A DNA stretch of 64,000 nt from Amorphus orientalis (GTDB taxonomy: Bacteria; Pseudomonadota; Alphaproteobacteria; Rhizobiales; Amorphaceae), in NCBI RefSeq assembly GCF_030814015.1, contig NZ_JAUSUL010000004.1, positions 1-64,000 of the forward strand. The letters run 5' to 3'. The notes under the pieces were generated by a model. It did not search any database and was not told where the DNA came from. It was given only the letters and a program-made list of their open reading frames with translations. This document shows, piece after piece, positions 1-64,000 of the stretch. Every line of letters begins with the position of its first letter. The first letter of the stretch is position 1. Position numbers and translations under genes: made by a program.

Positions 1-375
1 CCGGATTTGCGTCAGAATAACCGCTCACGCCAGCTCGCGATGCTCGCGGCTCCGCGTGGGCGGCCTCCGGCCGGCGCGCACTTGCGCGCTGGCTGAGCAA
101 ATCCAGGAAAAGTGGGAACCGGTCTTCCGTCCGGATTTGCGTCAGAATAACCGCTCACGCCAGCTCGCGATGCTCGCGGCTCCGCGTGGGCGGCCTCCGG
201 CCGGCGCGCACTTGCGCGCTGGCTGCGCAAATCTAGGAAGATCGGGTACCGGTTTTCCGTCCGGATTTGCGTCAGGACAACCGCTCACGACAGTCGCGCG
301 ACGCGCGGCGTCTCCGCGGGGGCGGCCTCCGGCCGGCGCGCACTTGCGCGCTGGCTGCGCAAATCCGGGAGGACA
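1..375. repeat. Three tandem copies of a 130-bp palindromic repeat
   Basis: Copies begin at 1, 131 and 261, each opening with CCGGATTTGCGTCAG. The first two are almost identical; the third is more diverged and stops near 375. Each unit is an imperfect palindrome: GGATTTGCG near its start pairs with CGCAAATCC near base 110 (copy 1 has a mismatch there), and an inner arm GCCGGCGCGC pairs with GCGCGCTGGC around an ACTT loop. The 20-25 bases between units carry a motif like GTGGGAACCGG. No credible coding sequence lies here. It looks like an intergenic repeat of the kind common in rhizobial genomes; the array may extend left of the window. Confidence 0.85.
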
Positions 376-399
376 AGGCATTCTGTCCCCCTTAACTCC

Positions 400-430
400 G
401 CGCCCGGTCGCTTCGTCGGCCGGGCGCTTT
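400..430 (+). terminator. GC-rich hairpin with short T run
   Basis: GCGCCCGG (400-407) pairs with CCGGGCGC (420-427) around a 12-nt loop, followed by TTT. It lies between the repeat array and the 3' end of the EamA gene, so it could end a plus-strand transcript entering from the left. The T run is short, so this is only a weak intrinsic terminator. Confidence 0.4.
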
Positions 431-448
431 GCGTTTCGGGGCCCGCCC

Positions 449-1288
449 TCAGAGCTTCATAAGCACGACGCCGGCGGCGATCAGGCCGACCGAGGCCCAC
501 CGGCTGCGTGAGACGGGCTCGCGCAACACGAACGCCGCGATCAGGGTCGCGAACAGGATGCTCGATTCCCGAAGCCCCGCGACCAGCGCGATCGGCACCT
601 GTGTGAACGCCCAGACGATGATCCAGTAGGAGGCAACCGACATCGCCCCTGCGCCGAGACCGGGTTTCCAGGATGCGCGCAGGCCGGAGAAGGCCGCATC
701 TCCGCGCGTTACCAGCGCATAGAGCACCATCAGCGCGGCATCGCCGACGAACATCCACAGAATGTAGCCCGAGGCGGTCTCCGCGACCCGGGCGCCGACA
801 CCGTCGACCAGGGTGTAGGCGGCGGTGAAGCAGGCCGTCCCCAGCGCGTAGGCGAGCGCCCTGCCCTGCATTCGGCCGAGCCCGGAGCGGTTGAGCGCAA
901 GGGTCAGAATGCCGGCCGAGATCGCCAGCACAGCGGCAAGCGCCAGCGCATCGAACCGGGCCCCGAGAAAGAGCGCCGATACCACCGTGACAATCAACGG
1001 CGCGGTGCCTCTCGCCATCGGATAGGCCTGGCTCAGGTCGGCGTGGGTGTAGGCGCGCACGAGAAAGAGCTTGTAGCCGACATGGAGGACGGCAGAGGCA
1101 ACGATCCAGGGCCAGGCGGCCAGGTCCGGCTGATCCACGAAGGGAAGAAGCGGCAGCGCGATCGCTGCCTGCCCGACCGTCAGGAGCAGCATCGTCGTTG
1201 CCCGGTCGAGCCCGACCTTGACCAGCGAATTCCAGCCCGCGTGCAAGAAGGCGGCAAGGAGCACCGCTGCGAAGACGTGGTTCTCCAT
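449..1288 (-). CDS. EamA/DMT-family membrane transporter
   Basis: The 279-residue protein is almost entirely hydrophobic, with about ten predicted transmembrane segments arranged as two EamA halves. It opens MENHVFAAVLLAAFLHAGWNS, and the second half ends with the typical pattern of a membrane helix after a basic loop (LREPVSRSRWASVGLIAAGVVLMKL region). Drug/metabolite transporters of this family export small metabolites or amino acids; the substrate cannot be read from sequence. It is divergent from the LysR gene and shares a 110-bp promoter region holding two palindromes, so LysR control is likely. Confidence 0.85.
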   Translation of the reverse strand: MENHVFAAVLLAAFLHAGWNSLVKVGLDRATTMLLLTVGQAAIALPLLPFVDQPDLAAWPWIVASAVLHVGYKLFLVRAYTHADLSQAYPMARGTAPLIVTVVSALFLGARFDALALAAVLAISAGILTLALNRSGLGRMQGRALAYALGTACFTAAYTLVDGVGARVAETASGYILWMFVGDAALMVLYALVTRGDAAFSGLRASWKPGLGAGAMSVASYWIIVWAFTQVPIALVAGLRESSILFATLIAAFVLREPVSRSRWASVGLIAAGVVLMKL

Positions 1289-1367
1289 CCCTCAGCCCCC
1301 GCCTCGCCGCTCGATGTCATGTGCCATGACGCCTTATCGCGGATGAAGGACCGTTGGAAAAACAACG

Positions 1368-1383
1368 ATATTTCCGGAAATAT
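1368..1383. promoter_or_regulatory. 16-bp perfect palindrome in divergent promoter
   Basis: ATATTTCCGGAAATAT is a perfect inverted repeat between the EamA and LysR genes. It is AT-rich in a GC-rich context and directly abuts a second palindrome. It is a candidate operator for the neighbouring regulator. Confidence 0.5.
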
Positions 1384-1400
1384 GTGATAAAAAATCACAT
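1382..1400. promoter_or_regulatory. 19-bp palindrome of LysR T-N11-A type
   Basis: ATGTGAT-AAAAA-ATCACAT has perfect 7-bp arms and contains a T-N11-A core, the signature of LysR-family binding sites. Its right arm overlaps the preferred ATG of the LysR gene (1399), which would suit autoregulation. Confidence 0.55.
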
Positions 1401-2268
1401 GAAGCGCGGCACCCTTCCCCTCACCGCCCTCAGGGCCTTCGAGGCGACCATGCGGCACGGCCAGATGCGGCTGGCCGCCGACGAGCTCGGCGTCACCCAT
1501 GGCGCGATCAGTCGCCAGGTGCGCGGCCTGGAGGACATGCTCGGCGTCGTGTTGTTCGAAGGTCCGCGCAACAGGCTCGCCCCAAGCGAGGCGGCACTTG
1601 CGCTGCAACCGGCGCTCACCGAGGCCTTCGACGGGATCGAGACCGCGATCGAGCGGATCGTCGCCCGGGAACGCCGAGTGATCGACGTGTCCTGCACCAG
1701 CACGCTGGCGATGCGCTGGCTGATCCCACAGCTCGTCCATTTCCAGGCCGAGCATCCGGAGATCGAGATCCGCCTGACGGCCGACCACGGACCGGTCGAC
1801 TTTTCCCGCCACAGCTTCGATGTCGCAATCCGGGTGGGCGCCGGCCCCTGGCCCGACGGCGCCGTGCTGGAGCTTTTTCCCGACCGGGTCGGCCCGGTGC
1901 TCAGCCCGAAACTGCTGCCCCTCGTCGAGGCCGGAACGGTGCTCGATGTCCCGCTGCTGCACACCAGCACCCGGCCGGACGCCTGGCCCGACTGGTGTCG
2001 GCAAACCGGCCTGCCCGACCCCGACGGCGGCCGCGTGTTCGAGCATTTCTATTTCATGCTGGAGGCCGCGACCGCCGGTCTGGGGGCAGCGATCGCCCCG
2101 GACGTGCTGATCCGCGACGACCTGGCCGCCGGCCGCCTCGTCGCCCCGTTCGGGTTCCACCCGTCCGGCCTTTCCTATGTCGCCCTATCACCGCCACGGG
2201 CGTGCCGCGACGCGGAGACGTTCGTCGCCTGGCTCGCCGTCCGCGCCGAGCTCCTCCCGCAGGCGTAA
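1399..2268 (+). CDS. LysR-family transcriptional regulator (GcvA-like)
   Basis: The N-terminal winged HTH is typical: LPLTALRAFEATMRHGQMRLAADELGVTHGAISRQVRGLE, with residues 1-60 matching the family. The remaining residues form the two-lobe LysR substrate-binding domain, and the total of 289 residues is normal. I chose ATG 1399 because GcvA-like proteins usually begin just before this helix; a TTG at 1354 would add 15 residues and has AAGGA only 3 nt upstream. No good ribosome binding site precedes 1399, so the start is uncertain. It is divergent from the EamA transporter, its likely target. Confidence 0.85.
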   Translation: MKRGTLPLTALRAFEATMRHGQMRLAADELGVTHGAISRQVRGLEDMLGVVLFEGPRNRLAPSEAALALQPALTEAFDGIETAIERIVARERRVIDVSCTSTLAMRWLIPQLVHFQAEHPEIEIRLTADHGPVDFSRHSFDVAIRVGAGPWPDGAVLELFPDRVGPVLSPKLLPLVEAGTVLDVPLLHTSTRPDAWPDWCRQTGLPDPDGGRVFEHFYFMLEAATAGLGAAIAPDVLIRDDLAAGRLVAPFGFHPSGLSYVALSPPRACRDAETFVAWLAVRAELLPQA

Positions 2269-2413
2269 CGCTCTCCGGGACAAGCAGGACTTGGGATCCG
2301 TGCTCCCTGGTAGCACCGGCGATGTCGTCGCTGGCGGCAGCTTCATCCGCATGCGCTCTTCCGCATTTCGCGCCGGGATCAAACCAAACGAGGTCCGGCG
2401 GCGGCGGGACGAC

Positions 2414-3013
2414 CTAGCCTCCCTTTTCGCCGAGGGTGCGCATCGTCTCGAGCCACTTGGCGCGCCGCTCCGGCGAGGCTGCCTCGACCATGCCGAACAG
2501 GGTCTCGCGGATCGGACGGACGCCGACGACGGCGAGGATGCTGCGCTCGAACGACTTCGTGCCGTGGCCGCCGAACCAGATCCGGAACACCGGAGCCGGC
2601 ATGCCCATGGTCGCCACGATGCGCGCCGACTTGCCCTTCAGCCGCCCCTTCGGCCACCCCGAGCCGTTGCCCGTGTCGAACCAGTCCTTGCGGTGAAGCG
2701 CCTGCTCGAAGAAGCCCTTGGTCAGCGCCGGCAGCGTGCCCAGCCACAGCGGAAACACGACGACGAGATGGTCGGCCGCCAGGATCGCCTTCTGCGCCGC
2801 AACCAGGCCGGGCGGCACCGGCGCTTCGTCGAACTCCGCCGGAGAGCGCAGCATCGGGAAGTCCAGTTGCGCCACGTCGATCACGGTGACGGCGTGGCCG
2901 GCGTCCCGCGCCGCTCCTTCATAGGCATCGGCCAGTCCCCGGCAGAGATGGCCTGGATCGGGGTCCGGGTGGCCCTGGATCAGGGCGATGGACTTCGGCT
3001 GGGCGGACACCAT
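2414..3013 (-). CDS. NAD(P)H dehydrogenase (quinone), flavodoxin-like fold
   Basis: The 199-residue protein has the KefF/MdaB/YabF layout. The nucleotide-binding start IALIQGHPDPDPGHLCRGLADAY is followed by LVVVFPLWLGTLPALTKGFFEQ (a W-G/L-x-P loop that contacts flavin) and by GKSARIVATMGMP. Relatives reduce quinones with two electrons or act as ancillary subunits of potassium efflux systems. The longer open frame reaches 3226, but the added residues look like random translation, so ATG 3013 is used. It stands alone, convergent with the LysR gene. Confidence 0.8.
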   Translation of the reverse strand: MVSAQPKSIALIQGHPDPDPGHLCRGLADAYEGAARDAGHAVTVIDVAQLDFPMLRSPAEFDEAPVPPGLVAAQKAILAADHLVVVFPLWLGTLPALTKGFFEQALHRKDWFDTGNGSGWPKGRLKGKSARIVATMGMPAPVFRIWFGGHGTKSFERSILAVVGVRPIRETLFGMVEAASPERRAKWLETMRTLGEKGG

Positions 3014-3318
3014 GGAGCGCCTCGCAAAACGGGCTGCGGGAAGCGCCAAGCTTCGCTCTTTTGACGACCCGTGTCCTTGCGCCAGATCACCCGGAGCGCA
3101 CGCAAAACCGACACGAGCGGCCCCGGATGTCGTCGCAGACCGACATGGCTGTCGCATCCATGGGATCGGCGCCCGCGCGAGTTCCCCATAGTGGCAATCG
3201 GACAGCCTCGGATCGGGCCCTCCCAAGCAACCGACGGCGCTGCACAGCTTCGAACTGATCGAGACGGACGGGGATTATCCGCCGCCTAGCGGCGCGGGCC
3301 ACGAGAGGAGTCGTTATC
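3014..3318. other. Intergenic region with inverted repeat CGACA-TGGC-TGTCG
   Basis: No gene is visible in these 305 bases. CGACA (3141-3145) and TGTCG (3150-3154) form a perfect short inverted repeat about 165 bp upstream of the DMGDH-like gene, next to a further ATGTCGTCGC. The hexamer TGTCGC (3150-3155) recurs near other one-carbon genes in this window, so it may be an activator site. Confidence 0.35.
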
Positions 3319-5829
3319 ATGAGAACCCACGCGCGCGCAGTGGTCGTCGGTGGAGGCGTGGTCGGGGTCTCGACCCTCTACCATCTGGCCAAGAAAGGCT
3401 GGAGCGATTCCGTCCTCATCGAGCGCAAGGAGCTGACCTCCGGCTCGACCTGGCACGCGGCCGGGCTTCTGCCGCTGTTCAACGTCTCCTACTCGGTCGG
3501 CCAGATCCACAAATACTCCGTCGACTTCTACGAGAAGCTCCAGGAGGAGACCGGCCAGGACGTCGGCCTTCGCCGCGTTTCCAACATCCGCATCGCCCGC
3601 ACCCGCGACCGCTGGGACGAGTTCATGTACTACGCCGGCATCGCGGAGACGATCGGCGTGGACGTGAAGATCCTGACGCCGGACCAGATCAAGGAGATCT
3701 GGCCGCTCTGCGAGACCGACGGCCTGCTCGGCGGCATCCAGCATCCCGACGACGGCTACGTGCAGCCAGCCGACCTGACCCAGGCGCTGGCCAAGGGCGC
3801 CCGCGCCTACGGCGCGGAGATCAATCGCTACACGACCGTGCTGGGCATCGAGCAGACCCGCACCGGCGAATGGCTGGTCAAGACCGACAAGGGCGACATC
3901 ACCTGCGAGCACGTGATCTCGGCCACCGGCAACTTCGCCCGCAAGACCGGCGAGATGGTCGGTCTCGACATTCCCGTCATCCCGGTGGAGCACCAGTACA
4001 TCGTCACCGAGGCGCATCCGGCCATCAAGGCGCGCAAGGCACAGGGCCTGCCGGAGATGGGCGTGCTGCGCGAGGCGGATTCCTCCTGGTACATGCGCGA
4101 GGAAGCAGGCGGCCTGCTGCTTGGGCCGTACGAGGTCGGCGCGCCGGTCTGCTATGTCGACGCTCCCTCCGACCAGTCCGAGTACGAGCTCTTCCAGGAG
4201 GATCTCGACCGGCTGATGCCCTATATCGAGACCGCGATCGCCCGGGTTCCCGCCTTCGGCGAGGTCGGCATCAAGAAGGTCTACAACGGCGCCATCGCCT
4301 ACACCCCGGACGGCTCGCCGATCGTCGGCCCGGCCTGGGATCTGAAGAACTTCTGGCTGAACGAGGGCCACTCCTTCGGCGTGACCGCCGCCGGCGGCGC
4401 CGGCTGGCAGCTGGCCGAGTGGATCGTGGAAGGCGAGCCGACCATCGACATGATGGGCGTCGACCCGCGCCGGTTCGGCCCGCACGCGACCCGCGGCTAT
4501 CTGCGCGAGAAGAACGAGGAAGCCTACGCCAACGTCTTCACCGTCCACTATCCGGACGAGGAACGCATGGCCGGCCGGCCGCTGAAGCGCGCGCCCTGCT
4601 ACGACCGGATGAAGGAACTCGGTGCCGTGTTCGGCTCCGTCTACGGGTGGGAGCGGCCGAACTGGTTCGCGCCGGAAGGCTTCGGGATCGCCCCCGACGC
4701 CCTCGACAAGCCCGACGTGATCCTCAACCACAACCATCCCGAGCCCGCCGCCGACGGCAAGATCAAGGAGCTGTGGTCGTTCCGCCGGTCCAACTATTTC
4801 GAGCAGGTCGGCGCGGAAGCCCGCCACGTGCACGAGCAGGCCGGCCTCCTCGACATGTCCGCCTTCTCCAAGTTCGAGGTGTGGGGGCCGGGCGCGGAAG
4901 CGTGGCTCGACAGCCTCGTCGCCAACCGGCTGCCGAAGAAGATCGGCCGCATCGGCCTCGCCCATCTTCTGACGCCGTCCGGCGGCGTGCGCTCGGAGTT
5001 CACCATTTACCGGGAAGGGCCCCAGCGCTTCTATCTGGTCTCCGCCGGCGCCTATGAGCGGCACGACTTCGACACCCTGCAGAAGCTGCTGCCGGCCGAC
5101 GGCTCGGTGATGCTGCAGAAGGTGACGACCCAGTACGGCGTGCTGGTCCTGGCCGGGCCGGAATCCCGCAATATCCTGCAGGCGCTCACCGACACCGACC
5201 TGTCGACGGCGGCGTTCCCCTGGCTCACCGGCAAGACCATCAATGTCGGCCATGCCACCGCCAAGGCGCTGCGCGTCAACTTCGTCGGCGAGCTGGGCTG
5301 GGAGCTGCATCATCCGATCGAGATGCAGAACACCATCTTCGATCTGATCATGGATGTGGGCAAGGCCCACGGCGTACGCCCGTTCGGCATCCGCGCCATG
5401 GACGCGCTGCGGATCGAGAAGTCCTACCGGCTGATCCCCCGGGAGCTGTCGGTGGAGTACGCGGCGCTGGAATCCGGGCTCGACCGGTTCGTGCACCTCA
5501 ACAAGGCGAGCTTCATCGGCCGGGAAGCCCTGGTGGAGCGCCAGCAGCGCGGCTTCGACTGGGCCTTCGCCACCATGCAGGTCCACGACGTGTCCGAGGC
5601 CGACGCCCGCGGCAACGAGCCGATCTACGTAAACGGCGACCTGGTCGGCCGGGCGACCTCCGGCGGCTTCGGCTGGCGCACCGACCAGAGCCTCGCGCTG
5701 GGCATGGTCCGGCCGGATTACGCGGAGGTCGGCACCGAGCTGGAGATCTCCATCCTCGGCAAGCGCCACATGGCGACGGTCGTCGGCGAATCCCCGTTCG
5801 ACCCGGACAATCAGCGCCTGCGCGCCTGA
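3319..5829 (+). CDS. Dimethylglycine/sarcosine dehydrogenase-like FAD enzyme fused to GcvT
   Basis: This 836-residue flavoprotein should oxidatively demethylate an N-methylated glycine such as dimethylglycine and pass formaldehyde to tetrahydrofolate. Residues 6-37 form the Rossmann FAD site (VVVGGGVVGVSTLYHL, then IERKELTSGSTWHAAGL). His46 in the W-H-A-A-G motif corresponds to the histidine that carries covalent FAD in dimethylglycine dehydrogenase. The C-terminal ~370 residues are a GcvT-like folate-binding domain (AFSKFEVWGPGAEAWL ... VGELGWELHHP ... GIRAMDALRIEKSYR). GAGAGGAGTC precedes ATG 3319. The substrate is inferred from family and from sox, fhs and metF nearby; close relatives act on sarcosine or related amines. 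Confidence 0.85.
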   Translation: MRTHARAVVVGGGVVGVSTLYHLAKKGWSDSVLIERKELTSGSTWHAAGLLPLFNVSYSVGQIHKYSVDFYEKLQEETGQDVGLRRVSNIRIARTRDRWDEFMYYAGIAETIGVDVKILTPDQIKEIWPLCETDGLLGGIQHPDDGYVQPADLTQALAKGARAYGAEINRYTTVLGIEQTRTGEWLVKTDKGDITCEHVISATGNFARKTGEMVGLDIPVIPVEHQYIVTEAHPAIKARKAQGLPEMGVLREADSSWYMREEAGGLLLGPYEVGAPVCYVDAPSDQSEYELFQEDLDRLMPYIETAIARVPAFGEVGIKKVYNGAIAYTPDGSPIVGPAWDLKNFWLNEGHSFGVTAAGGAGWQLAEWIVEGEPTIDMMGVDPRRFGPHATRGYLREKNEEAYANVFTVHYPDEERMAGRPLKRAPCYDRMKELGAVFGSVYGWERPNWFAPEGFGIAPDALDKPDVILNHNHPEPAADGKIKELWSFRRSNYFEQVGAEARHVHEQAGLLDMSAFSKFEVWGPGAEAWLDSLVANRLPKKIGRIGLAHLLTPSGGVRSEFTIYREGPQRFYLVSAGAYERHDFDTLQKLLPADGSVMLQKVTTQYGVLVLAGPESRNILQALTDTDLSTAAFPWLTGKTINVGHATAKALRVNFVGELGWELHHPIEMQNTIFDLIMDVGKAHGVRPFGIRAMDALRIEKSYRLIPRELSVEYAALESGLDRFVHLNKASFIGREALVERQQRGFDWAFATMQVHDVSEADARGNEPIYVNGDLVGRATSGGFGWRTDQSLALGMVRPDYAEVGTELEISILGKRHMATVVGESPFDPDNQRLRA

Positions 5830-5850
5830 GACCTCCTCCGGGCAGACTGA

Positions 5851-5886
5851 AAAAGCGGCGGCCGGCTCCTATCCGGCCGCCGTTTC
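5851..5886. terminator. Bidirectional intrinsic terminator
   Basis: CGGCGGCCGG (5856-5865) pairs with CCGGCCGCCG (5873-5882) around a 7-nt loop. It is flanked by AAAA on the left and TTTC on the right, so it can stop both the plus-strand DMGDH-like gene and the converging sulfatase gene. Confidence 0.75.
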
Positions 5887-5897
5887 GCGTTGACGGC

Positions 5898-7493
5898 TCA
5901 CTGAAGTCCCTTGCTCATGAAGTCCTCCACCACGTTCGACATGTCGAAGGACGTGCCGCCCTGGACCGGCGGATACTCCGCCAGCGACTGGAGATGCTGG
6001 GCCATGAGCGTCGACATCGGCTGGATCAGCCACGAGACCTTCTGCATCAGGTGCCCGTAGGCGTCGGTGCTGTCGTAGCTTTCGAATGGATCGGAGCGGA
6101 TGTTGAAGACCAGCGGTGCGGTCCTGGGCTCCAGGTTCGCGTAGTAGTCTTCCTTGGTCGAGAAGTGGAACTTCCACGGCCCCATCCGGACGGCGGTCAG
6201 GATGCTCTCATAGTAGTGGAAGATGTGGTTGCGCTCCGACCGGTCACTCTGGCCGAGCCAGTAGGCGAGATTGTTGACGCCGTCGATGAACTGACCCTTC
6301 TCGGTCTCGACCCGCTCGGCGGGATCCTCGATGCCGGCGGCGGCTGCCAGGGTCGTGAACATGTCCTGGTGGGCCTGGATCCCCGTCCGAACCTCGCCGG
6401 CCGGCAGAGCGGCGGGCCACCGGATCACCGACGGGACGCGGACGCCGCCCTCGAAGGTCGTCATCTTCTCGCCGCGGAACGGCGTCGTTCCACCGTGGGG
6501 CCAGGAGGAGTGCTCGGGTCCGTTGTCGGTGGAGTACCAGACGATGGTGTTGTCGGTCAGACCGTTGTCGTCGAGCCACGCCAGAACCATACCGATATCG
6601 GTATCGTGCTCGATCATGCCGCTGCCGTAGTAGTCGTCCTCGAAGGTGTAGGTCTCGGCGAGATAGCGCGATTCCTCCCGAAGCCGGGTGTAGAGGTGCA
6701 TCCGGCTGGTGTTGAGCCAGACGAAGAACGGCTCGTCCGCCTCCAGTGAGGCCTCCATGAACGCGATGGCTCTCGGAACGACTTCCTCGGTGTCGAAGGT
6801 CTTCATCCGCTCCTGGGTCAGCGGACCGGTGTCTTCGATGGTCTGGTTGCCGACCACGCCGAACCGCGGATCTTCGGTGTCGTCGAATTCCTCGGTGGCG
6901 AAGGTATGGAGCACGCCCCGGGTGCCGTAGCGGGCCTCGTAGGCTTCCAGCGATCCGGCGAACTCTTCGGCGAAGCGCTGGTAGTCGCGCTGTTCGGCCT
7001 CTTCCTGCGTGTTGAGGTGGTACAGGTTGCCGAAGAACTCGTCGAAGCCGTGATTGGTGGGCAGGTGGACGTTGCGGTCCCCGAGATGGTTCTTTCCGAA
7101 CTGCCCGGTCCGGTAGCCTTCGGCCTTCAGGAGTTCGGCGAGCGAGGGGCTTTCCGGTTGCAGACCCAGCGGCGAGCCCGGCTGACCCACCGTCGTCATG
7201 CCCGAGCGGATCGGATACTGCCCGGTGATGAAGGCGGCCCGTCCGGCCGTGCACGAGGGCTGCGCGTAATGATCGGTGAAGAGGATGCCTTCCTCGGCGA
7301 TCCGATCGATGTTCGGCGTCGCATAGCCCATGATCGGATGGCCGTACGCGGACACGTTGGACCAGCCGATGTCGTCTCCCCAGATCACCAGGATGTTGGG
7401 CGGCTGGCGCTCCGGGTCCTCCTGTGCGACGGCCGGCACCGCCAGCATGAGGACAAACGGCAATGCCGCCAGTTTCGGCATGATACCTTTCAT
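5898..7493 (-). CDS. Secreted sulfatase (formylglycine type, CTAGR motif)
   Basis: The 531-residue protein starts with a signal peptide ([24 protein letters not shown] region, cleavage near residue 24). [12 protein letters not shown] supplies the metal-binding aspartates. Cys81 lies in P-S-C-T-A-G-R, the position converted to formylglycine; this is the C-x-A-x-R variant rather than C-x-P-x-[22 protein letters not shown] carries the second metal and sulfate site. It should hydrolyse sulfate esters in the periplasm, substrate unknown. The start has a strong GGGAGGAG ribosome site. No maturation enzyme or sulfate transporter is adjacent. Confidence 0.88.
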
Positions 7494-7742
7494 GATCGCT
7501 CCTCCCTCGACCGATCTGCTGCTCCTGCATGAGAAAAGCTAGCACGGCGGCCCGCGGAAAACACGCAACACGGCGTGATCACAATGCCGGATTGTATGTC
7601 TCCCGCCCAAACCTGCGCCCCGACTGCACGCCCTTTCACCTCGCCATCGCCGTTCCCCCGCCCTACTCTTCTCGGGAGCCGGAGCGCATGGAGCGGACCG
7701 GCCTATGGTTCGGGGGTGGGATCGAGCGGAAGGAGCGTGCCG

Positions 7743-8549
7743 GTGCGAGCATTCGGACGGGCCATGGCCTTGCTTGCGGCGCTTGCCCCCGCCGCGCCGG
7801 CTGTGGCGCAGGTGGAGGACGTGGTCGATATCGAGCTGGTGCTTGCCGTCGATGTGTCCTGGTCCATGGACCACGACGAGCAGCTTCTCCAGCGCCAGGG
7901 CTATGTCGGCGCCTTCCTCCATCCCGACGTGCTCGCCGCCATCGAGGCCGGCGACTGGGGCCGGATCGCGGTGACCTATGTGGAATGGGCCGGCGCCGGA
8001 CTGCAGCAGGTCGTGGTGCCGTGGACGCTGGTGGACGGTCCCGACAGCGCCGAAGCGTTTGCCGCCCGGCTGGCCGCCGCCCCGCTCGGGCGGCTCAGGC
8101 GGACCTCCATCTCCGGCGCGCTCGCGTTCACCGGCACACTGTTCGACGACAACGGCTACGAAGGCTTCCGCCGCGTCATCGACATGTCCGGCGACGGCCC
8201 GAACAACATGGGCCCCCCGGTCACCGAGGAGCGCGACAAGCTGATCGAGGCCGGCATCACCGTGAACGGCCTGCCGATCATGATCCGGCGGTCGTCCTAC
8301 GATCCGTTCTTCCAGATCACCAATCTCGACGTCTACTACGAGGACTGCGTGATCGGCGGGTTCGGCGCGTTCATGGTCGTCGTTAAGAGCGCGGACGAGT
8401 TCGCCGACGCCATCCGGCGCAAGCTGATCCTGGAGATCGCGGGGGCAAAGCCACAGACGATTCCGGCCCAGCAGATCCTGGAGCAAGGACCGCGGATCGA
8501 CTGCCTGATCGGCGAGAAGCTCTGGCAGCGCTGGCGCGGCGGGCCGTAA
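7743..8549 (+). CDS. DUF1194 von Willebrand A-like periplasmic protein
   Basis: The protein of about 268 residues begins with a signal peptide (FGRAMALLAALAPAAPAVAQ) followed by VVDIELVLAVDVSWSMDHDEQ, a MIDAS-like D-x-S-x-S metal site. The rest (SGALAFTGTLFDD, RRVIDMSGDGPNN, GITVNGLPIM) matches the DUF1194 family. These are secreted VWA-like proteins of unknown role in alphaproteobacteria. The frame is open back to 7575, but GGAAGGAG at about 7728 best fits the GTG at 7743; a GTG at 7737 is possible. Confidence 0.8.
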   Translation: MRAFGRAMALLAALAPAAPAVAQVEDVVDIELVLAVDVSWSMDHDEQLLQRQGYVGAFLHPDVLAAIEAGDWGRIAVTYVEWAGAGLQQVVVPWTLVDGPDSAEAFAARLAAAPLGRLRRTSISGALAFTGTLFDDNGYEGFRRVIDMSGDGPNNMGPPVTEERDKLIEAGITVNGLPIMIRRSSYDPFFQITNLDVYYEDCVIGGFGAFMVVVKSADEFADAIRRKLILEIAGAKPQTIPAQQILEQGPRIDCLIGEKLWQRWRGGP

Positions 8550-8570
8550 ATCAACGCCAGCAGGCGGCAC

Positions 8571-9047
8571 CTACGGCACGCCGCCGTTGACCGCCAGGTG
8601 ATCGGAAAAGGCCTGCATCAGGCCCGGCAGGTCCTCCATCGAGGGGAACCTCTCGTAGCTGTGCCGCGCCGGCGTGCGCGCCCACGACAGCCGCTCGGCC
8701 GTCATCGTTTCCATGAAAGGCACGCACCAGGCGGGATCATCGATCATGGCCGGGCGCACGTTGACGAACTCCGGCACGCCGTCGATGCGCGTGAACATCC
8801 AGGACTTGCAGTGCGGACAGCAGAAATGGGCGAGCCCGTTGCCCTGCACGCCGGCCGGAACCGGTTCGCCCTCCAGCACCCGGAAGGTGGTCGCGGCCAC
8901 CATCGCGGTCAGCGAGAAGGCGCTTGCGCTCATCCGCTGGCACCCGCGGCAGTGGCATGCGGCGGTGATCAGCGGCGGCGCGCTCACCTGAAAGCGCGTG
9001 CGCCCGCAGCGGCAGATGCCGACGAGAGGATCGAATTCGCGGGCCAT
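8571..9047 (-). CDS. GFA (DUF636) family zinc protein
   Basis: The 158-residue protein carries the glutathione-dependent formaldehyde-activating fold signature: GICRCGRTRF, then AACHCRGCQRMSASAFS, then FCCPHCKSWMF. These C-x-C and C-x-x-C groups bind zinc. The family founder was proposed to help S-hydroxymethylglutathione form; most members have no known reaction. A formaldehyde-related role would suit the demethylation genes around it, but nothing in the sequence proves it. Confidence 0.82.
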   Translation of the reverse strand: MAREFDPLVGICRCGRTRFQVSAPPLITAACHCRGCQRMSASAFSLTAMVAATTFRVLEGEPVPAGVQGNGLAHFCCPHCKSWMFTRIDGVPEFVNVRPAMIDDPAWCVPFMETMTAERLSWARTPARHSYERFPSMEDLPGLMQAFSDHLAVNGGVP

Positions 9048-9124
9048 CAGGCGCTTCCGTCTACTGGCGCGGAGGGGCTCGGTGCCTGGCTCTCAAAATC
9101 CGCCGGCTTCGGGCGAGATCCGGA

Positions 9125-9538
9125 CTAATTCCGCGTCCGCGTCCAGTCCGGCTCGCAGATGACCCGGGAGCCGCCGGTCTCGTAACAGTTGGGGGCCTTC
9201 TTGGCCGGCTCCGGCGGCGCGCCGCAGGCCACACGCCTGAGCGTATAGTGGGCCTGTTCGACCACCTCGCGCGTCTCCACGTAGACGGCGGGCTGTGTCA
9301 CAAGCTCCCATTGCTCGACGGCGCCGACCTTGCGCACCACCCACTGCTTCTTGGCGGGGCGGACCAGCCGACCCTCCGTGTTCACGCGCACCTTGGCGGG
9401 CACGAACGCCTTGACGTAGCACTTCTTTTCGACGCCGGGCGCGCTGTCCTCGACATAGAATTCCTTGGCACCCGCCTGGGTCGACGCCAGCCCGAGCCCG
9501 ACGACGGCCGCAGCCGCCAGCATCCATCCGCGCCTCAT
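9125..9538 (-). CDS. Small secreted protein of unknown function
   Basis: This 137-residue protein has a clear signal peptide (MRRGWMLAAAAVVGLGLASTQAGA) and a mature part of about 113 residues with five cysteines, rich in Val, Lys and Arg. The repeated short strands (KKCYVKAFVPAKVRVNTEG, KKQWVVRKVGAVEQWELVT, AVYVETREVVEQAHYTLRRV) suggest a small beta-sheet domain. I do not recognise the family. ATG 9538 is chosen over the upstream ATG (9571) because GAGGGAGG sits eight bases before it. A perfect CtrA-type box lies 37 bp upstream, so cell-cycle control is possible. Confidence 0.7.
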   Translation of the reverse strand: MRRGWMLAAAAVVGLGLASTQAGAKEFYVEDSAPGVEKKCYVKAFVPAKVRVNTEGRLVRPAKKQWVVRKVGAVEQWELVTQPAVYVETREVVEQAHYTLRRVACGAPPEPAKKAPNCYETGGSRVICEPDWTRTRN

Positions 9539-9574
9539 CCCGTGCCTCCCTCGCAGCGACCCCGAAGCCATTGG

Positions 9575-9589
9575 TTAACATCATCTTAA
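9575..9589. promoter_or_regulatory. CtrA-type box TTAA-N7-TTAA
   Basis: TTAACATCATCTTAAC matches the full CtrA recognition site TTAA-N7-TTAA(C), a known target of the alphaproteobacterial cell-cycle regulator. It lies 37-51 bp upstream of the start of the small secreted protein. Confidence 0.55.
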
Positions 9590-9630
9590 CGGGGAAAGGC
9601 CGGGAAAGGCGAGTCGGAGGTTGGTCGTAG

Positions 9631-10632
9631 TTACTCGGCCGCCATCTGGGCGGTGTCACGCTCCAGCCGGGTCTGGGCCGGCGACTGGCCGTACATCTCC
9701 CGGAAGCACTTGGAGAAGTGGGAGGCGGACACGAACCCGCAGGCTATCGCCACGTCCACGATCGGCATGTTGGACTGCAGGAGCAGGTGCCGCGCCCGGT
9801 CCAGCCGGACCTCCAGATAGTAGCGCGCCGGCGACATGCCGAGCCCGGTGCGGAAAAGCCGCTCGATCTGCCGGCGCGACAGGCCGACATAGCCGGCGAT
9901 GTCGACGAGCGAGAGCGGCTCGTCGATGTTGGCTTCCATCAGCTCGATGATGAAGAGAAGCTTGGTGTTGTGAACGCCGAGACGGGCGCGCAGCGGCAGG
10001 CGCTGGCGGTCGTGCGGATTGCGCACCCGGTCCGCCAGGCACTGTTCGCAGATCCGGTTGACCACCCCCTCGCCGTGATCGGTGTTGATCAGCGAGAACA
10101 TCATGTCCAGCGCGGCCGTCCCGCCGGCGCAGGTGTACATGTTGTCGGCGACCTCGAAGAGATCGGCGAACACGTTGGCTTCCGGGAACCGCTCGGAGAA
10201 GGCCGGCAGCGTCTCCCAGTGGATCGCGCAGCGCTTGCCGTCCAGAAGCCCCGCCTCGGCCAGCACCCAGGCGCCGGTGCACAGGCCGCCGACCGTCACG
10301 CCGGCGGTGCGCAGCTGCCGGAGCCAGGGCCGCACGTTGCGGGTGTCCAGCGTCTCCACGCCGATGCCGGAACAGACGAACACCATGTCCGGCCGCTCGG
10401 AGCCTGTGTGCTTGCGCTCCTCGGCGAGCGAGCTTTCCACGGCGATCGTGCAGCCGTTGCTGGCGGTCTCGGTGCCGCCGTGTTCGGAGATGATGCGCCA
10501 GCGATAGAAGGGATAGCCCAGATGCCGATTGGCCAGACGCAAGGGCTCGATCGCGGTCGCGAACGCGATCATCGAGAAGTTCGGCAGCAGTAAGAAGACA
10601 ATCGTCCGTGACTGGCGCGCTCGGGTATCCAT
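9631..10632 (-). CDS. GlxA-type AraC-family regulator, GbdR-like
   Basis: The 333-residue protein has an N-terminal DJ-1/PfpI-like domain (IVFLLLPNFSMIAFATAIEPLRLAN ... VGGLCTGAWVLAEAGLLDG) and a C-terminal AraC double HTH (SLVDIAGYVGLSRRQIERLF ... IVDVAIACGFVSASHFSKCFREMYGQSP). This is the architecture of GbdR, which senses glycine betaine/dimethylglycine and activates demethylation and sarcosine oxidase genes in Pseudomonas, and of the carnitine regulator CdhR. Its place between the DMGDH-like gene, fhs and sox makes a betaine/dimethylglycine sensor likely. It is divergent from fhs. Confidence 0.85.
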   Translation of the reverse strand: MDTRARQSRTIVFLLLPNFSMIAFATAIEPLRLANRHLGYPFYRWRIISEHGGTETASNGCTIAVESSLAEERKHTGSERPDMVFVCSGIGVETLDTRNVRPWLRQLRTAGVTVGGLCTGAWVLAEAGLLDGKRCAIHWETLPAFSERFPEANVFADLFEVADNMYTCAGGTAALDMMFSLINTDHGEGVVNRICEQCLADRVRNPHDRQRLPLRARLGVHNTKLLFIIELMEANIDEPLSLVDIAGYVGLSRRQIERLFRTGLGMSPARYYLEVRLDRARHLLLQSNMPIVDVAIACGFVSASHFSKCFREMYGQSPAQTRLERDTAQMAAE

Positions 10633-10656
10633 GGCCCACCGGCTCTCTGCTTCCGA

Positions 10657-10662
10657 TGTCGC
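10657..10662. promoter_or_regulatory. TGTCGC hexamer in the gbdR-like/fhs intergenic region
   Basis: GATGTCGCCCC occurs 25 bp upstream of the regulator start, in the 230-bp region shared with fhs. The same hexamer or its complement recurs upstream of the DMGDH-like gene (3150), soxB (15017, within a palindrome) and metF (22148). It is only a candidate half-site. Confidence 0.25.
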
Positions 10663-10865
10663 CCCACGAAAGCTGGCCAGAATCGCTAAATCTTATCAAA
10701 TGTAGTTTGCGCGTATCGCCACTGCAACGCGAGAATCGACCATGCCGCGCTGGTCCGACCATCCCGGGCCCGGCGCAACCGGTGCGCTTCCGGGTGCCCG
10801 CGGGGTTGTGGCGGATTGCAGCCTCGTTCTAGACAGGTCCACCCGCCCCAGCGACCAGGCCAGTG

Positions 10866-12545
10866 ATGACAGCGAAATCCGACCTCGAGATTGCCCGCGC
10901 CGCCGATTGCCGCCCGATCGCGGAGATCGCCGCCAAGCTCGATATCCCATTCGAGAACCTGGTCCCGTTCGGTCACGACAAGGCGAAGGTGTCGCTCGAC
11001 TACGCGGCGTCGCTGAAGGATCGGCCGGACGGCAAGCTGGTGCTGGTGACCGCCATCAACCCGACGCCTGCCGGCGAGGGCAAGACGACGACCACGGTGG
11101 GGCTCGGCGATGCCCTCAACCGGATCGGCAAGCGGACGACGATCTGCCTGCGCGAACCGTCTCTCGGCCCCTGCTTCGGCATGAAGGGCGGGGCTGCGGG
11201 CGGCGGCTATGCCCAGGTCGTGCCGATGGAGGACATCAACCTCCACTTCACCGGCGACTTCCACGCCATCACCACGGCCCATAACCTGCTCGCCGCAATG
11301 GTCGACAATCATCTCCACTGGGGCAACGCGCTGGGCATCGATCCGCGCCGGATCGTCTGGCGCCGGGTAATGGACATGAACGACCGCGCGCTGCGCGACA
11401 TCGCCATCGGTCTCGGCGGCACGGCCAACGGCGTCGTCCGCGAGAGCGGCTTCGACATCACCGTGGCGTCCGAGATCATGGCGATCTTCTGCCTTGCCGA
11501 GGATCTGGCCGATCTGGAGCGCCGGCTCGGCGAGATCGTGGTCGCCTACCGCACCGACGACACGCCCGTCACGGCGCGCGACCTCAAGGCCGATGGCGCC
11601 ATGGCCGTGCTCCTGCGCCAGGCGCTGGCGCCCAATCTGGTGCAGACGCTGGAGAACAACCCGGCCCTCGTCCATGGCGGCCCGTTCGCCAACATCGCCC
11701 ATGGCTGCAATTCCATGGTCGCCACCAAGACCGCCCTTAAGCTCGCCGATTACGTGGTGACCGAGGCCGGTTTCGGCGCCGATCTGGGCGCGGAAAAGTT
11801 CTTCGACATCAAGTGCCGCAAGGGCGGTCTGAAGCCGGACGCGGCCGTCGTGGTGGCCACCATCCGCGCCCTCAAGATGCACGGCGGCGTCGGCCGGGAG
11901 GCGCTTGGCCAGGAGGACGCGGAGGCCGTGTCGCGCGGCTGCGCCAACCTCGCCCGCCACGTGGAGAACGTGAAGAAGGGGTTCGGCGTCCCCGTCGTGG
12001 TCGCGGTGAACCGGTTTTCCGCCGACACCCAGGCGGAATTCGAGGCGGTGAAGACAGCCTGTGCCACGATGGAGGTGGAAGCCGTCCTGTGCGAGCACTG
12101 GGCGAAGGGGTCCGCCGGCACCGAGGCGCTGGCCCATGCCGTGGTCGGGCTGGTGGAGGCCGGAACCGCCGACTTTCAGCCGATCTATCCCGATGCCATG
12201 CCGCTATTGGACAAGATCCGGGCGGTCGCCCAGAAGGTCTACCGTGCCGACGACGTGGTCGCGGACAAGCGCGTGCGCGATCAGCTTGCCGCCTTCGAGG
12301 CGGCCGGCTACGGCGACCTGCCGGTGTGCATGGCCAAGACCCAGTATTCGTTCTCGACCGATCCGGCCGCCCGCGGGGCGCCGACGGGCTTCCGGATCCC
12401 GGTGCGCGAGGTCCGGCTTTCCGCCGGCGCCGGGTTCGTGGTCGCGCTCACCGGCGAGATCATGACGATGCCGGGCCTGCCCAGCCATCCGGCGGCGGAG
12501 AAGATCGGGATCAGCCGGGAAGGCTGGATCGACGGGCTGTTCTAG
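10866..12545 (+). CDS. fhs: Formate--tetrahydrofolate ligase
   Basis: The enzyme joins formate to tetrahydrofolate with ATP, giving 10-formyl-THF. The 559-residue product is full length: the nucleotide loop [14 protein letters not shown] lies near residue 70, followed by [31 protein letters not shown] and [14 protein letters not shown], all hallmarks of the family. A GTG three bases earlier is an alternative start. Beside the DMGDH-like gene, sox and metF, it probably recycles or consumes formate made from methyl groups. It is divergent from the GbdR-like gene and probably controlled by it. Confidence 0.95.
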
Positions 12546-12570
12546 TCGGTCCGCCCGCGGAGGCAGCAGG

Positions 12571-13650
12571 TCAGGGCTTCCCGCGGGCCTGAACGGCCGG
12601 CACCACGTACTCTTCGATGATCTTCACCGGGAGCTGCCAGTCGCCGGGCTGGTTGTAGTTTCCCGCAAGGACGGCGACGACAACGCCCATGTCCGGCTGG
12701 ACGGTCAGGCGCTGGCCGCCATTGCCGAAACCGGCGGCCCATGCCGGCGGGTTTCCGTAGGGAGCGAGCCACCAGAAATAGCCGTACCGGAGCCCGCTCG
12801 GCACCTCCGCGTGGGGCGTCATCGAAGCCTTCAGCCACACCGCGGGCACCACCTGGCGCCCGTCATAACGCCCCTCCTGAAGGATCATCTCGCCGAGCTT
12901 GGCAAGATCGGGCAGCGTCAGCCGCAGGCCTGAGGCTGCCGAGGGAATGCCATCGTCACCCCGCACCCATTCGAAGCTCGAAATCCCGAGGGGCGCGAAC
13001 AGAACGCGCTCGGCATAAGTGTCGATCGGCTCGCCGACGCCATCGGAAATCAGCTTGCCCACGATCGCCGTCGCCCCGCCACTGTAGGTCCAGGCCTCGC
13101 CCGGCTTCGACACCATCGGGCGGTCGAGCACGAACCGGTAGCGATCGTCGGCCATTTCCATGGCGACCTCGCTGTTGCGCGGGTCGCTGTAGGGAAGGTC
13201 CTCGTTCCACTCCGTCCCCATCGTCATGGACAGCGCATCTTCAATCCGGATCGACGCGCGCTGCGGATCGTCGAGAAGATCGGCGTACTCGGGAAACTGG
13301 GCGATCAGGGGCGCATCGACCGGCGGCACTTTCCCTTCCGACAGGGCAATGCCGTACAGAATGCCCACGACCGATTTCGTCACGGACCGCAGATCGTGGA
13401 GTTCATCCGGCCCGAACGTGCGCATGCCGATCGGCTCGCCCCAGCGCTGGTCCTCACCCGAGAAATAGGCCTCGGCCAGAACCTCGCCGTCGTGCGCCAC
13501 GAACGCGGCATGCAACCCCGACAATTCGCCTGCCTCGACCGCTCCTGTCAGAGCCCGGTCCAGATCCCGGACCTCCTGCGCCGCGGCCGGCAGGCTGGCG
13601 ACGAGCAACACCGTGGTCGCCGCAGCGACCCTTGAAACCAAAGACGACAT
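12571..13650 (-). CDS. Secreted serine hydrolase, beta-lactamase (class C)/esterase family
   Basis: The 359-residue protein has a signal peptide (SSLVSRVAAATTVLLVASLPAAAQ). The nucleophile motif S-V-T-K (Ser89-Lys92) lies in LRSVTKSVVG. The usual Tyr-x-Asn motif is replaced by Y-S-G (189-191), and the KTG-like strand reads FGNGGQRLTV. Such proteins include esterases, D-aminopeptidases and class C beta-lactamases; the altered second motif argues against assuming drug hydrolysis. The open frame extends to 13893, but ATG 13650 begins the signal peptide. Confidence 0.82.
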   Translation of the reverse strand: MSSLVSRVAAATTVLLVASLPAAAQEVRDLDRALTGAVEAGELSGLHAAFVAHDGEVLAEAYFSGEDQRWGEPIGMRTFGPDELHDLRSVTKSVVGILYGIALSEGKVPPVDAPLIAQFPEYADLLDDPQRASIRIEDALSMTMGTEWNEDLPYSDPRNSEVAMEMADDRYRFVLDRPMVSKPGEAWTYSGGATAIVGKLISDGVGEPIDTYAERVLFAPLGISSFEWVRGDDGIPSAASGLRLTLPDLAKLGEMILQEGRYDGRQVVPAVWLKASMTPHAEVPSGLRYGYFWWLAPYGNPPAWAAGFGNGGQRLTVQPDMGVVVAVLAGNYNQPGDWQLPVKIIEEYVVPAVQARGKP

Positions 13651-13730
13651 CTGAACAGACCCTGTACTCTTCCCCGTCAGCCGGGAGTCCGGTTGCTCAT
13701 AGCCGAGTCGGACCGTGCTGTCGGCAAAGA

Positions 13731-14855
13731 TCAGTGATCGGGGACCAGATCGGCCGGAATAAGGAGCCCCTTCTCCCGGTAGTAGCGGGCGGCTCCGGGA
13801 TGCAGGGGCACGTTCATCCCGATCAGGGCGTTTTCGAGCTTCACCTGGTCGCGAAACGGGTTCTGGATGACCGTGCCGCCGAGATTTTCCCATTCTTCGC
13901 GTTCATAGAACTCGTCGATATTCTCCCAGAACGCCTTCGTCGCCGCATAGACGACATCGTCGGGCATCTCCTCGTGGGTCGCGATCCCGAGCCCGATCTG
14001 ATGATAGCACTGCGGCTCGTCGTTGATCTGGTTCGGCCCGTAGAAATGCGTTGGGATGCAGCCCACCCTGAATCCGGGCCCTGAGAGTTTCCGAACCAGT
14101 TCGGGGTTGGAACGAAGATCCGATTGCGTAAAGCCGACAACGCGAACCTTGCGGGCGATCGAGGCGATCTTGACCTGATCTCGCGGAGCGGATCCGAAAT
14201 AGAAGACCCCATCCAGCGACCCGTCCAGAAACTGATCGTACGCTTGCGTGAAGGTGAGTTCCGCAAGCTCGTAGTCGGTGCCGGCCTGCAGTCCCGCATA
14301 TTCGAGGATCAGGTCTGTGAAGAACCGTGTGCCCGTCCCGTTGGCCGGTCCGACGAAGATCCGCTTGCCTCGAAGGTCCCTGAAGGACCGGATACCTTCG
14401 TCCTCCAAGGTCAGCAGATGCGGCACCCCGGTCGGAAAATAGAAAATGCCCCGGAGATTGGTCGACTTTTCCGCTGCATCCGGAAAGCGGTCGAACGGGT
14501 GGCTTCCTTTCGACATCGCATCGACCAGCGTCCACACCACTGCCGAATAATCGAGCTTCCCATCGGCCAGCCGGACCATCGCTTCGGGAAGCGCCTCGGT
14601 CGCTTCCAGGTCCACCTCAATACCGGGTGCATATTTGCTGACCAGACGGGCGAAGGCGTCTGTCACTTCGTAGTTGGTGCTGCCGGGCTCGAAGGTGCTC
14701 ATCGTATGAACGGACTCGGCGCGCCCGGTCCCGCCCGCTTTGGCGGAGGTCAGCACCATCGCCACCGCCAGGGCGGCAGCAAGGAGAGCAATGAACTTCG
14801 CGGCTGTTCCAGTCACGACACGTTCCAGTTCGAGCGTACCGTTGCCTGGTGACAT
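13731..14855 (-). CDS. TAXI-family TRAP transporter substrate-binding protein
   Basis: The 374-residue protein has a membrane-spanning or signal segment (KFIALLAAALAVAMVLTSA, about residues 20-38). A periplasmic binding domain follows, with family patterns STNYEVTDAFARLVSKYAPGI, LRGKRIFVGPANGTGTRFF and PAARYYREKGLLIP-type endings. TAXI proteins deliver glutamate-like or other organic acids to fused 4TM-12TM permeases. No permease is present in this window, so it is an orphan here. ATG 14855 is used; the signal segment begins about 20 residues in, so a GTG nearer to it is possible. Confidence 0.85.
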   Translation of the reverse strand: MSPGNGTLELERVVTGTAAKFIALLAAALAVAMVLTSAKAGGTGRAESVHTMSTFEPGSTNYEVTDAFARLVSKYAPGIEVDLEATEALPEAMVRLADGKLDYSAVVWTLVDAMSKGSHPFDRFPDAAEKSTNLRGIFYFPTGVPHLLTLEDEGIRSFRDLRGKRIFVGPANGTGTRFFTDLILEYAGLQAGTDYELAELTFTQAYDQFLDGSLDGVFYFGSAPRDQVKIASIARKVRVVGFTQSDLRSNPELVRKLSGPGFRVGCIPTHFYGPNQINDEPQCYHQIGLGIATHEEMPDDVVYAATKAFWENIDEFYEREEWENLGGTVIQNPFRDQVKLENALIGMNVPLHPGAARYYREKGLLIPADLVPDH

Positions 14856-15014
14856 CAACCAGACCGGTTCGAAAACACGGAGATTGCGTAGACCCCACGC
14901 CCGGCGCCAACGCGGATCCTGCGGCAAGGCGCCAGGGTCGTTGAGACGGACGAAAAACCATGTCTTTCCGCCGTCGGTCTTTCATATTTCACAATCGGAC
15001 TAGGCCTTGGCACT

Positions 15015-15028
15015 TTGCGACATCGCAA
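15015..15028. promoter_or_regulatory. 14-bp palindrome upstream of soxB
   Basis: TTGCGA-CA-TCGCAA is a perfect inverted repeat about 120 bp before soxB and contains the GCGACA hexamer seen near other one-carbon genes. It is a candidate site for the GbdR-like regulator. Confidence 0.4.
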
Positions 15029-15146
15029 GACGCGGATGGAAGGTCATCCGCAGCAGCGTCCGGCGATAGTGAGCGATCACGATGCCGATCCGCTCGCAGG
15101 CGGTCACCGGTGATATGGCCCCCTCCCGGGCAAGGATATTTGGGCG

Positions 15147-16397
15147 ATGCAGCGCTACTCCCTTCTCCGTCTCGTTCGCGAAGGCCTCAGGGGCCACACC
15201 GGCTGGCAACCGGCCTGGCGCAAGGCAGCGCTCAAAGACTCGTATGACGCCGTGATCATAGGTGGCGGCGGTCACGGCCTTGCGACGGCTTATTATCTCG
15301 CCAAGGTTCACGGCGTGACCAACATTGCCGTTATCGAAAAGGGATGGATCGGCGGCGGCAACGCCGGTCGCAACACCACGATCATCCGGTCCAACTACCT
15401 CTACGACGAATCCGCGGCGATATACAACCACGCGCTGAACCTGTGGAAGACGCTCGGCCGCGAGCTGAACTTCAACATCATGATGAGCCACCGCGGCGTG
15501 CTGAACCTGGCCCACGACGAGGGCGAGGCGCGCACGATCAAGCGGCGCGTCGAGGCGAACCGGCTGAACGGCGTCGAGGCCGAATGGCTCGAGGCGAAGG
15601 AGGTGGCGGAGTTCTGCCCGATCCTCAACATGTCGGCCTCCGCCCGCTACCCGATCGTCGGCGGCAGCCTGCAGCGCTCCGGTGGCGTCAACCGCCACGA
15701 CGCGGTGGTCTGGGGCTTCGCCCGGGCGGCCAGCGCCCTCGGCGTCGACATCATCGAGAAGACGGAAGTCACCGACATCCGGGTCGAGGCCGGCCAGGTC
15801 ACGGCGGTGGAGACCACCCGCGGCACGGTGAAGACCCCGAAGGTCGCCTCCGTGGTCGCCGCCCATACCAGCGTCATCGCCGACATGGTCGGGGTGCGGC
15901 TGCCGATCCAGAGCCATCCGCTGCAGGCGCTGGTCTCCGAGCCGATCAAGCCGGTCATCGACTGCGTGGTCATGTCCAACGCCGTCCACGCCTACTGCAG
16001 CCAGTCCGACAAGGGCGAGTTGGTCATCGGCGCCGGCATCGACCACCACAATTCCTACACCCAGCGCGGCCAGATCGGCCTGATCGAGCACCAGATCGCG
16101 GCGATCAAGGAGGTCTTCCCGATCTTCTCGCGGCTGCGGATGCTGCGCCAGTGGGGCGGCATCGTCGATGTCTGCCCGGACGCCAGCCCGATCCTGTCGA
16201 AGACCCCGGTGAAGGGCTTCTACATCAACGGCGGATGGGGCACCGGCGGCTGGAAGGCGACGCCCGGCTCCGGCCACGCCTTCGCCGACCTCGTCGCCAA
16301 CGACGAGCCGAACGCCATCGCCGCCCCGTTCGCCATCGGCCGCTTCGTGACCGGGGCGCTCGTCGCCGAGCACGGCGCGGCCGCCGTCGCCCACTAA
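15147..16397 (+). CDS. soxB: Sarcosine oxidase, beta subunit
   Basis: Heterotetrameric sarcosine oxidase converts sarcosine to glycine, passing the methyl group to THF and reducing oxygen. This 416-residue subunit holds FAD and the catalytic site: VIIGGGGHGLATAYYLAK (about residues 36-53) is the Rossmann loop. His184 in V-N-R-H-D matches the histidine that carries covalent FMN in characterised enzymes. The opening MQRYSLLRLVREGLRGHTGW is typical of SoxB, supporting this start. It heads soxB-soxD-soxA-soxG. Confidence 0.95.
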   Translation: MQRYSLLRLVREGLRGHTGWQPAWRKAALKDSYDAVIIGGGGHGLATAYYLAKVHGVTNIAVIEKGWIGGGNAGRNTTIIRSNYLYDESAAIYNHALNLWKTLGRELNFNIMMSHRGVLNLAHDEGEARTIKRRVEANRLNGVEAEWLEAKEVAEFCPILNMSASARYPIVGGSLQRSGGVNRHDAVVWGFARAASALGVDIIEKTEVTDIRVEAGQVTAVETTRGTVKTPKVASVVAAHTSVIADMVGVRLPIQSHPLQALVSEPIKPVIDCVVMSNAVHAYCSQSDKGELVIGAGIDHHNSYTQRGQIGLIEHQIAAIKEVFPIFSRLRMLRQWGGIVDVCPDASPILSKTPVKGFYINGGWGTGGWKATPGSGHAFADLVANDEPNAIAAPFAIGRFVTGALVAEHGAAAVAH

Positions 16398-16414
16398 CCT
16401 CAGGACCTGCCGCC

Positions 16415-16816
16415 ATGTTCGTCATCTCCTGCCCCTATTGCGGCGACCACGATCAGTCCGAGTTCGCCTATGGCGGCCAGGCCCACATCGCGCGTCCGGC
16501 CGACCCGGCCGCGCTGAGCGACGCCGAATGGGCCGAGTTCGTGTTCTTCCGCGACAATCCCAAGGGGCTCTTCGCCGAGCGCTGGAACCATGCGACGGGT
16601 TGCCGGCGCTGGTTCAACGTGCTCCGCTCGACGGCCTCCGACCGTATCTACGCCGTCTACGAGATGGGCGCGCCGCGTCCGGACGTGGAAGGCGACCGGC
16701 CTGCCACGCCATCGGGCGAAGTGGTCGGGTCCGGAAACGACGCCGTGAAACTGGTGCCGGCCGAGGGTGCCGGCATGGCCGAGGCCGCCGTCGACGGCGG
16801 CAGGGGAGCGCGCTGA
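16415..16816 (+). CDS. soxD: Sarcosine oxidase, delta subunit
   Basis: The 133-residue protein begins MFVISCPYCGDHDQSEFAYGG and later has HATGCRRWFNVLR; these Cys and His residues bind the structural zinc of SoxD. The core of about 95 residues matches the family; the extra C-terminal tail (EGDRPATPSGEVVGSG onward) is low complexity and probably disordered. AGGA lies ahead of the ATG. Its TGA overlaps the soxA ATG by one base, so translation is coupled. Confidence 0.93.
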   Translation: MFVISCPYCGDHDQSEFAYGGQAHIARPADPAALSDAEWAEFVFFRDNPKGLFAERWNHATGCRRWFNVLRSTASDRIYAVYEMGAPRPDVEGDRPATPSGEVVGSGNDAVKLVPAEGAGMAEAAVDGGRGAR

Positions 16817-19800
16817 TGAGCACGACCGAAGGCACAGCCCCGGGCTCCGCACTGGACTTCCGCACCGACGCCGCCACCGGCGCCGCCTCCGACCGCACGG
16901 CGATGCGCGCGGCCGCCCGCCAGCCGTTCCGGCGTGACGAGGGCGGCCGGATCGACCGGTCCAAGCCGATCCACTTCACCTTCGACGGCAAGCCGGTGTC
17001 CGGCTACGCCGGCGACACGGTGGCCTCCGCGCTGATGGCGAACGGCATCCACATGATCGCCCGCGGCTTCAAGTATCATCGGCCGCGCGGGGTGATGACG
17101 GCGGGCGCGGACGATCCGGCCGGCCTCGTCCAGATCGGCAGCGATCCGGCGATCACCGATCCCAACACCCGCGCCACCGAGCAGGAGATCTATTCCGGCC
17201 TGGAGGTGAAGAGCCAGAACGCCTGGCCCTCGCTTTCCTTCGATGTCGGCGCGATCAATGACATCTTCCATCGCTTCTTGCCGTCGGGCTTCTACTACAA
17301 GACCTTCATGGGCCCGCCCGGCTCGTGGATGGGCTTCGAGAAGATCATCCGGGCGGCGGCCGGTCTCGGAAAGGCGCCGTCCGCGCCCGATCCGGATCGC
17401 TACGAACACATCAACCATCACTGCGAGGTGCTGGTGGTCGGTGGCGGCCCCGCCGGCCTCGCCGCGGCGCTTGCCGCGGCGCGCTCCGGTGCGCGGGTGG
17501 TGCTGGCCGAGGAGACCGCCGAACTGGGCGGCTGGCTGCTTTCGGCCGACCGGGACACGCTGATCGACGGCATGGCGCCGGCGGAATGGATCGCCGCGGT
17601 CGAAGCCGAGCTCAGGACCTATCCCGACGTCCGCGTCCTCACCCGCACCTGCGCCTTCGGCTACTACGCCGAGAACCAGGTGAACCTCTGGGAAAAGATC
17701 GCCGACCACCAGATGCCGGCCGACCGGGATCCGCGCCTGCCGCGCCAGCGCAACTGGCGGATCCGTGCGCGCGAGGTGGTGCTGGCGACCGGGTCCACCG
17801 AGCGGCCGCTGCTGTTTCCCGGCAACGACCGGCCCGGCATCGTGCTCGCTTCCGCCGCCCTCACCTTCGCCGAGCGGTACGGCGTCCTTGTCGGCAAGAA
17901 GATCGCGGTCGTGACCAACAACGACACCGGCTACGACGCCGCGTGCCGCCTGAAGCAGGCCGGCGCGGACATCGTCGCGGTGATCGATTCGCGCGCGGCC
18001 GCCGGCGTCGGTGTCGCCGAGCGGGCAAGCGCAGCCGGCATCCAGGTGCGCCGCGGCACTGCCGTGGTGGCGACGTCCGGACGCAAGCGGGTCTCCGGTA
18101 TCACCGTCCAGGCACTCGCAGCCGACGGATCCCCCACCGGCTCCTCGGAAAAGCTCGCCTGCGACTCGCTGGCCATGGCCGGCGGCTTCTCGCCCAACGT
18201 CGCCCTGTTTTCCCAGTCCCGCGGCCAGCTCAGCTACGACGAGACGATCGGCGCGTTCGTGCCGGGCCGCTCCGTCCAGCGCGAGCGCTCGGCCGGCGCC
18301 TGCGCCGGACGCTTCGATCTGGCGGGCTGCCTGGAAACGGGATTCGCGGCCGGTGCGGCCGCCTCCACGGCCGCCGGGTTCGAAGCGGATGCGCCGTCCG
18401 TGCCGCAGGTCGCCGACGCGGCGCTTGCGCCCGGCGCGCTCGACCCGCGCGTCGTGCTCCCCCATGCCCGCGCCGGCCGCACCTTCGTCGACACCCAGAA
18501 CGACACGACGGTGAAGGACCTGCGTCTCGCCGTGCAGGAAGGCTATTCCTCGGTCGAGCACGCCAAGCGCTACACCACCACCGGCATGGGCACCGACCAG
18601 GGCAAGACGGTCAACATCAACGCCTTCGCCATCCTGGCCGACAAGCAGGCGGCCAAACTGCCTGAAATCGGCACCACCACGTTCCGCCAGCCCTACAAGC
18701 CGGTGACGTTCGGCGTCATGGCCGGCGCCCATTCCGGCGGCCACTTCGCGCCGCGCCGAACCACCGCCATGCACGACTGGCACGTGGCCAACGGCGCGAT
18801 GTTCGAGACGGTCGGCGACTGGCTGCGCGCGTGGATCTATCCGATGCCGGGCGAGACCCCGGAGGCAGCCCTCCAGCGCGAATGCCTCGCCGCACGCAAC
18901 GCGATCGGCGTGCTCGACGCCTCCACGCTCGGCAAGATCGACATACGCGGCAAGGACGCCCGCACCCTGCTCAACCGGGTCTACACCAACGCCTGGTCGA
19001 AGCTCGAGCCCGGCCGCTGCCGCTACGGCCTCATGCTCAACGAGGACGGCATGGTGTTCGACGACGGCGTGACGTCCTGCATCGCCGACGATCATTTCCA
19101 CATGACCACCACCACCGGCGGCGCCGCCCGGGTGATGGCGTGGCTGGAAGACTACCTCCAGACCGAGTGGACCGATCTCGACGTCCGGCTGACCAGCGTC
19201 ACCGAACAGTGGGCCGTCGCTTCGCTGACCGGTCCGCGCACGCCGGAGCTGATGGCGGAGCTGCTGGACGACCTCGATCCGAACCCGGACACCTTCCCGT
19301 TCATGTCGTGGCAGAACGCCCACATCGACGGGGTTCCGGTCCGGGTGTTCCGGATCTCCTTCACCGGCGGCGTCTCCTACGAGATCAACGTCAACGCCAG
19401 CTACGGCCTGTGGCTGTGGCAGACGATCATGGAAAAGGGCCAGCGCTACGGCATCACGCCCTACGGCACGGAAGGCATGCATCTGCTGCGCGCCGAGGCG
19501 GGCTTCATCATCGCCGGCCAGGACACCGACGGCACCATGACGCCGATCGATCTCAGGATGGACAAGCTCATCTCGAGCAAGAAGGGGGACTTCATCGGCA
19601 AGCGCTCCCTCACCCGCTCCGATACGGCGCGCGAGGACCGGCGGCAGCTGGTCGGGCTCCTGACCCAGGATCCGCAGACGGTGCTCGCCGAAGGCGCCCA
19701 CGTCATCGAAACCGCGTCCGAACCGGCGCCGCCGGTGCCGATGCTCGGCCATGTCACCTCGAGCTACTTCTCGCCCAATCTCGGCCGGTCGATCGCCTTC

Positions 19801-19932
19801 GCGGCGATCAAGGCCGGCGGCCGGCGCATGGGCGAGACCTTGTATGTCACCCGGCTCGACGGCGGCGCACCGATCGCCGCAACCGTGACCGAGCTCGATT
19901 TCCTCGCCCAGAAGGAGGCCGGGAATGTTTGA
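16816..19932 (+). CDS. soxA: Sarcosine oxidase, alpha subunit
   Basis: The 1038-residue protein has the expected order. An N-terminal ferredoxin-like domain (KPIHFTFDGKPVSGYAGDTVASALMANG) is followed by a dinucleotide domain near residue 206 (VLVVGGGPAGLAAALAAARSG), a second near 360 (KKIAVVTNNDTGYDAACRL) and a C-terminal GcvT-like folate domain from about 650. It binds NAD and channels the methylene group to THF. The first ~45 residues (Thr/Ala-rich) are a longer lead than usual. Start ATG 16816 overlaps the soxD stop and follows GGGGAG. Confidence 0.95.
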   Translation: MSTTEGTAPGSALDFRTDAATGAASDRTAMRAAARQPFRRDEGGRIDRSKPIHFTFDGKPVSGYAGDTVASALMANGIHMIARGFKYHRPRGVMTAGADDPAGLVQIGSDPAITDPNTRATEQEIYSGLEVKSQNAWPSLSFDVGAINDIFHRFLPSGFYYKTFMGPPGSWMGFEKIIRAAAGLGKAPSAPDPDRYEHINHHCEVLVVGGGPAGLAAALAAARSGARVVLAEETAELGGWLLSADRDTLIDGMAPAEWIAAVEAELRTYPDVRVLTRTCAFGYYAENQVNLWEKIADHQMPADRDPRLPRQRNWRIRAREVVLATGSTERPLLFPGNDRPGIVLASAALTFAERYGVLVGKKIAVVTNNDTGYDAACRLKQAGADIVAVIDSRAAAGVGVAERASAAGIQVRRGTAVVATSGRKRVSGITVQALAADGSPTGSSEKLACDSLAMAGGFSPNVALFSQSRGQLSYDETIGAFVPGRSVQRERSAGACAGRFDLAGCLETGFAAGAAASTAAGFEADAPSVPQVADAALAPGALDPRVVLPHARAGRTFVDTQNDTTVKDLRLAVQEGYSSVEHAKRYTTTGMGTDQGKTVNINAFAILADKQAAKLPEIGTTTFRQPYKPVTFGVMAGAHSGGHFAPRRTTAMHDWHVANGAMFETVGDWLRAWIYPMPGETPEAALQRECLAARNAIGVLDASTLGKIDIRGKDARTLLNRVYTNAWSKLEPGRCRYGLMLNEDGMVFDDGVTSCIADDHFHMTTTTGGAARVMAWLEDYLQTEWTDLDVRLTSVTEQWAVASLTGPRTPELMAELLDDLDPNPDTFPFMSWQNAHIDGVPVRVFRISFTGGVSYEINVNASYGLWLWQTIMEKGQRYGITPYGTEGMHLLRAEAGFIIAGQDTDGTMTPIDLRMDKLISSKKGDFIGKRSLTRSDTAREDRRQLVGLLTQDPQTVLAEGAHVIETASEPAPPVPMLGHVTSSYFSPNLGRSIAFAAIKAGGRRMGETLYVTRLDGGAPIAATVTELDFLAQKEAGNV

Positions 19933-20572
19933 TCCGCGACGCCGTTCACCGCTCGCCCACCGGGCGCCGATCCGCGCCGAGAACGGGGCGGTCAGCCTCG
20001 CCGAGTGGCCGTTCCTGACCAAGATCGGGCTGCGCTGCCAGCCCGGCCGTGACGCGGAGGCCGTCGCCTCCGCCACCGGTGTGGCGCTGCCCACCGCCGC
20101 CTGCTCCAGCGCGGTCACCGGCGAGCGGTCGCTGCTGTGGCTCGGGCCGGACGAGTGGCTGCTTCTCGCCCCTGACGGCGAAGGAACGGAGCTGGGGAAA
20201 GCGCTCGAAGGGGCGCTCGCCGGCCAGCCGCTCACCCAGACCGTGGACGTGTCGGACTACTACACGCTGATCACCCTGACGGGACCGCGCGGGCGGGACG
20301 TTCTATCCAAGTTGATCACCATCGACATGCATCCCCGCGCCTTCCAGGCCGGCCGCGTCGTCGGCACCCATGTCGGCACGAGCACGGCGGTCACGATCTG
20401 GCTGCGCGACGAAAGCGAGGCCGCGGGGCCGGTGTTCGACATCCTCGTCCGCGCGTCGCTTGCCGACTATCTGTGGTGCCTGCTCGCCGACGCCGGCCGC
20501 GAGTTCGGCTGCCCGGAACAGGAGCCGAAGGCCGGAGAATCGATGCGCGGGGCGCTTCCGAGCGCCGCCTGA
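19925..20572 (+). CDS. soxG: Sarcosine oxidase, gamma subunit
   Basis: The 215-residue protein is a divergent GcvT-like fold subunit of the sarcosine oxidase tetramer. Diagnostic stretches are LWLGPDEWLLLAP, VDVSDYYTLITLTGPRGRDVLSKL and VFDILVRASLADYLWCLLADAGREFG. It overlaps soxA by 8 nt and is preceded by a perfect AAGGAGG inside the soxA end, so it belongs to the same operon. It ends five bases from a converging broken gene. Confidence 0.93.
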   Translation: MFDPRRRSPLAHRAPIRAENGAVSLAEWPFLTKIGLRCQPGRDAEAVASATGVALPTAACSSAVTGERSLLWLGPDEWLLLAPDGEGTELGKALEGALAGQPLTQTVDVSDYYTLITLTGPRGRDVLSKLITIDMHPRAFQAGRVVGTHVGTSTAVTIWLRDESEAAGPVFDILVRASLADYLWCLLADAGREFGCPEQEPKAGESMRGALPSAA

Positions 20573-20577
20573 TCGGC

Positions 20578-20927
20578 CTAGCCCTTGGATCTGGTCAGGC
20601 GGCGGGAATTGCCCCGCACGCGCTTGGCGTAGGGAGCGGCCGCCTTTCCCGACAGCCGCTTCATGCCCGCTGCCGACAGGGTCGGCCGCCGTCCCAGCGT
20701 CATCCCCCACCAGGCCGCCGTGGCCTGGCGCGCGATTTCGGTCTGAACGGCGAGGCCCGCTTCGGCCGTCGCCATCAGCTTTTCTTGGATCATCCGGCCG
20801 AGTTCCGCCGAATCCTGCGGTTTGCCCGCCGCGAAGGCGAGCGCCATTGCGTGGGTGCGCATGGCGATGACGAACGGCGCCGCGCCTCGACCATGAGGCT
20901 GTAGGCGTCGCGGTCCGGTTTCGACAT
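20578..20927 (-). pseudogene. Frameshifted small phasin-like protein gene
   Basis: Reading from ATG 20927 gives MSKPDRDAYSLMVEA. From there another frame carries APFVIAMRTHAMALAFAAGK and continues to KAAAPYAKRVRGNSRRLTRSKG and a stop at 20578. The two parts join if one G is restored in a GCG run near 20879 (GAGGCGCGGCGCCG instead of GAGGCGGCGGCGCCG). The total of 350 nt fits a 116-residue protein lacking one base. The helical, Ala/Lys-rich body and basic RVRxNxRRL tail resemble short phasin-related proteins of Rhizobiales. It may be a real mutation or an assembly error. Confidence 0.55.
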
Positions 20928-21035
20928 GAGACGGAGTTCCGATGCTGTGGCGCCCGTCGGCTCGCGGCGCGGGCCGCGCCGGCCGCCTCGACAACACCGT
21001 GCATCGGAAAAGGGTTCCGCAGGCCCGGTCTGAGC

Positions 21036-21938
21036 CTACTGCCCGGCTTCGGCCGCGACCGTGCCGTCCTCGACCGCGCCGAAAGTCCAGGTGCCCCGCG
21101 CCGTCAGCCACTCCGCCGTGCGGCGCAGCCCTCCGAAGGGATAGATGTGGGCCTGTGCGATCGCGGCACCGGGCTCGGCGGCGCAATGGGCGTCGATCGG
21201 GGCAAGCGTGGCTTCCGGACTGTAGCTCGTGGCCAGAACCGACAGGCTCATGCCGCGCTGCCGCAGCACCGACAGCGAGGCCCCGACGCCGCACATCCCG
21301 GCATATTTGACCAGGGTCGAAATCTTAGCCGGCCCGGCCACGCCGACATGGATCGGCAGCCGGTTGCCGGACCGCGCGATCCGCCGCGACCAGGCGATGA
21401 CCCGGCGCGGATCAAAGCAGAACTGGGTGACGATCCGCATGTCCGTCCCGGAGCGGGCGGCAAACGCGTTCTTCCAGACGATGGCGCGCTCCAGCTCGTC
21501 CTCGGACGCGTGCGGATTGCCTTCCGGATGGCCGGCAACCGCGATCGTGGTGATGCCGTGATCGGCGAACATGCCCGACCCCAGCGCGTCCATCGTCGAG
21601 GCGAACGGGCCGGCCGGACGGTCCGCGTCGCCGGCGATCACCAGCGCCTCGCGCACGCCCGCATCCTGCGACAGCCGGGCAAGACGGGTGGCCATCGCGC
21701 CGCGGCTTTCGATGCGCCGGACGGGAATATGGGGAACGGCAACATAGCCCGCGGCCGTCACGCGGCGAGCCGCCTCCACCTGAGCGGCGAGCGGGACGTT
21801 GCCGGTATCCGGCAGATAGACGCGGGTCCCCTGCGGGAACAGGCTGCCCAGATCGGCCAGCTCCAGCACCTGCTTGGGCGCCGCCTCGATCGACGCGGCG
21901 ACGGTGGCGGGCCGGATGGAGTTACGAAGGTCGACCAT
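21036..21938 (-). CDS. metF: Methylenetetrahydrofolate reductase family protein
   Basis: The 300-residue TIM-barrel protein matches 5,10-methylenetetrahydrofolate reductase: GYVAVPHIPVRRI, REALVIAGDADRPAGPFASTMDAL, AVAGHPEGNPHA and MRIVTQFCFDP. It reduces methylene-THF to methyl-THF with flavin, or can run in the opposite sense in methyl-group catabolism. Close to soxBDAG and fhs, it probably handles one-carbon units from sarcosine. The open frame reaches 22055, but ATG 21938 (MVDLRNSIRPA) follows CGGGGATG and begins the conserved region. Confidence 0.85.
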   Translation of the reverse strand: MVDLRNSIRPATVAASIEAAPKQVLELADLGSLFPQGTRVYLPDTGNVPLAAQVEAARRVTAAGYVAVPHIPVRRIESRGAMATRLARLSQDAGVREALVIAGDADRPAGPFASTMDALGSGMFADHGITTIAVAGHPEGNPHASEDELERAIVWKNAFAARSGTDMRIVTQFCFDPRRVIAWSRRIARSGNRLPIHVGVAGPAKISTLVKYAGMCGVGASLSVLRQRGMSLSVLATSYSPEATLAPIDAHCAAEPGAAIAQAHIYPFGGLRRTAEWLTARGTWTFGAVEDGTVAAEAGQ

Positions 21939-22300
21939 GATGCATCCCCGGCGATCACGAGCCCAGACAAGACCCGCAAGCCACTGCGGCGGGCAGACGA
22001 GCAACCGCGCCCGTCGTCCCGACACAAGCAGTTGGCGCTTGCGCGAACCGTGCAACCAGAGGCGGCACGCTGGGATCCATCATGCAGGGATTCGAACGCC
22101 TCGGCTGACGCTCCTGCGACGCCGGGATGGCGCATTCTGACGCTTTTGCGACACCGGTTGGGGGCGCAACCCATGTCGTCTCCGGATACGACGCGACCCG
22201 CACGGGCACGATTGCCCAAAGCGTTGAACCGAAGTCCCTTTCCCGGGCGGACAGGTCTCGACCCTGACCGCAGGAAGCGTTCGGAGAGGCGCGCCGCGCC
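21939..22300. other. Non-coding region upstream of metF
   Basis: No coding sequence is convincing here. GCGACA at 22148-22153 (in TTTTGCGACACCGG) repeats the hexamer found near other one-carbon genes. An overlapping frame on the minus strand has no family features. The dispersed repeat at 22301-22416 follows. Confidence 0.4.
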
Positions 22301-22416
22301 TGGAGCCATTTCCGCTCGGACGGCACCATCCGAGCGACAAGAAAGGGCTCCAGATTCAACAGGCTGAGCAGTTCTCCCTCGTTCAGACCGATGCGGCCTG
22401 AACCGGGAATGCTCCA
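22301..22416. repeat. Dispersed intergenic repeat, copy A
   Basis: This block shares its layout with a copy at 44813-44925: GAGCC-TTTCCG, a hairpin, GGCTCCAGATTCAA, then AGTTC-CC-TCGTTCAGACCG and CTGAAC/TGAACGGG. Here the hairpin arms are GCTCGGA and TCCGAGC. The flanking GAGCC and GGCTC can also pair. It does not code for protein. Confidence 0.7.
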
Positions 22417-22457
22417 AAGGCGCGGCTGCCGTCTCGCCGGGGCCGGTCGACGCCCGG

Positions 22458-23150
22458 TCAGAAGTAGTAGCTGACGCCGCCGCGCACGACGTTGGTGCGG
22501 GCTTCGACCGCCAGGTCGCCCACCGTCGGACCGAGCGCGTAAAGCTCGTTGGCGTAGCTCGTGTAGAGATATTCCGCCCGAACGGTCAGATTCTGGGTGA
22601 CCGCAGCCTCGACGCCGCCGCCCACGGTCCAGCCGGTGTGGGTGTTGGTGTCGGAATAGCCCGGCGTCGCGGCGCGGAACTTCGCCAGCGCAAGACCGCC
22701 GGTCGCATAGGCCTGGACGTCGGCCACGCCCGGCATGTTCACGAACTGGCCGAAAGCCAGGCCGAACCGGCCGCGTGCGGAGGCCGTCCAGTCCATCTGG
22801 GCGTTGACCGGGCTGGTCCCGTAGACGCGGGTCTCGTCATAGGTCGAGCCGTCGAAATCGCCCTCGATGCCGACGATGAACATCGGCGCCAGCTCGGCCG
22901 ACACGCCGACATGGGCACCGCCGATGAAGGCGTTCTCGTAGATCGACTTCTGGCCGACGATGCCGGGATCCACCGAGCCGGCAACGACACCGGCGTGTCC
23001 GCCGGCATAGAAACCGCTCCAGTTGAACCGGGCCGGTTCCGGCAGCGGCACCGGCTCTTCGAACACGATGTCGGGAAGGTCGGCGGCGAAAGCGGGAGTG
23101 GTCAGCATCGCGGCGAGGACCGCTGCCGACGCAAGGCGTGAAGGACTCAT
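22458..23150 (-). CDS. Outer-membrane beta-barrel protein (Omp25/Omp31-like)
   Basis: The 230-residue protein starts with a signal peptide (MSPSRLASAAVLAAMLTTPAFA) and ADLPD. NWSGFYAGGHAG then opens an eight-stranded barrel, and the protein ends in the aromatic VRGGVSYYF expected for outer-membrane insertion. Internal landmarks are HTGWTVGGGVEAAVTQNLTVRAEYLYT. Such proteins are abundant rhizobial surface proteins. ATG 23150 follows AAGGGTG. The neighbouring gene is a paralogue in the same orientation; an AT-rich upstream stretch with several TTAA motifs probably holds the promoter. Confidence 0.88.
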   Translation of the reverse strand: MSPSRLASAAVLAAMLTTPAFAADLPDIVFEEPVPLPEPARFNWSGFYAGGHAGVVAGSVDPGIVGQKSIYENAFIGGAHVGVSAELAPMFIVGIEGDFDGSTYDETRVYGTSPVNAQMDWTASARGRFGLAFGQFVNMPGVADVQAYATGGLALAKFRAATPGYSDTNTHTGWTVGGGVEAAVTQNLTVRAEYLYTSYANELYALGPTVGDLAVEARTNVVRGGVSYYF

Positions 23151-23283
23151 ACTGATACACCCTTGATCGTAGTTGCTCCCCTCCCGGCGAGAGACCCCGA
23201 AAACCAAGAAAACCACTTGATATCCGACTCGATACTCACCGCGAGGCCAAGGATGTTTTCCCATAAAGTCTTAAAGAATACGT

Positions 23284-23298
23284 TTAACGCTTGTTTAC
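23284..23298. promoter_or_regulatory. Near-match CtrA box in a TTAA cluster
   Basis: TTAACGCTTGTTTAC fits TTAA-N7-TTAA except for the last base. Four further TTAA motifs lie between 23268 and 23319 in an otherwise GC-rich genome, about 135 bp upstream of the beta-barrel gene. The match is suggestive only. Confidence 0.3.
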
Positions 23299-23345
23299 CT
23301 TAACGCAATTAACCTTAACGGGCGTAAACCATAAATATGGCAAAG

Positions 23346-23371
23346 AAAAAGGCGCCCGAGGGCGCCTTTTT
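23346..23371. terminator. Bidirectional intrinsic terminator after the second porin gene
   Basis: AAAAA-GGCGCC-CGAG-GGCGCC-TTTTT (23346-23371) is a textbook symmetric terminator. On the minus strand it ends the gene finishing at 23416. A second hairpin, CCGGTCGGAA/TTCCGACCGG (23382-23402), lies between it and the stop codon. Confidence 0.9.
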
Positions 23372-23415
23372 CAAGTCTCGACCGGTCGGAAATTCCGACC
23401 GGAATGAGCGTCCGA

Positions 23416-24084
23416 TCAGAACTTGTAGGAAATACCGGCGCGGACGACGTTGGAGGACACGTCGATGTTGCTGGTCGTTCCGCCGAAGTTGTAGTCCTGG
23501 CTGCCGTAGTCGGCATAGAGGTACTCGACGCGGGCGGTCACGTTCGGGGTGATCATGCCTTCGAGACCGGCACCGACGGTCCAGCCGGTGTGGGTGTTGG
23601 ACTCCGAGAAGCCGGCGTTGCTCACGTCGACGTCGGCGAACGCCACACCACCCGTGCCGTAGGCCAGGAAGCGGTCGAACGCGAAACCGGCACGACCGCG
23701 GATGCTCGACGTCCAGTTGATGTTCGCGTTGCCGGTCGTGGAGCCCGGGGTGAACGTGCCGTCCTTGTCGAACGAGGTTCCGTCGACGTCACCTTCGATA
23801 CCGACCAGGAACTGCGGCGTCACCATGTAGTTGGCGCCGGCGTGGAAACCGCCGGTGAAGGCGCTGCCGTCGGCACCGCTGACACCGCTGAAGTCGGGAT
23901 CGAAATCGCCACCGAGCCAGCCGGCGTGGAGACCGAGATAGATGCCGGTCCAGTCGTAGATCTGGACGGGCGCGGCCTGAACGGGCGCGCTGTAGGTTTC
24001 CTGGGGAAGATCGGCTGCCAGGGCCGGTGCGGCTGCCAGGCAGAGACCGGCACCCGCGATCGCAAATCGACGCATAACCATCAT
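23416..24084 (-). CDS. Outer-membrane beta-barrel protein (Omp25/Omp31-like), paralogue
   Basis: The 222-residue protein has a signal peptide (RRFAIAGAGLCLAAAPALA) and then ADLPQETYSAPVQAAPVQIYDWTGIYLGLHAGW. It has an eight-stranded barrel pattern and ends VVRAGISYKF. HTGWTVGAGLEGMITPNVTARVEYLYADYG closely parallels the adjacent paralogue, suggesting tandem duplication. ATG 24084 is preferred to the GTG at 24093 because AAGGTGA lies five bases upstream. A strong terminator follows. Confidence 0.9.
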   Translation of the reverse strand: MMVMRRFAIAGAGLCLAAAPALAADLPQETYSAPVQAAPVQIYDWTGIYLGLHAGWLGGDFDPDFSGVSGADGSAFTGGFHAGANYMVTPQFLVGIEGDVDGTSFDKDGTFTPGSTTGNANINWTSSIRGRAGFAFDRFLAYGTGGVAFADVDVSNAGFSESNTHTGWTVGAGLEGMITPNVTARVEYLYADYGSQDYNFGGTTSNIDVSSNVVRAGISYKF

Positions 24085-24449
24085 GTTCGTCACCTTACTA
24101 ATACAGGAACGGGGCGCGTTGATGCCAAACCCCGGCCGGACCCTTTCTCAAAACGGGCTGTCGGCTTGCGTGCTAACTCAACGCCGCATTCGGGCATTCG
24201 TTTCGCAATCTGGTGACGATTTCGCGGCGGAGAAGAAGCGGGGGTGAGGCAGAGTCAACAAAGGGTTAGCAATCCGACCCGGCCGGACCGGTCCGCCGGT
24301 CCGTCGACGTCGGCGCAAGGCCGGCACCGGGGAAGATTCGGCAACGACAAGCAGCGCTTCACAGCCGATCCGCCTCGATGTCACGGTCCGCCCGCGAGGA
24401 AACGGAATTTCGTCCGATGAACAGAGCGGGCCCTATTCGGCCCCGATGC
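24085..24449. other. Intergenic region between porin and kai operon
   Basis: About 365 bases lie between the start of the second porin and the end of the LOV-GGDEF-EAL gene. No gene, hairpin terminator or clear promoter was recognised; the reading frames crossing it look like random translation. Confidence 0.4.
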
Positions 24450-26750
24450 TCAGTTCGACCCACATGCGCTCCAGGAGACCTGCTCCGCGTTGCACAGCTG
24501 AAGGAACTCTTCCTGTGGCAGCGGGCGGGAAAACAGAAAACCCTGGCCGAGGGGGCAGCCCATGTCCCGCAGAATCTCCACCTGCTCTTCCGTCTCGACG
24601 CCTTCGGCCACGACGGCGCAGCCGAGTTCTCCGGCAAGGTCGATGCACAGTTGCACGATCTTGGCGCTGTAGCGCTCGGAGCCGAGTTTCTGCACGAAGC
24701 TCTTGTCGATCTTCAGTTCGTGAACCGAATAGTTGTGCAGATAGCTGAGCGAGGAGTAGCCGGTGCCGAAATCGTCGATCGCGATGCGGAAGCCGGCATT
24801 GCGGATCTCGTCGAGCTGCCGGACCAGCTTGGCCTCGTCGGTAAGCACCGATTCGGTCAGTTCGACCAGGAGCTGGGACGGGCTGATGCCGTTGCGGTCC
24901 ACGGCGGCCAGGAGCTGGCTCAGCACCGGCGTCGTCGCGAACTGGGCGCCCGACACGTTCACCGCCACCGGGATCGCCCGGCCGGTCTCCCGGGCGAGCT
25001 GCGCGGCGAACCGGGCAGTCGTTTCGATGCCCCACTCCCCCAACGCCCCGATCAGCCCCGATTCCTCGGCCAGCGGAATGAACACGGCCGGCGACTGGGG
25101 GCCGTAGGTCGGATGCGTCCAGCGGATCAGCGCCTCCACCTGAACGATCCGCCGGGTGTTGAGATCGACGAGCGGCTGAAAGGCGAAACTGAGTTCGTCG
25201 CGGGCGATCGCCTCGCGCATCCCCGCGACGAGACGCGCCCTCTGGTGGGTCGCCTGGGCGATCGCCGGCTCGAACCGGCAGACCGTTCCGCCATTGCTCC
25301 GGCGCGCCTCGGCCAGCGCGATCTCCGCGTTGCGCAGGAGAGTGGGCCCTTCCACGCCATGGACCGTCGAGGCCCAACCGATGGAGAAGGGTAGCGTCAT
25401 CTGCCCGCCGGCCACGGAATAGGGTTCGCCCATCAGCGCCTTGAGCTGCGAGACTCCGCGCTCGCAGTCCGCGAGTGTCGGCGCGGCGAACGCCATCGCG
25501 AACTCGTTGCCGCCGGTACGGGCCGCAAATCCCGGGGGGTTCTCGCAGGAGTCCAGCCTGCGGGCGATCGCCATCAGCACATGATCGCCGACGTCCATGC
25601 CGTAGCTCTCGTTGAAGGCGCCCATGCCGCGCACGTTCAAAAGCGCGACGGCCACCACCTGCTCGCCCCGCTCCTGGACCAGCGGATCCAGCACGCGCTC
25701 GAAGCCGAGCCGATTGCGGATGCCCGTCAGTCCATCGTGACCGGCGGCCTCGCGCATGCGTTCGAGGCGCTCCACGGCCTCCGTGATGTCGTGCATGGTT
25801 CCGGCATAGTGCGTGACGCGCCCGGTCTCGCTGAAGATCGGCGAGAGGGAAACGTCGTTCCAGAACATCTCGCCGGACTTGCGATAGTTGCGGAGCGTCA
25901 CGCTGACCGGACGGCCGGCCGCGACCGCTTCGCGGAGCTGATCGACCTCCGACTGGTCCACATCGTCCGCCTGAAGAAAACGGCAGTTCTGTCCGAGCAC
26001 CTCCGACAGCGTATAGCCGGTCAGACGCAGAAAGCCGCCGTTGGCGTAGGCGATCGGCTGATCGTCGCCGAGCATGTCCACGATCACGACGCCCTCGCGC
26101 ACGGAGTTGAGCGCCTGGTCGCGCAGGCTCAGGCGGAACCCGGCGCCCTCTCCGTCACCGGGCAAGGCAGTTCCGAAAGCCCGGCTCGTGATATCGGTAT
26201 GGAGGCCGTGAATGAAACGCGCGCGGCCCGCCTCGTCCCGCTCGACGAAGCCGCGACATTCCACGAGCAGAGGCTCGTCGCCGTCGCTCCTGAGACGGTA
26301 GATATTCCGGCAATAGAGCTCGCCGCTGCCGCTCATGGCCCGGACCGCCGCCCGGACCCGGGGCAGGTCGTCGGGGTGAACCATCTCCGAAATCCCGAGC
26401 CAGCGCGCGGCGCCGCCGGGATGCGAACGCCCCGCCACCAGGTCGCGTTCGAAGTCTTCGACGTCGACGGTCTCGCGAGCGGTGTCGAGCGTCCACGACC
26501 AGACCCGCACCGCATCGCTTTTGGCCACCAGGTTCGTGCTGGCGCCGGACGCACCGGCGCGTCCCGCGACGAGAAACAGCGCGCCCGCCAGAAACACGTC
26601 GCAGACAAGGCAGAGCCCCAGCGCCAGACGCGCGGCCGACAGATCGTCAGCCGTCCCCGAAAGCGCCCAGACGAGACCGCCGGCTATGTTGAGTGCCACG
26701 AGGCTCGTGGCGATAAGGACGACCGCCTGCGCCCGGCCTGCCCTCCTCAT
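24450..26750 (-). CDS. Membrane LOV-GGDEF-EAL protein, predicted light-regulated c-di-GMP phosphodiesterase
   Basis: The 766-residue protein has two N-terminal membrane helices (about residues 9-34 and 43-67), a PAS_3 domain (about 80-180), a LOV-type PAS (about 195-320), GGDEF (about 330-485) and EAL (about 505-750). The LOV core reads GQNCRFLQ, with Cys256 at the flavin-adduct position, and NYRKSGEMFWND keeps both flavin-contacting Asn. The usual end-strand Gln is Met319. GGDEF is degenerate: G-G-N-E-F (413-417). EAL is intact: VEALIRW (E539), IDDFGTGYSSLSYL, KIDKSFV, AEGVETEEQ. It should hydrolyse c-di-GMP. Its ATG overlaps the kaiB stop (ATGA). Confidence 0.88.
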   Translation of the reverse strand: MRRAGRAQAVVLIATSLVALNIAGGLVWALSGTADDLSAARLALGLCLVCDVFLAGALFLVAGRAGASGASTNLVAKSDAVRVWSWTLDTARETVDVEDFERDLVAGRSHPGGAARWLGISEMVHPDDLPRVRAAVRAMSGSGELYCRNIYRLRSDGDEPLLVECRGFVERDEAGRARFIHGLHTDITSRAFGTALPGDGEGAGFRLSLRDQALNSVREGVVIVDMLGDDQPIAYANGGFLRLTGYTLSEVLGQNCRFLQADDVDQSEVDQLREAVAAGRPVSVTLRNYRKSGEMFWNDVSLSPIFSETGRVTHYAGTMHDITEAVERLERMREAAGHDGLTGIRNRLGFERVLDPLVQERGEQVVAVALLNVRGMGAFNESYGMDVGDHVLMAIARRLDSCENPPGFAARTGGNEFAMAFAAPTLADCERGVSQLKALMGEPYSVAGGQMTLPFSIGWASTVHGVEGPTLLRNAEIALAEARRSNGGTVCRFEPAIAQATHQRARLVAGMREAIARDELSFAFQPLVDLNTRRIVQVEALIRWTHPTYGPQSPAVFIPLAEESGLIGALGEWGIETTARFAAQLARETGRAIPVAVNVSGAQFATTPVLSQLLAAVDRNGISPSQLLVELTESVLTDEAKLVRQLDEIRNAGFRIAIDDFGTGYSSLSYLHNYSVHELKIDKSFVQKLGSERYSAKIVQLCIDLAGELGCAVVAEGVETEEQVEILRDMGCPLGQGFLFSRPLPQEEFLQLCNAEQVSWSACGSN

Positions 26751-27097
26751 CGCAATCGGTCCAGGCCATCGGCGTTCTCGCCCGATGCCACGTGGCCCGC
26801 CCCCTCCAGGAAACTCGTAAGGAAGGACCGCAGCGCGTCCCGGTCGACGAGATCCCCGATCAGCCAGAGCCTTCGGTCGCCGTCTGCAGCCAGCAGCGAC
26901 GGCGTCGCGATCGCGCCGGCCGCCACCGCGGTCTTGGCGTCTTCGAACACGTCGACCACCCGCGTTTCGATCGCGATGTTCTGCTCCTGAAGCGTCTCGG
27001 CGAGCACCTCCCGCGCCCGGAGGCTGGTCGGATGACTGCCGGCCACGAACAGATAGAGGACGGCCGGGCTCTCGGCGGCAGGAGGGTTGATGCTCAT
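26747..27097 (-). CDS. kaiB: KaiB-family protein
   Basis: The 116-residue protein has the thioredoxin-like KaiB fold: VLYLFVAGSHPTSLRAREVLAETLQ, IETRVVDVFEDAKTAVAAGAIATPSLL and RRLWLIGDLVDRDALRSFL. In cyanobacteria KaiB switches fold and binds the CI ring of phosphorylated KaiC, resetting the cycle. Here it lies between kaiC and the LOV-EAL gene, overlapping each by 4 nt. The ~18-residue C-terminal tail is longer than in cyanobacterial KaiB. No kaiA is present. Confidence 0.92.
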   Translation of the reverse strand: MSINPPAAESPAVLYLFVAGSHPTSLRAREVLAETLQEQNIAIETRVVDVFEDAKTAVAAGAIATPSLLAADGDRRLWLIGDLVDRDALRSFLTSFLEGAGHVASGENADGLDRLR

Positions 27098-28563
27098 GAC
27101 GGACGCTCCGACCCGGGGACGGGACCAGCCGGGGCGCCCTCGTGGACCAGACCCTCGGGAAGATCGGCCAGGGACAGGCCGCCGTCCGAAAGGACGAGTT
27201 CCCTGAGCTGATGCGAGTGAGCCGTGCCACGGGATTTCACCACCCGCAGCGTACGTACGTTCCTGCTGCCATGGCGCGCGTAGCCGAGTTCAAGCCAGGT
27301 GTCGGCCATCGTCGATATGCCGCTGATCGTCTGACCGGCCTGAGGGGACGAGGGTTCGATCAGCGAGGTTGTCAGAAGCGTCGCACCCGTCGACCGGATC
27401 AGATTGAACAGCTGCTCGATGATGCGTTCGGCTTCCGGGTCGTCGCGGCGCTTGTTGAGCGCGGAGATCGGATCGATGACGATCCGATCCGGATTGATCC
27501 GCTCCAGCGCGTCGAGCACCGCCAGATAGGTTTCCTCCGGCTCGGTCAGCCGGGAGAAGAGGCTCAGCCCCCCGAATGCCGGATCTTCGGCATAGGGGCC
27601 GAAATCCATGCCGACGGAGCGGACGTTGTCGAGGGTCTGCTCCACGGTCTCCTCGAAGGAGATCAGAAGTCCGGCCTCCCCCCGACGGAGCCCGTCGAGG
27701 AGAAAGGAGGCACCCAGCGTCGTCTTCGCCGTGCCCGGCGCTCCGGACACAAGAATGGTCGTTCCGCGCCGGAACCCGTTTCCGAGCATTGCATCGAGAT
27801 CTGCCACTCCCGACGACAGCCGCGCGTCGCCGCCGCGGGTGTCGGGCAGCGCCGGAAGCCGAGGGACGACCCCGATCCCACGGGGACCGATCACGAACGG
27901 GTGGCGCCCCGCCTTGGCGTTCGCGCCCCGGTATTTCGTGATACAAACCACCCGCCGCGATCCGGTCGGCCCGTGTCCCGCCTGAAGGTGAATGACGCAC
28001 TGGGCCGCATACTGCATGAATTCGATGCGCCGCATGCCGGAGGCCGACGACGCCTTGGCGGTCACGAGACTGACCAGATGGCGCTCTTCCAGCCAGTCGA
28101 GGACATGCAGCATCTGGGCCTTGCGCTCGACGCCCGACGGCAGAAGTTCGAGAATCTGATCGATGCCGTCCAGCACGACGACGCTGATTGCGTGCTCTTC
28201 GATATGGGCCCCGATCATGGCCAGGAGCCCGTCGAGGCTGAATCCGCCCGTGGCCACGGCGCGGGTCGCCTGTCTCGTGTTCAGAAAATGGATCCCGGCG
28301 GCCGCAAAATCATCGGGAGCCCAGTCGAAGGACTGCAGGGTCTGGACGATGGACGGCGGCGTTTCCTCGAAGGCCACGAACAGGACATGCTCGTCCTGCA
28401 GGGCCCGGTGAACCGCGATCTGGCTGGCGAGGACGGTTTTCCCCGCGCCGGGACCGCCGACGAGCACCGTCGTACCGCCCCGCGGCAGACCGCCGGCGAG
28501 AACGGCGTCCAGCCCGGCGATCCCGGTGGAGAGCTTGTCCGCTGCGTGCTGCACGGTCGACAT
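27094..28563 (-). CDS. kaiC: KaiC-family double-domain ATPase
   Basis: The 489-residue protein has two RecA-like domains. CI has Walker A GGPGAGKT (36-43) and catalytic Glu66-Glu67. CII has GAPGTAKT (274-281) and Glu304-Glu305. The CII autophosphorylation pair of KaiC is present as Ser417-Thr418 in G-I-S-T-M-A-D-T. The C-terminus is short and lacks an extended KaiA-binding tail. ATG 28563 gives the canonical start (LSTGIAGLDAVLAGGLPRG). The promoter region holds the inverted repeat CTCCG-TTAAT-CGGAG (28594-28608); TTGACT at 28667-28672 may be a weak -35. It is the first gene of the operon. Confidence 0.93.
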   Translation of the reverse strand: MSTVQHAADKLSTGIAGLDAVLAGGLPRGGTTVLVGGPGAGKTVLASQIAVHRALQDEHVLFVAFEETPPSIVQTLQSFDWAPDDFAAAGIHFLNTRQATRAVATGGFSLDGLLAMIGAHIEEHAISVVVLDGIDQILELLPSGVERKAQMLHVLDWLEERHLVSLVTAKASSASGMRRIEFMQYAAQCVIHLQAGHGPTGSRRVVCITKYRGANAKAGRHPFVIGPRGIGVVPRLPALPDTRGGDARLSSGVADLDAMLGNGFRRGTTILVSGAPGTAKTTLGASFLLDGLRRGEAGLLISFEETVEQTLDNVRSVGMDFGPYAEDPAFGGLSLFSRLTEPEETYLAVLDALERINPDRIVIDPISALNKRRDDPEAERIIEQLFNLIRSTGATLLTTSLIEPSSPQAGQTISGISTMADTWLELGYARHGSRNVRTLRVVKSRGTAHSHQLRELVLSDGGLSLADLPEGLVHEGAPAGPVPGSERPS

Positions 28564-28593
28564 GGATTCCCTGTGGCAGACGCGATGCCAACA

Positions 28594-28608
28594 CTCCGTT
28601 AATCGGAG
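28594..28608. promoter_or_regulatory. Inverted repeat in the kai operon leader
   Basis: CTCCG-TTAAT-CGGAG lies 31-45 bp upstream of the kaiC start. It may be an operator or a leader hairpin; the sequence alone does not decide. Confidence 0.35.
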
Positions 28609-28719
28609 CAACAAGAGACCTGGTCGGCACGTCGCTTTCAGGAGATTGGAAAACCCTCCGTCGCAAAGTCAATTGCGTATGATTACGCGACGGCGCCCGG
28701 CGGCGCACCCTTGAAAATT

Positions 28720-28756
28720 CAGAAAACGGGGCCCGGCCGCGTCGGCGCGGCCGGGC
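28720..28756 (-). terminator. Intrinsic terminator after the rhodanese gene
   Basis: GCCCGGCCGCG (28731-28741) pairs with CGCGGCCGGGC (28746-28756) around TCGG. Read on the minus strand, the hairpin is followed by CCCGTTTTCT, so it ends the rhodanese transcript before the kai promoter. Confidence 0.75.
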
Positions 28757-28764
28757 TTCCCCGA

Positions 28765-29142
28765 TCAGGGTTTGGAGACGGTGGAGCCGGTCGCGGGATC
28801 GGTCGCGAGATAGGGCAGACCGGCACTCTTCCACGCCCCGAAGCCGCCTTCCATGTGGGCGAGCTGCGTGATGCCGGCGGCCGCGCAGGCTTCGGCGACC
28901 CGCTTGGAGCGCACGCCGGACCCGCAGTGGAACACGATGGCCTTCTCGGACTGCCCCGGCAGCTTCGACGCATCGAACGAGGACAGCGGGAACAGCATCG
29001 CGCCCTTGATGTGCTCGAACGCGAACTCCGCCGGCGTGCGCACGTCGATGACGACCACTTCGTTGCGGTCGAACTTCTCCTTCACCTCCTGCGGGGTCAG
29101 CACCTCAAGCGTCGCACCGGCAATCGATTCGGTCTTGCTCAT
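28765..29142 (-). CDS. Single-domain rhodanese-like protein
   Basis: The 125-residue cytoplasmic protein carries the rhodanese fold: VVVIDVRTPAEFAFEHIKGAMLFPLSSF, then the active-site loop F-H-C-G-S-G-V-R-S with the sulfur-carrying cysteine, and HMEGGFGAWKSAGLP at the end. It probably moves sulfane sulfur or detoxifies it; no partner lies beside it. ATG 29142 is chosen; an ATG two codons earlier (29148) is equally possible. Confidence 0.9.
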   Translation of the reverse strand: MSKTESIAGATLEVLTPQEVKEKFDRNEVVVIDVRTPAEFAFEHIKGAMLFPLSSFDASKLPGQSEKAIVFHCGSGVRSKRVAEACAAAGITQLAHMEGGFGAWKSAGLPYLATDPATGSTVSKP

Positions 29143-29310
29143 GGTCATCCTTCAGGTTTGCAGGCGCCCGCGGGCGCGTTTCAGACGGCCCCCAACATAT
29201 GTGAGGAATCTCTAATATTAACCCCCCGCAGGATGTCAGTGACGCGACGTCCCGACCCTGAGATAATGTCGCGCCCCGCCCTTTTCTAAGCCTCTTCCGG
29301 ACGGACTTCG

Positions 29311-30237
29311 ATGCCATCATGCCCATCGCTCCGGCGGAAGTGCCAGACCGGCAGCCGCGCACGCAACCTCGCTGCCGCAGCAGCCGCAGCCGCGCTGCTG
29401 GCGCTCGCCGGCTGCGTGGCGACGCCCGGCGGCCCGGCCGCAACCGCGTGCCTCGCGCCCGGAGAGGTCACCGACCGGGACGGCGACTTCTCCCGTCACC
29501 CGGAGCTGTTCGGTCCGGATCGCTGCGTCAGCCAGCAGACCTTCGAGGAGAACGGACGCGCCTGGACGATCCAGACGGTGCGCAACGTCACCCGGCGTGG
29601 ACCGCTGTGGGTGCTGCCCCACGACGACGAGCAGGCCGCCGTCGCCACCGCCGCCTATGCGCTGGATCGCTACGGCGGCACGGCAGTCCTGGTCGAGACC
29701 GGCGGCCGCCGCGCCAATGCCGGCGTCGACCCCAACCGCAACTTCGGCAGCGGCCGCGCCCGCTGCACGAAAGCCTCCTCGCCCCGCTTCGTGAACGCGA
29801 TCCTTGCGGAGCGGTCCTGGGGGATGCCGGTGATCGCGCTCCACACCAACGCCCCGGGCATCGCCGGCCGGGGCGGTTCCGGGTCCGTCTCGATCCTGGC
29901 CCCGGGCCCGGGAGACCAGGCTTTTCGTAGCGCCTCCGCGTCCGGCGGTCTGGCGAGCCCGGATTCGCTGGTGATCACGGCCGTGACGGGCGCCCTTGAG
30001 ACGAACCGCCGGGTGCAGGACCTGGTGCAACGGCTCACCGAGGCCGGCCTCAACGTGCTGGTGGAGACGACGTCCGCGGGCCGATCCGACTGCTCGCTGT
30101 CCCACTACGCGGCGCTTGCCGGCATCTCTCCCTATCTCAACCTCGAAGTCCGCGACGGCGACGATGCCACCCAGAAGCGGATGCTCGACATCGTGATGAC
30201 CATTCTCGGATACCGCCCGGCAAGCGGTGCGTCCTGA
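29311..30237 (+). CDS. Lipoprotein with M14 carboxypeptidase-like motifs
   Basis: The 308-residue protein has a basic N-terminus, a hydrophobic Ala/Leu stretch and a lipobox L-A-G-C (Cys35). Four spaced motifs resemble a zinc carboxypeptidase of family M14: H-D-D-E (104-107), D-P-N-R-N-F (140-145), the His of LHTN (178) and Glu279 in NLEVRDGD. If correct, it would trim peptides or peptidoglycan at the envelope. No close family name is recognised, and the overall sequence is divergent, so activity is an inference from motif order. Confidence 0.6.
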   Translation: MPSCPSLRRKCQTGSRARNLAAAAAAAALLALAGCVATPGGPAATACLAPGEVTDRDGDFSRHPELFGPDRCVSQQTFEENGRAWTIQTVRNVTRRGPLWVLPHDDEQAAVATAAYALDRYGGTAVLVETGGRRANAGVDPNRNFGSGRARCTKASSPRFVNAILAERSWGMPVIALHTNAPGIAGRGGSGSVSILAPGPGDQAFRSASASGGLASPDSLVITAVTGALETNRRVQDLVQRLTEAGLNVLVETTSAGRSDCSLSHYAALAGISPYLNLEVRDGDDATQKRMLDIVMTILGYRPASGAS

Positions 30238-30456
30238 CGAATTCTGTTCGCCTGCTTTCCTGCCTCGGGAAGAATCTTCTCAATACGCGTCAAAACCGCG
30301 ATCACAGGCCTCGCAGCGCTTGTCATTGCCGATCAAATTGAGTAACCCGCGCCGATCGTTCGAGGTGCATCCGGTGCGGCAACCCGTTTTCGAACAAGCC
30401 CGGCTGGACACCGCACCACAACTCCGACACCCTCTCAACGGCCCGCTCTCAACGAG

Positions 30457-31239
30457 GTGAACCGCGTGATCCGTATCGAGGACGTCTCGCTTTCCTTTGG
30501 CGGCATACGCGCGGTGGATGGCTGCTCGTTCGAGGTCGCGGAAGGGTCGATCACCGGTCTGATAGGTCCGAACGGCGCCGGAAAGTCCACCCTCTTCAAC
30601 ATCGTCGCCGGTCTTCTGAAGCCGGATGCGGGCCGCATCGTTTTCGACGGCGAGGACATCACCGGCCTCCCGCCGCACACCCTGTTTCACCGCGGACTGG
30701 TGCGGACTTTCCAGATTCCACACGAATTCTACCGCATGACGGTGCGCGAGAACCTGATGCTGGTTCCCCCCGAGCAGGCCGGCGAGAACCTGTTCGCTTC
30801 CTGGTTCAGCTGGGGCCGCGTCAAGCGGCAGGACGCCGACGTCCTCGACAAGGTCGACGAGGTCCTCGCCTTCCTGAACCTCACCCACGTGGCCGACGAA
30901 CTGGCCGGCAACCTCTCCGGCGGCCAGAAGAAGCTCCTCGATCTCGGCCGCACGATGATGACCGACGCCCGGATGGTCCTCCTCGACGAGCCCGGCGCCG
31001 GCGTGAACCGCACACTGCTCGGCGCGATCACCACGGCCATCCGGCGCCTCAACGAGGAGCGCGGCTACACGTTCTGCCTGATCGAGCACGACATGGACGT
31101 GATCGCCGAGCTCTGCGACCCGGTGATCGTGATGGCGCAGGGCACCGTCCTGACCCAGGGGCCGATGAGCGAGGTCCGCTCGAACCCGGACGTGCGCGAA
31201 GCCTATCTGGGCCACGCCGAAACCGAAGACGCCGGCTGA
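30457..31239 (+). CDS. livG: Branched-chain amino acid-type ABC transporter ATPase (LivG-like)
   Basis: The 260-residue ATPase has Walker A GPNGAGKST near residue 37, signature LSGGQKKLLDLGR, Walker B MVLLDEPGAGV and the LivG-type insertion FQIPHEFYRMTVRENLMLVPP. It powers uptake of branched-chain or related amino acids, or amides, with LivF, LivH and LivM, whose genes follow on the same strand. The start is GTG 30457, with a GTG three codons on as an alternative. A 219-bp gap precedes it and probably holds the operon promoter. Confidence 0.9.
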   Translation: MNRVIRIEDVSLSFGGIRAVDGCSFEVAEGSITGLIGPNGAGKSTLFNIVAGLLKPDAGRIVFDGEDITGLPPHTLFHRGLVRTFQIPHEFYRMTVRENLMLVPPEQAGENLFASWFSWGRVKRQDADVLDKVDEVLAFLNLTHVADELAGNLSGGQKKLLDLGRTMMTDARMVLLDEPGAGVNRTLLGAITTAIRRLNEERGYTFCLIEHDMDVIAELCDPVIVMAQGTVLTQGPMSEVRSNPDVREAYLGHAETEDAG

Positions 31240-31252
31240 GGGAGATCGGGGC

Positions 31253-31957
31253 GTGGCACTCCTGGAAGCAACCGACGTAACCGGCGGCTATGGCGGCGCG
31301 GACATCCTGTCCGGCCTGAACCTCAGCCTGACCGAGAAGGAAATCGTCGTGATCGTCGGCCCGAACGGGGCCGGCAAGTCCACCTTCATGAAGGCCGTGT
31401 TCGGTCTTGTGACCATCCGGGCCGGGTCCATCGTGTTCGCCGGCACCGACATCACCAACAAGAAGCCGGAAGACATCGTCAGCCGCGGCATCTGCTACGT
31501 GCCCCAGGAGCGCAACGTCTTTCCGTCCATGACCGTCCAGGAAAACCTGGAGATGGGCGCCTTCATCCGCACCGACGACTGGCGGCCGCAGATGGAGACG
31601 ATCTACGAGCTGTTTCCCCGGCTCGCCGAACGCAAGCGCCAGCCGGTCGGGCAGATGTCCGGCGGCGAGCGGCAGATGGTGGCCATGGGCCGCGCGCTGA
31701 TGCTGGAGCCGAAGCTGCTGCTCCTCGACGAGCCCACCGCCGGGCTGTCGCCCAAGTTCATCGACGAGACCTTCCGTCAGGTGAAGCGGGTCAACGACTT
31801 CGGGGTCGGCATTCTCATGGTCGAACAGAACGCCAAGCAGGCGCTCGCCATCGCCGACCGCGGCTACGTGTTCGCCAGCGGCCAGAACCGGTTCGAGGAC
31901 ACGGGCCAGGGCCTCCTCAACAATAAAGAGATCGCGGAGATGTTCCTTGGTGGGTGA
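31253..31957 (+). CDS. livF: Branched-chain amino acid-type ABC transporter ATPase (LivF-like)
   Basis: The 234-residue ATPase has GPNGAGKST, then YVPQERNVFPSMTVQENLEMGAF, the signature MSGGERQMVAMGRALM and LLLLDEPTAGLSP, all LivF traits. It starts with GTG 13 bases after livG and pairs with it as the second nucleotide-binding subunit. The ending LLNNKEIAEMFLGG is typical. Confidence 0.92.
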   Translation: MALLEATDVTGGYGGADILSGLNLSLTEKEIVVIVGPNGAGKSTFMKAVFGLVTIRAGSIVFAGTDITNKKPEDIVSRGICYVPQERNVFPSMTVQENLEMGAFIRTDDWRPQMETIYELFPRLAERKRQPVGQMSGGERQMVAMGRALMLEPKLLLLDEPTAGLSPKFIDETFRQVKRVNDFGVGILMVEQNAKQALAIADRGYVFASGQNRFEDTGQGLLNNKEIAEMFLGG

Positions 31958-31993
31958 GCGCGCGACGTTGATGACCATCGGGAGGTTCCGCCC

Positions 31994-32857
31994 GTGACCG
32001 ACCTTCTGCAGCTCGTCGTCTACGGCATCGTCACCGGCTCGATCCTCGCGCTCGGCGCGATCGGCGTGTCTCTCGTCTTCTCCATTCTCCGCTTCGCCCA
32101 CTTCGCCCACGGCGACCTGATGACCATCGGCGCCTATGGCGGGCTGATCGGGGTGGCGCTGGCCGGCGTGTCGCCGATCGTCGCCCTTCCCATCGCGATC
32201 GCGCTGGCCGTCGCGGTGGCGCTCGCAGCCGAGTTCATCCTCTACCGGCCGCTGCGTTCCAGCCACCCGATCATTCTTCTGATCTCCTCGTTCGGTCTCG
32301 CGCTGATCCTCAGAAGCGCGGTGCAGCTCGTCGCCGGCCCCTCCCCGATGGTCTACCGCTCCGGCATCCAGATGCCGATGCGCTTCGGCGACATCATCAT
32401 CCGGCCCGACCATTTCTGGATCATCGGCGGTACGCTGGTCATCATCCTGGCGCTGCACCTGTTCCTGTCGCGCTCGAAGTTCGGCAAGGCCATGCGGGCC
32501 ATGTCCGACAACATGGACCTCGCCCGGATCTCCGGCATTCCGGCCTACAAGATGATCCTGCTGACCTGGGTCATCGCCGCCTCGCTCGCCGCCGTCGCCG
32601 GCGTCTTCCTGGGCATGGACACGCGGCTGCATCCGGTCATGGGCTGGCGCCTGCTGCTGCCGGTGTTCGCCGCCGCGATCCTCGGCGGCATCGGACGGCC
32701 CTACGGCGCGATCGCCGGCGGCTTCATCATCGGCATCTCGATGGAGGTCTCCACGATGTTCATCGACCCCGGCTACAAGCACGCCGTGGCCTTCGCCCTC
32801 CTGGTGCTGATGCTGATCGTCCGCCCGACCGGCATCTTCAAGGGGAAATCGCTATGA
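31994..32857 (+). CDS. livH: Branched-chain amino acid-type ABC permease (LivH-like)
   Basis: The 287-residue membrane protein has about eight helices and the LivH patterns LGAIGVSLVFSILRFAHFAHGDLMTIGAY and GGIGRPYGAIAGGFIIGI. It starts at GTG 31994 after GGGAGG. It forms half of the membrane channel with LivM. Confidence 0.92.
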   Translation: MTDLLQLVVYGIVTGSILALGAIGVSLVFSILRFAHFAHGDLMTIGAYGGLIGVALAGVSPIVALPIAIALAVAVALAAEFILYRPLRSSHPIILLISSFGLALILRSAVQLVAGPSPMVYRSGIQMPMRFGDIIIRPDHFWIIGGTLVIILALHLFLSRSKFGKAMRAMSDNMDLARISGIPAYKMILLTWVIAASLAAVAGVFLGMDTRLHPVMGWRLLLPVFAAAILGGIGRPYGAIAGGFIIGISMEVSTMFIDPGYKHAVAFALLVLMLIVRPTGIFKGKSL

Positions 32858-32900
32858 GCGCCGGGGCGACCGACACCGCATCTTCCTGGGGAGGCGCAGC

Positions 32901-33845
32901 ATGGAACTGAGCGGCCTCATCGGCTACGCCGTCTTCTTCCTGTCCACGGTGTCGATCTACGCGATCCTGGCGCTCGGCCTGAACGTCCAGTGGGGCATGA
33001 CCGGCCAGATCAATATCGGCATCGCCGGCTTCTTCGCCGTCGGCGCCTACACGGCCGCGATCCTGACCAGCGCGCCCAACGCCGCCCATGTCGGCGGCTT
33101 CGAGCTGCCGTTCCTGGTCGGCATTGTCGCCGCAGTGATCACCTCCAGCATCGTGGCCCTGATCATCGGCGCGATCACCGTCAACCTCAGATCCGACTAT
33201 CTGGCGATCGCCACCATCGGCATCGCCGAGATCATCCGCTTCACCTTCCAGAACGAGGAATGGCTGTCCCACGGCGTGCGCGGCATCGCCGACATTCCCC
33301 GCCCCTTCTACGAGGGCAAGGAATCCGGTCTCGTCTTCCTCGCGGTCGCGCTCGTCTCCGTGGCCATCGCCTATTTCCTGGTGGAGCGCGCCCGGGTGGC
33401 GCCCTGGGGCCGGGTCCTGCGCGCCATCCGCGACAACGAGATCGCGACGGAAGCCGCTGGCAAGGACGTGCGCCGCTTCCGCCTGCAGGCCTTCGTGTTC
33501 GGCTCCGCCCTGATGGGCTTCGCCGGCGCGCTCTATGCCCACTTCATCGGCTTCATCTCGCCGGACGCCTTCGAGCCGGTGTTCGCCACCTTCATCGTGT
33601 GGGCGATGCTGATCGCCGGCGGCAGCGGCAACAACAAGGGCGCGCTCCTCGGCGCGATCGTGGTCTGGCTGGTCTGGTCGGGCACGGAGACCCTGGTCGC
33701 CCGCCTGCCCGCCGACATGGCGACCCAGGCCAGTGCTGCCCGCGTGCTGCTGGTCGGCGTGCTTCTGGAGATCGTGCTTCTGACCCGTCCCCAGGGCATC
33801 CTGCCGGAAGAGCGGCCGAAGCTGATCGCCCGCAGGAAGAAGTAG
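32901..33845 (+). CDS. livM: Branched-chain amino acid-type ABC permease (LivM-like)
   Basis: The 314-residue permease shows ALGLNVQWGMTGQINIGIAGFFAVGAY, the long cytoplasmic loop with VLRAIRDNEIATEAAGKDVRRFRLQAF, and AGGSGNNKGALLGAIVVW, as in LivM. GGGGAGG precedes the ATG. It completes livGFHM; the probable binding protein is encoded 3 kb away on the other strand. Confidence 0.92.
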   Translation: MELSGLIGYAVFFLSTVSIYAILALGLNVQWGMTGQINIGIAGFFAVGAYTAAILTSAPNAAHVGGFELPFLVGIVAAVITSSIVALIIGAITVNLRSDYLAIATIGIAEIIRFTFQNEEWLSHGVRGIADIPRPFYEGKESGLVFLAVALVSVAIAYFLVERARVAPWGRVLRAIRDNEIATEAAGKDVRRFRLQAFVFGSALMGFAGALYAHFIGFISPDAFEPVFATFIVWAMLIAGGSGNNKGALLGAIVVWLVWSGTETLVARLPADMATQASAARVLLVGVLLEIVLLTRPQGILPEERPKLIARRKK

Positions 33846-33985
33846 GCGGGCGGCCGCCCCGCCAGGCTGGACCGCGTCAAAGGTACGCTTGACGCAGTCG
33901 CCCGGATTGGACAGACGGGGGCACGCCGCGCGGTCCGGACCGATCGCGCGGACCGTCGTTCCCGCTGCCGTCCAGGAGTTCTCCC

Positions 33986-34366
33986 ATGTACACGATGTTC
34001 AACGAAGCCCACACGGGCCTGGCGCAGCTCGCCCTTCTGTTCACGGTCGCCTGGGCGGTCGTCGCCGCCACCGTTCCCGCCGGCATTTCCGAGATCCGCG
34101 GCTGGCGCAAGTCGATCTACATCGCCGCCATGGCGGTCACCGGCGTGGTCGGGCTGTCCGGCCTTGTCATCATGGTGATGGGGTCCTGGTACGCGTTCGG
34201 CTTCGTCTGGCTCGGGCTTCTCGCCATCGTCCTGCACGGGCTCGCCGGGACGCGCTCGCGCAAGGCCGCCGTTGCGGGCGCCAAGGGCCGGGCGGTCGGC
34301 ATGGCCGCAGCCCAGATCGTTTTCCTCGTCGTCGCCTACGGTCTGATGACCGTCCGCCCGTTCTGA
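33986..34366 (+). CDS. Small four-helix membrane protein of unknown function
   Basis: The 126-residue protein has four predicted membrane helices (about residues 10-32, 42-65, 67-90 and 102-123) with a basic cytoplasmic loop (GTRSRKAAVAGAKGR). I do not recognise a family. It lies 140 bp after livM and 37 bp before the AmpG-like permease on the same strand, so it may be transcribed with the latter. Confidence 0.65.
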   Translation: MYTMFNEAHTGLAQLALLFTVAWAVVAATVPAGISEIRGWRKSIYIAAMAVTGVVGLSGLVIMVMGSWYAFGFVWLGLLAIVLHGLAGTRSRKAAVAGAKGRAVGMAAAQIVFLVVAYGLMTVRPF

Positions 34367-34403
34367 TCGGCGCCCTCCGGCCCGGCGCGATGCGGATCTC
34401 GCC

Positions 34404-35789
34404 ATGACCTCAGCGGACACCGCGCCCCCGTCCAGCAGCCGCAGGGACCGCTTCGTGAAGGCGCTCGCCGTCTTCCTGAAGCCGCGCGTCCTGATCATCC
34501 TGTTTCTGGGCTTCGCCTCGGGCCTGCCGCTGGCGCTCTCCGGCTCCACCCTCGCCCTGCGCATGGCGGACCAGGGCGTCGACCTGTCGACCATCGGCCT
34601 GTTCTCGCTGGCGGGCCTGCCCTACACGATCAAGTTCCTCTGGGCGCCGATCGTCGACGCGACCCGAGTGCCGGTCCTCTCGCGCCTGCTCGGCCGACGG
34701 CGCGGCTGGCTGATCCTCTCCCAGCTCCTTCTGATGGCGGCGATCCTCTATCTCGGCTGGCTCGACCCCACCCTCGTGCCCTGGGCCGTCGCCCTCGGCG
34801 CGGTGCTCGTAGCGATCGCATCGGCCACCCAGGACATCGTCATCGACGCCTTCCGGGTGGAAAGCCTGCCGGACGAGGAACAGGCCGCCGGCATGGCCTG
34901 GTTCGTCTCCGCCTACCGGGTCGGCATGCTCGCCTCCACCGCCGGCGCGGCCCTGCTCGTCTCCGCCCTTCAGCTGCGCGGCTTCGACCTCGCCGATGCC
35001 TGGGGCTGGGCCTATGCCGGCATGGCGGGCCTTGTCCTGATCGGCATGGTCACGACGCTGCTCGCAACCGAGCCCGACCGCGACACGGCGACCGGCGCGG
35101 AGCACGTGGGCGAGGTGCACGACCGCCGCGCCAACCCGGTGATGCGCGTCGCCGTCACCGCCTACGCGGCGTTCCACGAGTTCCTGACCCGCAAGGACGC
35201 CGTCGCGATCCTGCTGTTCGTGGTGCTCTACAAGTTCTGCGATGCATTCGCCGGCGTGATGACCGCCCCCTTCGTCCTCGACATCGGCTTTTCCAAGGCC
35301 GCCTATGCCGGCATCGTCAAAGGCGTCGGCTTCGCGGCCGTGCTGGTGGGCGGGTTCGCCGGCGGCGCCATGGCCAAGGCCATGCCGATGGTTCGGGCGC
35401 TGTGGATCGCAGGTCTCCTGCAGATGGCCTCCAACGTCGTCTTTTCCTGGCAGGCGATGGTCGGGCCGGAACTCTGGGCGCTCTCGGTCACCATCGCGGT
35501 GGAGAACTTCACCGGCGGGCTCGGGACGGTCGTGTTCGTCGCCTATATCTCCAGCCTGTGCACCGATGCGCGCCACACCGCGACCCAGTACGCGCTGCTG
35601 GCGGCGCTGGCCGCCGTCGGGCGCACGGTGCTCGCCGCCACCGCCGGCTATGCGGCGGAAGCCATCGGCTGGGTGTTCTTCTTCGGCCTCACCGCGCTGG
35701 CCGCGATACCCGGCCTCGCGCTCCTGTGGTGGCTCGCCCGGCGCGGCCATTTCCGGCCCGTGCCCGACACCGCCGCCATCCGGGACTAA
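34404..35789 (+). CDS. ampG: MFS transporter, AmpG muropeptide permease family
   Basis: The 461-residue protein has twelve predicted helices and AmpG-type features: FLGFASGLPLALSGSTLALRMADQGVDLSTIGLFSLAGLPYTIKFLWAP, SATQDIVIDAFRVE and ATQYALLAALAAVGRTVLAATAGYAAE. AmpG imports anhydromuropeptides for cell-wall recycling. The symbol rests on these family patterns. It stands as the last plus-strand gene before a converging lipoprotein gene. Confidence 0.85.
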   Translation: MTSADTAPPSSSRRDRFVKALAVFLKPRVLIILFLGFASGLPLALSGSTLALRMADQGVDLSTIGLFSLAGLPYTIKFLWAPIVDATRVPVLSRLLGRRRGWLILSQLLLMAAILYLGWLDPTLVPWAVALGAVLVAIASATQDIVIDAFRVESLPDEEQAAGMAWFVSAYRVGMLASTAGAALLVSALQLRGFDLADAWGWAYAGMAGLVLIGMVTTLLATEPDRDTATGAEHVGEVHDRRANPVMRVAVTAYAAFHEFLTRKDAVAILLFVVLYKFCDAFAGVMTAPFVLDIGFSKAAYAGIVKGVGFAAVLVGGFAGGAMAKAMPMVRALWIAGLLQMASNVVFSWQAMVGPELWALSVTIAVENFTGGLGTVVFVAYISSLCTDARHTATQYALLAALAAVGRTVLAATAGYAAEAIGWVFFFGLTALAAIPGLALLWWLARRGHFRPVPDTAAIRD

Positions 35790-35936
35790 ACACTATCGGC
35801 CAGCCCGGATAACGCCAACCAGCGGACGACCGTCCGCCGGCCGGTCAAGAGGCGCGGAGCGAAGCGACCGGGACGAAAGAGCAGGCCGCCCCCCGGAGCC
35901 GGTGAGCGAAGCGAACTCGGCGTGAGGGGATAGTTC

Positions 35937-36617
35937 CTAACACTGATCCGTCTGAGGCAGCGTGACGACCCCGGTCCGCCCTTGCGGGAAGTTCGACAGC
36001 ACCGCCCGCACCATCGGCTGGGCGACCGGCGCGAACAGACCGCACGGCCCGCGGCTCACCGCGCGCGACTGAAACACCTTCTGGCCCGTCTTGGTGTCGA
36101 TCATGTCCAGCGAGGCGGAGCGGGTGTAGATCGTCTCCGTGCGGACCGCAGGCGTGTAGCCGACGACGCCGAACTGCGGCCCCCAGGCGCCGTAGTAAGG
36201 CCCCGGCCCGTACCAGCCGCCGCCATAGAAGCCGCCGCCGTAGAAGCCCGGCCCGCCCCAGCCAGGTCCGTACCAGCCCGGCCCGACGCCGACATAGCCC
36301 CATTGAGGGATCAGATATTCGGTGGTGACGCGCTGGCCCTTGTCGACCGCGAACCCGAAGAACGCCACCAGCCGCGCCTGCTTGCGGCTGGCGACCCGCG
36401 TGAAACCCTTCTCCGCGAGCACGCCGGCGAGTGTGGCCGCGTTCGTCTGCCAGGCGAGCGACGACGCGTCCATGCCCTTGTAGGGCGCGATATAGACGGT
36501 CTTCGGCGTGATGTCGGCGGGAATGACGGAGTAGGCGTCGACCTGGGTCTGCACCTGCATGCAGCCAGCAAGGGCGACCAGCGCCGCCGCCGCCAGCAAA
36601 ACTCTCAGAGATTTCAT
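35937..36617 (-). CDS. Lipoprotein with a Gly/Tyr/Trp-rich insert (DUF4136-like)
   Basis: The 226-residue protein has a signal with lipobox L-A-G-C and then VQTQVDAYSVIPADITPKTVYIAPYKG, resembling DUF4136 lipoproteins. A central stretch of about 35 residues is built from G-W-Y-G-P-G and G-F-Y-G-G repeats and looks disordered or adhesive. The C-terminal part (SASLDMIDTKTGQKVFQSRAVSRG) returns to the family pattern. The function is unknown. ATG 36617 begins the signal; the frame is open further upstream. Confidence 0.7.
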   Translation of the reverse strand: MKSLRVLLAAAALVALAGCMQVQTQVDAYSVIPADITPKTVYIAPYKGMDASSLAWQTNAATLAGVLAEKGFTRVASRKQARLVAFFGFAVDKGQRVTTEYLIPQWGYVGVGPGWYGPGWGGPGFYGGGFYGGGWYGPGPYYGAWGPQFGVVGYTPAVRTETIYTRSASLDMIDTKTGQKVFQSRAVSRGPCGLFAPVAQPMVRAVLSNFPQGRTGVVTLPQTDQC

Positions 36618-36713
36618 GGACCGTCTTTCCGGGTTCCGCTCCGCGCCCCCACCCAATTGATAGACCGGGCGGGCCGGCGCCGTCATCCCGCAAATCCGGC
36701 TGGCCGCCCACGA

Positions 36714-36746
36714 AAAAGGGCGCGGACCCTTTCGGATCCGCGCCCC
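36714..36746 (-). terminator. Intrinsic terminator after the Liv binding protein gene
   Basis: Read on the minus strand, GGGCGCGGA pairs with TCCGCGCCC around a 10-nt loop and is followed by TTTTTCG. It lies about 45 bp past the stop of the substrate-binding protein gene. Confidence 0.85.
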
Positions 36747-36789
36747 GTGACAGTCCGCGCCCGATGAGATCAGGCGTCAGCAGACCGGA

Positions 36790-37995
36790 TCAGTTGACCT
36801 CGATGATGCTGCCGTCGACGATCTTGCCGTCCTCGAAGGACCACTGGCCGATGGTGCCGGGAACGTCGCCGTTCTCGTCGAAGTCCTGGGAGCCGGCCGC
36901 ACCCTCGTAGTTGATGTCGGTGCCGGCCTTCAGGAGTTCCACGGCCTTGGCGTATTCGCCCGGGCCGACCTTCTCGCCGGGAGGATTGGCAACCTCGACA
37001 AGCGCATCGCGGATCGCGGTGCGGTCGTTGGAGCCGGCCTTCACCGCGGCGAGCGCGATCAGCATGGTCGCGTCATAGGCGGTGTCGATGTAGGGCAGCG
37101 GCGGAACCTCGCCGTATTTCTGCTCATAGGCCTCCTGGAAGGCCTTGAGACCGGCGCTCTCCGGCGACTGCGGCACGGTGCCGTAGGAGCCGTTCATGTA
37201 CTGGGCGCCGATCTGCTCAATCACTTCCGGCGCCTTCATGCCATCGGTGAAGATGAACTTGTCGAAGTGGCCGCCCTCGAGCGCCTGGCGGAGAATGACG
37301 GTGCCGTTCTCCGGATAGGCGATCAGCAGAAGCGCCTCGGCGTCGCCGCTGTCGGCACGCTGGACTTCACCGCGATAGGACGCCTGGCCCTGCTCGAACG
37401 GGATCTTCTCGGAGACGGTGCCGCCCTGCTCGCCGGTGTAGGCCTTCTCGAACGCGTCGGCGAGACCCTGCCCGTAGGCGTTGTTCACGTAGATGATCGA
37501 GACGTTCTTCACGCCCTTCTCGTTGACCAGCTTGGCCAGCGCGATGCCCTGGAAGGCGTCGGACGGCACGGTCCGGAACAGGTAGCCGTTGTCGTTCAGC
37601 GTGGTGATCGTCGGCGAGGTGGACGCGCCGGAGATCTGCACGACGCCTTCGCGGCTGGTCACCGAGGTCGCGACCGGAATGGTCACGCCCGACGACAGCG
37701 CGCCGACGATGGCGTGAACGCCCTCCACGTTCACCAGCTTCTGGGCGGCGTCGACGCCGGCCTGCGGGTTGGTCTGGGTGTCGGCCACGATCACCTCGAC
37801 GTTGCCGCCGCCGTTGTTGATCTCTTCGGCCGCGAGCTGGATGCCGCTGAGATCGGCTTCGCCGTAGGCGGACAGGTCACCCGTCATCGGCATCAAGGCG
37901 CCGATCTTGAGATCCTGGGCAAAGGCCGGCGACGCGAGCGCTACCGCGGTTGCGGCAACCACCGAAGCGGCCGTCATCCAACGATTGATAGCCAT
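36790..37995 (-). CDS. Liv-type periplasmic amino acid-binding protein
   Basis: The 401-residue protein has a signal peptide (INRWMTAASVVAATAVALASPAFA) and a class I binding fold: LKIGALMPMTGDLSAYGEADLSGIQLAAEEIN, VDAAQKLVNVEGVHAIVGALSSG, and NVSIIYVNNAYGQGLADAFEKAY. It should bind a branched-chain or polar amino acid or an amide and feed a LivGFHM system, presumably the one encoded nearby. The open frame extends to 38187, but ATG 37995 starts the signal. It is on the opposite strand from the permease genes. Confidence 0.9.
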   Translation of the reverse strand: MAINRWMTAASVVAATAVALASPAFAQDLKIGALMPMTGDLSAYGEADLSGIQLAAEEINNGGGNVEVIVADTQTNPQAGVDAAQKLVNVEGVHAIVGALSSGVTIPVATSVTSREGVVQISGASTSPTITTLNDNGYLFRTVPSDAFQGIALAKLVNEKGVKNVSIIYVNNAYGQGLADAFEKAYTGEQGGTVSEKIPFEQGQASYRGEVQRADSGDAEALLLIAYPENGTVILRQALEGGHFDKFIFTDGMKAPEVIEQIGAQYMNGSYGTVPQSPESAGLKAFQEAYEQKYGEVPPLPYIDTAYDATMLIALAAVKAGSNDRTAIRDALVEVANPPGEKVGPGEYAKAVELLKAGTDINYEGAAGSQDFDENGDVPGTIGQWSFEDGKIVDGSIIEVN

Positions 37996-38190
37996 CAAAC
38001 ACTCCCTCCTGATGTGGCCGGGGCGTTTCCCGCAGGCTCGAACCAGCCCGTTTTCGGACACCCTCCGGCCGAGTGTGCAACCATTACTATCCGATCCCGT
38101 AAGGCTCGGAAAGAGTGGGCGAATTGTGCCGCTCGACAGACACCCGGCACGGTTCGGGGACTGCGACGGGTCGCTCATTCCTCCCAAGCC

Positions 38191-39678
38191 TCAGCCGCTC
38201 AGCGTCCGCCGTACGGCATCCCGCCATCCTTCGACCCGGCGAAGCCGCTCCTCCTCCGCCATGGCCGGCTCGAACCGGCGTTCCCGCGCCCACATGCGGG
38301 CGAAATCGTCCTCGTCGGGCCAGGCGCCGACTGCCGCGCCTGCGAGCCACGCCGCGCCCAGAGCGGTGGTCTCGGCAATCGCCGGCCGGTCGACCGGATG
38401 GGCGAGCAGGTCGGCAAGGCGCTGCATGGTCCAGTCGCTGACCGCCATGCCGCCGTCGGCCCTCAGCACCGTCGCCTCGCCGCCGGCAAAATCCTCGTGC
38501 ATGGCGGCGTAGAGGTCGCCGGTCTGGAAGCAGACGGATTCCAGGGCGGCCCGCGCCAGCTCCGCCGGCCCGGTTCCGCGCGTCAGGCCGAAGATCGCGC
38601 CGCGCGCCTCCGCGTCCCAGTGGGGCGCGCCGAGCCCGGTGAAGGCCGGCACCAGATAGACGTCCTGGGCGGGGTCGGCGCGCTCCGCCAGCGGCCCGCT
38701 TTCCGCCGCATGCCCGACCACGCCGAGCCCGTCGCGCAGCCACTGGACCGCAGCACCCGCGACGAAGATCGCCCCTTCCAGCGCGTAGCGGGTGCGCCCG
38801 CCGCGGCGGACCGCGATCGTGGTCAGGAGCCGGTTGGAGGAGGCCACCGGCTCGTCCCCGGTGACCAGGAGCACGAAGGCGCCGGTGCCGTAGGTCGCCT
38901 TCATCATGCCGGGCCGAAAACAGGCCTGCCCCAGTGTGGCGGCCTGCTGGTCGCCGGCCACGCCCCGGATCGGGATCGCCGCGCCGATGACCGCCGGATC
39001 CGTCGTGCCGAAATCGCCGTCGCTGTCCCTCACCTCCGGCAGCATCGCCATCGGCACGCCGAACAGCGCGCACAGCTCCGGATCCCAGGCGTTGGCGCGG
39101 ATGTCGAACAGCAGCGTGCGCGAGGCATTGGTCGCGTCGGTGGCGTGGACCCGGCCGCCGGTCAGCCGCCAGATCAGCCAGCTGTCGACCGTGCCGAAGG
39201 CAAGCTCCCCGCGCTCGGCCGCCGCCCGCGCGCCGTCCACGCTGTCCAGCATCCAGGCGATCTTGGTCGCCGAGAAATAAGGATCGAGCAGCAGCCCTGT
39301 GCGCGCGCTCACCATCGGCTCCGCGCCCTCCGCCCTCAGCCGCTCGCAGGCGGCATGGGTGCGCCGGTCCTGCCAGACGATGGCCGGGGCGATCGGCCGC
39401 CCCGTCGTCCGGTCCCAGATGAGCGTCGTCTCGCGCTGATTGGTGATGCCGATCGCGGCGATCTCCCCCGCCTCGCGCCGCGCCCGGGCCAGCACATCGC
39501 GCACCGTCCTGAGCATCGTCTCAATCAGGACTTCCGGGTCGTGCTCGACCCAGCCGGAGCGGGGATAGGACTGGGCGAACTCCTCCTGCGCCACCGCGAC
39601 GACCCGGGTCGGATCGGAAAACAGCATCGCGCGGGTGGACGTGGTGCCCTGGTCGATGGCGAGGATCAGATCCCCCAT
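38191..39678 (-). CDS. glpK: Glycerol kinase
   Basis: The 495-residue FGGY kinase phosphorylates glycerol to glycerol 3-phosphate. It opens [17 protein letters not shown] and contains [32 protein letters not shown] and [16 protein letters not shown], all standard for GlpK. ATG 39678 is used; upstream residues of the open frame are not family-like. No glpF or glpD is adjacent. Confidence 0.95.
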
Positions 39679-39806
39679 GACGGTCTCCCTTTCTTGGTTT
39701 GGCCGGGACAATAAGGGATCATCGATCCCCGGTGCACCCGGACCGGTCGCCCGCTCGCGCACTTTCCGGTTGCACGCCGGCCGAACGTCGCGTATCGGCT
39801 AGATCC

Positions 39807-39869
39807 ATGAGCAGGATCGTTTCCCTCCCCGCGCGCTGGTGGCGCGTCGCTTCCACGGCGGCGCGATAG
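39807..39869 (+). CDS. trpL: trp leader peptide with tandem Trp codons
   Basis: ATG 39807 opens a 20-residue peptide, MSRIVSLPARWWRVASTAAR, with two consecutive TGG codons (39837-39842). It ends at TAG 39867-39869, about 90 bases before trpE(G). Rhizobial trpE(G) genes are known to be controlled by attenuation through such a peptide. CGCGC-TGGTG-GCGCG overlaps the Trp codons, and GCCGCC/GGCGGC follows near 39890-39915 as a possible terminator or antiterminator stem; a strong T run is lacking. Confidence 0.75.
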   Translation: MSRIVSLPARWWRVASTAAR

Positions 39870-39960
39870 GGAGACTCACCCGATTTTGTGCCGCCCGGGA
39901 CGACCGGCGGCGCGCATGCTCTTTCGTCCGTGTTCGTTCCGATAGCCTGGAGCTTGGAGA

Positions 39961-42108
39961 ATGCGGACCACTTCCGAAACGACCTATGAGACCGAAGGCG
40001 GCGTGATCGTGCGCCGCAGGGCCGGCGATGTCGCCTATGGCGATGCGACGGCGTCCTGGATCGCGCGCCTCGACGGCGAGCGCGGCGCCGTGTTCTCGTC
40101 CACCTACGAATATCCCGGCCGCTACACCCGCTGGGACTTCGCCCTCCTCAATCCGCCGGTCGCGATCGAGGCCAAGGGCTACGAGGTCACGATCTCCGCG
40201 CTGAACGCGCGCGGACGCGTGCTCCTGCCCGCCTTCGCGGCCGCCGTCTCCGGGCTCGACTTCGTGACCGTGACGGCCAACGACGCGGACCGGATCGCGC
40301 TCTCCGTCACGCCCGGCACGACGCGCTTTCCCGAAGAGGAGCGCAGCCGCCAACCCTCGGTGTTCGGCGTGGTCCGCGCCCTGATCGCCCACTTCGCCAG
40401 CCACGAGGACGACAAGCTCGGCCTCGCCGGCGCCTTCGGCTACGATCTGGTGCTGCAGTTCGAGCCGATCGAGCGGCAGATCGTCCGGCCGGACGACCAG
40501 CGCGATCTCCTCCTCTATTTGCCTGACGAGGTTCTGGTCGTCGACCACGACGGTCGCGCGGCCACGGTCTATTCCTACGAGTTCGAAGTCGCGGGACAAA
40601 GCACCGAAGGCCTGCCGAGGGACGGCGAGGTCCGGCCCTACCGCGCCCCGGCCGCGGCCGAGGCGACCGGCGACCACGCGCCGGGCGAATACGCTCAGAC
40701 GGTGGAGAAGGCGTTCGGGCCGTTCGCCCGCGGCGAACTGTTCGAGGTGGTGCCGAGCCAGCTCTTCCGAGAGCCCTGCACCGCCTCGCCGGCTGCCGTC
40801 AGCCGCCGCCTCACCGCCATCAACCCGAGCCCCTACGGCTTCTTCATCAATCTCGGCGACAACGAATACCTGGTCGGCGCCTCGCCGGAGATGTTCGTCC
40901 GCGTCACCGGCAAGCGGGTGGAGACCTGCCCGATCTCCGGCACCATCGCCCGCGGCCGGGACGCGATCGAGGACGAGGCCCAGATCCGCCGGCTCCTGAA
41001 CTCCGCCAAGGACGAGACCGAGCTGACCATGTGCTCGGACGTCGACCGCAACGACAAGAGCCGGGTCTGCGAGCCGGGCAGCGTGCGGATGCTGGCCCGC
41101 CGCCAGATCGAGCTTTATTCGCGCCTGATCCACACGGTCGACCATATCGAGGGCACCCTGCTTCCCGAGCGCGATTCCCTCGATGCCTTCCTGTCCCATG
41201 CCTGGGCGGTGACGGTGACCGGCGCGCCGAAGCCGTCCGCCATGCGCTTCATCGAGGCCCACGAGCGCACGCCCCGGGCCTGGTACGGCGGCGCGGTGGG
41301 CATGGCGCTGTTCAACGGCGACATGAACACCGGCCTCACGCTGCGCACCGTGCGCATCAAGGACGGCGTCGCCGAGGTCCGCGCCGGCGCCACGGTGCTG
41401 GCCGATTCCGAGGCGGACGCGGAGGAGCGCGAAACCGAGCTCAAGGCCTCGGCCATGATCGCGGCGATCCGCACCGCCGGCTCCAATTTCGCCTCCGCCC
41501 CCGAACCGAGCGCGCCCGCCACGCCCAGGGGCCGACGGGTTCTGCTGGTCGATCACGAGGATTCCTTCGTCCACACGCTGGCGAACTATCTGCGCCAGGC
41601 CGGCGCCGAGGTCACCACCCTGCGCGGGCCGATCGATGCCGACACCCTGTCGGCGCTCGAAACCGAACTGGTGGTGCTGTCGCCCGGTCCCGGACGGCCG
41701 GCCGACTTCCGGTGCGCGGAGACGATCGCCGCGGCCAGGGGGCTGAGACTTCCGATCTTCGGGGTCTGTCTCGGCCTGCAGGCGATCGTGGAGGCCTTCG
41801 GCGGGAAACTCGCTCAGCTCGACGTGCCCTATCACGGCAAGAGTTCCGACATCAGGCTCGACCCGGATGCGCGCCTGTTCGCCTATCTGCCGGACCATGT
41901 CACCGTCGGCCGCTACCACTCGCTGATCGCCGACCCGGCCGCCATGCCGAACGGGCTGCGGGTGACGGCCCAGACCGCCGACGGCGTCATCATGGCGGTG
42001 GAACACCGCGACGAGCCGATCGCGGCCGTCCAGTTCCATCCGGAATCCATCATGACGCTCGCCGACAATGTGGGTCTGCGCATCGTCGCCAACGCCATGC
42101 AGCTGTAG
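39961..42108 (+). CDS. trpEG: Anthranilate synthase, fused TrpE-TrpG
   Basis: The 715-residue fusion makes anthranilate from chorismate and glutamine. The TrpE part (to about residue 510) has SPEMFVRVTGKRVETCPISGTIARG, KDETELTMCSDVDRNDKSRVC and WAVTVTGAPKPSAMRFIE. A short linker leads to the glutaminase part, RVLLVDHEDSFVHTLANYL, with catalytic Cys603 (GVCLGLQ), His693 and Glu695 (VQFHPES). The fused form is typical of Rhizobiales. A Trp-rich leader peptide upstream implies attenuation control. Confidence 0.95.
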   Translation: MRTTSETTYETEGGVIVRRRAGDVAYGDATASWIARLDGERGAVFSSTYEYPGRYTRWDFALLNPPVAIEAKGYEVTISALNARGRVLLPAFAAAVSGLDFVTVTANDADRIALSVTPGTTRFPEEERSRQPSVFGVVRALIAHFASHEDDKLGLAGAFGYDLVLQFEPIERQIVRPDDQRDLLLYLPDEVLVVDHDGRAATVYSYEFEVAGQSTEGLPRDGEVRPYRAPAAAEATGDHAPGEYAQTVEKAFGPFARGELFEVVPSQLFREPCTASPAAVSRRLTAINPSPYGFFINLGDNEYLVGASPEMFVRVTGKRVETCPISGTIARGRDAIEDEAQIRRLLNSAKDETELTMCSDVDRNDKSRVCEPGSVRMLARRQIELYSRLIHTVDHIEGTLLPERDSLDAFLSHAWAVTVTGAPKPSAMRFIEAHERTPRAWYGGAVGMALFNGDMNTGLTLRTVRIKDGVAEVRAGATVLADSEADAEERETELKASAMIAAIRTAGSNFASAPEPSAPATPRGRRVLLVDHEDSFVHTLANYLRQAGAEVTTLRGPIDADTLSALETELVVLSPGPGRPADFRCAETIAAARGLRLPIFGVCLGLQAIVEAFGGKLAQLDVPYHGKSSDIRLDPDARLFAYLPDHVTVGRYHSLIADPAAMPNGLRVTAQTADGVIMAVEHRDEPIAAVQFHPESIMTLADNVGLRIVANAMQL

Positions 42109-42157
42109 CGCCTTTGCCGCGCGGCCGATCCGTCCGGTCGGCGCACGCCCATCCAGC

Positions 42158-42180
42158 CCCGTGCGGCCGTGCCGCACGGG
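42158..42180. other. Perfect hairpin downstream of trpE(G)
   Basis: CCCGTGCGGC-CGT-GCCGCACGGG has a perfect 10-bp stem but no following T run. It may stabilise the trpE(G) transcript end or help a Rho-dependent stop. Confidence 0.45.
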
Positions 42181-42230
42181 CCCGGTCGCCCCACCACAGG
42201 TGCACGGATGACGGCACCGGAGGCCGAAAG

Positions 42231-42242
42231 TTTAAGCTTAAA
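42231..42242. promoter_or_regulatory. Palindrome TTTAAGCTTAAA upstream of kynA
   Basis: This 12-bp perfect palindrome, AT-rich in GC-rich DNA, lies about 50 bp before the kynA start. It has the form of a MarR/Lrp-type operator. No regulator gene is adjacent. Confidence 0.45.
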
Positions 42243-42293
42243 GCGTTCCGATATCTCGGCTAGGTTGGCGCATCGATTGGAAAGGTGTGACCC

Positions 42294-43385
42294 ATGGCGA
42301 CTTCTTCCGGCCCCGAGATCGGCTACGCGGACTATCTCCGTCTCGACAAGATCCTCGACGCCCAGGATCTGCAGAGCACCAAGTTCGGCCGCGAGGCCCA
42401 CGATGAGATGCTGTTCATCGTGATCCACCAGGCCTATGAGCTGTGGTTCAAGCAGATCCTCCACGAGCTCGACCGGGTCCAGGCCAACTTCGCCAACACG
42501 CCGCTGGACGATTCCCGCCTCGGCCAGATCCTGCACTCGCTGCTGCGCGTGCACGAGATCCTGAAGCTGCTGGTCCACCAGATCGACATTCTGGAGACCA
42601 TGACGCCCCAGGACTTCCTGGAATTCCGGGACCTGCTCACCTCCGGGTCCGGCTTCCAGTCGCTCCAGTTCCGCCTCGTCGAGACGCGCCTGGGCCTCAG
42701 CCCCGAGCACCGCCTTCTCTACGACGGCACCGGCGTGCACAGCCGGCTGAAGTCCGACGAGCGCGACGCGCTGGTGGCGGCCGAGCAGACCCAGTCCCTG
42801 GTGGAGCAGCTCGACGCCTGGCTGTCGCGCACCCCGTTCGTGAAGGCCGGCAGCTTCGCCTTCTCCGAGGCCTATCGCACCGCCGTGCTCGACTTCCTGA
42901 CCAAGGACATCAAAACGCTCAGCGCCCACGAGGGGCTCGATGCCGAACAGCGCGAGGCGGAAACGCGCGCGCTGGAGAAGGCGAAGGAATCCTTCAAGGC
43001 GCTGTTCGAGCCGGAAGCCTACGAAGGCGCCTGGCGGATGTCGCCGGAGGCGGTGCAGGCTGCGCTCTTCATCACCGTCTATCGCGACCGGCCGGTGCTG
43101 CACATGCCGAGCCGCCTTCTCGCCACCCTGATGGACATCGACGAGGCGATGACGCTGTGGCGCTATCGCCATGCGCTGATGGTGGAGCGGATGATCGGGG
43201 TGAAGATCGGCACCGGCGGCTCGTCCGGCCACGAATATCTGCGCAAGACGGCGGAGAAGCACCGCATCTTCACCGACCTCTTCCACCTGTCGACCTATCT
43301 CATTCCCCGCTCGGCGCTGCCGGAGCTTCCGGCCCATGTCGAGCGCATGATGAAGTTCGTCTACGCCGAGGAGCCGGCCGAGTGA
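42294..43385 (+). CDS. kynA: Tryptophan 2,3-dioxygenase
   Basis: The heme enzyme opens the indole ring of tryptophan to N-formylkynurenine. Family markers are YADYLRLDKILDAQ, DEMLFIVIHQAYELWFKQILHELD, LTSGSGFQSLQFR, WRYRHALMVERMIG (which carries the heme-binding His) and GTGGSSGHEYLRKT. At 363 residues it is longer than the ~280-residue bacterial form and resembles the longer type. GTGA overlap couples it to the next gene. The upstream palindrome may control it. Confidence 0.93.
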   Translation: MATSSGPEIGYADYLRLDKILDAQDLQSTKFGREAHDEMLFIVIHQAYELWFKQILHELDRVQANFANTPLDDSRLGQILHSLLRVHEILKLLVHQIDILETMTPQDFLEFRDLLTSGSGFQSLQFRLVETRLGLSPEHRLLYDGTGVHSRLKSDERDALVAAEQTQSLVEQLDAWLSRTPFVKAGSFAFSEAYRTAVLDFLTKDIKTLSAHEGLDAEQREAETRALEKAKESFKALFEPEAYEGAWRMSPEAVQAALFITVYRDRPVLHMPSRLLATLMDIDEAMTLWRYRHALMVERMIGVKIGTGGSSGHEYLRKTAEKHRIFTDLFHLSTYLIPRSALPELPAHVERMMKFVYAEEPAE

Positions 43386-44584
43386 GTCTCGACCTGACCC
43401 CCCATTTCCGCCGCTTCTTCGAGGCCGCCCCCGACCGGATCCATCTCGCCGCCCACAGCCACCACTACTGGCCGGACGCGAGCGAGTTGGGCCAGCGCCA
43501 CGCCTGGCAGGACGCCGCCGTGCTCGCCGACCGGAAATGGTCGCGGGTGTTCGGGGAGATCTGGCCGATCGTGCAGAAGGGGATCGCGGCCCGGCTGAAC
43601 CTGCCGGACCCGGACACCCTCGCCTTCGCGCCCAACACCCACGAGTTCCTGAAGCGGATCCTGTCCTGCTTCCCGGCCGACCGGCCGACGCGGATCCTGG
43701 CGAGCGATGCGGAGTTCCACTCCTTTTCGCGCCAGATCGCCCGGCTGGAGGAGGACGGACTGGTCGAGGTTCAGCGCATCGCCGCCGAGCCGTTCGACAC
43801 CTTCTCCGAGCGCCTGAACGAGGCGGCGGCCGCCGGCGGCCACGATCTCGTTTTCGTCAGCCAGGTGTTCTTTTCCTCCGCCGCCCTCGGGCCGGACGTC
43901 CAGAGCCTGGTCGCTTCGGTGCCGGATCCGGAGACCTTCATCGTCATCGACGGCTATCACGGCTTCATGGCGGTGCCGACGGACCTTTCGGCGGTGGCCG
44001 AGCGGGTTTTCTACATCTCCGGCGGCTACAAATACGCCATGAGCGGCGAAGGCTGCTGCTTCATGCACTGCCCGCCGGGCTTCGGTCCCCGCCCTCGCGA
44101 CACCGGCTGGTATTCGGCCTTCTCCGCGCTGGAAAGGGCCGACGGCGGGGTGCCCTATTCCACCGACGGGATGCGGTTCGTCGGCTCGACCTTCGATCCG
44201 AGCGGGCTCTACCGGATGGCGGCGGTGTTCACCTGGGCCGACCAGATCGGCCTGACCGTGCCGGCCATCCACGCCCATGTGCTGGAGCTGCAGGACCGCT
44301 TCGTGTCCGGCATCGCGAAGGCGGGCATCACCGCGCTCACCGACGCCCGTCTGGTCACGCCGATCGGGCCCGGCGTCGACCGCGGCCACTTCCTGACCTT
44401 CGAGACGCCCGAGGCGCCCGCCCTCTACGAGCGGCTTCTGGCCGAATCGATCATCACCGACGTGCGCGGCGACCGGCTCCGATTCGGGCTGGCCTGCTAT
44501 CACACGGAAGCGTCGATCGATCATGCGGTGGAGCGGATCGCCGAAATCCTCGGCGCCTCGTCCGGCCAGACCGCATCGGTCTGA
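43382..44584 (+). CDS. Class V aminotransferase-fold PLP enzyme, probable kynureninase role
   Basis: The 400-residue PLP enzyme starts with GTG overlapping the kynA stop. IHLAAHSHHYWPDASELG, VIDGYHGFMAVPTDL and YISGGYKYAMSGEGCCFMHCPP (Lys in GGYKYA as the PLP Schiff base) show the class V aminotransferase fold. Coupling to kynA suggests it cleaves kynurenine to anthranilate and alanine, but its sequence is not the classic KynU type, so the reaction is inferred from context. A formamidase gene is not seen. Confidence 0.75.
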   Translation: MSLDLTPHFRRFFEAAPDRIHLAAHSHHYWPDASELGQRHAWQDAAVLADRKWSRVFGEIWPIVQKGIAARLNLPDPDTLAFAPNTHEFLKRILSCFPADRPTRILASDAEFHSFSRQIARLEEDGLVEVQRIAAEPFDTFSERLNEAAAAGGHDLVFVSQVFFSSAALGPDVQSLVASVPDPETFIVIDGYHGFMAVPTDLSAVAERVFYISGGYKYAMSGEGCCFMHCPPGFGPRPRDTGWYSAFSALERADGGVPYSTDGMRFVGSTFDPSGLYRMAAVFTWADQIGLTVPAIHAHVLELQDRFVSGIAKAGITALTDARLVTPIGPGVDRGHFLTFETPEAPALYERLLAESIITDVRGDRLRFGLACYHTEASIDHAVERIAEILGASSGQTASV

Positions 44585-44669
44585 TCTGACCGAAACGGCG
44601 GAATTCCGGGACCAGCCGCCGGTTCACGGGCGGCGGGTGGCTCTCTCGGATCGCGAAAGGCCGGGGCCG

Positions 44670-44684
44670 TTAACCATGCGTTAA
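44670..44684. promoter_or_regulatory. CtrA-type box TTAA-N7-TTAA upstream of a candidate small RNA
   Basis: TTAACCATGCGTTAA fits the full CtrA consensus, including the TTAACCAT half. It lies just upstream of a possible -10 element (CTATCA, 44695-44700) for the hairpin-rich transcript below. Confidence 0.5.
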
Positions 44685-44706
44685 GGTTTCCAATCTATCA
44701 ACGATC

Positions 44707-44803
44707 CCATCCAGCCCGCTGGATCCGAGTGGTTCGTCCACTCCGTTTGACGCCTCCTTACTGATACTTTCGAGCCGCCAGTGTTCTGGCGGCTCTTTTT
44801 TTT
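44707..44803 (+). ncRNA. Candidate small RNA with three hairpins and intrinsic terminator
   Basis: About 97 nt contain hairpin 1 ATCCAG-CCCG-CTGGAT (44709-44724), hairpin 2 GAGTGG-TTCGT-CCACTC (44727-44743), a single-stranded linker with the anti-ribosome-site sequence CCTCCTT (44753-44759), and a terminator hairpin. This resembles the plan of rhizobial trans-acting small RNAs that mask ribosome sites. The 5' end is guessed from a weak -10 at 44695. It may instead be only the 3' region of the kyn transcript. Confidence 0.5.
44772..44803 (+). terminator. Strong intrinsic terminator
   Basis: GAGCCGCCAG (44772-44781) and CTGGCGGCTC (44786-44795) form a perfect 10-bp stem with a TGTT loop, followed by eight T. 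It lies 188 bp after the kynureninase-like gene and ends the candidate small RNA. Confidence 0.95.
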
Positions 44804-44812
44804 GCGCGCATC

Positions 44813-44925
44813 AGAGCCTTTTCCGATCAGGTGGAAACACCTGATCGATAGGAATGGCTCCAGATTCAAATAGGGTGGGCAGTTCCCTTTCGTTCAGACC
44901 GGTTCAATATGAACGGGAAATTCCC
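44813..44925. repeat. Dispersed intergenic repeat, copy B
   Basis: This is the partner of the block at 22301-22416. The hairpin GATCAGGTG-GAAA-CACCTGATC has a perfect 9-bp stem, whereas copy A has different bases that still pair. Shared flanks are GGCTCCAGATTCAA and TCGTTCAGACCG. No coding role is evident. Confidence 0.7.
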
Positions 44926-45037
44926 GAGGACCGGCGCCGAGCGGAGCGCAAACGCCAAAAGGCGCGGCCGGTGCTCCGGTCGCGCCCCTGGAAAGGTCTG
45001 GAGGATCCGCCTGCCCCGAAAGCCGGGGCGGCAGGGA

Positions 45038-45262
45038 TCAGCTGCCGAGAAGGCCCTTGTACTTGCTCTTGAAGCGCGACACGCGGCCGCCGCGGTCGAG
45101 CAGGCGGGTCTCGCCGCCGGTCCAGGCCGGGTGGGTCGTCGGATCGATGTCGAGGCGGATGGTCTCGCCTTCCTCGCCGAACGTCGACTTGGTCATGAAC
45201 TCGGTGCCGTCGGTCATGATGACCTTGACCTGGTGATAGTCGGGATGAATGTCTTTTTTCAT
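45038..45262 (-). CDS. rpmE: Ribosomal protein bL31
   Basis: The 74-residue protein ([19 protein letters not shown], then [26 protein letters not shown]) is bL31 of the large ribosomal subunit. It has no cysteines, so it is the zinc-free form. A consensus-like promoter lies about 285 bp upstream, implying a long leader. In this order class rpmE commonly faces an MsbA-like ABC exporter, as here. Confidence 0.97.
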
Positions 45263-45671
45263 TGCTCGCTGCGCCTGATCGCGTGTGTGTCCGAGACCGG
45301 TGTGCCTGCCGGGAAACCCCTCCCGTACGCAGACGTCCGATCACAATCCAAGAGCCGGAGCGCTTCGACCACCGCCTTGCGGCAAGCCTTCGGTTTCGGC
45401 CGCGCCGGTCCGCCGTCCGACAGGTTGCGCCTCGCCCGGAAACGATACGGCGGGCGCGACCAGACACTGTCCTGATGGAGCTGTGGCGGTTCGTCGTCGG
45501 CCGGCGGTCCGAAAGGCCTCGTCCACGCCAGCACGTAAGGGCGCGGATATAGCTTGACAGCGCGGCGGGCGCAAGAGCCGCAGGCCTCTCCCGCCCTCTT
45601 GCGTTGACAAGCGTCCGACCGCCGGGGCAACACGATCGGACACCTGTGAGGCAGTTGACGGCGGACACGAC
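45263..45671. other. Divergent promoter region of rpmE and ABC exporter
   Basis: These 409 bases show no convincing gene. They hold a minus-strand promoter candidate (45547-45575) and a TTGACA at 45604-45609, a possible plus-strand -35 for the exporter without a clear -10. Confidence 0.45.
45547..45575 (-). promoter_or_regulatory. Sigma70-type promoter candidate for rpmE
   Basis: On the minus strand, CTTGCG (45570-45575) is spaced 17 bases from CTATAT (45547-45552). This is close to the alphaproteobacterial consensus CTTGAC-N17-CTATAT. Transcription would start near 45540, giving a leader of about 280 nt. Confidence 0.5.
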
Positions 45672-47525
45672 GTGGCACGGACGAGATCGACGGGCGCAGA
45701 CGAGACGGCCGAAGCCGTCCTTTCGAGCCGCAAGGCCCCGAAACTCGGTCCGCTCAAGCTGCTGGCTCCCTATGTCCTGCACTATCGCTGGCACGTGACC
45801 GCCGCCCTGGTGGCGCTGGTCGTGGCCTCCGCGGCCACGCTGGCGCTGCCGCTCGCCGTCCGCCGCATGATCGACCACGGGTTCGACGGCGCCGGCGCCG
45901 AGCTGATCAATCAGTATTTCGCCATGCTGGTCCTGATCGTCGGCGTCCTCGCCGCTGCCAGCGGCCTGCGCTACTATTTCGTCACCTGGCTCGGCGAGCG
46001 GGTCATGGCCGACGTGCGCACCGCCGTGTTCGGCCATGTCTGCCGGCTGTCTCCCGCCTTTTTCGACCGCACGCTGTCCGGCGAGATCGTCTCCCGGCTG
46101 ACGGCCGACACCACCCAGATCAAGGCCGCCGTCGGCGCGAGCGCCTCCATCGCGCTGCGCAACCTCTTTCTGTTCGTCGGCGCCGCCGCAATGATGGTGT
46201 TCACCAGCCCCGGCCTGTCGGCGCTGGTGCTGGTGGCGATCCCGTTCATCGTGCTGCCCCTCGTCGCCTTCGGCCGCTCCGTGCGGCGCCGCTCCCGCCG
46301 CGCCCAGGACACGCTCGCCGATGCCTCCGCCTTCGCCACAGAGGCGATCGGTGCGGTCCGGACGCTTCAGGCCTTCACCGCCGAGGCCGCCGCCTCGAAC
46401 CGGTTCGGCGCCGAGGTGGAGACCGCCTTCCGCAACGCCCGCGCCGCGACCGCTGCCCGCAGCCTGCTGACCTCGGTCGGAATGTTCATGGTGTCCGCGA
46501 GCGTCGTCGTGGTCCTGTGGGTCGGCGCCCAGGACGTGCTCACCGGCGACCTTACCCCCGGGACCCTCGGCCAGTTCGTGCTCTATGCGGTTCTGGCGGC
46601 CAGCGCGCTCGGCCAGCTCAGCCAGGTCTGGGGCGAGGTCGCCCAGGCGGCCGGTGCCGCCGAGCGGCTCGCCGACCTTCTGGGCGAGCACTCCGAGATC
46701 ACCGCGCCGGCCGCACCGGTCGCCCTGCCCACCCCCCATCAGGGCCGCGTCGCCTTCGAGAGCGTGCGCTTCGCCTATCCGAGCGGGCACGACCAGCCCG
46801 TTCTCGACGGCGTGGATTTCACCGTCGAGCCCGGCACCACTGTCGCCGTGGTCGGCCCCTCCGGTGCCGGCAAGTCGACCATCTTCCATCTGCTGCTGCG
46901 CTTCTACGATCCGAGCGCGGGACATATCCGGATCGATGGCGTCGACGTGCGCGACGCCGACCCCGACGCCGTGCGCGAGCGTATCGCCATCGTGCCGCAG
47001 GAATCGACGATCTTCGCGACGACGGTCCTGGAGAACATCCGCTTCGGCCGGCCGGACGCCACCGACGCGGAGGTCAGGGCTGCCGCCGAAGCGGCCCGCG
47101 TCGCCCCGTTCGTCGCCGAGCTTCCCGACGGTTACGACACCCGGATCGGCGAGCGTGGCATTACGCTGTCGGGCGGCCAGCGCCAGCGCATCGCGATCGC
47201 CCGCGCGATCCTCAAGGACGCACCGATCCTGCTGCTGGACGAGGCGACCAGCTCGCTCGACGCGGAAAGCGAAACCATCGTGCAGGCGGCCCTGGAACGG
47301 CTGATGGTCGGCCGCACAACCCTGGTCATCGCCCACCGGCTCGCCACCGTGCTCGCCGCAGACCGTATTCTGGTGCTCGACCACGGCGAGATCGTCGAGG
47401 ACGGCGACCATCAGAGCCTCGTCGCCCGGGACGGGCTCTATGCCCGCCTCGCCCGGCTGCAGTTCGCCGCCGCCCGCGAAGCCGACGATCAGGCCCCGGC
47501 CGCCCTCGGCCCGGCGGCCGAGTAG
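45672..47525 (+). CDS. ABC exporter, membrane and ATPase domains fused (MsbA-like)
   Basis: The 617-residue half-transporter has six membrane helices (about residues 35-330). The ATPase domain has Walker A GPSGAGKST, Q-loop VPQESTIFATTVLENI, signature LSGGQRQRIAIARAIL and Walker B ILLLDEATSSLD. It probably works as a homodimer exporting lipid or another hydrophobic compound. The start is GTG 45672 with a basic N-terminus. It faces rpmE, and the toxin-antitoxin pair follows. Confidence 0.9.
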   Translation: MARTRSTGADETAEAVLSSRKAPKLGPLKLLAPYVLHYRWHVTAALVALVVASAATLALPLAVRRMIDHGFDGAGAELINQYFAMLVLIVGVLAAASGLRYYFVTWLGERVMADVRTAVFGHVCRLSPAFFDRTLSGEIVSRLTADTTQIKAAVGASASIALRNLFLFVGAAAMMVFTSPGLSALVLVAIPFIVLPLVAFGRSVRRRSRRAQDTLADASAFATEAIGAVRTLQAFTAEAAASNRFGAEVETAFRNARAATAARSLLTSVGMFMVSASVVVVLWVGAQDVLTGDLTPGTLGQFVLYAVLAASALGQLSQVWGEVAQAAGAAERLADLLGEHSEITAPAAPVALPTPHQGRVAFESVRFAYPSGHDQPVLDGVDFTVEPGTTVAVVGPSGAGKSTIFHLLLRFYDPSAGHIRIDGVDVRDADPDAVRERIAIVPQESTIFATTVLENIRFGRPDATDAEVRAAAEAARVAPFVAELPDGYDTRIGERGITLSGGQRQRIAIARAILKDAPILLLDEATSSLDAESETIVQAALERLMVGRTTLVIAHRLATVLAADRILVLDHGEIVEDGDHQSLVARDGLYARLARLQFAAAREADDQAPAALGPAAE

Positions 47526-47546
47526 GCGCTTGCCCGCCAGTCGGAA

Positions 47547-47564
47547 TAACACCATATAGTGTTA
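47547..47564. promoter_or_regulatory. Operator palindrome of the antitoxin gene
   Basis: TAACAC-CATATA-GTGTTA has perfect 6-bp arms and overlaps a TATAGT -10-like hexamer (47555-47560). It lies 24 bp before the antitoxin ATG, a usual place for autorepression of an xre-res operon. Confidence 0.6.
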
Positions 47565-47587
47565 AATCGACTGGGAAGGAGCGCGAC

Positions 47588-47938
47588 ATGAACCTGGCGG
47601 ATTATGCGGAAGACGGCTTCTTCGCGCCGCGGAAGGTGGCCGTCGAATTGCGCACCACTTCCGACGAGGTCGCCCGAACGCTCGGCCTGAGCAAGGATGC
47701 ACTGCAGCGGACCAGCCGGCTCCAGGCGCCGCGCACCCAGCAGCGGCTGCGCCAGATGCTGGAAATCCTGAACCGGGTCGAGCCGCGTTTCGGCTCCCCG
47801 CTCGTCGCCTACGCCTGGTACCGGTCGGAACCCATTCCGGGCTTCGGGGGCCTGACGCCGATGCAGCTGGTGCGGGATGGTCGCGCCGACGAGGTTATGA
47901 CCTTCATCGATGCGGTCGATGCCGGCGTCCACGCCTAG
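47588..47938 (+). CDS. Xre/MbcA/ParS-type antitoxin of a RES toxin
   Basis: The 116-residue protein has an N-terminal Xre-like helix-turn-helix (KVAVELRTTSDEVARTLGLSKDALQR). The C-terminal MbcA/ParS toxin-binding domain follows (QMLEILNRVEPRFGSPLVAYAWYRSEPIPGFGGLTPMQLVRDG, with a basic-acidic end). Such antitoxins block the NAD-consuming RES toxin and repress their own promoter. GGAAGGAG precedes the ATG. It overlaps the toxin gene by 29 nt. Confidence 0.88.
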   Translation: MNLADYAEDGFFAPRKVAVELRTTSDEVARTLGLSKDALQRTSRLQAPRTQQRLRQMLEILNRVEPRFGSPLVAYAWYRSEPIPGFGGLTPMQLVRDGRADEVMTFIDAVDAGVHA

Positions 47939-48449
47939 GCCGTCCCCCTATAGCGGCGTCGTCTATCGCTGCCTGAATCCGATCTATGCCCGACAGCCGT
48001 TGTCCGGACGCGGCGCGGCCCTGTTCGGCGGACGCTTCAATGCGAAGGGCACGGAGGCGCTCTACACGTCGCTCTCCATTGAAGGCGCAATCCGCGAAGC
48101 CAATCAGGTCGGCACGCTGCAACCGACAACCATCGTGGCCTACCGTGCCGAATTCGATCCCGTCTTCGATACCCGATCCGGGGACGCACTTGGCGAGTGG
48201 GGCCTGTCACCGGAGGATCTCGCCGATCCGGACTGGCGAGGGCGGATGGCTCGAAGCGAACGGGTGCCGACCCAGGAATTTGCAATTGCCCTGGAGACGG
48301 CAGGCTATGCCGGTCTGCTGGTCCGGAGCTTCGCCCGGGGCGCCACCGCCGACGACCTCAACCTGGTTCTCTGGCGCTGGAACACCGGCAATGCCGACGC
48401 GCTCGCACTGATCGACGACGAGGGACGGCTCTCCCGGGCCGAAAGTTAG
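47910..48449 (+). CDS. RES-domain toxin
   Basis: The 179-residue protein carries the RES domain: VVYRCLNPIYARQPLSGRGAALFGGRFNAKGTEALYTSLSIEGAIREA has the conserved Arg, Gly-Gly-Arg and Tyr residues of the NAD site. TQEFAIALETAGYAGLLVRSFARG supplies the Ser-rich end. RES toxins degrade NAD+. The start is ATG 47910 or ATG 47919; neither has its own ribosome site, so it is translated by coupling to the antitoxin. Confidence 0.88.
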   Translation: MRSMPASTPRPSPYSGVVYRCLNPIYARQPLSGRGAALFGGRFNAKGTEALYTSLSIEGAIREANQVGTLQPTTIVAYRAEFDPVFDTRSGDALGEWGLSPEDLADPDWRGRMARSERVPTQEFAIALETAGYAGLLVRSFARGATADDLNLVLWRWNTGNADALALIDDEGRLSRAES

Positions 48450-49468
48450 CGCTGGGTCAGCTTCAGCTCGATGCGGCGGTTCTGGGCATAGGCTTCCGGT
48501 GTCTCGCCGTCCACCAGCGGCTGATATTCTCCGAAGCCGGCGGCCACGAGCCGATCCGGCGGCACGCCCTGATCGATCAGGTGCTGCACGACCGAGATCG
48601 CGCGCGCGGCCGACAGGTCCCAGTTGGAGCGGAAGCGCCCGCCCGAGATCGGCCGGGAATCGGTGTGGCCGTCGACCCGCAGCACCCAGTCGATGTCGTC
48701 GGGGATCTCGTTGCCGAGGTCGATCAGCTCCGCCGCCAGGGTGTCGAGCTCGCCCTCGCCTTGAGGATTGAGTTCGTCGGAGCCGGACGGAAACAGAACC
48801 TCCGACTGGAACACGAACCGGTCGCCGACGACCTGGATGTTGGACCGGTCGGACAGGAGCTGGCGCAGGCGGCCGAAGAAGTCGGAGCGATAGCGCGACA
48901 GCTCCTGAACCCGCTGGGCGAGCGCCACGTTGAGCCGGCGGCCGAGATCGGCGATCCGGGCCTGGCTTTCCTCGTCCCGGGACTCCGAAGCCGCAAGTGC
49001 CGATTCCAGCGCGGCGATCTGCCGGCGCAGCGCGGTGAGCTGCTGATTGAGAAGCTCCACCCGGGCGAGCGCCCGCTGGCTCAGCGCCTGCTCCTCGTCG
49101 AGCTGATCCTGCAGGACGCCGACATTTGGCCCCTCGCCTTCCGCCTGCAGCGCGGAGAGCTGGCCCTGGAGCGAATCGCGCTCGCCCTCGACGTCCTGGA
49201 TGGACGCCTGCAGCACCGCGATCTGGTCTTCCAGGCTGCCCGACTGGGCCCGCTCGAGCGCGAGAAGCTGGGTCAGCTCGGCGATCTGGGCGTTCAGCCG
49301 GGTGAGCGCAGTGTCCTTGCCGGAGATCTCCTGGCTCAGAAAGAACTGGGCCAGCATGAACACCGACAGCAGGAAGATGATGACGAGCAGCAAGGTCGCC
49401 ATCGCGTCGACGAAACCCGGCCAGTAGTCAGCCCGGGGCTGGCGGCGGCGTGATGCGCTCAACGGCAT
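48446..49468 (-). CDS. OmpA/MotB-family envelope protein with coiled coil
   Basis: The 340-residue protein has one membrane helix (about residues 20-44, WPGFVDAMATLLLVIIFLLSVFMLAQFF) and a long coiled coil (about 50-175). A C-terminal OmpA peptidoglycan-binding domain follows (FPSGSDELNPQGEGELDTLA, WVLRVDGHTDSRPI, SAARAISVVQHLI, RRIELKL). This is the layout of MotB/TolR-like stators. With the next gene it probably forms a proton-driven envelope complex. No flagellar genes are nearby. Confidence 0.85.
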   Translation of the reverse strand: MPLSASRRRQPRADYWPGFVDAMATLLLVIIFLLSVFMLAQFFLSQEISGKDTALTRLNAQIAELTQLLALERAQSGSLEDQIAVLQASIQDVEGERDSLQGQLSALQAEGEGPNVGVLQDQLDEEQALSQRALARVELLNQQLTALRRQIAALESALAASESRDEESQARIADLGRRLNVALAQRVQELSRYRSDFFGRLRQLLSDRSNIQVVGDRFVFQSEVLFPSGSDELNPQGEGELDTLAAELIDLGNEIPDDIDWVLRVDGHTDSRPISGGRFRSNWDLSAARAISVVQHLIDQGVPPDRLVAAGFGEYQPLVDGETPEAYAQNRRIELKLTQR

Positions 49469-49556
49469 TGGTCGTCCTCGTTGTCGGCGCGCGGGCGCCG
49501 CGGCGGCGCGAAGTCAGGCCCCCTGATTGCGGTCGGGCGGCCCCGCTTCATCGCCG

Positions 49557-50564
49557 CTACCGGCTGTCGTCCTGCTCCAGCGCCGCGTTGAGGCGCTCCA
49601 GGAGCTTTTCGATGCGCGCGTTCTGCTGGGTCTGGGTGTCGGCCCAGTCCCGCATCAGTTTCTGCTCGCTGCGCAGATGGTTGACCAGCCCCTGTATCCC
49701 CTCCGCCAGATTCGCGAGCGCCTGGTTCGGCGGCGGCGATCCCGACGCTCCGCCGCCCTCCTTGAGGGTGCGGTTGAGCCGCTCGATCGCCTGCTGCAGC
49801 CCGGGCGAGGCGGTCGCGACGGCTTCCCCGCCGGTGGCAATGGCGCGCTCCGCGTCGATCTCCGTGAGCGTCGACAGCCAGTCCTCCAGGTCCGTGTAGA
49901 ACCGGTTCTGGGCCTGGCCGGCCTGGAGATCGAGGAAGCCGAGGATCAGCGAGCCGGTGAGACCGAACAGGGACGAGGAGAACGCCGTGCCCATGCCCGA
50001 CAGCGGCGCTTCGAGCCCGGCTTTCAGGTCCTCGAAGACCACGGCCGCGTCGCCCGCGCCCACGTCGAGATTCTGGATCGTCGCGCCGACCGAGCTGACC
50101 GTCTGCAACAGGCCCCAGAACGTGCCGAGCAGTCCGAGAAACACCAGCAGGCCCGTCAGGTAGCGGCTGATGTCGCGCGCCTCGTCGAGACGGGTTCCGA
50201 TCGTGTCGAGGATCGACCGCAGGGCCGGTGCGCTCAGGAAGGTCTCTTCCGCGCGCCCGCCGAGCAGGCTCGCCATCGGGCCGAGCAGCACCGGCTGCCG
50301 GCGCTCCGGCGCGTTGCCCTCGCGGTAGCGGTTGACCCAGTTGATCTCGGGATAGAGCCGGACGACCTGCCGGAACGTCAGCGCCACGCCGATCAGCCCG
50401 ACACACACGATCAGGCCGTTGAGACCCGGATTGCTCATGAATGCGGTGATGATCGGCCGGTAGAGGATGAGACCGACGAACAGGGTGATCACCAGAAAGA
50501 TCACCATCCGCACGACATAGACGTGCGGGCTCGACAGTCGATACGGGTCTCGATCTCGGGCCAT
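49557..50564 (-). CDS. MotA/TolQ/ExbB-like membrane protein
   Basis: The 335-residue protein has helices near residues 18-36, 47-64, 135-160 and 185-215. Between the last two is a stretch LVFLGLLGTFWGLLQTVSSVGATI ... GLEAPLSGMGTAFSSSLFGLTGSLILG typical of MotA/TolQ/ExbB channels. A C-terminal coiled coil follows. It lies upstream of the OmpA/MotB-like gene, and the two probably form a proton-channel stator. The pair is commonly found next to suhB in Rhizobiales. Confidence 0.8.
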   Translation of the reverse strand: MARDRDPYRLSSPHVYVVRMVIFLVITLFVGLILYRPIITAFMSNPGLNGLIVCVGLIGVALTFRQVVRLYPEINWVNRYREGNAPERRQPVLLGPMASLLGGRAEETFLSAPALRSILDTIGTRLDEARDISRYLTGLLVFLGLLGTFWGLLQTVSSVGATIQNLDVGAGDAAVVFEDLKAGLEAPLSGMGTAFSSSLFGLTGSLILGFLDLQAGQAQNRFYTDLEDWLSTLTEIDAERAIATGGEAVATASPGLQQAIERLNRTLKEGGGASGSPPPNQALANLAEGIQGLVNHLRSEQKLMRDWADTQTQQNARIEKLLERLNAALEQDDSR

Positions 50565-50647
50565 GAATCAGCTGCCTTGCACTGCAGCGCTCACAAATAG
50601 TCGGTTTTCTTGTGAAAACGAACCTGTGATTTTCGCACCTGCGGTCG

Positions 50648-51457
50648 TTATTGCGGCATGGTTACCGGAGTGGCACGCTTCAGGAGCGCCAGCAGACCGC
50701 GCTGGACGAGTTCCGTGCCCGCTGCGATCTCCCCGGTTTCGAACATGTTGTCGTGGCCGGCCAGGTCCGACACGAACCCGCCCGCCTCGCGCACCATCAG
50801 GATTCCGGCCGCCGTGTCCCACGGCGACAGGTCGTGCTCCCAGAAGGCGTCGTAGCGGCCGGCCGCCACCCAGGCGAGATCGATCGCTGCCGCGCCCGCC
50901 CGGCGGATGCCGGACACCTCGTTCATCACCGCGCGCAGCTCGCTCAGATAGCGCGCGTGGTCGCCGCGGCCGAGATGCGGGACGCCGGTGGCGATCACCG
51001 CGTCGGTCAGTTCCCGGCGAGCCGAGACCCGCAGGCGCCGGTCGTTGAGGAACGCGCCGCGTCCGCGCTCGGCCACGTAGAGCTCGTCCAGCACCGGATT
51101 GAGGATAACGCCCGCCATCAGCTGGCCCTGCCGCTCCAGCGCGATGGAGATGGCGAAGATCGGGATGCCGTGCAGGAAGTTGGTGGTGCCGTCCAGCGGA
51201 TCGATGATCCAGCGATGCTGCGGATCGCTGCCCTCGATCACGCCGGATTCCTCCATCAGGAAGCCGTAGCCCGGCCGCGCCTTCTCCAGCTCGATGCGCA
51301 GGATGTCCTCCGCCCGCCGGTCGGCCGCCGACACGAAGTCGCCGGGCCCTTTGCGCGAGACCTGGAGGTTCTCCACCTCGCCGAAGTCGCGGGCCAGCGT
51401 CCGGCCTGCCTTCATGGCCGCCTGCACCATGACGTTGATGATCGCTGAGCGCGCCAT
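50648..51457 (-). CDS. suhB: Inositol monophosphatase family protein
   Basis: The 269-residue metal phosphatase has the family signatures LMEESG, WIIDPLDGTTNFLHG (metal-binding Asp residues) and WEHDLSPWDTAAGILMVREAGG. It hydrolyses inositol phosphates and, as SuhB, can also affect ribosomal RNA transcription. It follows efp and precedes the MotA-like gene on the same strand. Confidence 0.92.
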   Translation of the reverse strand: MARSAIINVMVQAAMKAGRTLARDFGEVENLQVSRKGPGDFVSAADRRAEDILRIELEKARPGYGFLMEESGVIEGSDPQHRWIIDPLDGTTNFLHGIPIFAISIALERQGQLMAGVILNPVLDELYVAERGRGAFLNDRRLRVSARRELTDAVIATGVPHLGRGDHARYLSELRAVMNEVSGIRRAGAAAIDLAWVAAGRYDAFWEHDLSPWDTAAGILMVREAGGFVSDLAGHDNMFETGEIAAGTELVQRGLLALLKRATPVTMPQ

Positions 51458-51508
51458 ATCGCGGTGTACCTGTCGCTTGTGAACTGAAACCTGGTGGGGA
51501 AGGACGGC

Positions 51509-52072
51509 CTAGTCGGCGCGGCGGACGTAGGTGATTTCCTCGGTGTCGACGACGATCTTCTCACCGGATTCGATGAACGGGGGCACCATGACCTTGACGC
51601 CGTTCTCCAGCACCGCCGGCTTGTAGGAGGACGACGCCGTCTGCCCCTTCACCACCGCGTCGGCCTCGGCGATCTCAAGCGTCACGTGCTGGGGCAGCGT
51701 GATGCCGATCGGCTTTTCCTCGTAGAGTTCCACCGTCACCGTCATGCCGTCCTGCAGAAAGGAGGAGCGCTCGCCAACGAAGTCCTGGGACAGCTCGAGC
51801 TGCTCGAAGGTGTCGGTGTCCATGAACACCAGATTGTCGCCCTCGGCGTAGAGATACTGGAAGTCCTTCTGCTCCAGGCGCACCCGCTCGATCGTGTCGG
51901 CGGAGCGGAACCGCTCGTTGAGCTTGCGGCCGTCGAGAAGGTTCTTCAGCTCCACCTGGGCGAATGCGCCGCCCTTGCCCGGCTTCACGTGCTGGACCTT
52001 CACCGCGGCCCACAGCGAGTTCTGATGTTCGATAACGTTACCGGGTCGGATTTCGTTTCCGTTGATTTTCAT
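51509..52072 (-). CDS. efp: Elongation factor P
   Basis: The 187-residue factor relieves ribosome stalling at polyproline. [13 protein letters not shown] places the modifiable lysine at residue 33 on the conserved loop. The three OB-like domains follow, with [30 protein letters not shown] near the middle. The genes for the lysine-modifying enzymes are not in the window. Confidence 0.96.
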
Positions 52073-52257
52073 TGTCGCCGCCTTGCCGGAGAAGGGTTGT
52101 GGTCATGCACGGGCGTCGGGTCACGTTCGTGCGGGATGCGTGCGGACACCGGCACCGCCGGGTCCGCGCCCCGCTCCCGTGTCGCCGAAGCCGGAGCAAG
52201 CAGAATGCGCGGCTTCTGGACCACAAAGCCCGGAAGGTTTCAAGGGGGCGTTGCCGA

Positions 52258-53556
52258 TCAGCCGCCCCACCAGCGCACCGCGCGGGCCTGGGCCTCGTCG
52301 ACGACCTCCTTCGGCTGGCTCTCCAGATAGGAGTCCAGCCAGACGTCCGAGCGGCCCCGCGAGCGGGCGATCAGGTGCCATTTGGAGGCCTCGACCGGAT
52401 CCGGCGCGACGCCGCGGCCGACGGCCAGGAGACGGGCGAGCCGGTTCATCGCGATCGGGTTGCCGGCCCGGGCGGCGCGGTCGAACCATGCGGCCGCCGC
52501 CTCCTCGTTCTTGTCGATGCCGACGCCCTTGAACACCCGGATCGCATATTCGACCTGGGCCGCCACGCTGCCGCCGGCCGCGGCCTCGCCCATAAGCTTC
52601 GTGGCGCGGACGTCGTCGGGAACGACGCCGGTGCCCGACGTGTAGAGCAGCGCCAGCGCATAGGCGGCATCGGCGTTGCCGGCCTCAGTCGCCGCCTCCA
52701 GATGCCGTGCGGCGGCCTCGGTGTCGCGCTCTTCCAGTTCGATCAGCCCGAGATTGTAGGCCGCTGACGCATTGCCGGCCTCGGCCGCTTCGGCGAACAG
52801 CTCCGCCGCCCGCTCCCGGTCCTGGTCCACGCCGGTGCCGTCCAGATAGAGCAGCCCGAGCCGATAGCTGGCGTTGGTGTCGCCGCCCTCGGAGGCGATC
52901 GCATACCAGTCCGCCGCCGCCTCGAGGTCCTTCTCCACGGCGTTTCCGTCTTCGTAGATCAGCCCGAGCAGCGTCTGGGCGGCCGCATCGCCCTTTTCCG
53001 CGCGCTCCAGCGCGACCCGCATGGCGGTCAGGAAATAGCCGCGCTGATAGGCGCCATAAGCGACGTCCCGCTCGCTGGCCGGCGAAGCTGCCGGTTCCGT
53101 GTCGTCAGCGGCGGCGTCGGCGGCCTCCGCATCAGCCGGATCGGTCCCGGCGGCCTCGTCCGCGGACGCCTCGTCGTCAGCCGCCCCGGCCGGGGCCGGA
53201 TCCTGATCGCCGGCCTCCCCGGACGCGGTGCCCGCTTCGGCTTCGGACTCGTCGGGCTCCATGAGGGTGGACGGATCGATATTGACCACGCCCGGGCGCT
53301 GGAAGAAGGGCGTCGTCGGCGGAAAGGCGATGGCGCTCGGCAGGGCCGGCCGATCGGGTCGGTCGGTCTCCTGCAGGGTCAGGTCGCGTCCCTCGATGGC
53401 TTCCGACGGCGCGCCGGACGGCGAGACCGATCCCTCCATCAGGCTGCGGATCGGCACCCCGTCGTCGCCGGGGCCCAGCGTCCGCGCGTCCTGGGCCTGC
53501 CCCGGCATCGCGGTTGCAGCCACGAGAAGCGCGGCGGCACCGAGGCGCGCCCTCAT
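52258..53556 (-). CDS. Exported Sel1-repeat protein
   Basis: The 432-residue protein starts with a signal peptide (RARLGAAALLVAATAMPGQAQ), then a long Ala/Asp/Glu-rich linker (about residues 100-170). At least five Sel1-like helical repeats follow (for example TLLGLIYEDGNAVEKDLEAAADWY and YRLGLLYLDGTGVDQDRERAAELF). It is probably a periplasmic scaffold for envelope proteins. ATG 53556 overlaps the stop of the upstream ThiE-like gene (ATGA); the frame continues further upstream without protein-like features. Confidence 0.82.
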   Translation of the reverse strand: MRARLGAAALLVAATAMPGQAQDARTLGPGDDGVPIRSLMEGSVSPSGAPSEAIEGRDLTLQETDRPDRPALPSAIAFPPTTPFFQRPGVVNIDPSTLMEPDESEAEAGTASGEAGDQDPAPAGAADDEASADEAAGTDPADAEAADAAADDTEPAASPASERDVAYGAYQRGYFLTAMRVALERAEKGDAAAQTLLGLIYEDGNAVEKDLEAAADWYAIASEGGDTNASYRLGLLYLDGTGVDQDRERAAELFAEAAEAGNASAAYNLGLIELEERDTEAAARHLEAATEAGNADAAYALALLYTSGTGVVPDDVRATKLMGEAAAGGSVAAQVEYAIRVFKGVGIDKNEEAAAAWFDRAARAGNPIAMNRLARLLAVGRGVAPDPVEASKWHLIARSRGRSDVWLDSYLESQPKEVVDEAQARAVRWWGG

Positions 53557-54188
53557 GCCGGCACCCAGCCCGCTTCGATGGCGGCGTTCGCCTGGGAGAC
53601 GGCGGCGGCGGGCCCTTCCGGATGGCGCCACACGCCGTCGCGCAGGGCGACGAACTCGACGCCCGCCGCGGCGAGATCCTCCGCCTCGGCCAGGTCGAGG
53701 CCGAGAAGCGCCACCGCCGGCACCTCGAACAGCTCCGCCCACCACGTGGCGAGCGATATCGCGGTCGGTTCGGCGGTATCGGTGTCGGGCCGATCCAGCC
53801 GGCCGAAGAAAACGTAGTCGGGATCGAGTTCGCCGAGTTCCATGGCCGCGTGGCGGGTCACCGCGCCGCCGGCGCCGACGATGCCGTTCGGACGCAGCCG
53901 CTTGAGCGCGGAGGCGACCTCGTCGACATCCGTATCGACGTGCACGCCGTCGGCCCGGATCCGGCCGGCCGCCCGGCTGTCGCCGCGCAGAAGCGCCGCG
54001 GCTCCGGCCGCCTGGGCGACCTCCACCAGCGGCGCGGCAAGCGGCTGAACCGCCTCCGGTTCGCCGTCTCCGGCATCGATGATCACCGCGGCGACATCCC
54101 CACCGGCGAGCGCGGACTCCAGCCGGGCCGGGCTGACCGGCTCAGCTCCGAAGATCGGGGCAACGAGGACAAGGCGGGTGCGATCCAT
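53553..54188 (-). CDS. Thiamine phosphate synthase/TenI-like protein
   Basis: The 211-residue TIM-barrel protein resembles ThiE/TenI: LVLVAPIFGAEPVSPARLESALAGGDVAAVIID, RADGVHVDTDVDEV, and a late DYVFFGRLD phosphate region. It lacks some of the catalytic sequence of true ThiE, so the exact activity is uncertain. It sits between fba and the Sel1 gene, its usual place in Rhizobiales. Confidence 0.75.
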   Translation of the reverse strand: MDRTRLVLVAPIFGAEPVSPARLESALAGGDVAAVIIDAGDGEPEAVQPLAAPLVEVAQAAGAAALLRGDSRAAGRIRADGVHVDTDVDEVASALKRLRPNGIVGAGGAVTRHAAMELGELDPDYVFFGRLDRPDTDTAEPTAISLATWWAELFEVPAVALLGLDLAEAEDLAAAGVEFVALRDGVWRHPEGPAAAVSQANAAIEAGWVPA

Positions 54189-54365
54189 CGGCCGTTGCTT
54201 TTTCCGAGCATCATGGCAAAGCGATGACAAGAGCCGCTTCCGGCGGGGCGGGATCGCCCGATCAACAGGAAACGTCTGCCGAAAAGGCGATCGGACAGGC
54301 CCGTCCCGCCCGGTTAGGCCCCGTCGGAACGGGACCTGCTCCGGCAGGCCGCCTGCCCGGTCCGC

Positions 54366-55397
54366 TTACGCCGCCTTGCGCTCTTCGTCCGCCGACCAGG
54401 TGCCGAGGGCTGCGAGCGAGTTCATGCGGGCGCGGTGGGTGAACGCGCGCTGGGCCGCCGCCACGTTCTCCGGCTTGCCGCCCCACGCCTTGATCGCAGC
54501 CGCCTGAAGGGCGCGACCGTAGGAGAAGGTCAGCTTCCAGGGCAGACCACCCATGGCATTCATCAGCGACAGGTGCTTGGTCGCGTCCTCGTCCGACTGG
54601 CCGCCCGACAGGAACGCGATGCCCGGAACGGCCGAGGGCACGCAGGCCTTCAGGCACTTCACGGTCTTCTCGGCGACCTCTTCGGCCGACGCCTGGGTCG
54701 GGCACTTCTGGCCGGCGATCACCATGTTCGGCTTCAGGATCATGCCCTCGAGGGAGACGTTGGCGACGTAAAGCTCCTCGAACACCGTCTTCAGCGCCCA
54801 TTCGGTCACGTCGTAGCAGCGGTCGATGGTATGGTCGGCGTCCGGGCCGTCCATGATCACTTCGGGCTCGACGATCGGAACGATGCCGGCCTCCTGGCAC
54901 AGCGCCGCATAGCGCGCCAGCGCATGGGCGTTGGCCTTGAGCGCGTTGTAGGTCGGGGTTGTCGCGGAAATGTCGATCACCGCCCGCCACTTCGCAAAGC
55001 GCGCGCCGAGGCCGTAGTACTCGTTGAGGCGCTCGCGGAGACCGTCGAGGCCCTCGGTCACCTTCTCGCCGGGAGCAAGCGCCATCGGCTTGGCGCCCAT
55101 GTCGACCTTGATGCCCGGGACGGATCCGGTGGCCTTCAGCAGGTCGACCAGCGGCGTGCCGTCGGCGGCCTTCTGGCGGATCGTCTCGTCATAGAGGATC
55201 ACGCCGGAGATGTAGTCGGTCATCGCCTCGGTCGAGCGGAACAGAAGCTCGCGATAGTCGCGCCGGGCATCCTCGGTGGAGGTCAGGCCGATCGTGTCGA
55301 ACCGCTTCTTGATCGTGCCCGAGCTCTCGTCGGCGGCCAGGATTCCCTGTCCGTCGCGCATCATCGCCGCTGCAATATCTTCCAGACGTTCGCTCAT
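54366..55397 (-). CDS. fba: Class I fructose-bisphosphate aldolase
   Basis: The 343-residue enzyme interconverts fructose 1,6-bisphosphate with dihydroxyacetone phosphate and glyceraldehyde 3-phosphate. It has DGQGILAADESSGTIKKRF and the Schiff-base region LEGMILKPNMVIAGQKC with its lysine, as in the eukaryote-like class I family. It is the fourth gene of tkt-gap-pgk-fba. ATG 55397 begins MSERLEDIAAAM. Confidence 0.93.
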   Translation of the reverse strand: MSERLEDIAAAMMRDGQGILAADESSGTIKKRFDTIGLTSTEDARRDYRELLFRSTEAMTDYISGVILYDETIRQKAADGTPLVDLLKATGSVPGIKVDMGAKPMALAPGEKVTEGLDGLRERLNEYYGLGARFAKWRAVIDISATTPTYNALKANAHALARYAALCQEAGIVPIVEPEVIMDGPDADHTIDRCYDVTEWALKTVFEELYVANVSLEGMILKPNMVIAGQKCPTQASAEEVAEKTVKCLKACVPSAVPGIAFLSGGQSDEDATKHLSLMNAMGGLPWKLTFSYGRALQAAAIKAWGGKPENVAAAQRAFTHRARMNSLAALGTWSADEERKAA

Positions 55398-55506
55398 CGT
55401 TCCACCCTCCATCGGTCGACTGTTTCCGGCGGAACCCCCGCCGCCCGCTTCGCCGGCCCGTCCGTGCGAAGCGGAGATGCGATCTGCAGCCCCGTCGGGG
55501 CCGCGG

Positions 55507-56700
55507 CTATTTCTTGAGCACGGCGACGCCCGGCAAAGACTTGCCCTCGAGCCATTCGAGGAACGCGCCACCCGCCATCGATACATAGGTCATTTTTTCC
55601 GCCACGCCCGCGTGATGCATGGCGGCCAGCGTGTCGCCGCCACCGGCGACCGAGGTCAGCTTGCCGGCGGCCGTCAGCTCGGCCGCGTGCCGGGCCACCT
55701 CGACCGTCGCGCGGTCGAACGGCGGCACCTCGAACGCGCCCAGCGGGCCGTTCCACAGAAGCGTCTTGGCCGTTCCGATCTCCGCCTTCACCGTGTCGAT
55801 CGAATGCGGGCCGAGATCGAGGATCATCGCGTCGTCGGGCATGGCGTCGAGGCCGACGTCCCAGCTCTCCGCGCCTTCCTTGAACTCCCGCGCCACGGTG
55901 GCGTCCTTGGGAAGCACGATCGTGCAGCCGGTCTCCTCGCCGCGCGCCACGATGCGCCGGGCGAGATCGGCCTGATCCGGCTCGTAAAGCGACTTGCCGA
56001 CGTCGCCGCCATGGGCCGCGACGAAGGTGTTGGCCATGGCGCCGCCGATGACGATCGCATCCATCTTCTCGCAGAGATTTTCCAGCAACGCGATCTTGGT
56101 GGAGACCTTCGCGCCACCGACGATGGCGACCACCGGCCGCTCCGGCTGCTCGCACGCCTTGGTCAGCGCCTCGATCTCCGCTTCCATCGCGCGGCCGGCA
56201 TAGGCCGGCAGCTTGTGGGCAAGGCCCTCGGTGGACGCGTGCGCGCGGTGGGCGGCGGAGAAGGCGTCGTTGACGAACACGTCGCCGTTGGCCGCAAGCT
56301 CCGCCACGAAGGCGGTGTCGTTCTTTTCCTCGCCCGGATGGAACCGGGTGTTTTCCAGAAGCAGGATTTCGCCAGGCACCATGTTGCCGATGGCGGCGGC
56401 CGCGACGTCGCCGATGCAGTCGTCCGCGAAGCCGACCGGCCGGCCGACGACCCGCGCGACCGTCTCGACGATCGGCGCGAGGGACTCACTGTCGACGCGC
56501 TTGCCCTTGGGGCGGCCGAAATGGGCCAGGAGGATGACCTTCGCGCCCTTGTCGGCGAGTTCGCGGATCGTGGGGGCCGCGCCCTCGATGCGGCTTGCGT
56601 CCGAAACGGCGCCATCCCTCACCGGCACGTTGAAATCGACGCGGACCAGAACCCGCTTGCCGTCCACCGCTGCGTCGTCGAGCGTTCGAATGCTGCTCAT
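55507..56700 (-). CDS. pgk: Phosphoglycerate kinase
   Basis: The 397-residue kinase transfers phosphate between 1,3-bisphosphoglycerate and ADP. Landmarks are KRVLVRVDFNVPVRDG, LAHFGRPKG, RPVVAIVGGAKVSTKIALLENL and SVAGGGDTLAAMHHAG. It is third in the tkt-gap-pgk-fba run, on the minus strand. Confidence 0.97.
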   Translation of the reverse strand: MSSIRTLDDAAVDGKRVLVRVDFNVPVRDGAVSDASRIEGAAPTIRELADKGAKVILLAHFGRPKGKRVDSESLAPIVETVARVVGRPVGFADDCIGDVAAAAIGNMVPGEILLLENTRFHPGEEKNDTAFVAELAANGDVFVNDAFSAAHRAHASTEGLAHKLPAYAGRAMEAEIEALTKACEQPERPVVAIVGGAKVSTKIALLENLCEKMDAIVIGGAMANTFVAAHGGDVGKSLYEPDQADLARRIVARGEETGCTIVLPKDATVAREFKEGAESWDVGLDAMPDDAMILDLGPHSIDTVKAEIGTAKTLLWNGPLGAFEVPPFDRATVEVARHAAELTAAGKLTSVAGGGDTLAAMHHAGVAEKMTYVSMAGGAFLEWLEGKSLPGVAVLKK

Positions 56701-56898
56701 CGCTTCCGCCTGTTCTTCTTTTCGCGCCGCGATCCGGAGCCGGTTGCGATCGGGTTTGCGCCCCGACCGGCGCACCGTGGCTCCGGTTTCAGGTCCCTGA
56801 ACGAACCCGTTTCTTCCAGACCCGATCAAGCCGGGCCGGGACATGATCCAGGTCATATCCGGAGCCGAACGATCGGCTCCGGAGCACGGTTCCGCCGG

Positions 56899-57906
56899 TC
56901 AGATGTGCTTGGCCATCGCGACGGCGGTGTCGCTCATGCGGGAGGAGAAGCCCCACTCGTTGTCGTACCAGCTCAGGATGCGGCAGAAATTGCCGTCCAT
57001 CACCTTCGTCTCCGGCGTGGCGAAGACCGACGAGTGCGGATCGTGGTTGAAGTCGGAGGAGACCAGCTTCTCGTCGGTGTAGCCGAGGATGTTCTTCAGC
57101 TCGCCGTCGGCGGCGGCCCGGATGGCGTCGTTGATCTCGTCCACCGAGACGTCCCGGCCGGCTTCGAAGGTCAGGTCGACGACCGACACGTTCGGGGTCG
57201 GCACGCGGATCGCCACACCGTCCAGCTTGCCGTTCAGCTCCGGCAGCACCAGACCGACGGCCTTGGCGGCACCGGTGGAGGTCGGGATCTGGTTCGCGGC
57301 CGCAGCGCGGGCCCGGTAGAGATCCTTGTGCATCGTGTCCAGCGTCGGCTGGTCGCCGGTGTAGGAGTGGATCGTCGTCATGAAGCCGCGCTTGATGCCG
57401 AACGACTTGGACAGCACGTAGGCGACCGGCGCCAGGCAGTTCGTGGTGCACGACGCGTTGGAGACGACGAGGTCGTCCTTGGTGAGCGTGTCGTGGTTGA
57501 CGCCGTAGACGATCGTCTTGTCGGCGCCGGAGGCCGGCGCGGAGACCAGAACGCGCTTGGAGCCGTTCTCCAGATGCGCGGCCGCCTTGTCGCGGGCGGT
57601 GAAGATGCCGGTGCACTCCATCGCGATGTCGACGCCGAGGTCGCCCCAGGGCAGCGCCTTCGGATCGCGCTCGGCGGTCACCTTGATCGGGCCGGTGCCC
57701 ACATCGATGGTGTCCCCGTCGATCTTGACGGTCGCCGGGAACCGGCCGTGCACGGAATCGTAGCGCAGCAGATGGGCGTTCGTCTCGACCGGTCCGAGAT
57801 CGTTGATGGCGACGACCTGGATGTCGCTACGGCCCGATTCGACGATGGCCCGCAGGATGTTGCGGCCGATGCGGCCGAACCCGTTGATGGCGACGCGTAC
57901 GGTCAT
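56899..57906 (-). CDS. gap: Glyceraldehyde-3-phosphate dehydrogenase
   Basis: The 335-residue type I enzyme has [16 protein letters not shown] for NAD binding and catalytic Cys153 in [12 protein letters not shown]. It also has the S-loop region ([24 protein letters not shown]) and ends with [13 protein letters not shown]. Its place between tkt and pgk supports a central carbon role. Confidence 0.97.
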
Positions 57907-58012
57907 GGCGTCCTCTCACCTCGTTGTTTTGATGGTCGTTGTGGATTTCATCGCGATCTGATGCATCGGATTGGGCGAGAGGAAAAGCCTTAAGTTCACC
58001 TGACCCGCGGCC

Positions 58013-60004
58013 TCAGGCATCCGCCATCCGTGCTTTCACCAGGGCAACGACGGCTTCCGGCGTAATGCCGAAGTGCTCGTAGAGTTCCTCATAGGGCGCA
58101 CTGGCACCGAACCCGGTCATGCCGACGAAGATGCCGTCGGTCCCGATCAGCCGGTCCCAGCCCATGCGCACCGCCGCCTCGATGCCCACCTTGATGGAGG
58201 CATCGCCGATCACTTCGCCCCGATAGTCGGCCGACTGCCGCTCGAACAGCTCGAACGACGGCACCGACACCACGCGGGTCGGAATGCCCTCCATGTCCAG
58301 GAGGCCCTTCGCCTTCACGGCAAGGCCGACCTCGGACCCGGTCGCGAACAGGCTGACCACCGCCGGCTCACCGGAGGCCGCCACCTCGTAGGCGCCCCGC
58401 TTGGAGCGGTTGCCGTGGCTCTCTTCGCCGCGCACGGCCGGGCAGTTCTGCCGGGTCAGCGCCAGAAGGGTCGGCCCCTCCTTGCGCTCCAGCGCGATCT
58501 CCCAGGCTTCCGCGGTTTCCAGCGCATCGGCCGGCCGCAGCACCACGAGGTTCGGCATCGCGCGCAGCGCGGCAAGGTGTTCGACCGGCTGATGGGTCGG
58601 CCCGTCCTCGCCGAGACCGATGGAATCGTGGGTCATCACATAGACCACGCGCACGCCCATCAGCGCGGCGAGACGGATCGCGGGACGGCAATAATCGGTG
58701 AACACCAGGAAGGTGCCGCCATAGGGGATCAGGCCGCCGTGCAGCGCCATGCCGTTCATGGCCGCGGCCATGCCTTGCTCGCGCACGCCCCAGTGGATGT
58801 AGCGGCCGCCATAGTTGTCGGCGGTGAGGACCTCCAGGTCCTTGGTCTTGGTGTTGTTGGAGCCGGTCAGGTCGGCCGAGCCGCCGACGGTCTCCGGAAT
58901 CTCGGCGTTGACCGCCGCCAGCACGTTCTCCGAGGCCTTGCGGGTGGCCAGCGTGGGCCGCTCGCGGCCGATCTCGCCGCGCAGCTTCTCCATGGCGGCG
59001 GAGAAGGACGGCGGCAGGTCGCCCCGGATCTGCCGGTCGAACTCGGCGCGCTCGTCCGGGTGCAGCGACTGGTACTTCTTCTCCCAGGCCTTGCGGGCAT
59101 GGCCGGAGCGGAGGCCGGCGATCCGCCAGGCGTCGCGGACGTCGGCGGGGATCTCGAACGGCTCGGCGTGCCAGTCGAGAGCGTCACGGGCGGCGGCGGC
59201 CTCGGCGGCGCCGAGCGGCGAGCCGTGCGAGGCGGACGTGCCGGCCTTGTTCGGCGAGCCGTAGCCGATCGTCGTGCGGCAGGCGATCAGGGTCGGCTTG
59301 TCGCTGGTCTTCGCCGCCTCGAGAGCGGCCAAGATGTCGGAGGCGTTGTGGCCGTCGATGCGGCTGGCGTTCCAGCCGGCGGCCTCGAAGCGCTTCAGCG
59401 CGTCGCCGGATTCCGACAGGTCCAGCGGACCGTCGATGGAGATCTGGTTGTCGTCGTAGAGCACGATCAGCCGGTTCAGCCGCAGATGGCCGGCGAGCGA
59501 GATCGCCTCGTGGCTGATGCCCTCCATCAGGTCGCCGTCGGAGGCGATCACGTAGGTGCGGTGGTCGACCAGGTCGTCGCCGTAGCGCGCGTTCATCATG
59601 CGCTCGGCCAGCGCCATGCCGACGGCCGTCGAGATGCCCTGCCCGAGCGGACCCGTGGTGGTCTCGATGCCGGCGCCGTGGCCGTATTCGGGATGGCCCG
59701 CCGTGCGCGCGCCGAGCTGGCGGAAGCGCTTCAGCTCCTCGGTGGAGAAATCCTCGTAGCCGAGCAGGTGCAGCACCGAATAAAGCAGCATCGAGCCGTG
59801 GCCGGCCGACAGCACGAACCGGTCGCGATCGGGCCAGTCGGGCAGGCTCGGATCGACCTTGATGACGGACGAGAACAGGACCGTCGCGATGTCCGCCGTG
59901 CCCATCGGCATGCCCGGGTGGCCGGACTTCGCGGCCTCGACCGCGTCGATCGCCAGCACGCGGATCGCGTTGGCCATGGCCTTGTGTTTGTCGAGATCGA
60001 TCAT
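58013..60004 (-). CDS. tkt: Transketolase
   Basis: The 663-residue thiamine diphosphate enzyme moves two-carbon units in the pentose phosphate pathway. [54 protein letters not shown] and [19 protein letters not shown] are diagnostic. It is the first gene of the tkt-gap-pgk-fba run. A 364-bp region with a 12-bp palindrome lies upstream. Confidence 0.97.
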
Positions 60005-60368
60005 TGGGAACTCCGCCGCTCACCGGATTGCATCACTGCGCCGGGCGGCTCGCCTGCATTGTCTGGGAACTTTCGCGGCCTCGACCGCCCCGCTGTCGGG
60101 GCCGCTGCGACCGTGCCGATATCGGCGCCGTTCAATACCAACTCGCCGACCCGAGTCAACGGAGGACGCCGCATGACGGGGCTTCCGGGACCGCGGGTCG
60201 CGGCCCTCGGGCGCGGTGCGCCCACCGCCGGATCAGGATCGGCAGTGGACAATCGTTCCATATTGCTGTCTGGAACTGGATCTACGGCTTCAACCGGTAC
60301 TGGATGCACGAAACCAAACCGGCTGATATGCAATTGGAATCAGGATCGGGCAGGAAACAGAAGTCGCC
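60005..60368. other. Divergent promoter region of tkt and DUF4164 gene
   Basis: No gene is evident in these 364 bases. GCCGATATCGGC (60115-60126) is a perfect palindrome about 110 bp before tkt. TTCCA and TGGAA near 60257-60276 form another inverted repeat on the side of the plus-strand gene. Confidence 0.4.
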
Positions 60369-60650
60369 ATGGCGGATCGGCCGACAGTTGATCAAGCCTT
60401 CGATGCCTTGGAAACGGCGCTCGAACGTCTTGAGGCCGCGGTGAACCGTCGGGTGGAAGCCGACCGGCGCCGCGCGAATCTCGAGGACGAGGTCCAGCGC
60501 CTGACCGAGGACCGGTCGGAGCTCGCCGGCTCTCTGGACCGTTCGGAGGCCCGGGCCGGCCGGCTGGAAGACGCCAACCGCGAGGTCTCGCGGCGCCTGG
60601 TCACCGCCATGGAAACGATCCGCACCGTGCTCGACAAGCACGGCGGCTGA
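60369..60650 (+). CDS. DUF4164 coiled-coil protein
   Basis: The 93-residue protein is a nearly continuous coiled coil (ALETALERLEAAVNRRVEADRRRANLEDEVQRLTEDRSELAGSLDRS), matching the small DUF4164 family next to zapA in Rhizobiales. A role with ZapA in division is suggested by position only. AGGAAACAG precedes the ATG. Confidence 0.82.
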   Translation: MADRPTVDQAFDALETALERLEAAVNRRVEADRRRANLEDEVQRLTEDRSELAGSLDRSEARAGRLEDANREVSRRLVTAMETIRTVLDKHGG

Positions 60651-60721
60651 CCCGCCGGCCGCAGATCCCGACCGCCCGCGCGCCGGCCCTGCCCCTGAAA
60701 CACCATCGGAAAGCTGAGCCC

Positions 60722-61102
60722 ATGTCCCACATCACCGTTCTGATCAATGGCCGCACCTATCGCATGGCCTGCGATGACGGCGAGGAGGAGCGGCTGGCTT
60801 CGCTCGCCGAGCGGTTCGATGCCGCGATCTCGGAACTCAGGGACGCCTTCGGCGAGATCGGCGACCAGCGGCTCACCGTGATGGCGGGGATCAAGGTCAG
60901 CGACGCGCTGGCGGAGGCCGAACGCCGCATCGTCGCGCTCAACGCCGAGGTGGAAAGCCTCAAGGAATCCCGCGACGCGCTGCTGCAGCACCAGCACGAG
61001 CGCGAAGGCGCGATCGCCGACCGCGTCGGCGGCGTGGCGCAGCAGATCGACGCCTTCGCCAAGAGCCTCAACACCAGCGTGCGCACCGATCACGACGAGT
61101 GA
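60722..61102 (+). CDS. zapA: Cell division protein ZapA
   Basis: The 126-residue protein opens HITVLINGRTYRMACDDGEEERLASLAERFD and continues as a coiled coil (ALAEAERRIVALNAEVESLKESRDALLQ), as in ZapA, which bundles FtsZ filaments at mid-cell. It lies 71 bp after the DUF4164 gene and just before 6S RNA, the usual order. Confidence 0.92.
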   Translation: MSHITVLINGRTYRMACDDGEEERLASLAERFDAAISELRDAFGEIGDQRLTVMAGIKVSDALAEAERRIVALNAEVESLKESRDALLQHQHEREGAIADRVGGVAQQIDAFAKSLNTSVRTDHDE

Positions 61103-61189
61103 GACGCCGGTCCGCACCCCGGATCCGCGGCGCAAAAAATCTCGCCGCGATTCCCCTTCGCGCGGACCCCGAAGCACCCTATATTGGGC

Positions 61190-61352
61190 CCAGGCGACAC
61201 TGCGCGGTTCGACGGAGACACGCATCCCCGGGGCCTTATCGATCCAAAAGGGAGCTGTCCCTGTCCCGGCCCGTGGGCTGGGGCAAAACGGCGCCCACCT
61301 ACGCTGTAGGTTTCCCGGGATCGATACCTCCGACGGCCGAGGCGGTTCGCCC
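61190..61352 (+). ncRNA. ssrS: 6S RNA, regulator of sigma70 RNA polymerase
   Basis: The span between zapA and the folate cyclo-ligase is the known locus of 6S RNA. A -10-like TATATT (61180-61185) precedes it. Internally, TATCGATCC near 61237 pairs with GGATCGATA near 61318, and the ends GGCGA/TCGCC can close the molecule, giving the long rod with a central bubble. The length of about 163 nt is normal. The ends are estimated. Confidence 0.72.
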
Positions 61353-61554
61353 ACCCTTTCCTGTCCGGCCATCCCGGCCGGCAAGCGCCTCCGGTCCCCT
61401 CACCGGCCCGATTCGCGCGCTGGCCATCTGCCGGAGCCGCGGTCCCGATGTCCGGCCTGACGGCATCCACTGCGCGCCGGCCTTGATGGAACGGCTGCCG
61501 GCTTCGTAGATTGCCCCCCGGACCATCCTTCACACCGAGCCGGAAGCAATCGAT

Positions 61555-62187
61555 TTGTCCGACGCACCGTCCTCCCCCGACATCGCCGAGCGCAAGGCGA
61601 AGGTCCGCGCAGAGGTTCTGGACCGCCGCGCCGCCCTGACGGCCGCCGAGCGGGAAGCGGCCGCCCAGACCCTGGTCGACCAGATCCCGGCGCTCGACTT
61701 TCCCGAAAAGCCCGGCCTCGTCGCCGGCTTCTGGCCGATTCGCGACGAGATCGACATCCGGCCGCTGATGACCGCGCTCGCCGAAACCGGCCATCGCCTG
61801 GCGCTGCCGGTGATCGCTCCGCAGACCCGGCTCGTCTTCCGCGAATGGTCGCCCGGCGACACCCTGCGGCCGGCGCGGTTCGGCACCTTCGAGCCCGGCG
61901 AGGAAGCCCCGGAATGCGATCCGATGATCCTGCTCGTCCCCCTGGTCGCCTTCGACCGCGAGGGCGCTCGGCTCGGCTACGGCAAGGGCCACTATGACGG
62001 CGCCATCGCGCGCCTGTCCGCAATCGGGCCGCTCACCACGGTCGGGGTTGCGTTCGCGACCCAGGAAGTGGACATCGTGCCCATGGAGCCCCACGACCGG
62101 CACCTGGACGCCGTTCTCACCGAGGCGGGGCTGCTGCGTTTCGACACCGAACCCGGAGAACCCGATGCGCCTTCTGTTCCTGGGTGA
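61555..62187 (+). CDS. 5-formyltetrahydrofolate cyclo-ligase
   Basis: The 210-residue enzyme turns 5-formyl-THF into 5,10-methenyl-THF. It shows VAGFWPIRDEIDIRPLM, LVPLVAFDREGARLGYGKGHYDGAIA and GVAFATQEVDIVPMEPHDRHLDAVLTE, which are family hallmarks. The start is TTG 61555, the only suitable codon at the expected place. It overlaps the next gene by 23 nt. Confidence 0.92.
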   Translation: MSDAPSSPDIAERKAKVRAEVLDRRAALTAAEREAAAQTLVDQIPALDFPEKPGLVAGFWPIRDEIDIRPLMTALAETGHRLALPVIAPQTRLVFREWSPGDTLRPARFGTFEPGEEAPECDPMILLVPLVAFDREGARLGYGKGHYDGAIARLSAIGPLTTVGVAFATQEVDIVPMEPHDRHLDAVLTEAGLLRFDTEPGEPDAPSVPG

Positions 62188-62998
62188 CGTGGTCGGCCGC
62201 ACCGGCCGGGCCGTCGTCGCCGAGTATCTGCCTGCGATCGTGGCCTCGGGACATCTCGATTTCGTCGTCATCAACGGAGAGAACGCCGCCGGCGGTTTCG
62301 GCATCACCGAAACCATCTGCCAGGAGCTGCTGGATGCGGGCGCCGACGTGGTGACGCTCGGCAACCACGCCTGGGACCAGCGCGAAGCCCTCGTCTTCAT
62401 CGAGCGGCAGCCTCGCCTGATCCGGCCGGCCAACTATCCCGCTGGCACCCCCGGCCGCGGCGCCAACATCTTCACCGCCACCAACGGCGCGCGGGTGTTC
62501 GTCGCCAACGCCATGGGCCGCATCTTCATGGACCCGCTGGACGATCCGTTCGCCGTCATCGACCGGAGCCTGGAAGGCCTGGAACTCGGCCGCGACGTCG
62601 ACGCGGTGATCGTCGACTTCCACGCCGAGGCCACGTCCGAGAAGCAGGGCTTCGCCAACTATCTCGACGGGCGGGCGAGCCTCGTCGTCGGCACCCACAC
62701 CCATGTGCCGACCGCCGACCACCGCATCCTTCCCGGCGGCACCGCCTTCATGACCGACATCGGCATGTGCGGCTCCTACGATTCCATCATCGGCATGGAA
62801 AAGGAGGAGCCGATCGGGCGCTTCACCCGCAAGATCCCCCAGGGCCGGTTCGGCCCGGCGACCGGTCCCGCCACGCTCTCCGGCGTCGCCGTGGAGCTCG
62901 ACGACACCAGCGGGCTCGCCACCGCCATCGAGCCGCTGCGGATCGGCGGCGAGCTGGCCGAGACCTGGCCCAGCTTTCTGGGCGAAAAGACCGTTTAG
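62165..62998 (+). CDS. YmdB-family metallophosphoesterase
   Basis: The 277-residue protein matches the TIGR00282 group: MRLLFLGDVVGRTGRAVV, VVINGENAAGGFGIT, VVTLGNHAWDQREAL and GTHTHVPTADHRILPGGTAFMTDIGM supply the metal-binding Asp, Asn and His residues. The Bacillus relative hydrolyses cyclic nucleotides and affects RNA decay. It overlaps the cyclo-ligase gene, so the two are co-transcribed. Confidence 0.9.
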   Translation: MRLLFLGDVVGRTGRAVVAEYLPAIVASGHLDFVVINGENAAGGFGITETICQELLDAGADVVTLGNHAWDQREALVFIERQPRLIRPANYPAGTPGRGANIFTATNGARVFVANAMGRIFMDPLDDPFAVIDRSLEGLELGRDVDAVIVDFHAEATSEKQGFANYLDGRASLVVGTHTHVPTADHRILPGGTAFMTDIGMCGSYDSIIGMEKEEPIGRFTRKIPQGRFGPATGPATLSGVAVELDDTSGLATAIEPLRIGGELAETWPSFLGEKTV

Positions 62999-63006
62999 TC
63001 CCGCCC

Positions 63007-63660
63007 CTACGCCTCCAGCGCCCGCGCGACCCGCGCCCTCAGCTCCGGCAGGAGATCCGTCTCGAACCACGGGTTCTTCCGGATCCAGGCGTTGTTGCGC
63101 CAGGAGGGATGCGGCAGCGGCACCACCACCGGCGCCGTCTGCCCGATGATCTCCCGGTAGCGCCCGACCCGCTCGGTGAGCGACAGCTTCTTCAGGCCCG
63201 GCAGATGGTAGGCCTGGGCGTAGAGCCCCACCGCCAGGATCAGCTCCAGGTTCGGTAGCGACGCGAAGACCCGGTCGTGCCAAGTTCTGGCGCATTCGCG
63301 CCGCGGCGGAAGGTCGCCGCCCTTGGCGTCCTGGCCCGGGAAGCAGAACCCCATGGGCACCACGGCGACCCGCTCGAAATCGTAGAACGTGTCCACGTCG
63401 ACGCCCATCCAGTCGCGCAGCCGGTCTCCCGACGGGTCGGTGAAGGGCTGACCGCTGGCGTGGACCCGCGTGCCCGGCGCCTGACCGCAGACGGCGATCC
63501 GGGCGCTTTCGGTGGCGCGGATCACCGGACGGGGTTCGTGGGGCAGCGGCGCCCCGATCGGCCGCTCGACGCAGATGCGGCAGGCACGGATCTTGCCGGT
63601 CAGGCCTCCCAGCGCGCTGTCGGGAGGACCGGTCAGTCCGGTCCAGTCGGAACGGCTCAT
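63007..63660 (-). CDS. Uracil-DNA glycosylase family protein
   Basis: The 217-residue protein has ACRICVERPIG, AVCGQAPGTRVHASGQPFTDPSGDRLRDWMG, LILAVGLYAQAYHL and PLPHPSWRNNAW, the layout of the HI_0220-like branch of the uracil-DNA glycosylase superfamily. A repair or deaminated-base role is likely but unproved for this branch. It converges with the YmdB-like gene. Confidence 0.82.
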   Translation of the reverse strand: MSRSDWTGLTGPPDSALGGLTGKIRACRICVERPIGAPLPHEPRPVIRATESARIAVCGQAPGTRVHASGQPFTDPSGDRLRDWMGVDVDTFYDFERVAVVPMGFCFPGQDAKGGDLPPRRECARTWHDRVFASLPNLELILAVGLYAQAYHLPGLKKLSLTERVGRYREIIGQTAPVVVPLPHPSWRNNAWIRKNPWFETDLLPELRARVARALEA

Positions 63661-63685
63661 CTCAGCTCGATCATCATCCGGAAAG

Positions 63686-64000
63686 CTACAGCACGACGCA
63701 CGGGCGGCTTGAGACCCGGTCGTACCAGGACTTCAGACGGGTGAGATCCTCGGGAATGCGGATCTTGGACAGCTTGAGGGAATCGATGGCGACCAGCGCG
63801 GTGATGTCGGCAATCGAGAAGGCATCTCCGACGACGTAGCCGTCCGCCGACATCTCCCGGTCCAGAAAGCCCAGGAACGACATGATCTTCGGCTTGTTGG
63901 CCTCGCCCCATTCCGGGATCTGAGGAACCTCCAGCTCCCGCATCGCCGGATGGGTGTGCCGGAAGGCGAACTGGGAGGGAAACAGGAGCCCGAACTCGAC
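63686..64000 (-). CDS. Glutathione S-transferase, partial
   Basis: The visible 104 residues run in from the right window edge (VEFGLLFPSQFAFRHTHPAM) and hold the helical C-terminal GST domain: YVVGDAFSIADITALVAIDSLKL is the conserved motif, followed by LTRLKSWYDRVSSRP. The N-terminal thioredoxin-like part is outside the window. Confidence 0.82.
   Translation of the reverse strand, partial: VEFGLLFPSQFAFRHTHPAMRELEVPQIPEWGEANKPKIMSFLGFLDREMSADGYVVGDAFSIADITALVAIDSLKLSKIRIPEDLTRLKSWYDRVSSRPCVVL

Follow-up and report, generated by a model that had tools for sequence, protein, structure and literature searches.

A kaiC-kaiB-EAL Gene Row in Amorphus orientalis and the Recurrence of EAL Partners beside a KaiC Subfamily

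Introduction

Outside cyanobacteria, the partner of KaiBC that is usually discussed is a histidine kinase. The kaiC-kaiB-PAS/histidine kinase operon of Rhodopseudomonas palustris and Rhodobacter sphaeroides is of this type (PMC4794148; here and below, papers are cited for the parts of their text that were available), and the R. sphaeroides kinase encoded with kaiBC has been suggested to relay a redox signal to KaiBC (PMC5520375). GGDEF/EAL genes beside kaiBC were reported in 2011 as a common context outside cyanobacteria, and the Figure S6 legend of that paper names a PAS-PAC-GGDEF-EAL neighbour (PMC3164672). LOV sensors on GGDEF-EAL proteins are known as well, namely: SL2 of S. elongatus (PMC13001216) and a Mesorhizobium loti protein in which Met replaces the LOV Gln (PMC9098866); the available text of these two papers reports no kai-gene neighbourhood for either.

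Here we analyzed a 64,000-nucleotide stretch of the Amorphus orientalis genome (the window) in which kaiC and kaiB are followed by the gene of a membrane PAS-LOV-GGDEF-EAL protein. The locus shares with the R. palustris/R. sphaeroides operon the order kaiC, kaiB, PAS-bearing sensor, the absence of KaiA and a two-domain KaiC with phosphorylation residues, and differs from it in that the third protein is not a kinase (PMC4794148). An earlier note on this DNA had considered genetic coupling of Kai to c-di-GMP undescribed, a claim that the 2011 paper overturns: there too, a GGDEF/EAL protein adjoins kaiC or kaiB. In its available text, however, PMC3164672 mentions no LOV domain, P-loop signature, co-inheritance test or EAL catalytic residues. 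We describe here a pattern of co-inheritance between a KaiC subfamily and EAL partners, of which we found no account in the literature searched; the available text of PMC6848086, PMC3899966, PMC10173096, PMC10359499 and PMC6627678 contains nothing on a kaiC with a LOV-EAL partner.

Results

Three overlapping genes and their surroundings

By their ORF coordinates, the three genes form a row on the minus strand of the window (28563..24450), with the following features:

28731..28756, minus strand: hairpin resembling a terminator, located between kaiC and the rhodanese gene upstream of it
28563..27094, minus strand: kaiC, two-domain KaiC ATPase/kinase, 489 aa
27097..26747, minus strand: kaiB, divergent KaiB, 116 aa
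26750..24450, minus strand: third gene, membrane PAS-LOV-GGDEF(GGNEF)-EAL protein, 766 aa, predicted c-di-GMP phosphodiesterase
26550..26732, minus strand: two hydrophobic helices (residues 7-31 and 36-67), predicted membrane anchor
25743..26123, minus strand: LOV domain (residues 210-336; GQNCRFLQ, YAGTMHDI) with exit helix 323-336
25293..25742, minus strand: GGDEF domain (Pfam), degenerate GGNEF
24522..25217, minus strand: EAL domain (Pfam), catalytic residues complete

The kaiC/kaiB (GTCATGAGC) and kaiB/third gene (GCGATGAGG) junctions are each a 4-base ATGA overlap, in agreement with the earlier note in both coordinates and sequence. The note had read these overlaps as a fixed stoichiometric linkage; they suggest instead translational coupling of the three genes. 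The terminator-like hairpin suggests that kaiC may start its own transcript; it is a consensus match only, of a kind found 5 times against 2.7 expected.

The proposed absence of KaiA holds in that the genome, which is 97% complete, gives no KaiA match, while the S. elongatus positive control does. The genome contains two kaiBC pairs, both of which adjoin an EAL gene, the neighbour of the second pair being a GGDEF-EAL gene. With 14 EAL matches genome-wide and about 4,490 genes, a number assumed on the basis of genome size, the chance of such an arrangement is ~4e-5.

The KaiC and KaiB proteins

The Pfam KaiC ATPase domain (PF06745) matches the window KaiC in two stretches (3.5e-78), i.e. two fused RecA-like domains. 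The protein aligns to solved KaiCs over residues 7-481 and scores under the NCBIfam equivalog cut-offs (346 of 408 and 171 of 546 bits). Its P-loops are GGPGAGKT (CI) and SGAPGTAKT (CII), its acidic pairs are EE/EE, and its phosphorylation positions are S417-T418 and also T412. S417-T418 aligns with the Ser pair of R. sphaeroides KaiC, from which the window protein differs by PGTAKT in CII, by the lack of a long C-terminal tail and by length (489 vs. 568 aa in the solved chain).

The CII P-loop reads GT[AS]K in 68/68 rows of one KaiC subfamily, while a Gly precedes the Lys in 72/72 other KaiC rows. Judged by sequence, PGT[AS]K is thus the mark of a subfamily and does not exclude KaiC identity. 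Ser-Thr occupies the CII phosphorylation pair in 65 of the 68 subfamily rows; in Amorphus coralli KaiC, Ala takes the second of these two positions (GISA). The CII acidic pair differs from that of other KaiCs in most subfamily rows, and the window KaiC keeps EE. Since the P-loop is altered in all 68 rows and the acidic pair in most, a normal phosphorylation cycle is uncertain.

KaiB is divergent: it matches Pfam PF07689 at 4.3e-6 and 26.8 bits against a 27-bit cut-off (27.1 bits in the genome search), and lies far under the NCBIfam KaiB cut-offs (31.6 of 145 bits). The best matches of its structure model (pLDDT 86) are fold-switched KaiB, followed by thioredoxins. The protein is therefore predicted to be a KaiB family member with the thioredoxin-like, i.e. 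fold-switched and KaiC-binding, fold.

The membrane PAS-LOV-GGDEF-EAL protein

Pfam finds EAL (2.6e-69), PAS_9 (7.5e-26), GGDEF (3.5e-22) and PAS_3 (in two stretches) in the third protein. The two helices, the LOV domain and the EAL domain had been recognized in the earlier note, which missed an extra PAS-like domain ahead of LOV and named a GGDEF domain, the motif of which is GGNEF. The EAL domain contains E539, L541, N598, E630, D659, D660, K680, E716 and Q736, which cover the EAL motif and the metal and c-di-GMP ligands. With these residues in place, it is a predicted phosphodiesterase. Both Amorphus proteins have GGNEF in place of the GG[DE]EF of diguanylate cyclases, so cyclase activity is doubtful; the Mesorhizobium LOV-GGDEF fragment, in contrast, is an active cyclase (PMC9098866).

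The LOV domain, matched by PAS_9, aligns with solved LOV domains and has the reactive Cys of the GxNCRFLQ motif. At the place of the active-site Gln of LOV signalling, the window protein has Met and the A. coralli protein Ala. These residues make the protein a candidate blue-light receptor. Loss of the Gln would also fit a redox-sensing or structural PAS domain, which would leave a light-blind KaiC/phosphodiesterase unit. We consider this quite improbable, given that the GxNCRFLQ and LRNYRK..FWN residues are kept in both Amorphus species and that the Gln is not essential: several Gln-less LOV receptors still signal, and the Mesorhizobium LOV with Met, which feeds a GGDEF domain, responds to blue light (PMC9098866).

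Recurrence of EAL partners beside kaiBC

The same row, with both ATGA overlaps, is present in A. coralli, the one other Amorphus genome from which conservation in the genus is drawn; the proteins are 50-56% identical. The gene order that the earlier note had proposed to look for in relatives, and whose absence from all of them would have spoken against it, is thus found within the genus. In the order sample, an EAL gene adjoins 0/34 KaiC rows outside Amorphus and Kaistia (G106).

Among loci sampled through KaiB, EAL is adjacent in 7/9 PGT[AS]K-subfamily loci vs. 1/71 other KaiC rows (Fisher 9e-8). It should be noted that the seven loci are not independent (three are Amorphus, two Kaistia), that L083, with a partial KaiC containing PGTAKT, was put into this count by hand, and that seven weak KaiB matches were left out (five in class-sample genomes, two at extra phylum-sample places). 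In a scan of 71 named loci, EAL adjoins kaiC or kaiB in 37 (33/67 after four repeats of sampled genomes are dropped), which rules out a unique Amorphus oddity; the scan was seeded with the subfamily and yields no frequency. The 33 loci include an EAL without motifs (L145), a fragment (L178) and a gene cut by the contig end (L188).

In a tree of 140 KaiCs, 36/37 EAL-linked KaiCs fall in the PGT[AS]K subfamily, and the EAL label changes 8 times against a shuffled mean of 32.9 (0/500 shuffles as low). The tree was built with FastTree under a warning of long branches meeting, the window KaiC among them, and the position next to Rhodovibrio is uncertain. Partial KaiCs shorter than 430 aa were excluded (L078, L083, L096, L105, L107, L108, L115, L177, L178, L182, L185, L186 and L188). 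KaiC and EAL distances correlate across 37 pairs (r 0.92), within the 21 gammaproteobacterial pairs (r 0.92) and in the other 16 (r 0.55), with 0/5000 permutations as high in each case. Kineobactrum lies inside Halomonas on both the KaiC and the EAL tree, as if KaiC and EAL had moved together.

The EAL catalytic residues are kept in 37/37 aligned kai-linked partners; the 38th (L145) has no motifs and was excluded from the alignment. Sensor domains vary among the partners. The LOV motif is present in only 4/38 (Amorphus, Halomonas salinarum and an Oleiphilaceae bacterium), which rules LOV out as a constant part, and light looks like an interchangeable input. The partners do not form one clade on the EAL tree, where L188 is labelled 'not' despite having its EAL gene next to kaiC, and where an unlinked LOV-GGDEF-EAL protein (L012) branches beside the Amorphus pair; partners thus seem also to have been swapped.

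Neighbour genes differ by KaiC clade, being a kinase, EAL, GGDEF or none. In 25 of the 68 subfamily rows, a histidine kinase is the detected neighbour instead of EAL; kinases were detected by home-made profiles, and 'none' may hide those of other families. The LOV motif flagged no kinase adjoining kai genes; kinases in seven loci tagged by an initial LOV profile were dropped, the Cys motif being absent in each.

These differing neighbours, and the failure of three KaiB profiles to find a KaiB- or SasA-like KaiC-binding domain in any EAL partner reading frame, would fit genes that have only a promoter and a life-style programme (attachment, light exposure) in common and have no mutual effect on activity. 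Such an arrangement seems unlikely to us, since gene starts that overlap in both Amorphus species, trees that mirror each other and the joint movement of the unit exceed the usual traces of shared regulation.

Discussion

With the row kept in A. coralli, without KaiA, and a kaiBC-EAL recurrence far beyond chance, the data are best read as a functional link between Kai and c-di-GMP; this much of the earlier proposal stands, while its LOV component is not general. We lean towards kaiC-kaiB-EAL being one signalling unit, in which KaiC and KaiB form a switch or timer that lacks KaiA and has a c-di-GMP phosphodiesterase as its conserved partner. This is supported by the overlaps in two Amorphus species, the EAL genes beside both kaiBC pairs, the subfamily enrichment, the clustered EAL label, the mirrored distances and the placement of Kineobactrum, together with the intact EAL residues, the fold-switched KaiB model, the S417-T418 alignment and the Met-LOV precedent (PMC9098866). 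Against it we count the lack of a detected KaiB/SasA-like domain in the partners, GISA in A. coralli KaiC, the altered CII P-loop and acidic pair, the kinase neighbours and the swapped partners.

In such a unit, KaiC hexamers would hydrolyse ATP and autophosphorylate at S417/T418, and KaiB would bind one KaiC state. That state, free or as a KaiBC complex, would alter the activity of the membrane-bound EAL protein. Blue light would form a cysteine-flavin adduct in LOV and act through helix 323-336 on the same EAL enzyme, so that two inputs would set c-di-GMP, namely light and the KaiC state, which would stand for energy or time. Under one light/energy condition, c-di-GMP would then probably fall, to the benefit of a motile or dispersed way of life. 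Direct KaiC-EAL contact and the sign of the light effect are guesses.

Signals could also flow in reverse, with the LOV-EAL protein as input and light plus local c-di-GMP/GTP turnover setting the KaiC state, much as the R. sphaeroides kinase is suggested to relay redox to KaiBC (PMC5520375). The S. elongatus rhythm does shift when c-di-GMP is changed, but c-di-GMP has no direct effect on its Kai proteins in vitro (PMC13001216), a result that we count against the signalling unit as well. Moreover, a catalytic site kept in all aligned partners beside varying sensor domains fits an enzyme used for output, and we regard reverse flow as improbable.

The signalling unit may be taken one step further. 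As a tentative possibility, the PGT[AS]K subfamily could control c-di-GMP hydrolysis directly, without a two-component system, the KaiC/KaiB state gating EAL by contact and LOV adding blue light in Amorphus and, separately, in H. salinarum and the Oleiphilaceae bacterium, giving a light-set timer that writes into c-di-GMP.

For the study of KaiBC outside cyanobacteria, a KaiC clade that is inherited together with an EAL phosphodiesterase offers a concrete, measurable output in c-di-GMP. Whether KaiBC acts as a timer or a gate for the switch from motile to sessile life can be asked in Amorphus coralli DSM 19760, Halomonas, Marinobacter and Kaistia, and the LOV-bearing versions provide a light handle on this question.

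Genes and protein features of the kai row

The three-gene minus-strand row claimed in the earlier note at 24450-28563 of the window was borne out, as were the ATGA overlaps at its junctions. The Pfam assignments are as follows:

28563..27094, minus strand: kaiC, two KaiC stretches
27097..26747, minus strand: kaiB, match at the family cut-off
26750..24450, minus strand: PAS-LOV-GGDEF-EAL protein of 766 residues

A terminator-like hairpin lies between the upstream rhodanese gene and kaiC. Downstream of the row, two adjacent minus-strand genes (22458-23264 and 23416-24093) resemble small outer-membrane beta-barrel proteins by eye; antisense reading frames indicate that Amorphus coralli may have this pair too.

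The window KaiC carries the P-loops GGPGAGKT and SGAPGTAKT and an EE acidic pair in each of its two domains, and its S417-T418 aligns with the Ser pair of R. sphaeroides KaiC (S413/S414, numbered from a database entry title). The KaiB model has the thioredoxin-like order strand-helix-strand-helix-strand-strand-helix; its closest structures are fold-switched KaiB, Legionella KaiB and KaiC-bound R. sphaeroides KaiB, followed by SasA and thioredoxins. At the N-terminus of the 766-residue protein are two hydrophobic helices (residues 7-31 and 36-67). Its AlphaFold model, of lower confidence before residue 210, shows a confident LOV domain (approximately 210-322) followed by an exit helix (323-336) and, in turn, the GGDEF and EAL domains. 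The LOV motif reads GQNCRFLQ, and the Gln of aligned solved LOVs is replaced by Met here and by Ala in A. coralli. The GGDEF motif reads GGNEF, and the EAL site is complete. A LOV-GGDEF protein with Met in place of this Gln is, according to PMC9098866, a cyclase repressed by blue light.

Kai clusters in Amorphus

A. coralli, the sole same-genus genome in the relatives search, has the same gene order with both ATGA overlaps, preceded by a rhodanese-like gene (called by eye). Its proteins share 50% (KaiC), 56% (KaiB) and 55% (LOV-EAL) identity with those of the window. In addition, contig 1 of the window genome carries a second kaiBC pair:

contig 1, approximately 1130916-1135964 (fetched locus L030, 2917-7965): second kai cluster, overlapping GGDEF-EAL, kaiC and kaiB genes

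Here, a sensor-GGDEF-EAL gene (1057 aa) lies directly upstream of kaiC (540 aa) and overlaps it; kaiB encodes 88 aa. Each kaiBC pair of this genome adjoins an EAL gene, and thus 2 of its 14 EAL matches are found at its two kaiBC pairs.

EAL genes accompany one KaiC subfamily

In a tree of 140 KaiCs, a strongly supported clade of 68, which includes the window KaiC, holds 36 of the 37 EAL-linked rows. All 68 clade rows have GT[AS]K (Ala or Ser before Lys) in the CII P-loop, and all 72 others have Gly before Lys; the GT[AS]K motif was partly used to fetch the named loci described below, and is also present in the eight clade rows sampled through KaiB. The Ser-Thr pair is retained in 65/68 rows. 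At the CII acidic pair, DE or DS is frequent, with Asp replacing the first Glu. The subfamily thus appears, from its residues, to combine an altered kinase/ATPase site with a conserved Ser-Thr pair.

KaiB-based searches sampled kaiBC neighbourhoods without bias to EAL. KaiB matches were found in 40/397 genomes of the order, 19/385 of the class and 38/398 of the phylum (the window genome is in each, and some genomes recur). Among the 89 loci examined, 7 of which have no KaiC, EAL is adjacent in 7/9 loci of the window's KaiC subfamily vs. 1/71 other KaiC rows (locus L100). In the order sample, EAL adjoins kaiBC only in Amorphus (3/3 clusters) and in genome G106, a match to Kaistia soli (2/2); the other 34 KaiC rows divide into 17 with a histidine kinase and 17 with no detected signalling neighbour.

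In both G106 clusters (L045 and L046), the gene upstream of kaiC encodes an EAL protein without GGDEF, and within ~3 kb there is also a separate GGDEF gene with a GAF-like start by eye (on the opposite strand in L045). This arrangement would put both a phosphodiesterase and a cyclase around kaiBC. Another 10 KaiCs in the tree have a GGDEF gene without EAL as their detected neighbour. The clusters adjoined by a separate GGDEF gene at L090, L097, L101, L104, L109, L112, L116 and L119, which belong to another KaiC clade, are a further Kai/c-di-GMP neighbourhood.

One scan with the KaiC alignment gave 71 loci, and EAL adjoins kaiC or kaiB in 37, four being repeats of sampled genomes. Hosts include Halomonas, Vreelandella, Marinobacter, Wenzhouxiangella, Aquisalimonas, Ectothiorhodospira, Arhodomonas, Nitrincola, Kineobactrum, Methylobacter, Rhodovibrio, Variovorax and Kaistia. 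Among the 33 non-repeat loci, 28 have EAL upstream of kaiC; in Amorphus, the order is kaiC, kaiB, EAL. A kinase neighbours 26 of the 34 loci lacking an adjoining EAL.

In published work, a kinase or GGDEF/EAL protein is stated to lie immediately downstream in almost all non-cyanobacterial kaiC-kaiB clusters (PMC3164672), a kaiC-B-PAS/HK operon is mentioned (PMC4794148), and c-di-GMP is reported to shift the S. elongatus rhythm, apparently without direct action on Kai proteins (PMC13001216). Full-text literature searches, largely confined to papers available without subscription, turned up no evident account of a LOV-EAL partner for kaiC, nor of the GT[AS]K KaiC subfamily.

Co-inheritance and exchange of EAL partners

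GGDEF-EAL lies upstream in 21/21 members of a gammaproteobacterial KaiC subclade, which the EAL tree mirrors. The correlation between KaiC and EAL distances is 0.92 for all 37 pairs and 0.55 for the 16 pairs outside this subclade (0/5000 permutations as high in either case); it includes a contribution from common descent of the host genomes.

The EAL partners do not form a single clade (the EAL tree has 12 label changes vs. a shuffled mean of 22.8; 0/500 as low), and were therefore recruited or exchanged several times. Separate groups are formed by the EAL-only proteins of Kaistia/Variovorax and by the L030 protein with its nearest neighbour, from genome G591, whose gene is also beside kaiBC. 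The Amorphus partners lie near the gammaproteobacterial set, yet beside an unlinked LOV-GGDEF-EAL protein (L012/L032, from genome G013 of the same order), whose LOV lacks the Gln (YIGFVEDV). KaiB was searched for in G013 as part of the order sample, with no match.

Proposed mechanism and common output

KaiC would pass through nucleotide and phosphorylation states, one of which would be marked by KaiB, predicted in its binding fold; this marked state would then change the membrane EAL enzyme, to which LOV would contribute a blue-light input. This mechanism as a whole is probable. Its anatomy and co-inheritance are the only parts observed; we infer its timing, the contact and the direction in which light acts.

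Each of the 37 aligned partners keeps the listed EAL catalytic residues. By our own regrouping, 14 have a canonical GGDEF motif, 5 a nearly canonical one and 13 a degenerate one, and 5 lack the domain. The sensor domains differ (PAS, HAMP, GAF, Cache), and the LOV motif occurs only in the two Amorphus proteins and in those from Halomonas salinarum and an Oleiphilaceae MAG. The Halomonas and Oleiphilaceae proteins retain the Gln. With constant EAL sites, varied sensors and LOV in few partners, c-di-GMP hydrolysis is thus the predicted factor common to the partners, and light would be one optional input.
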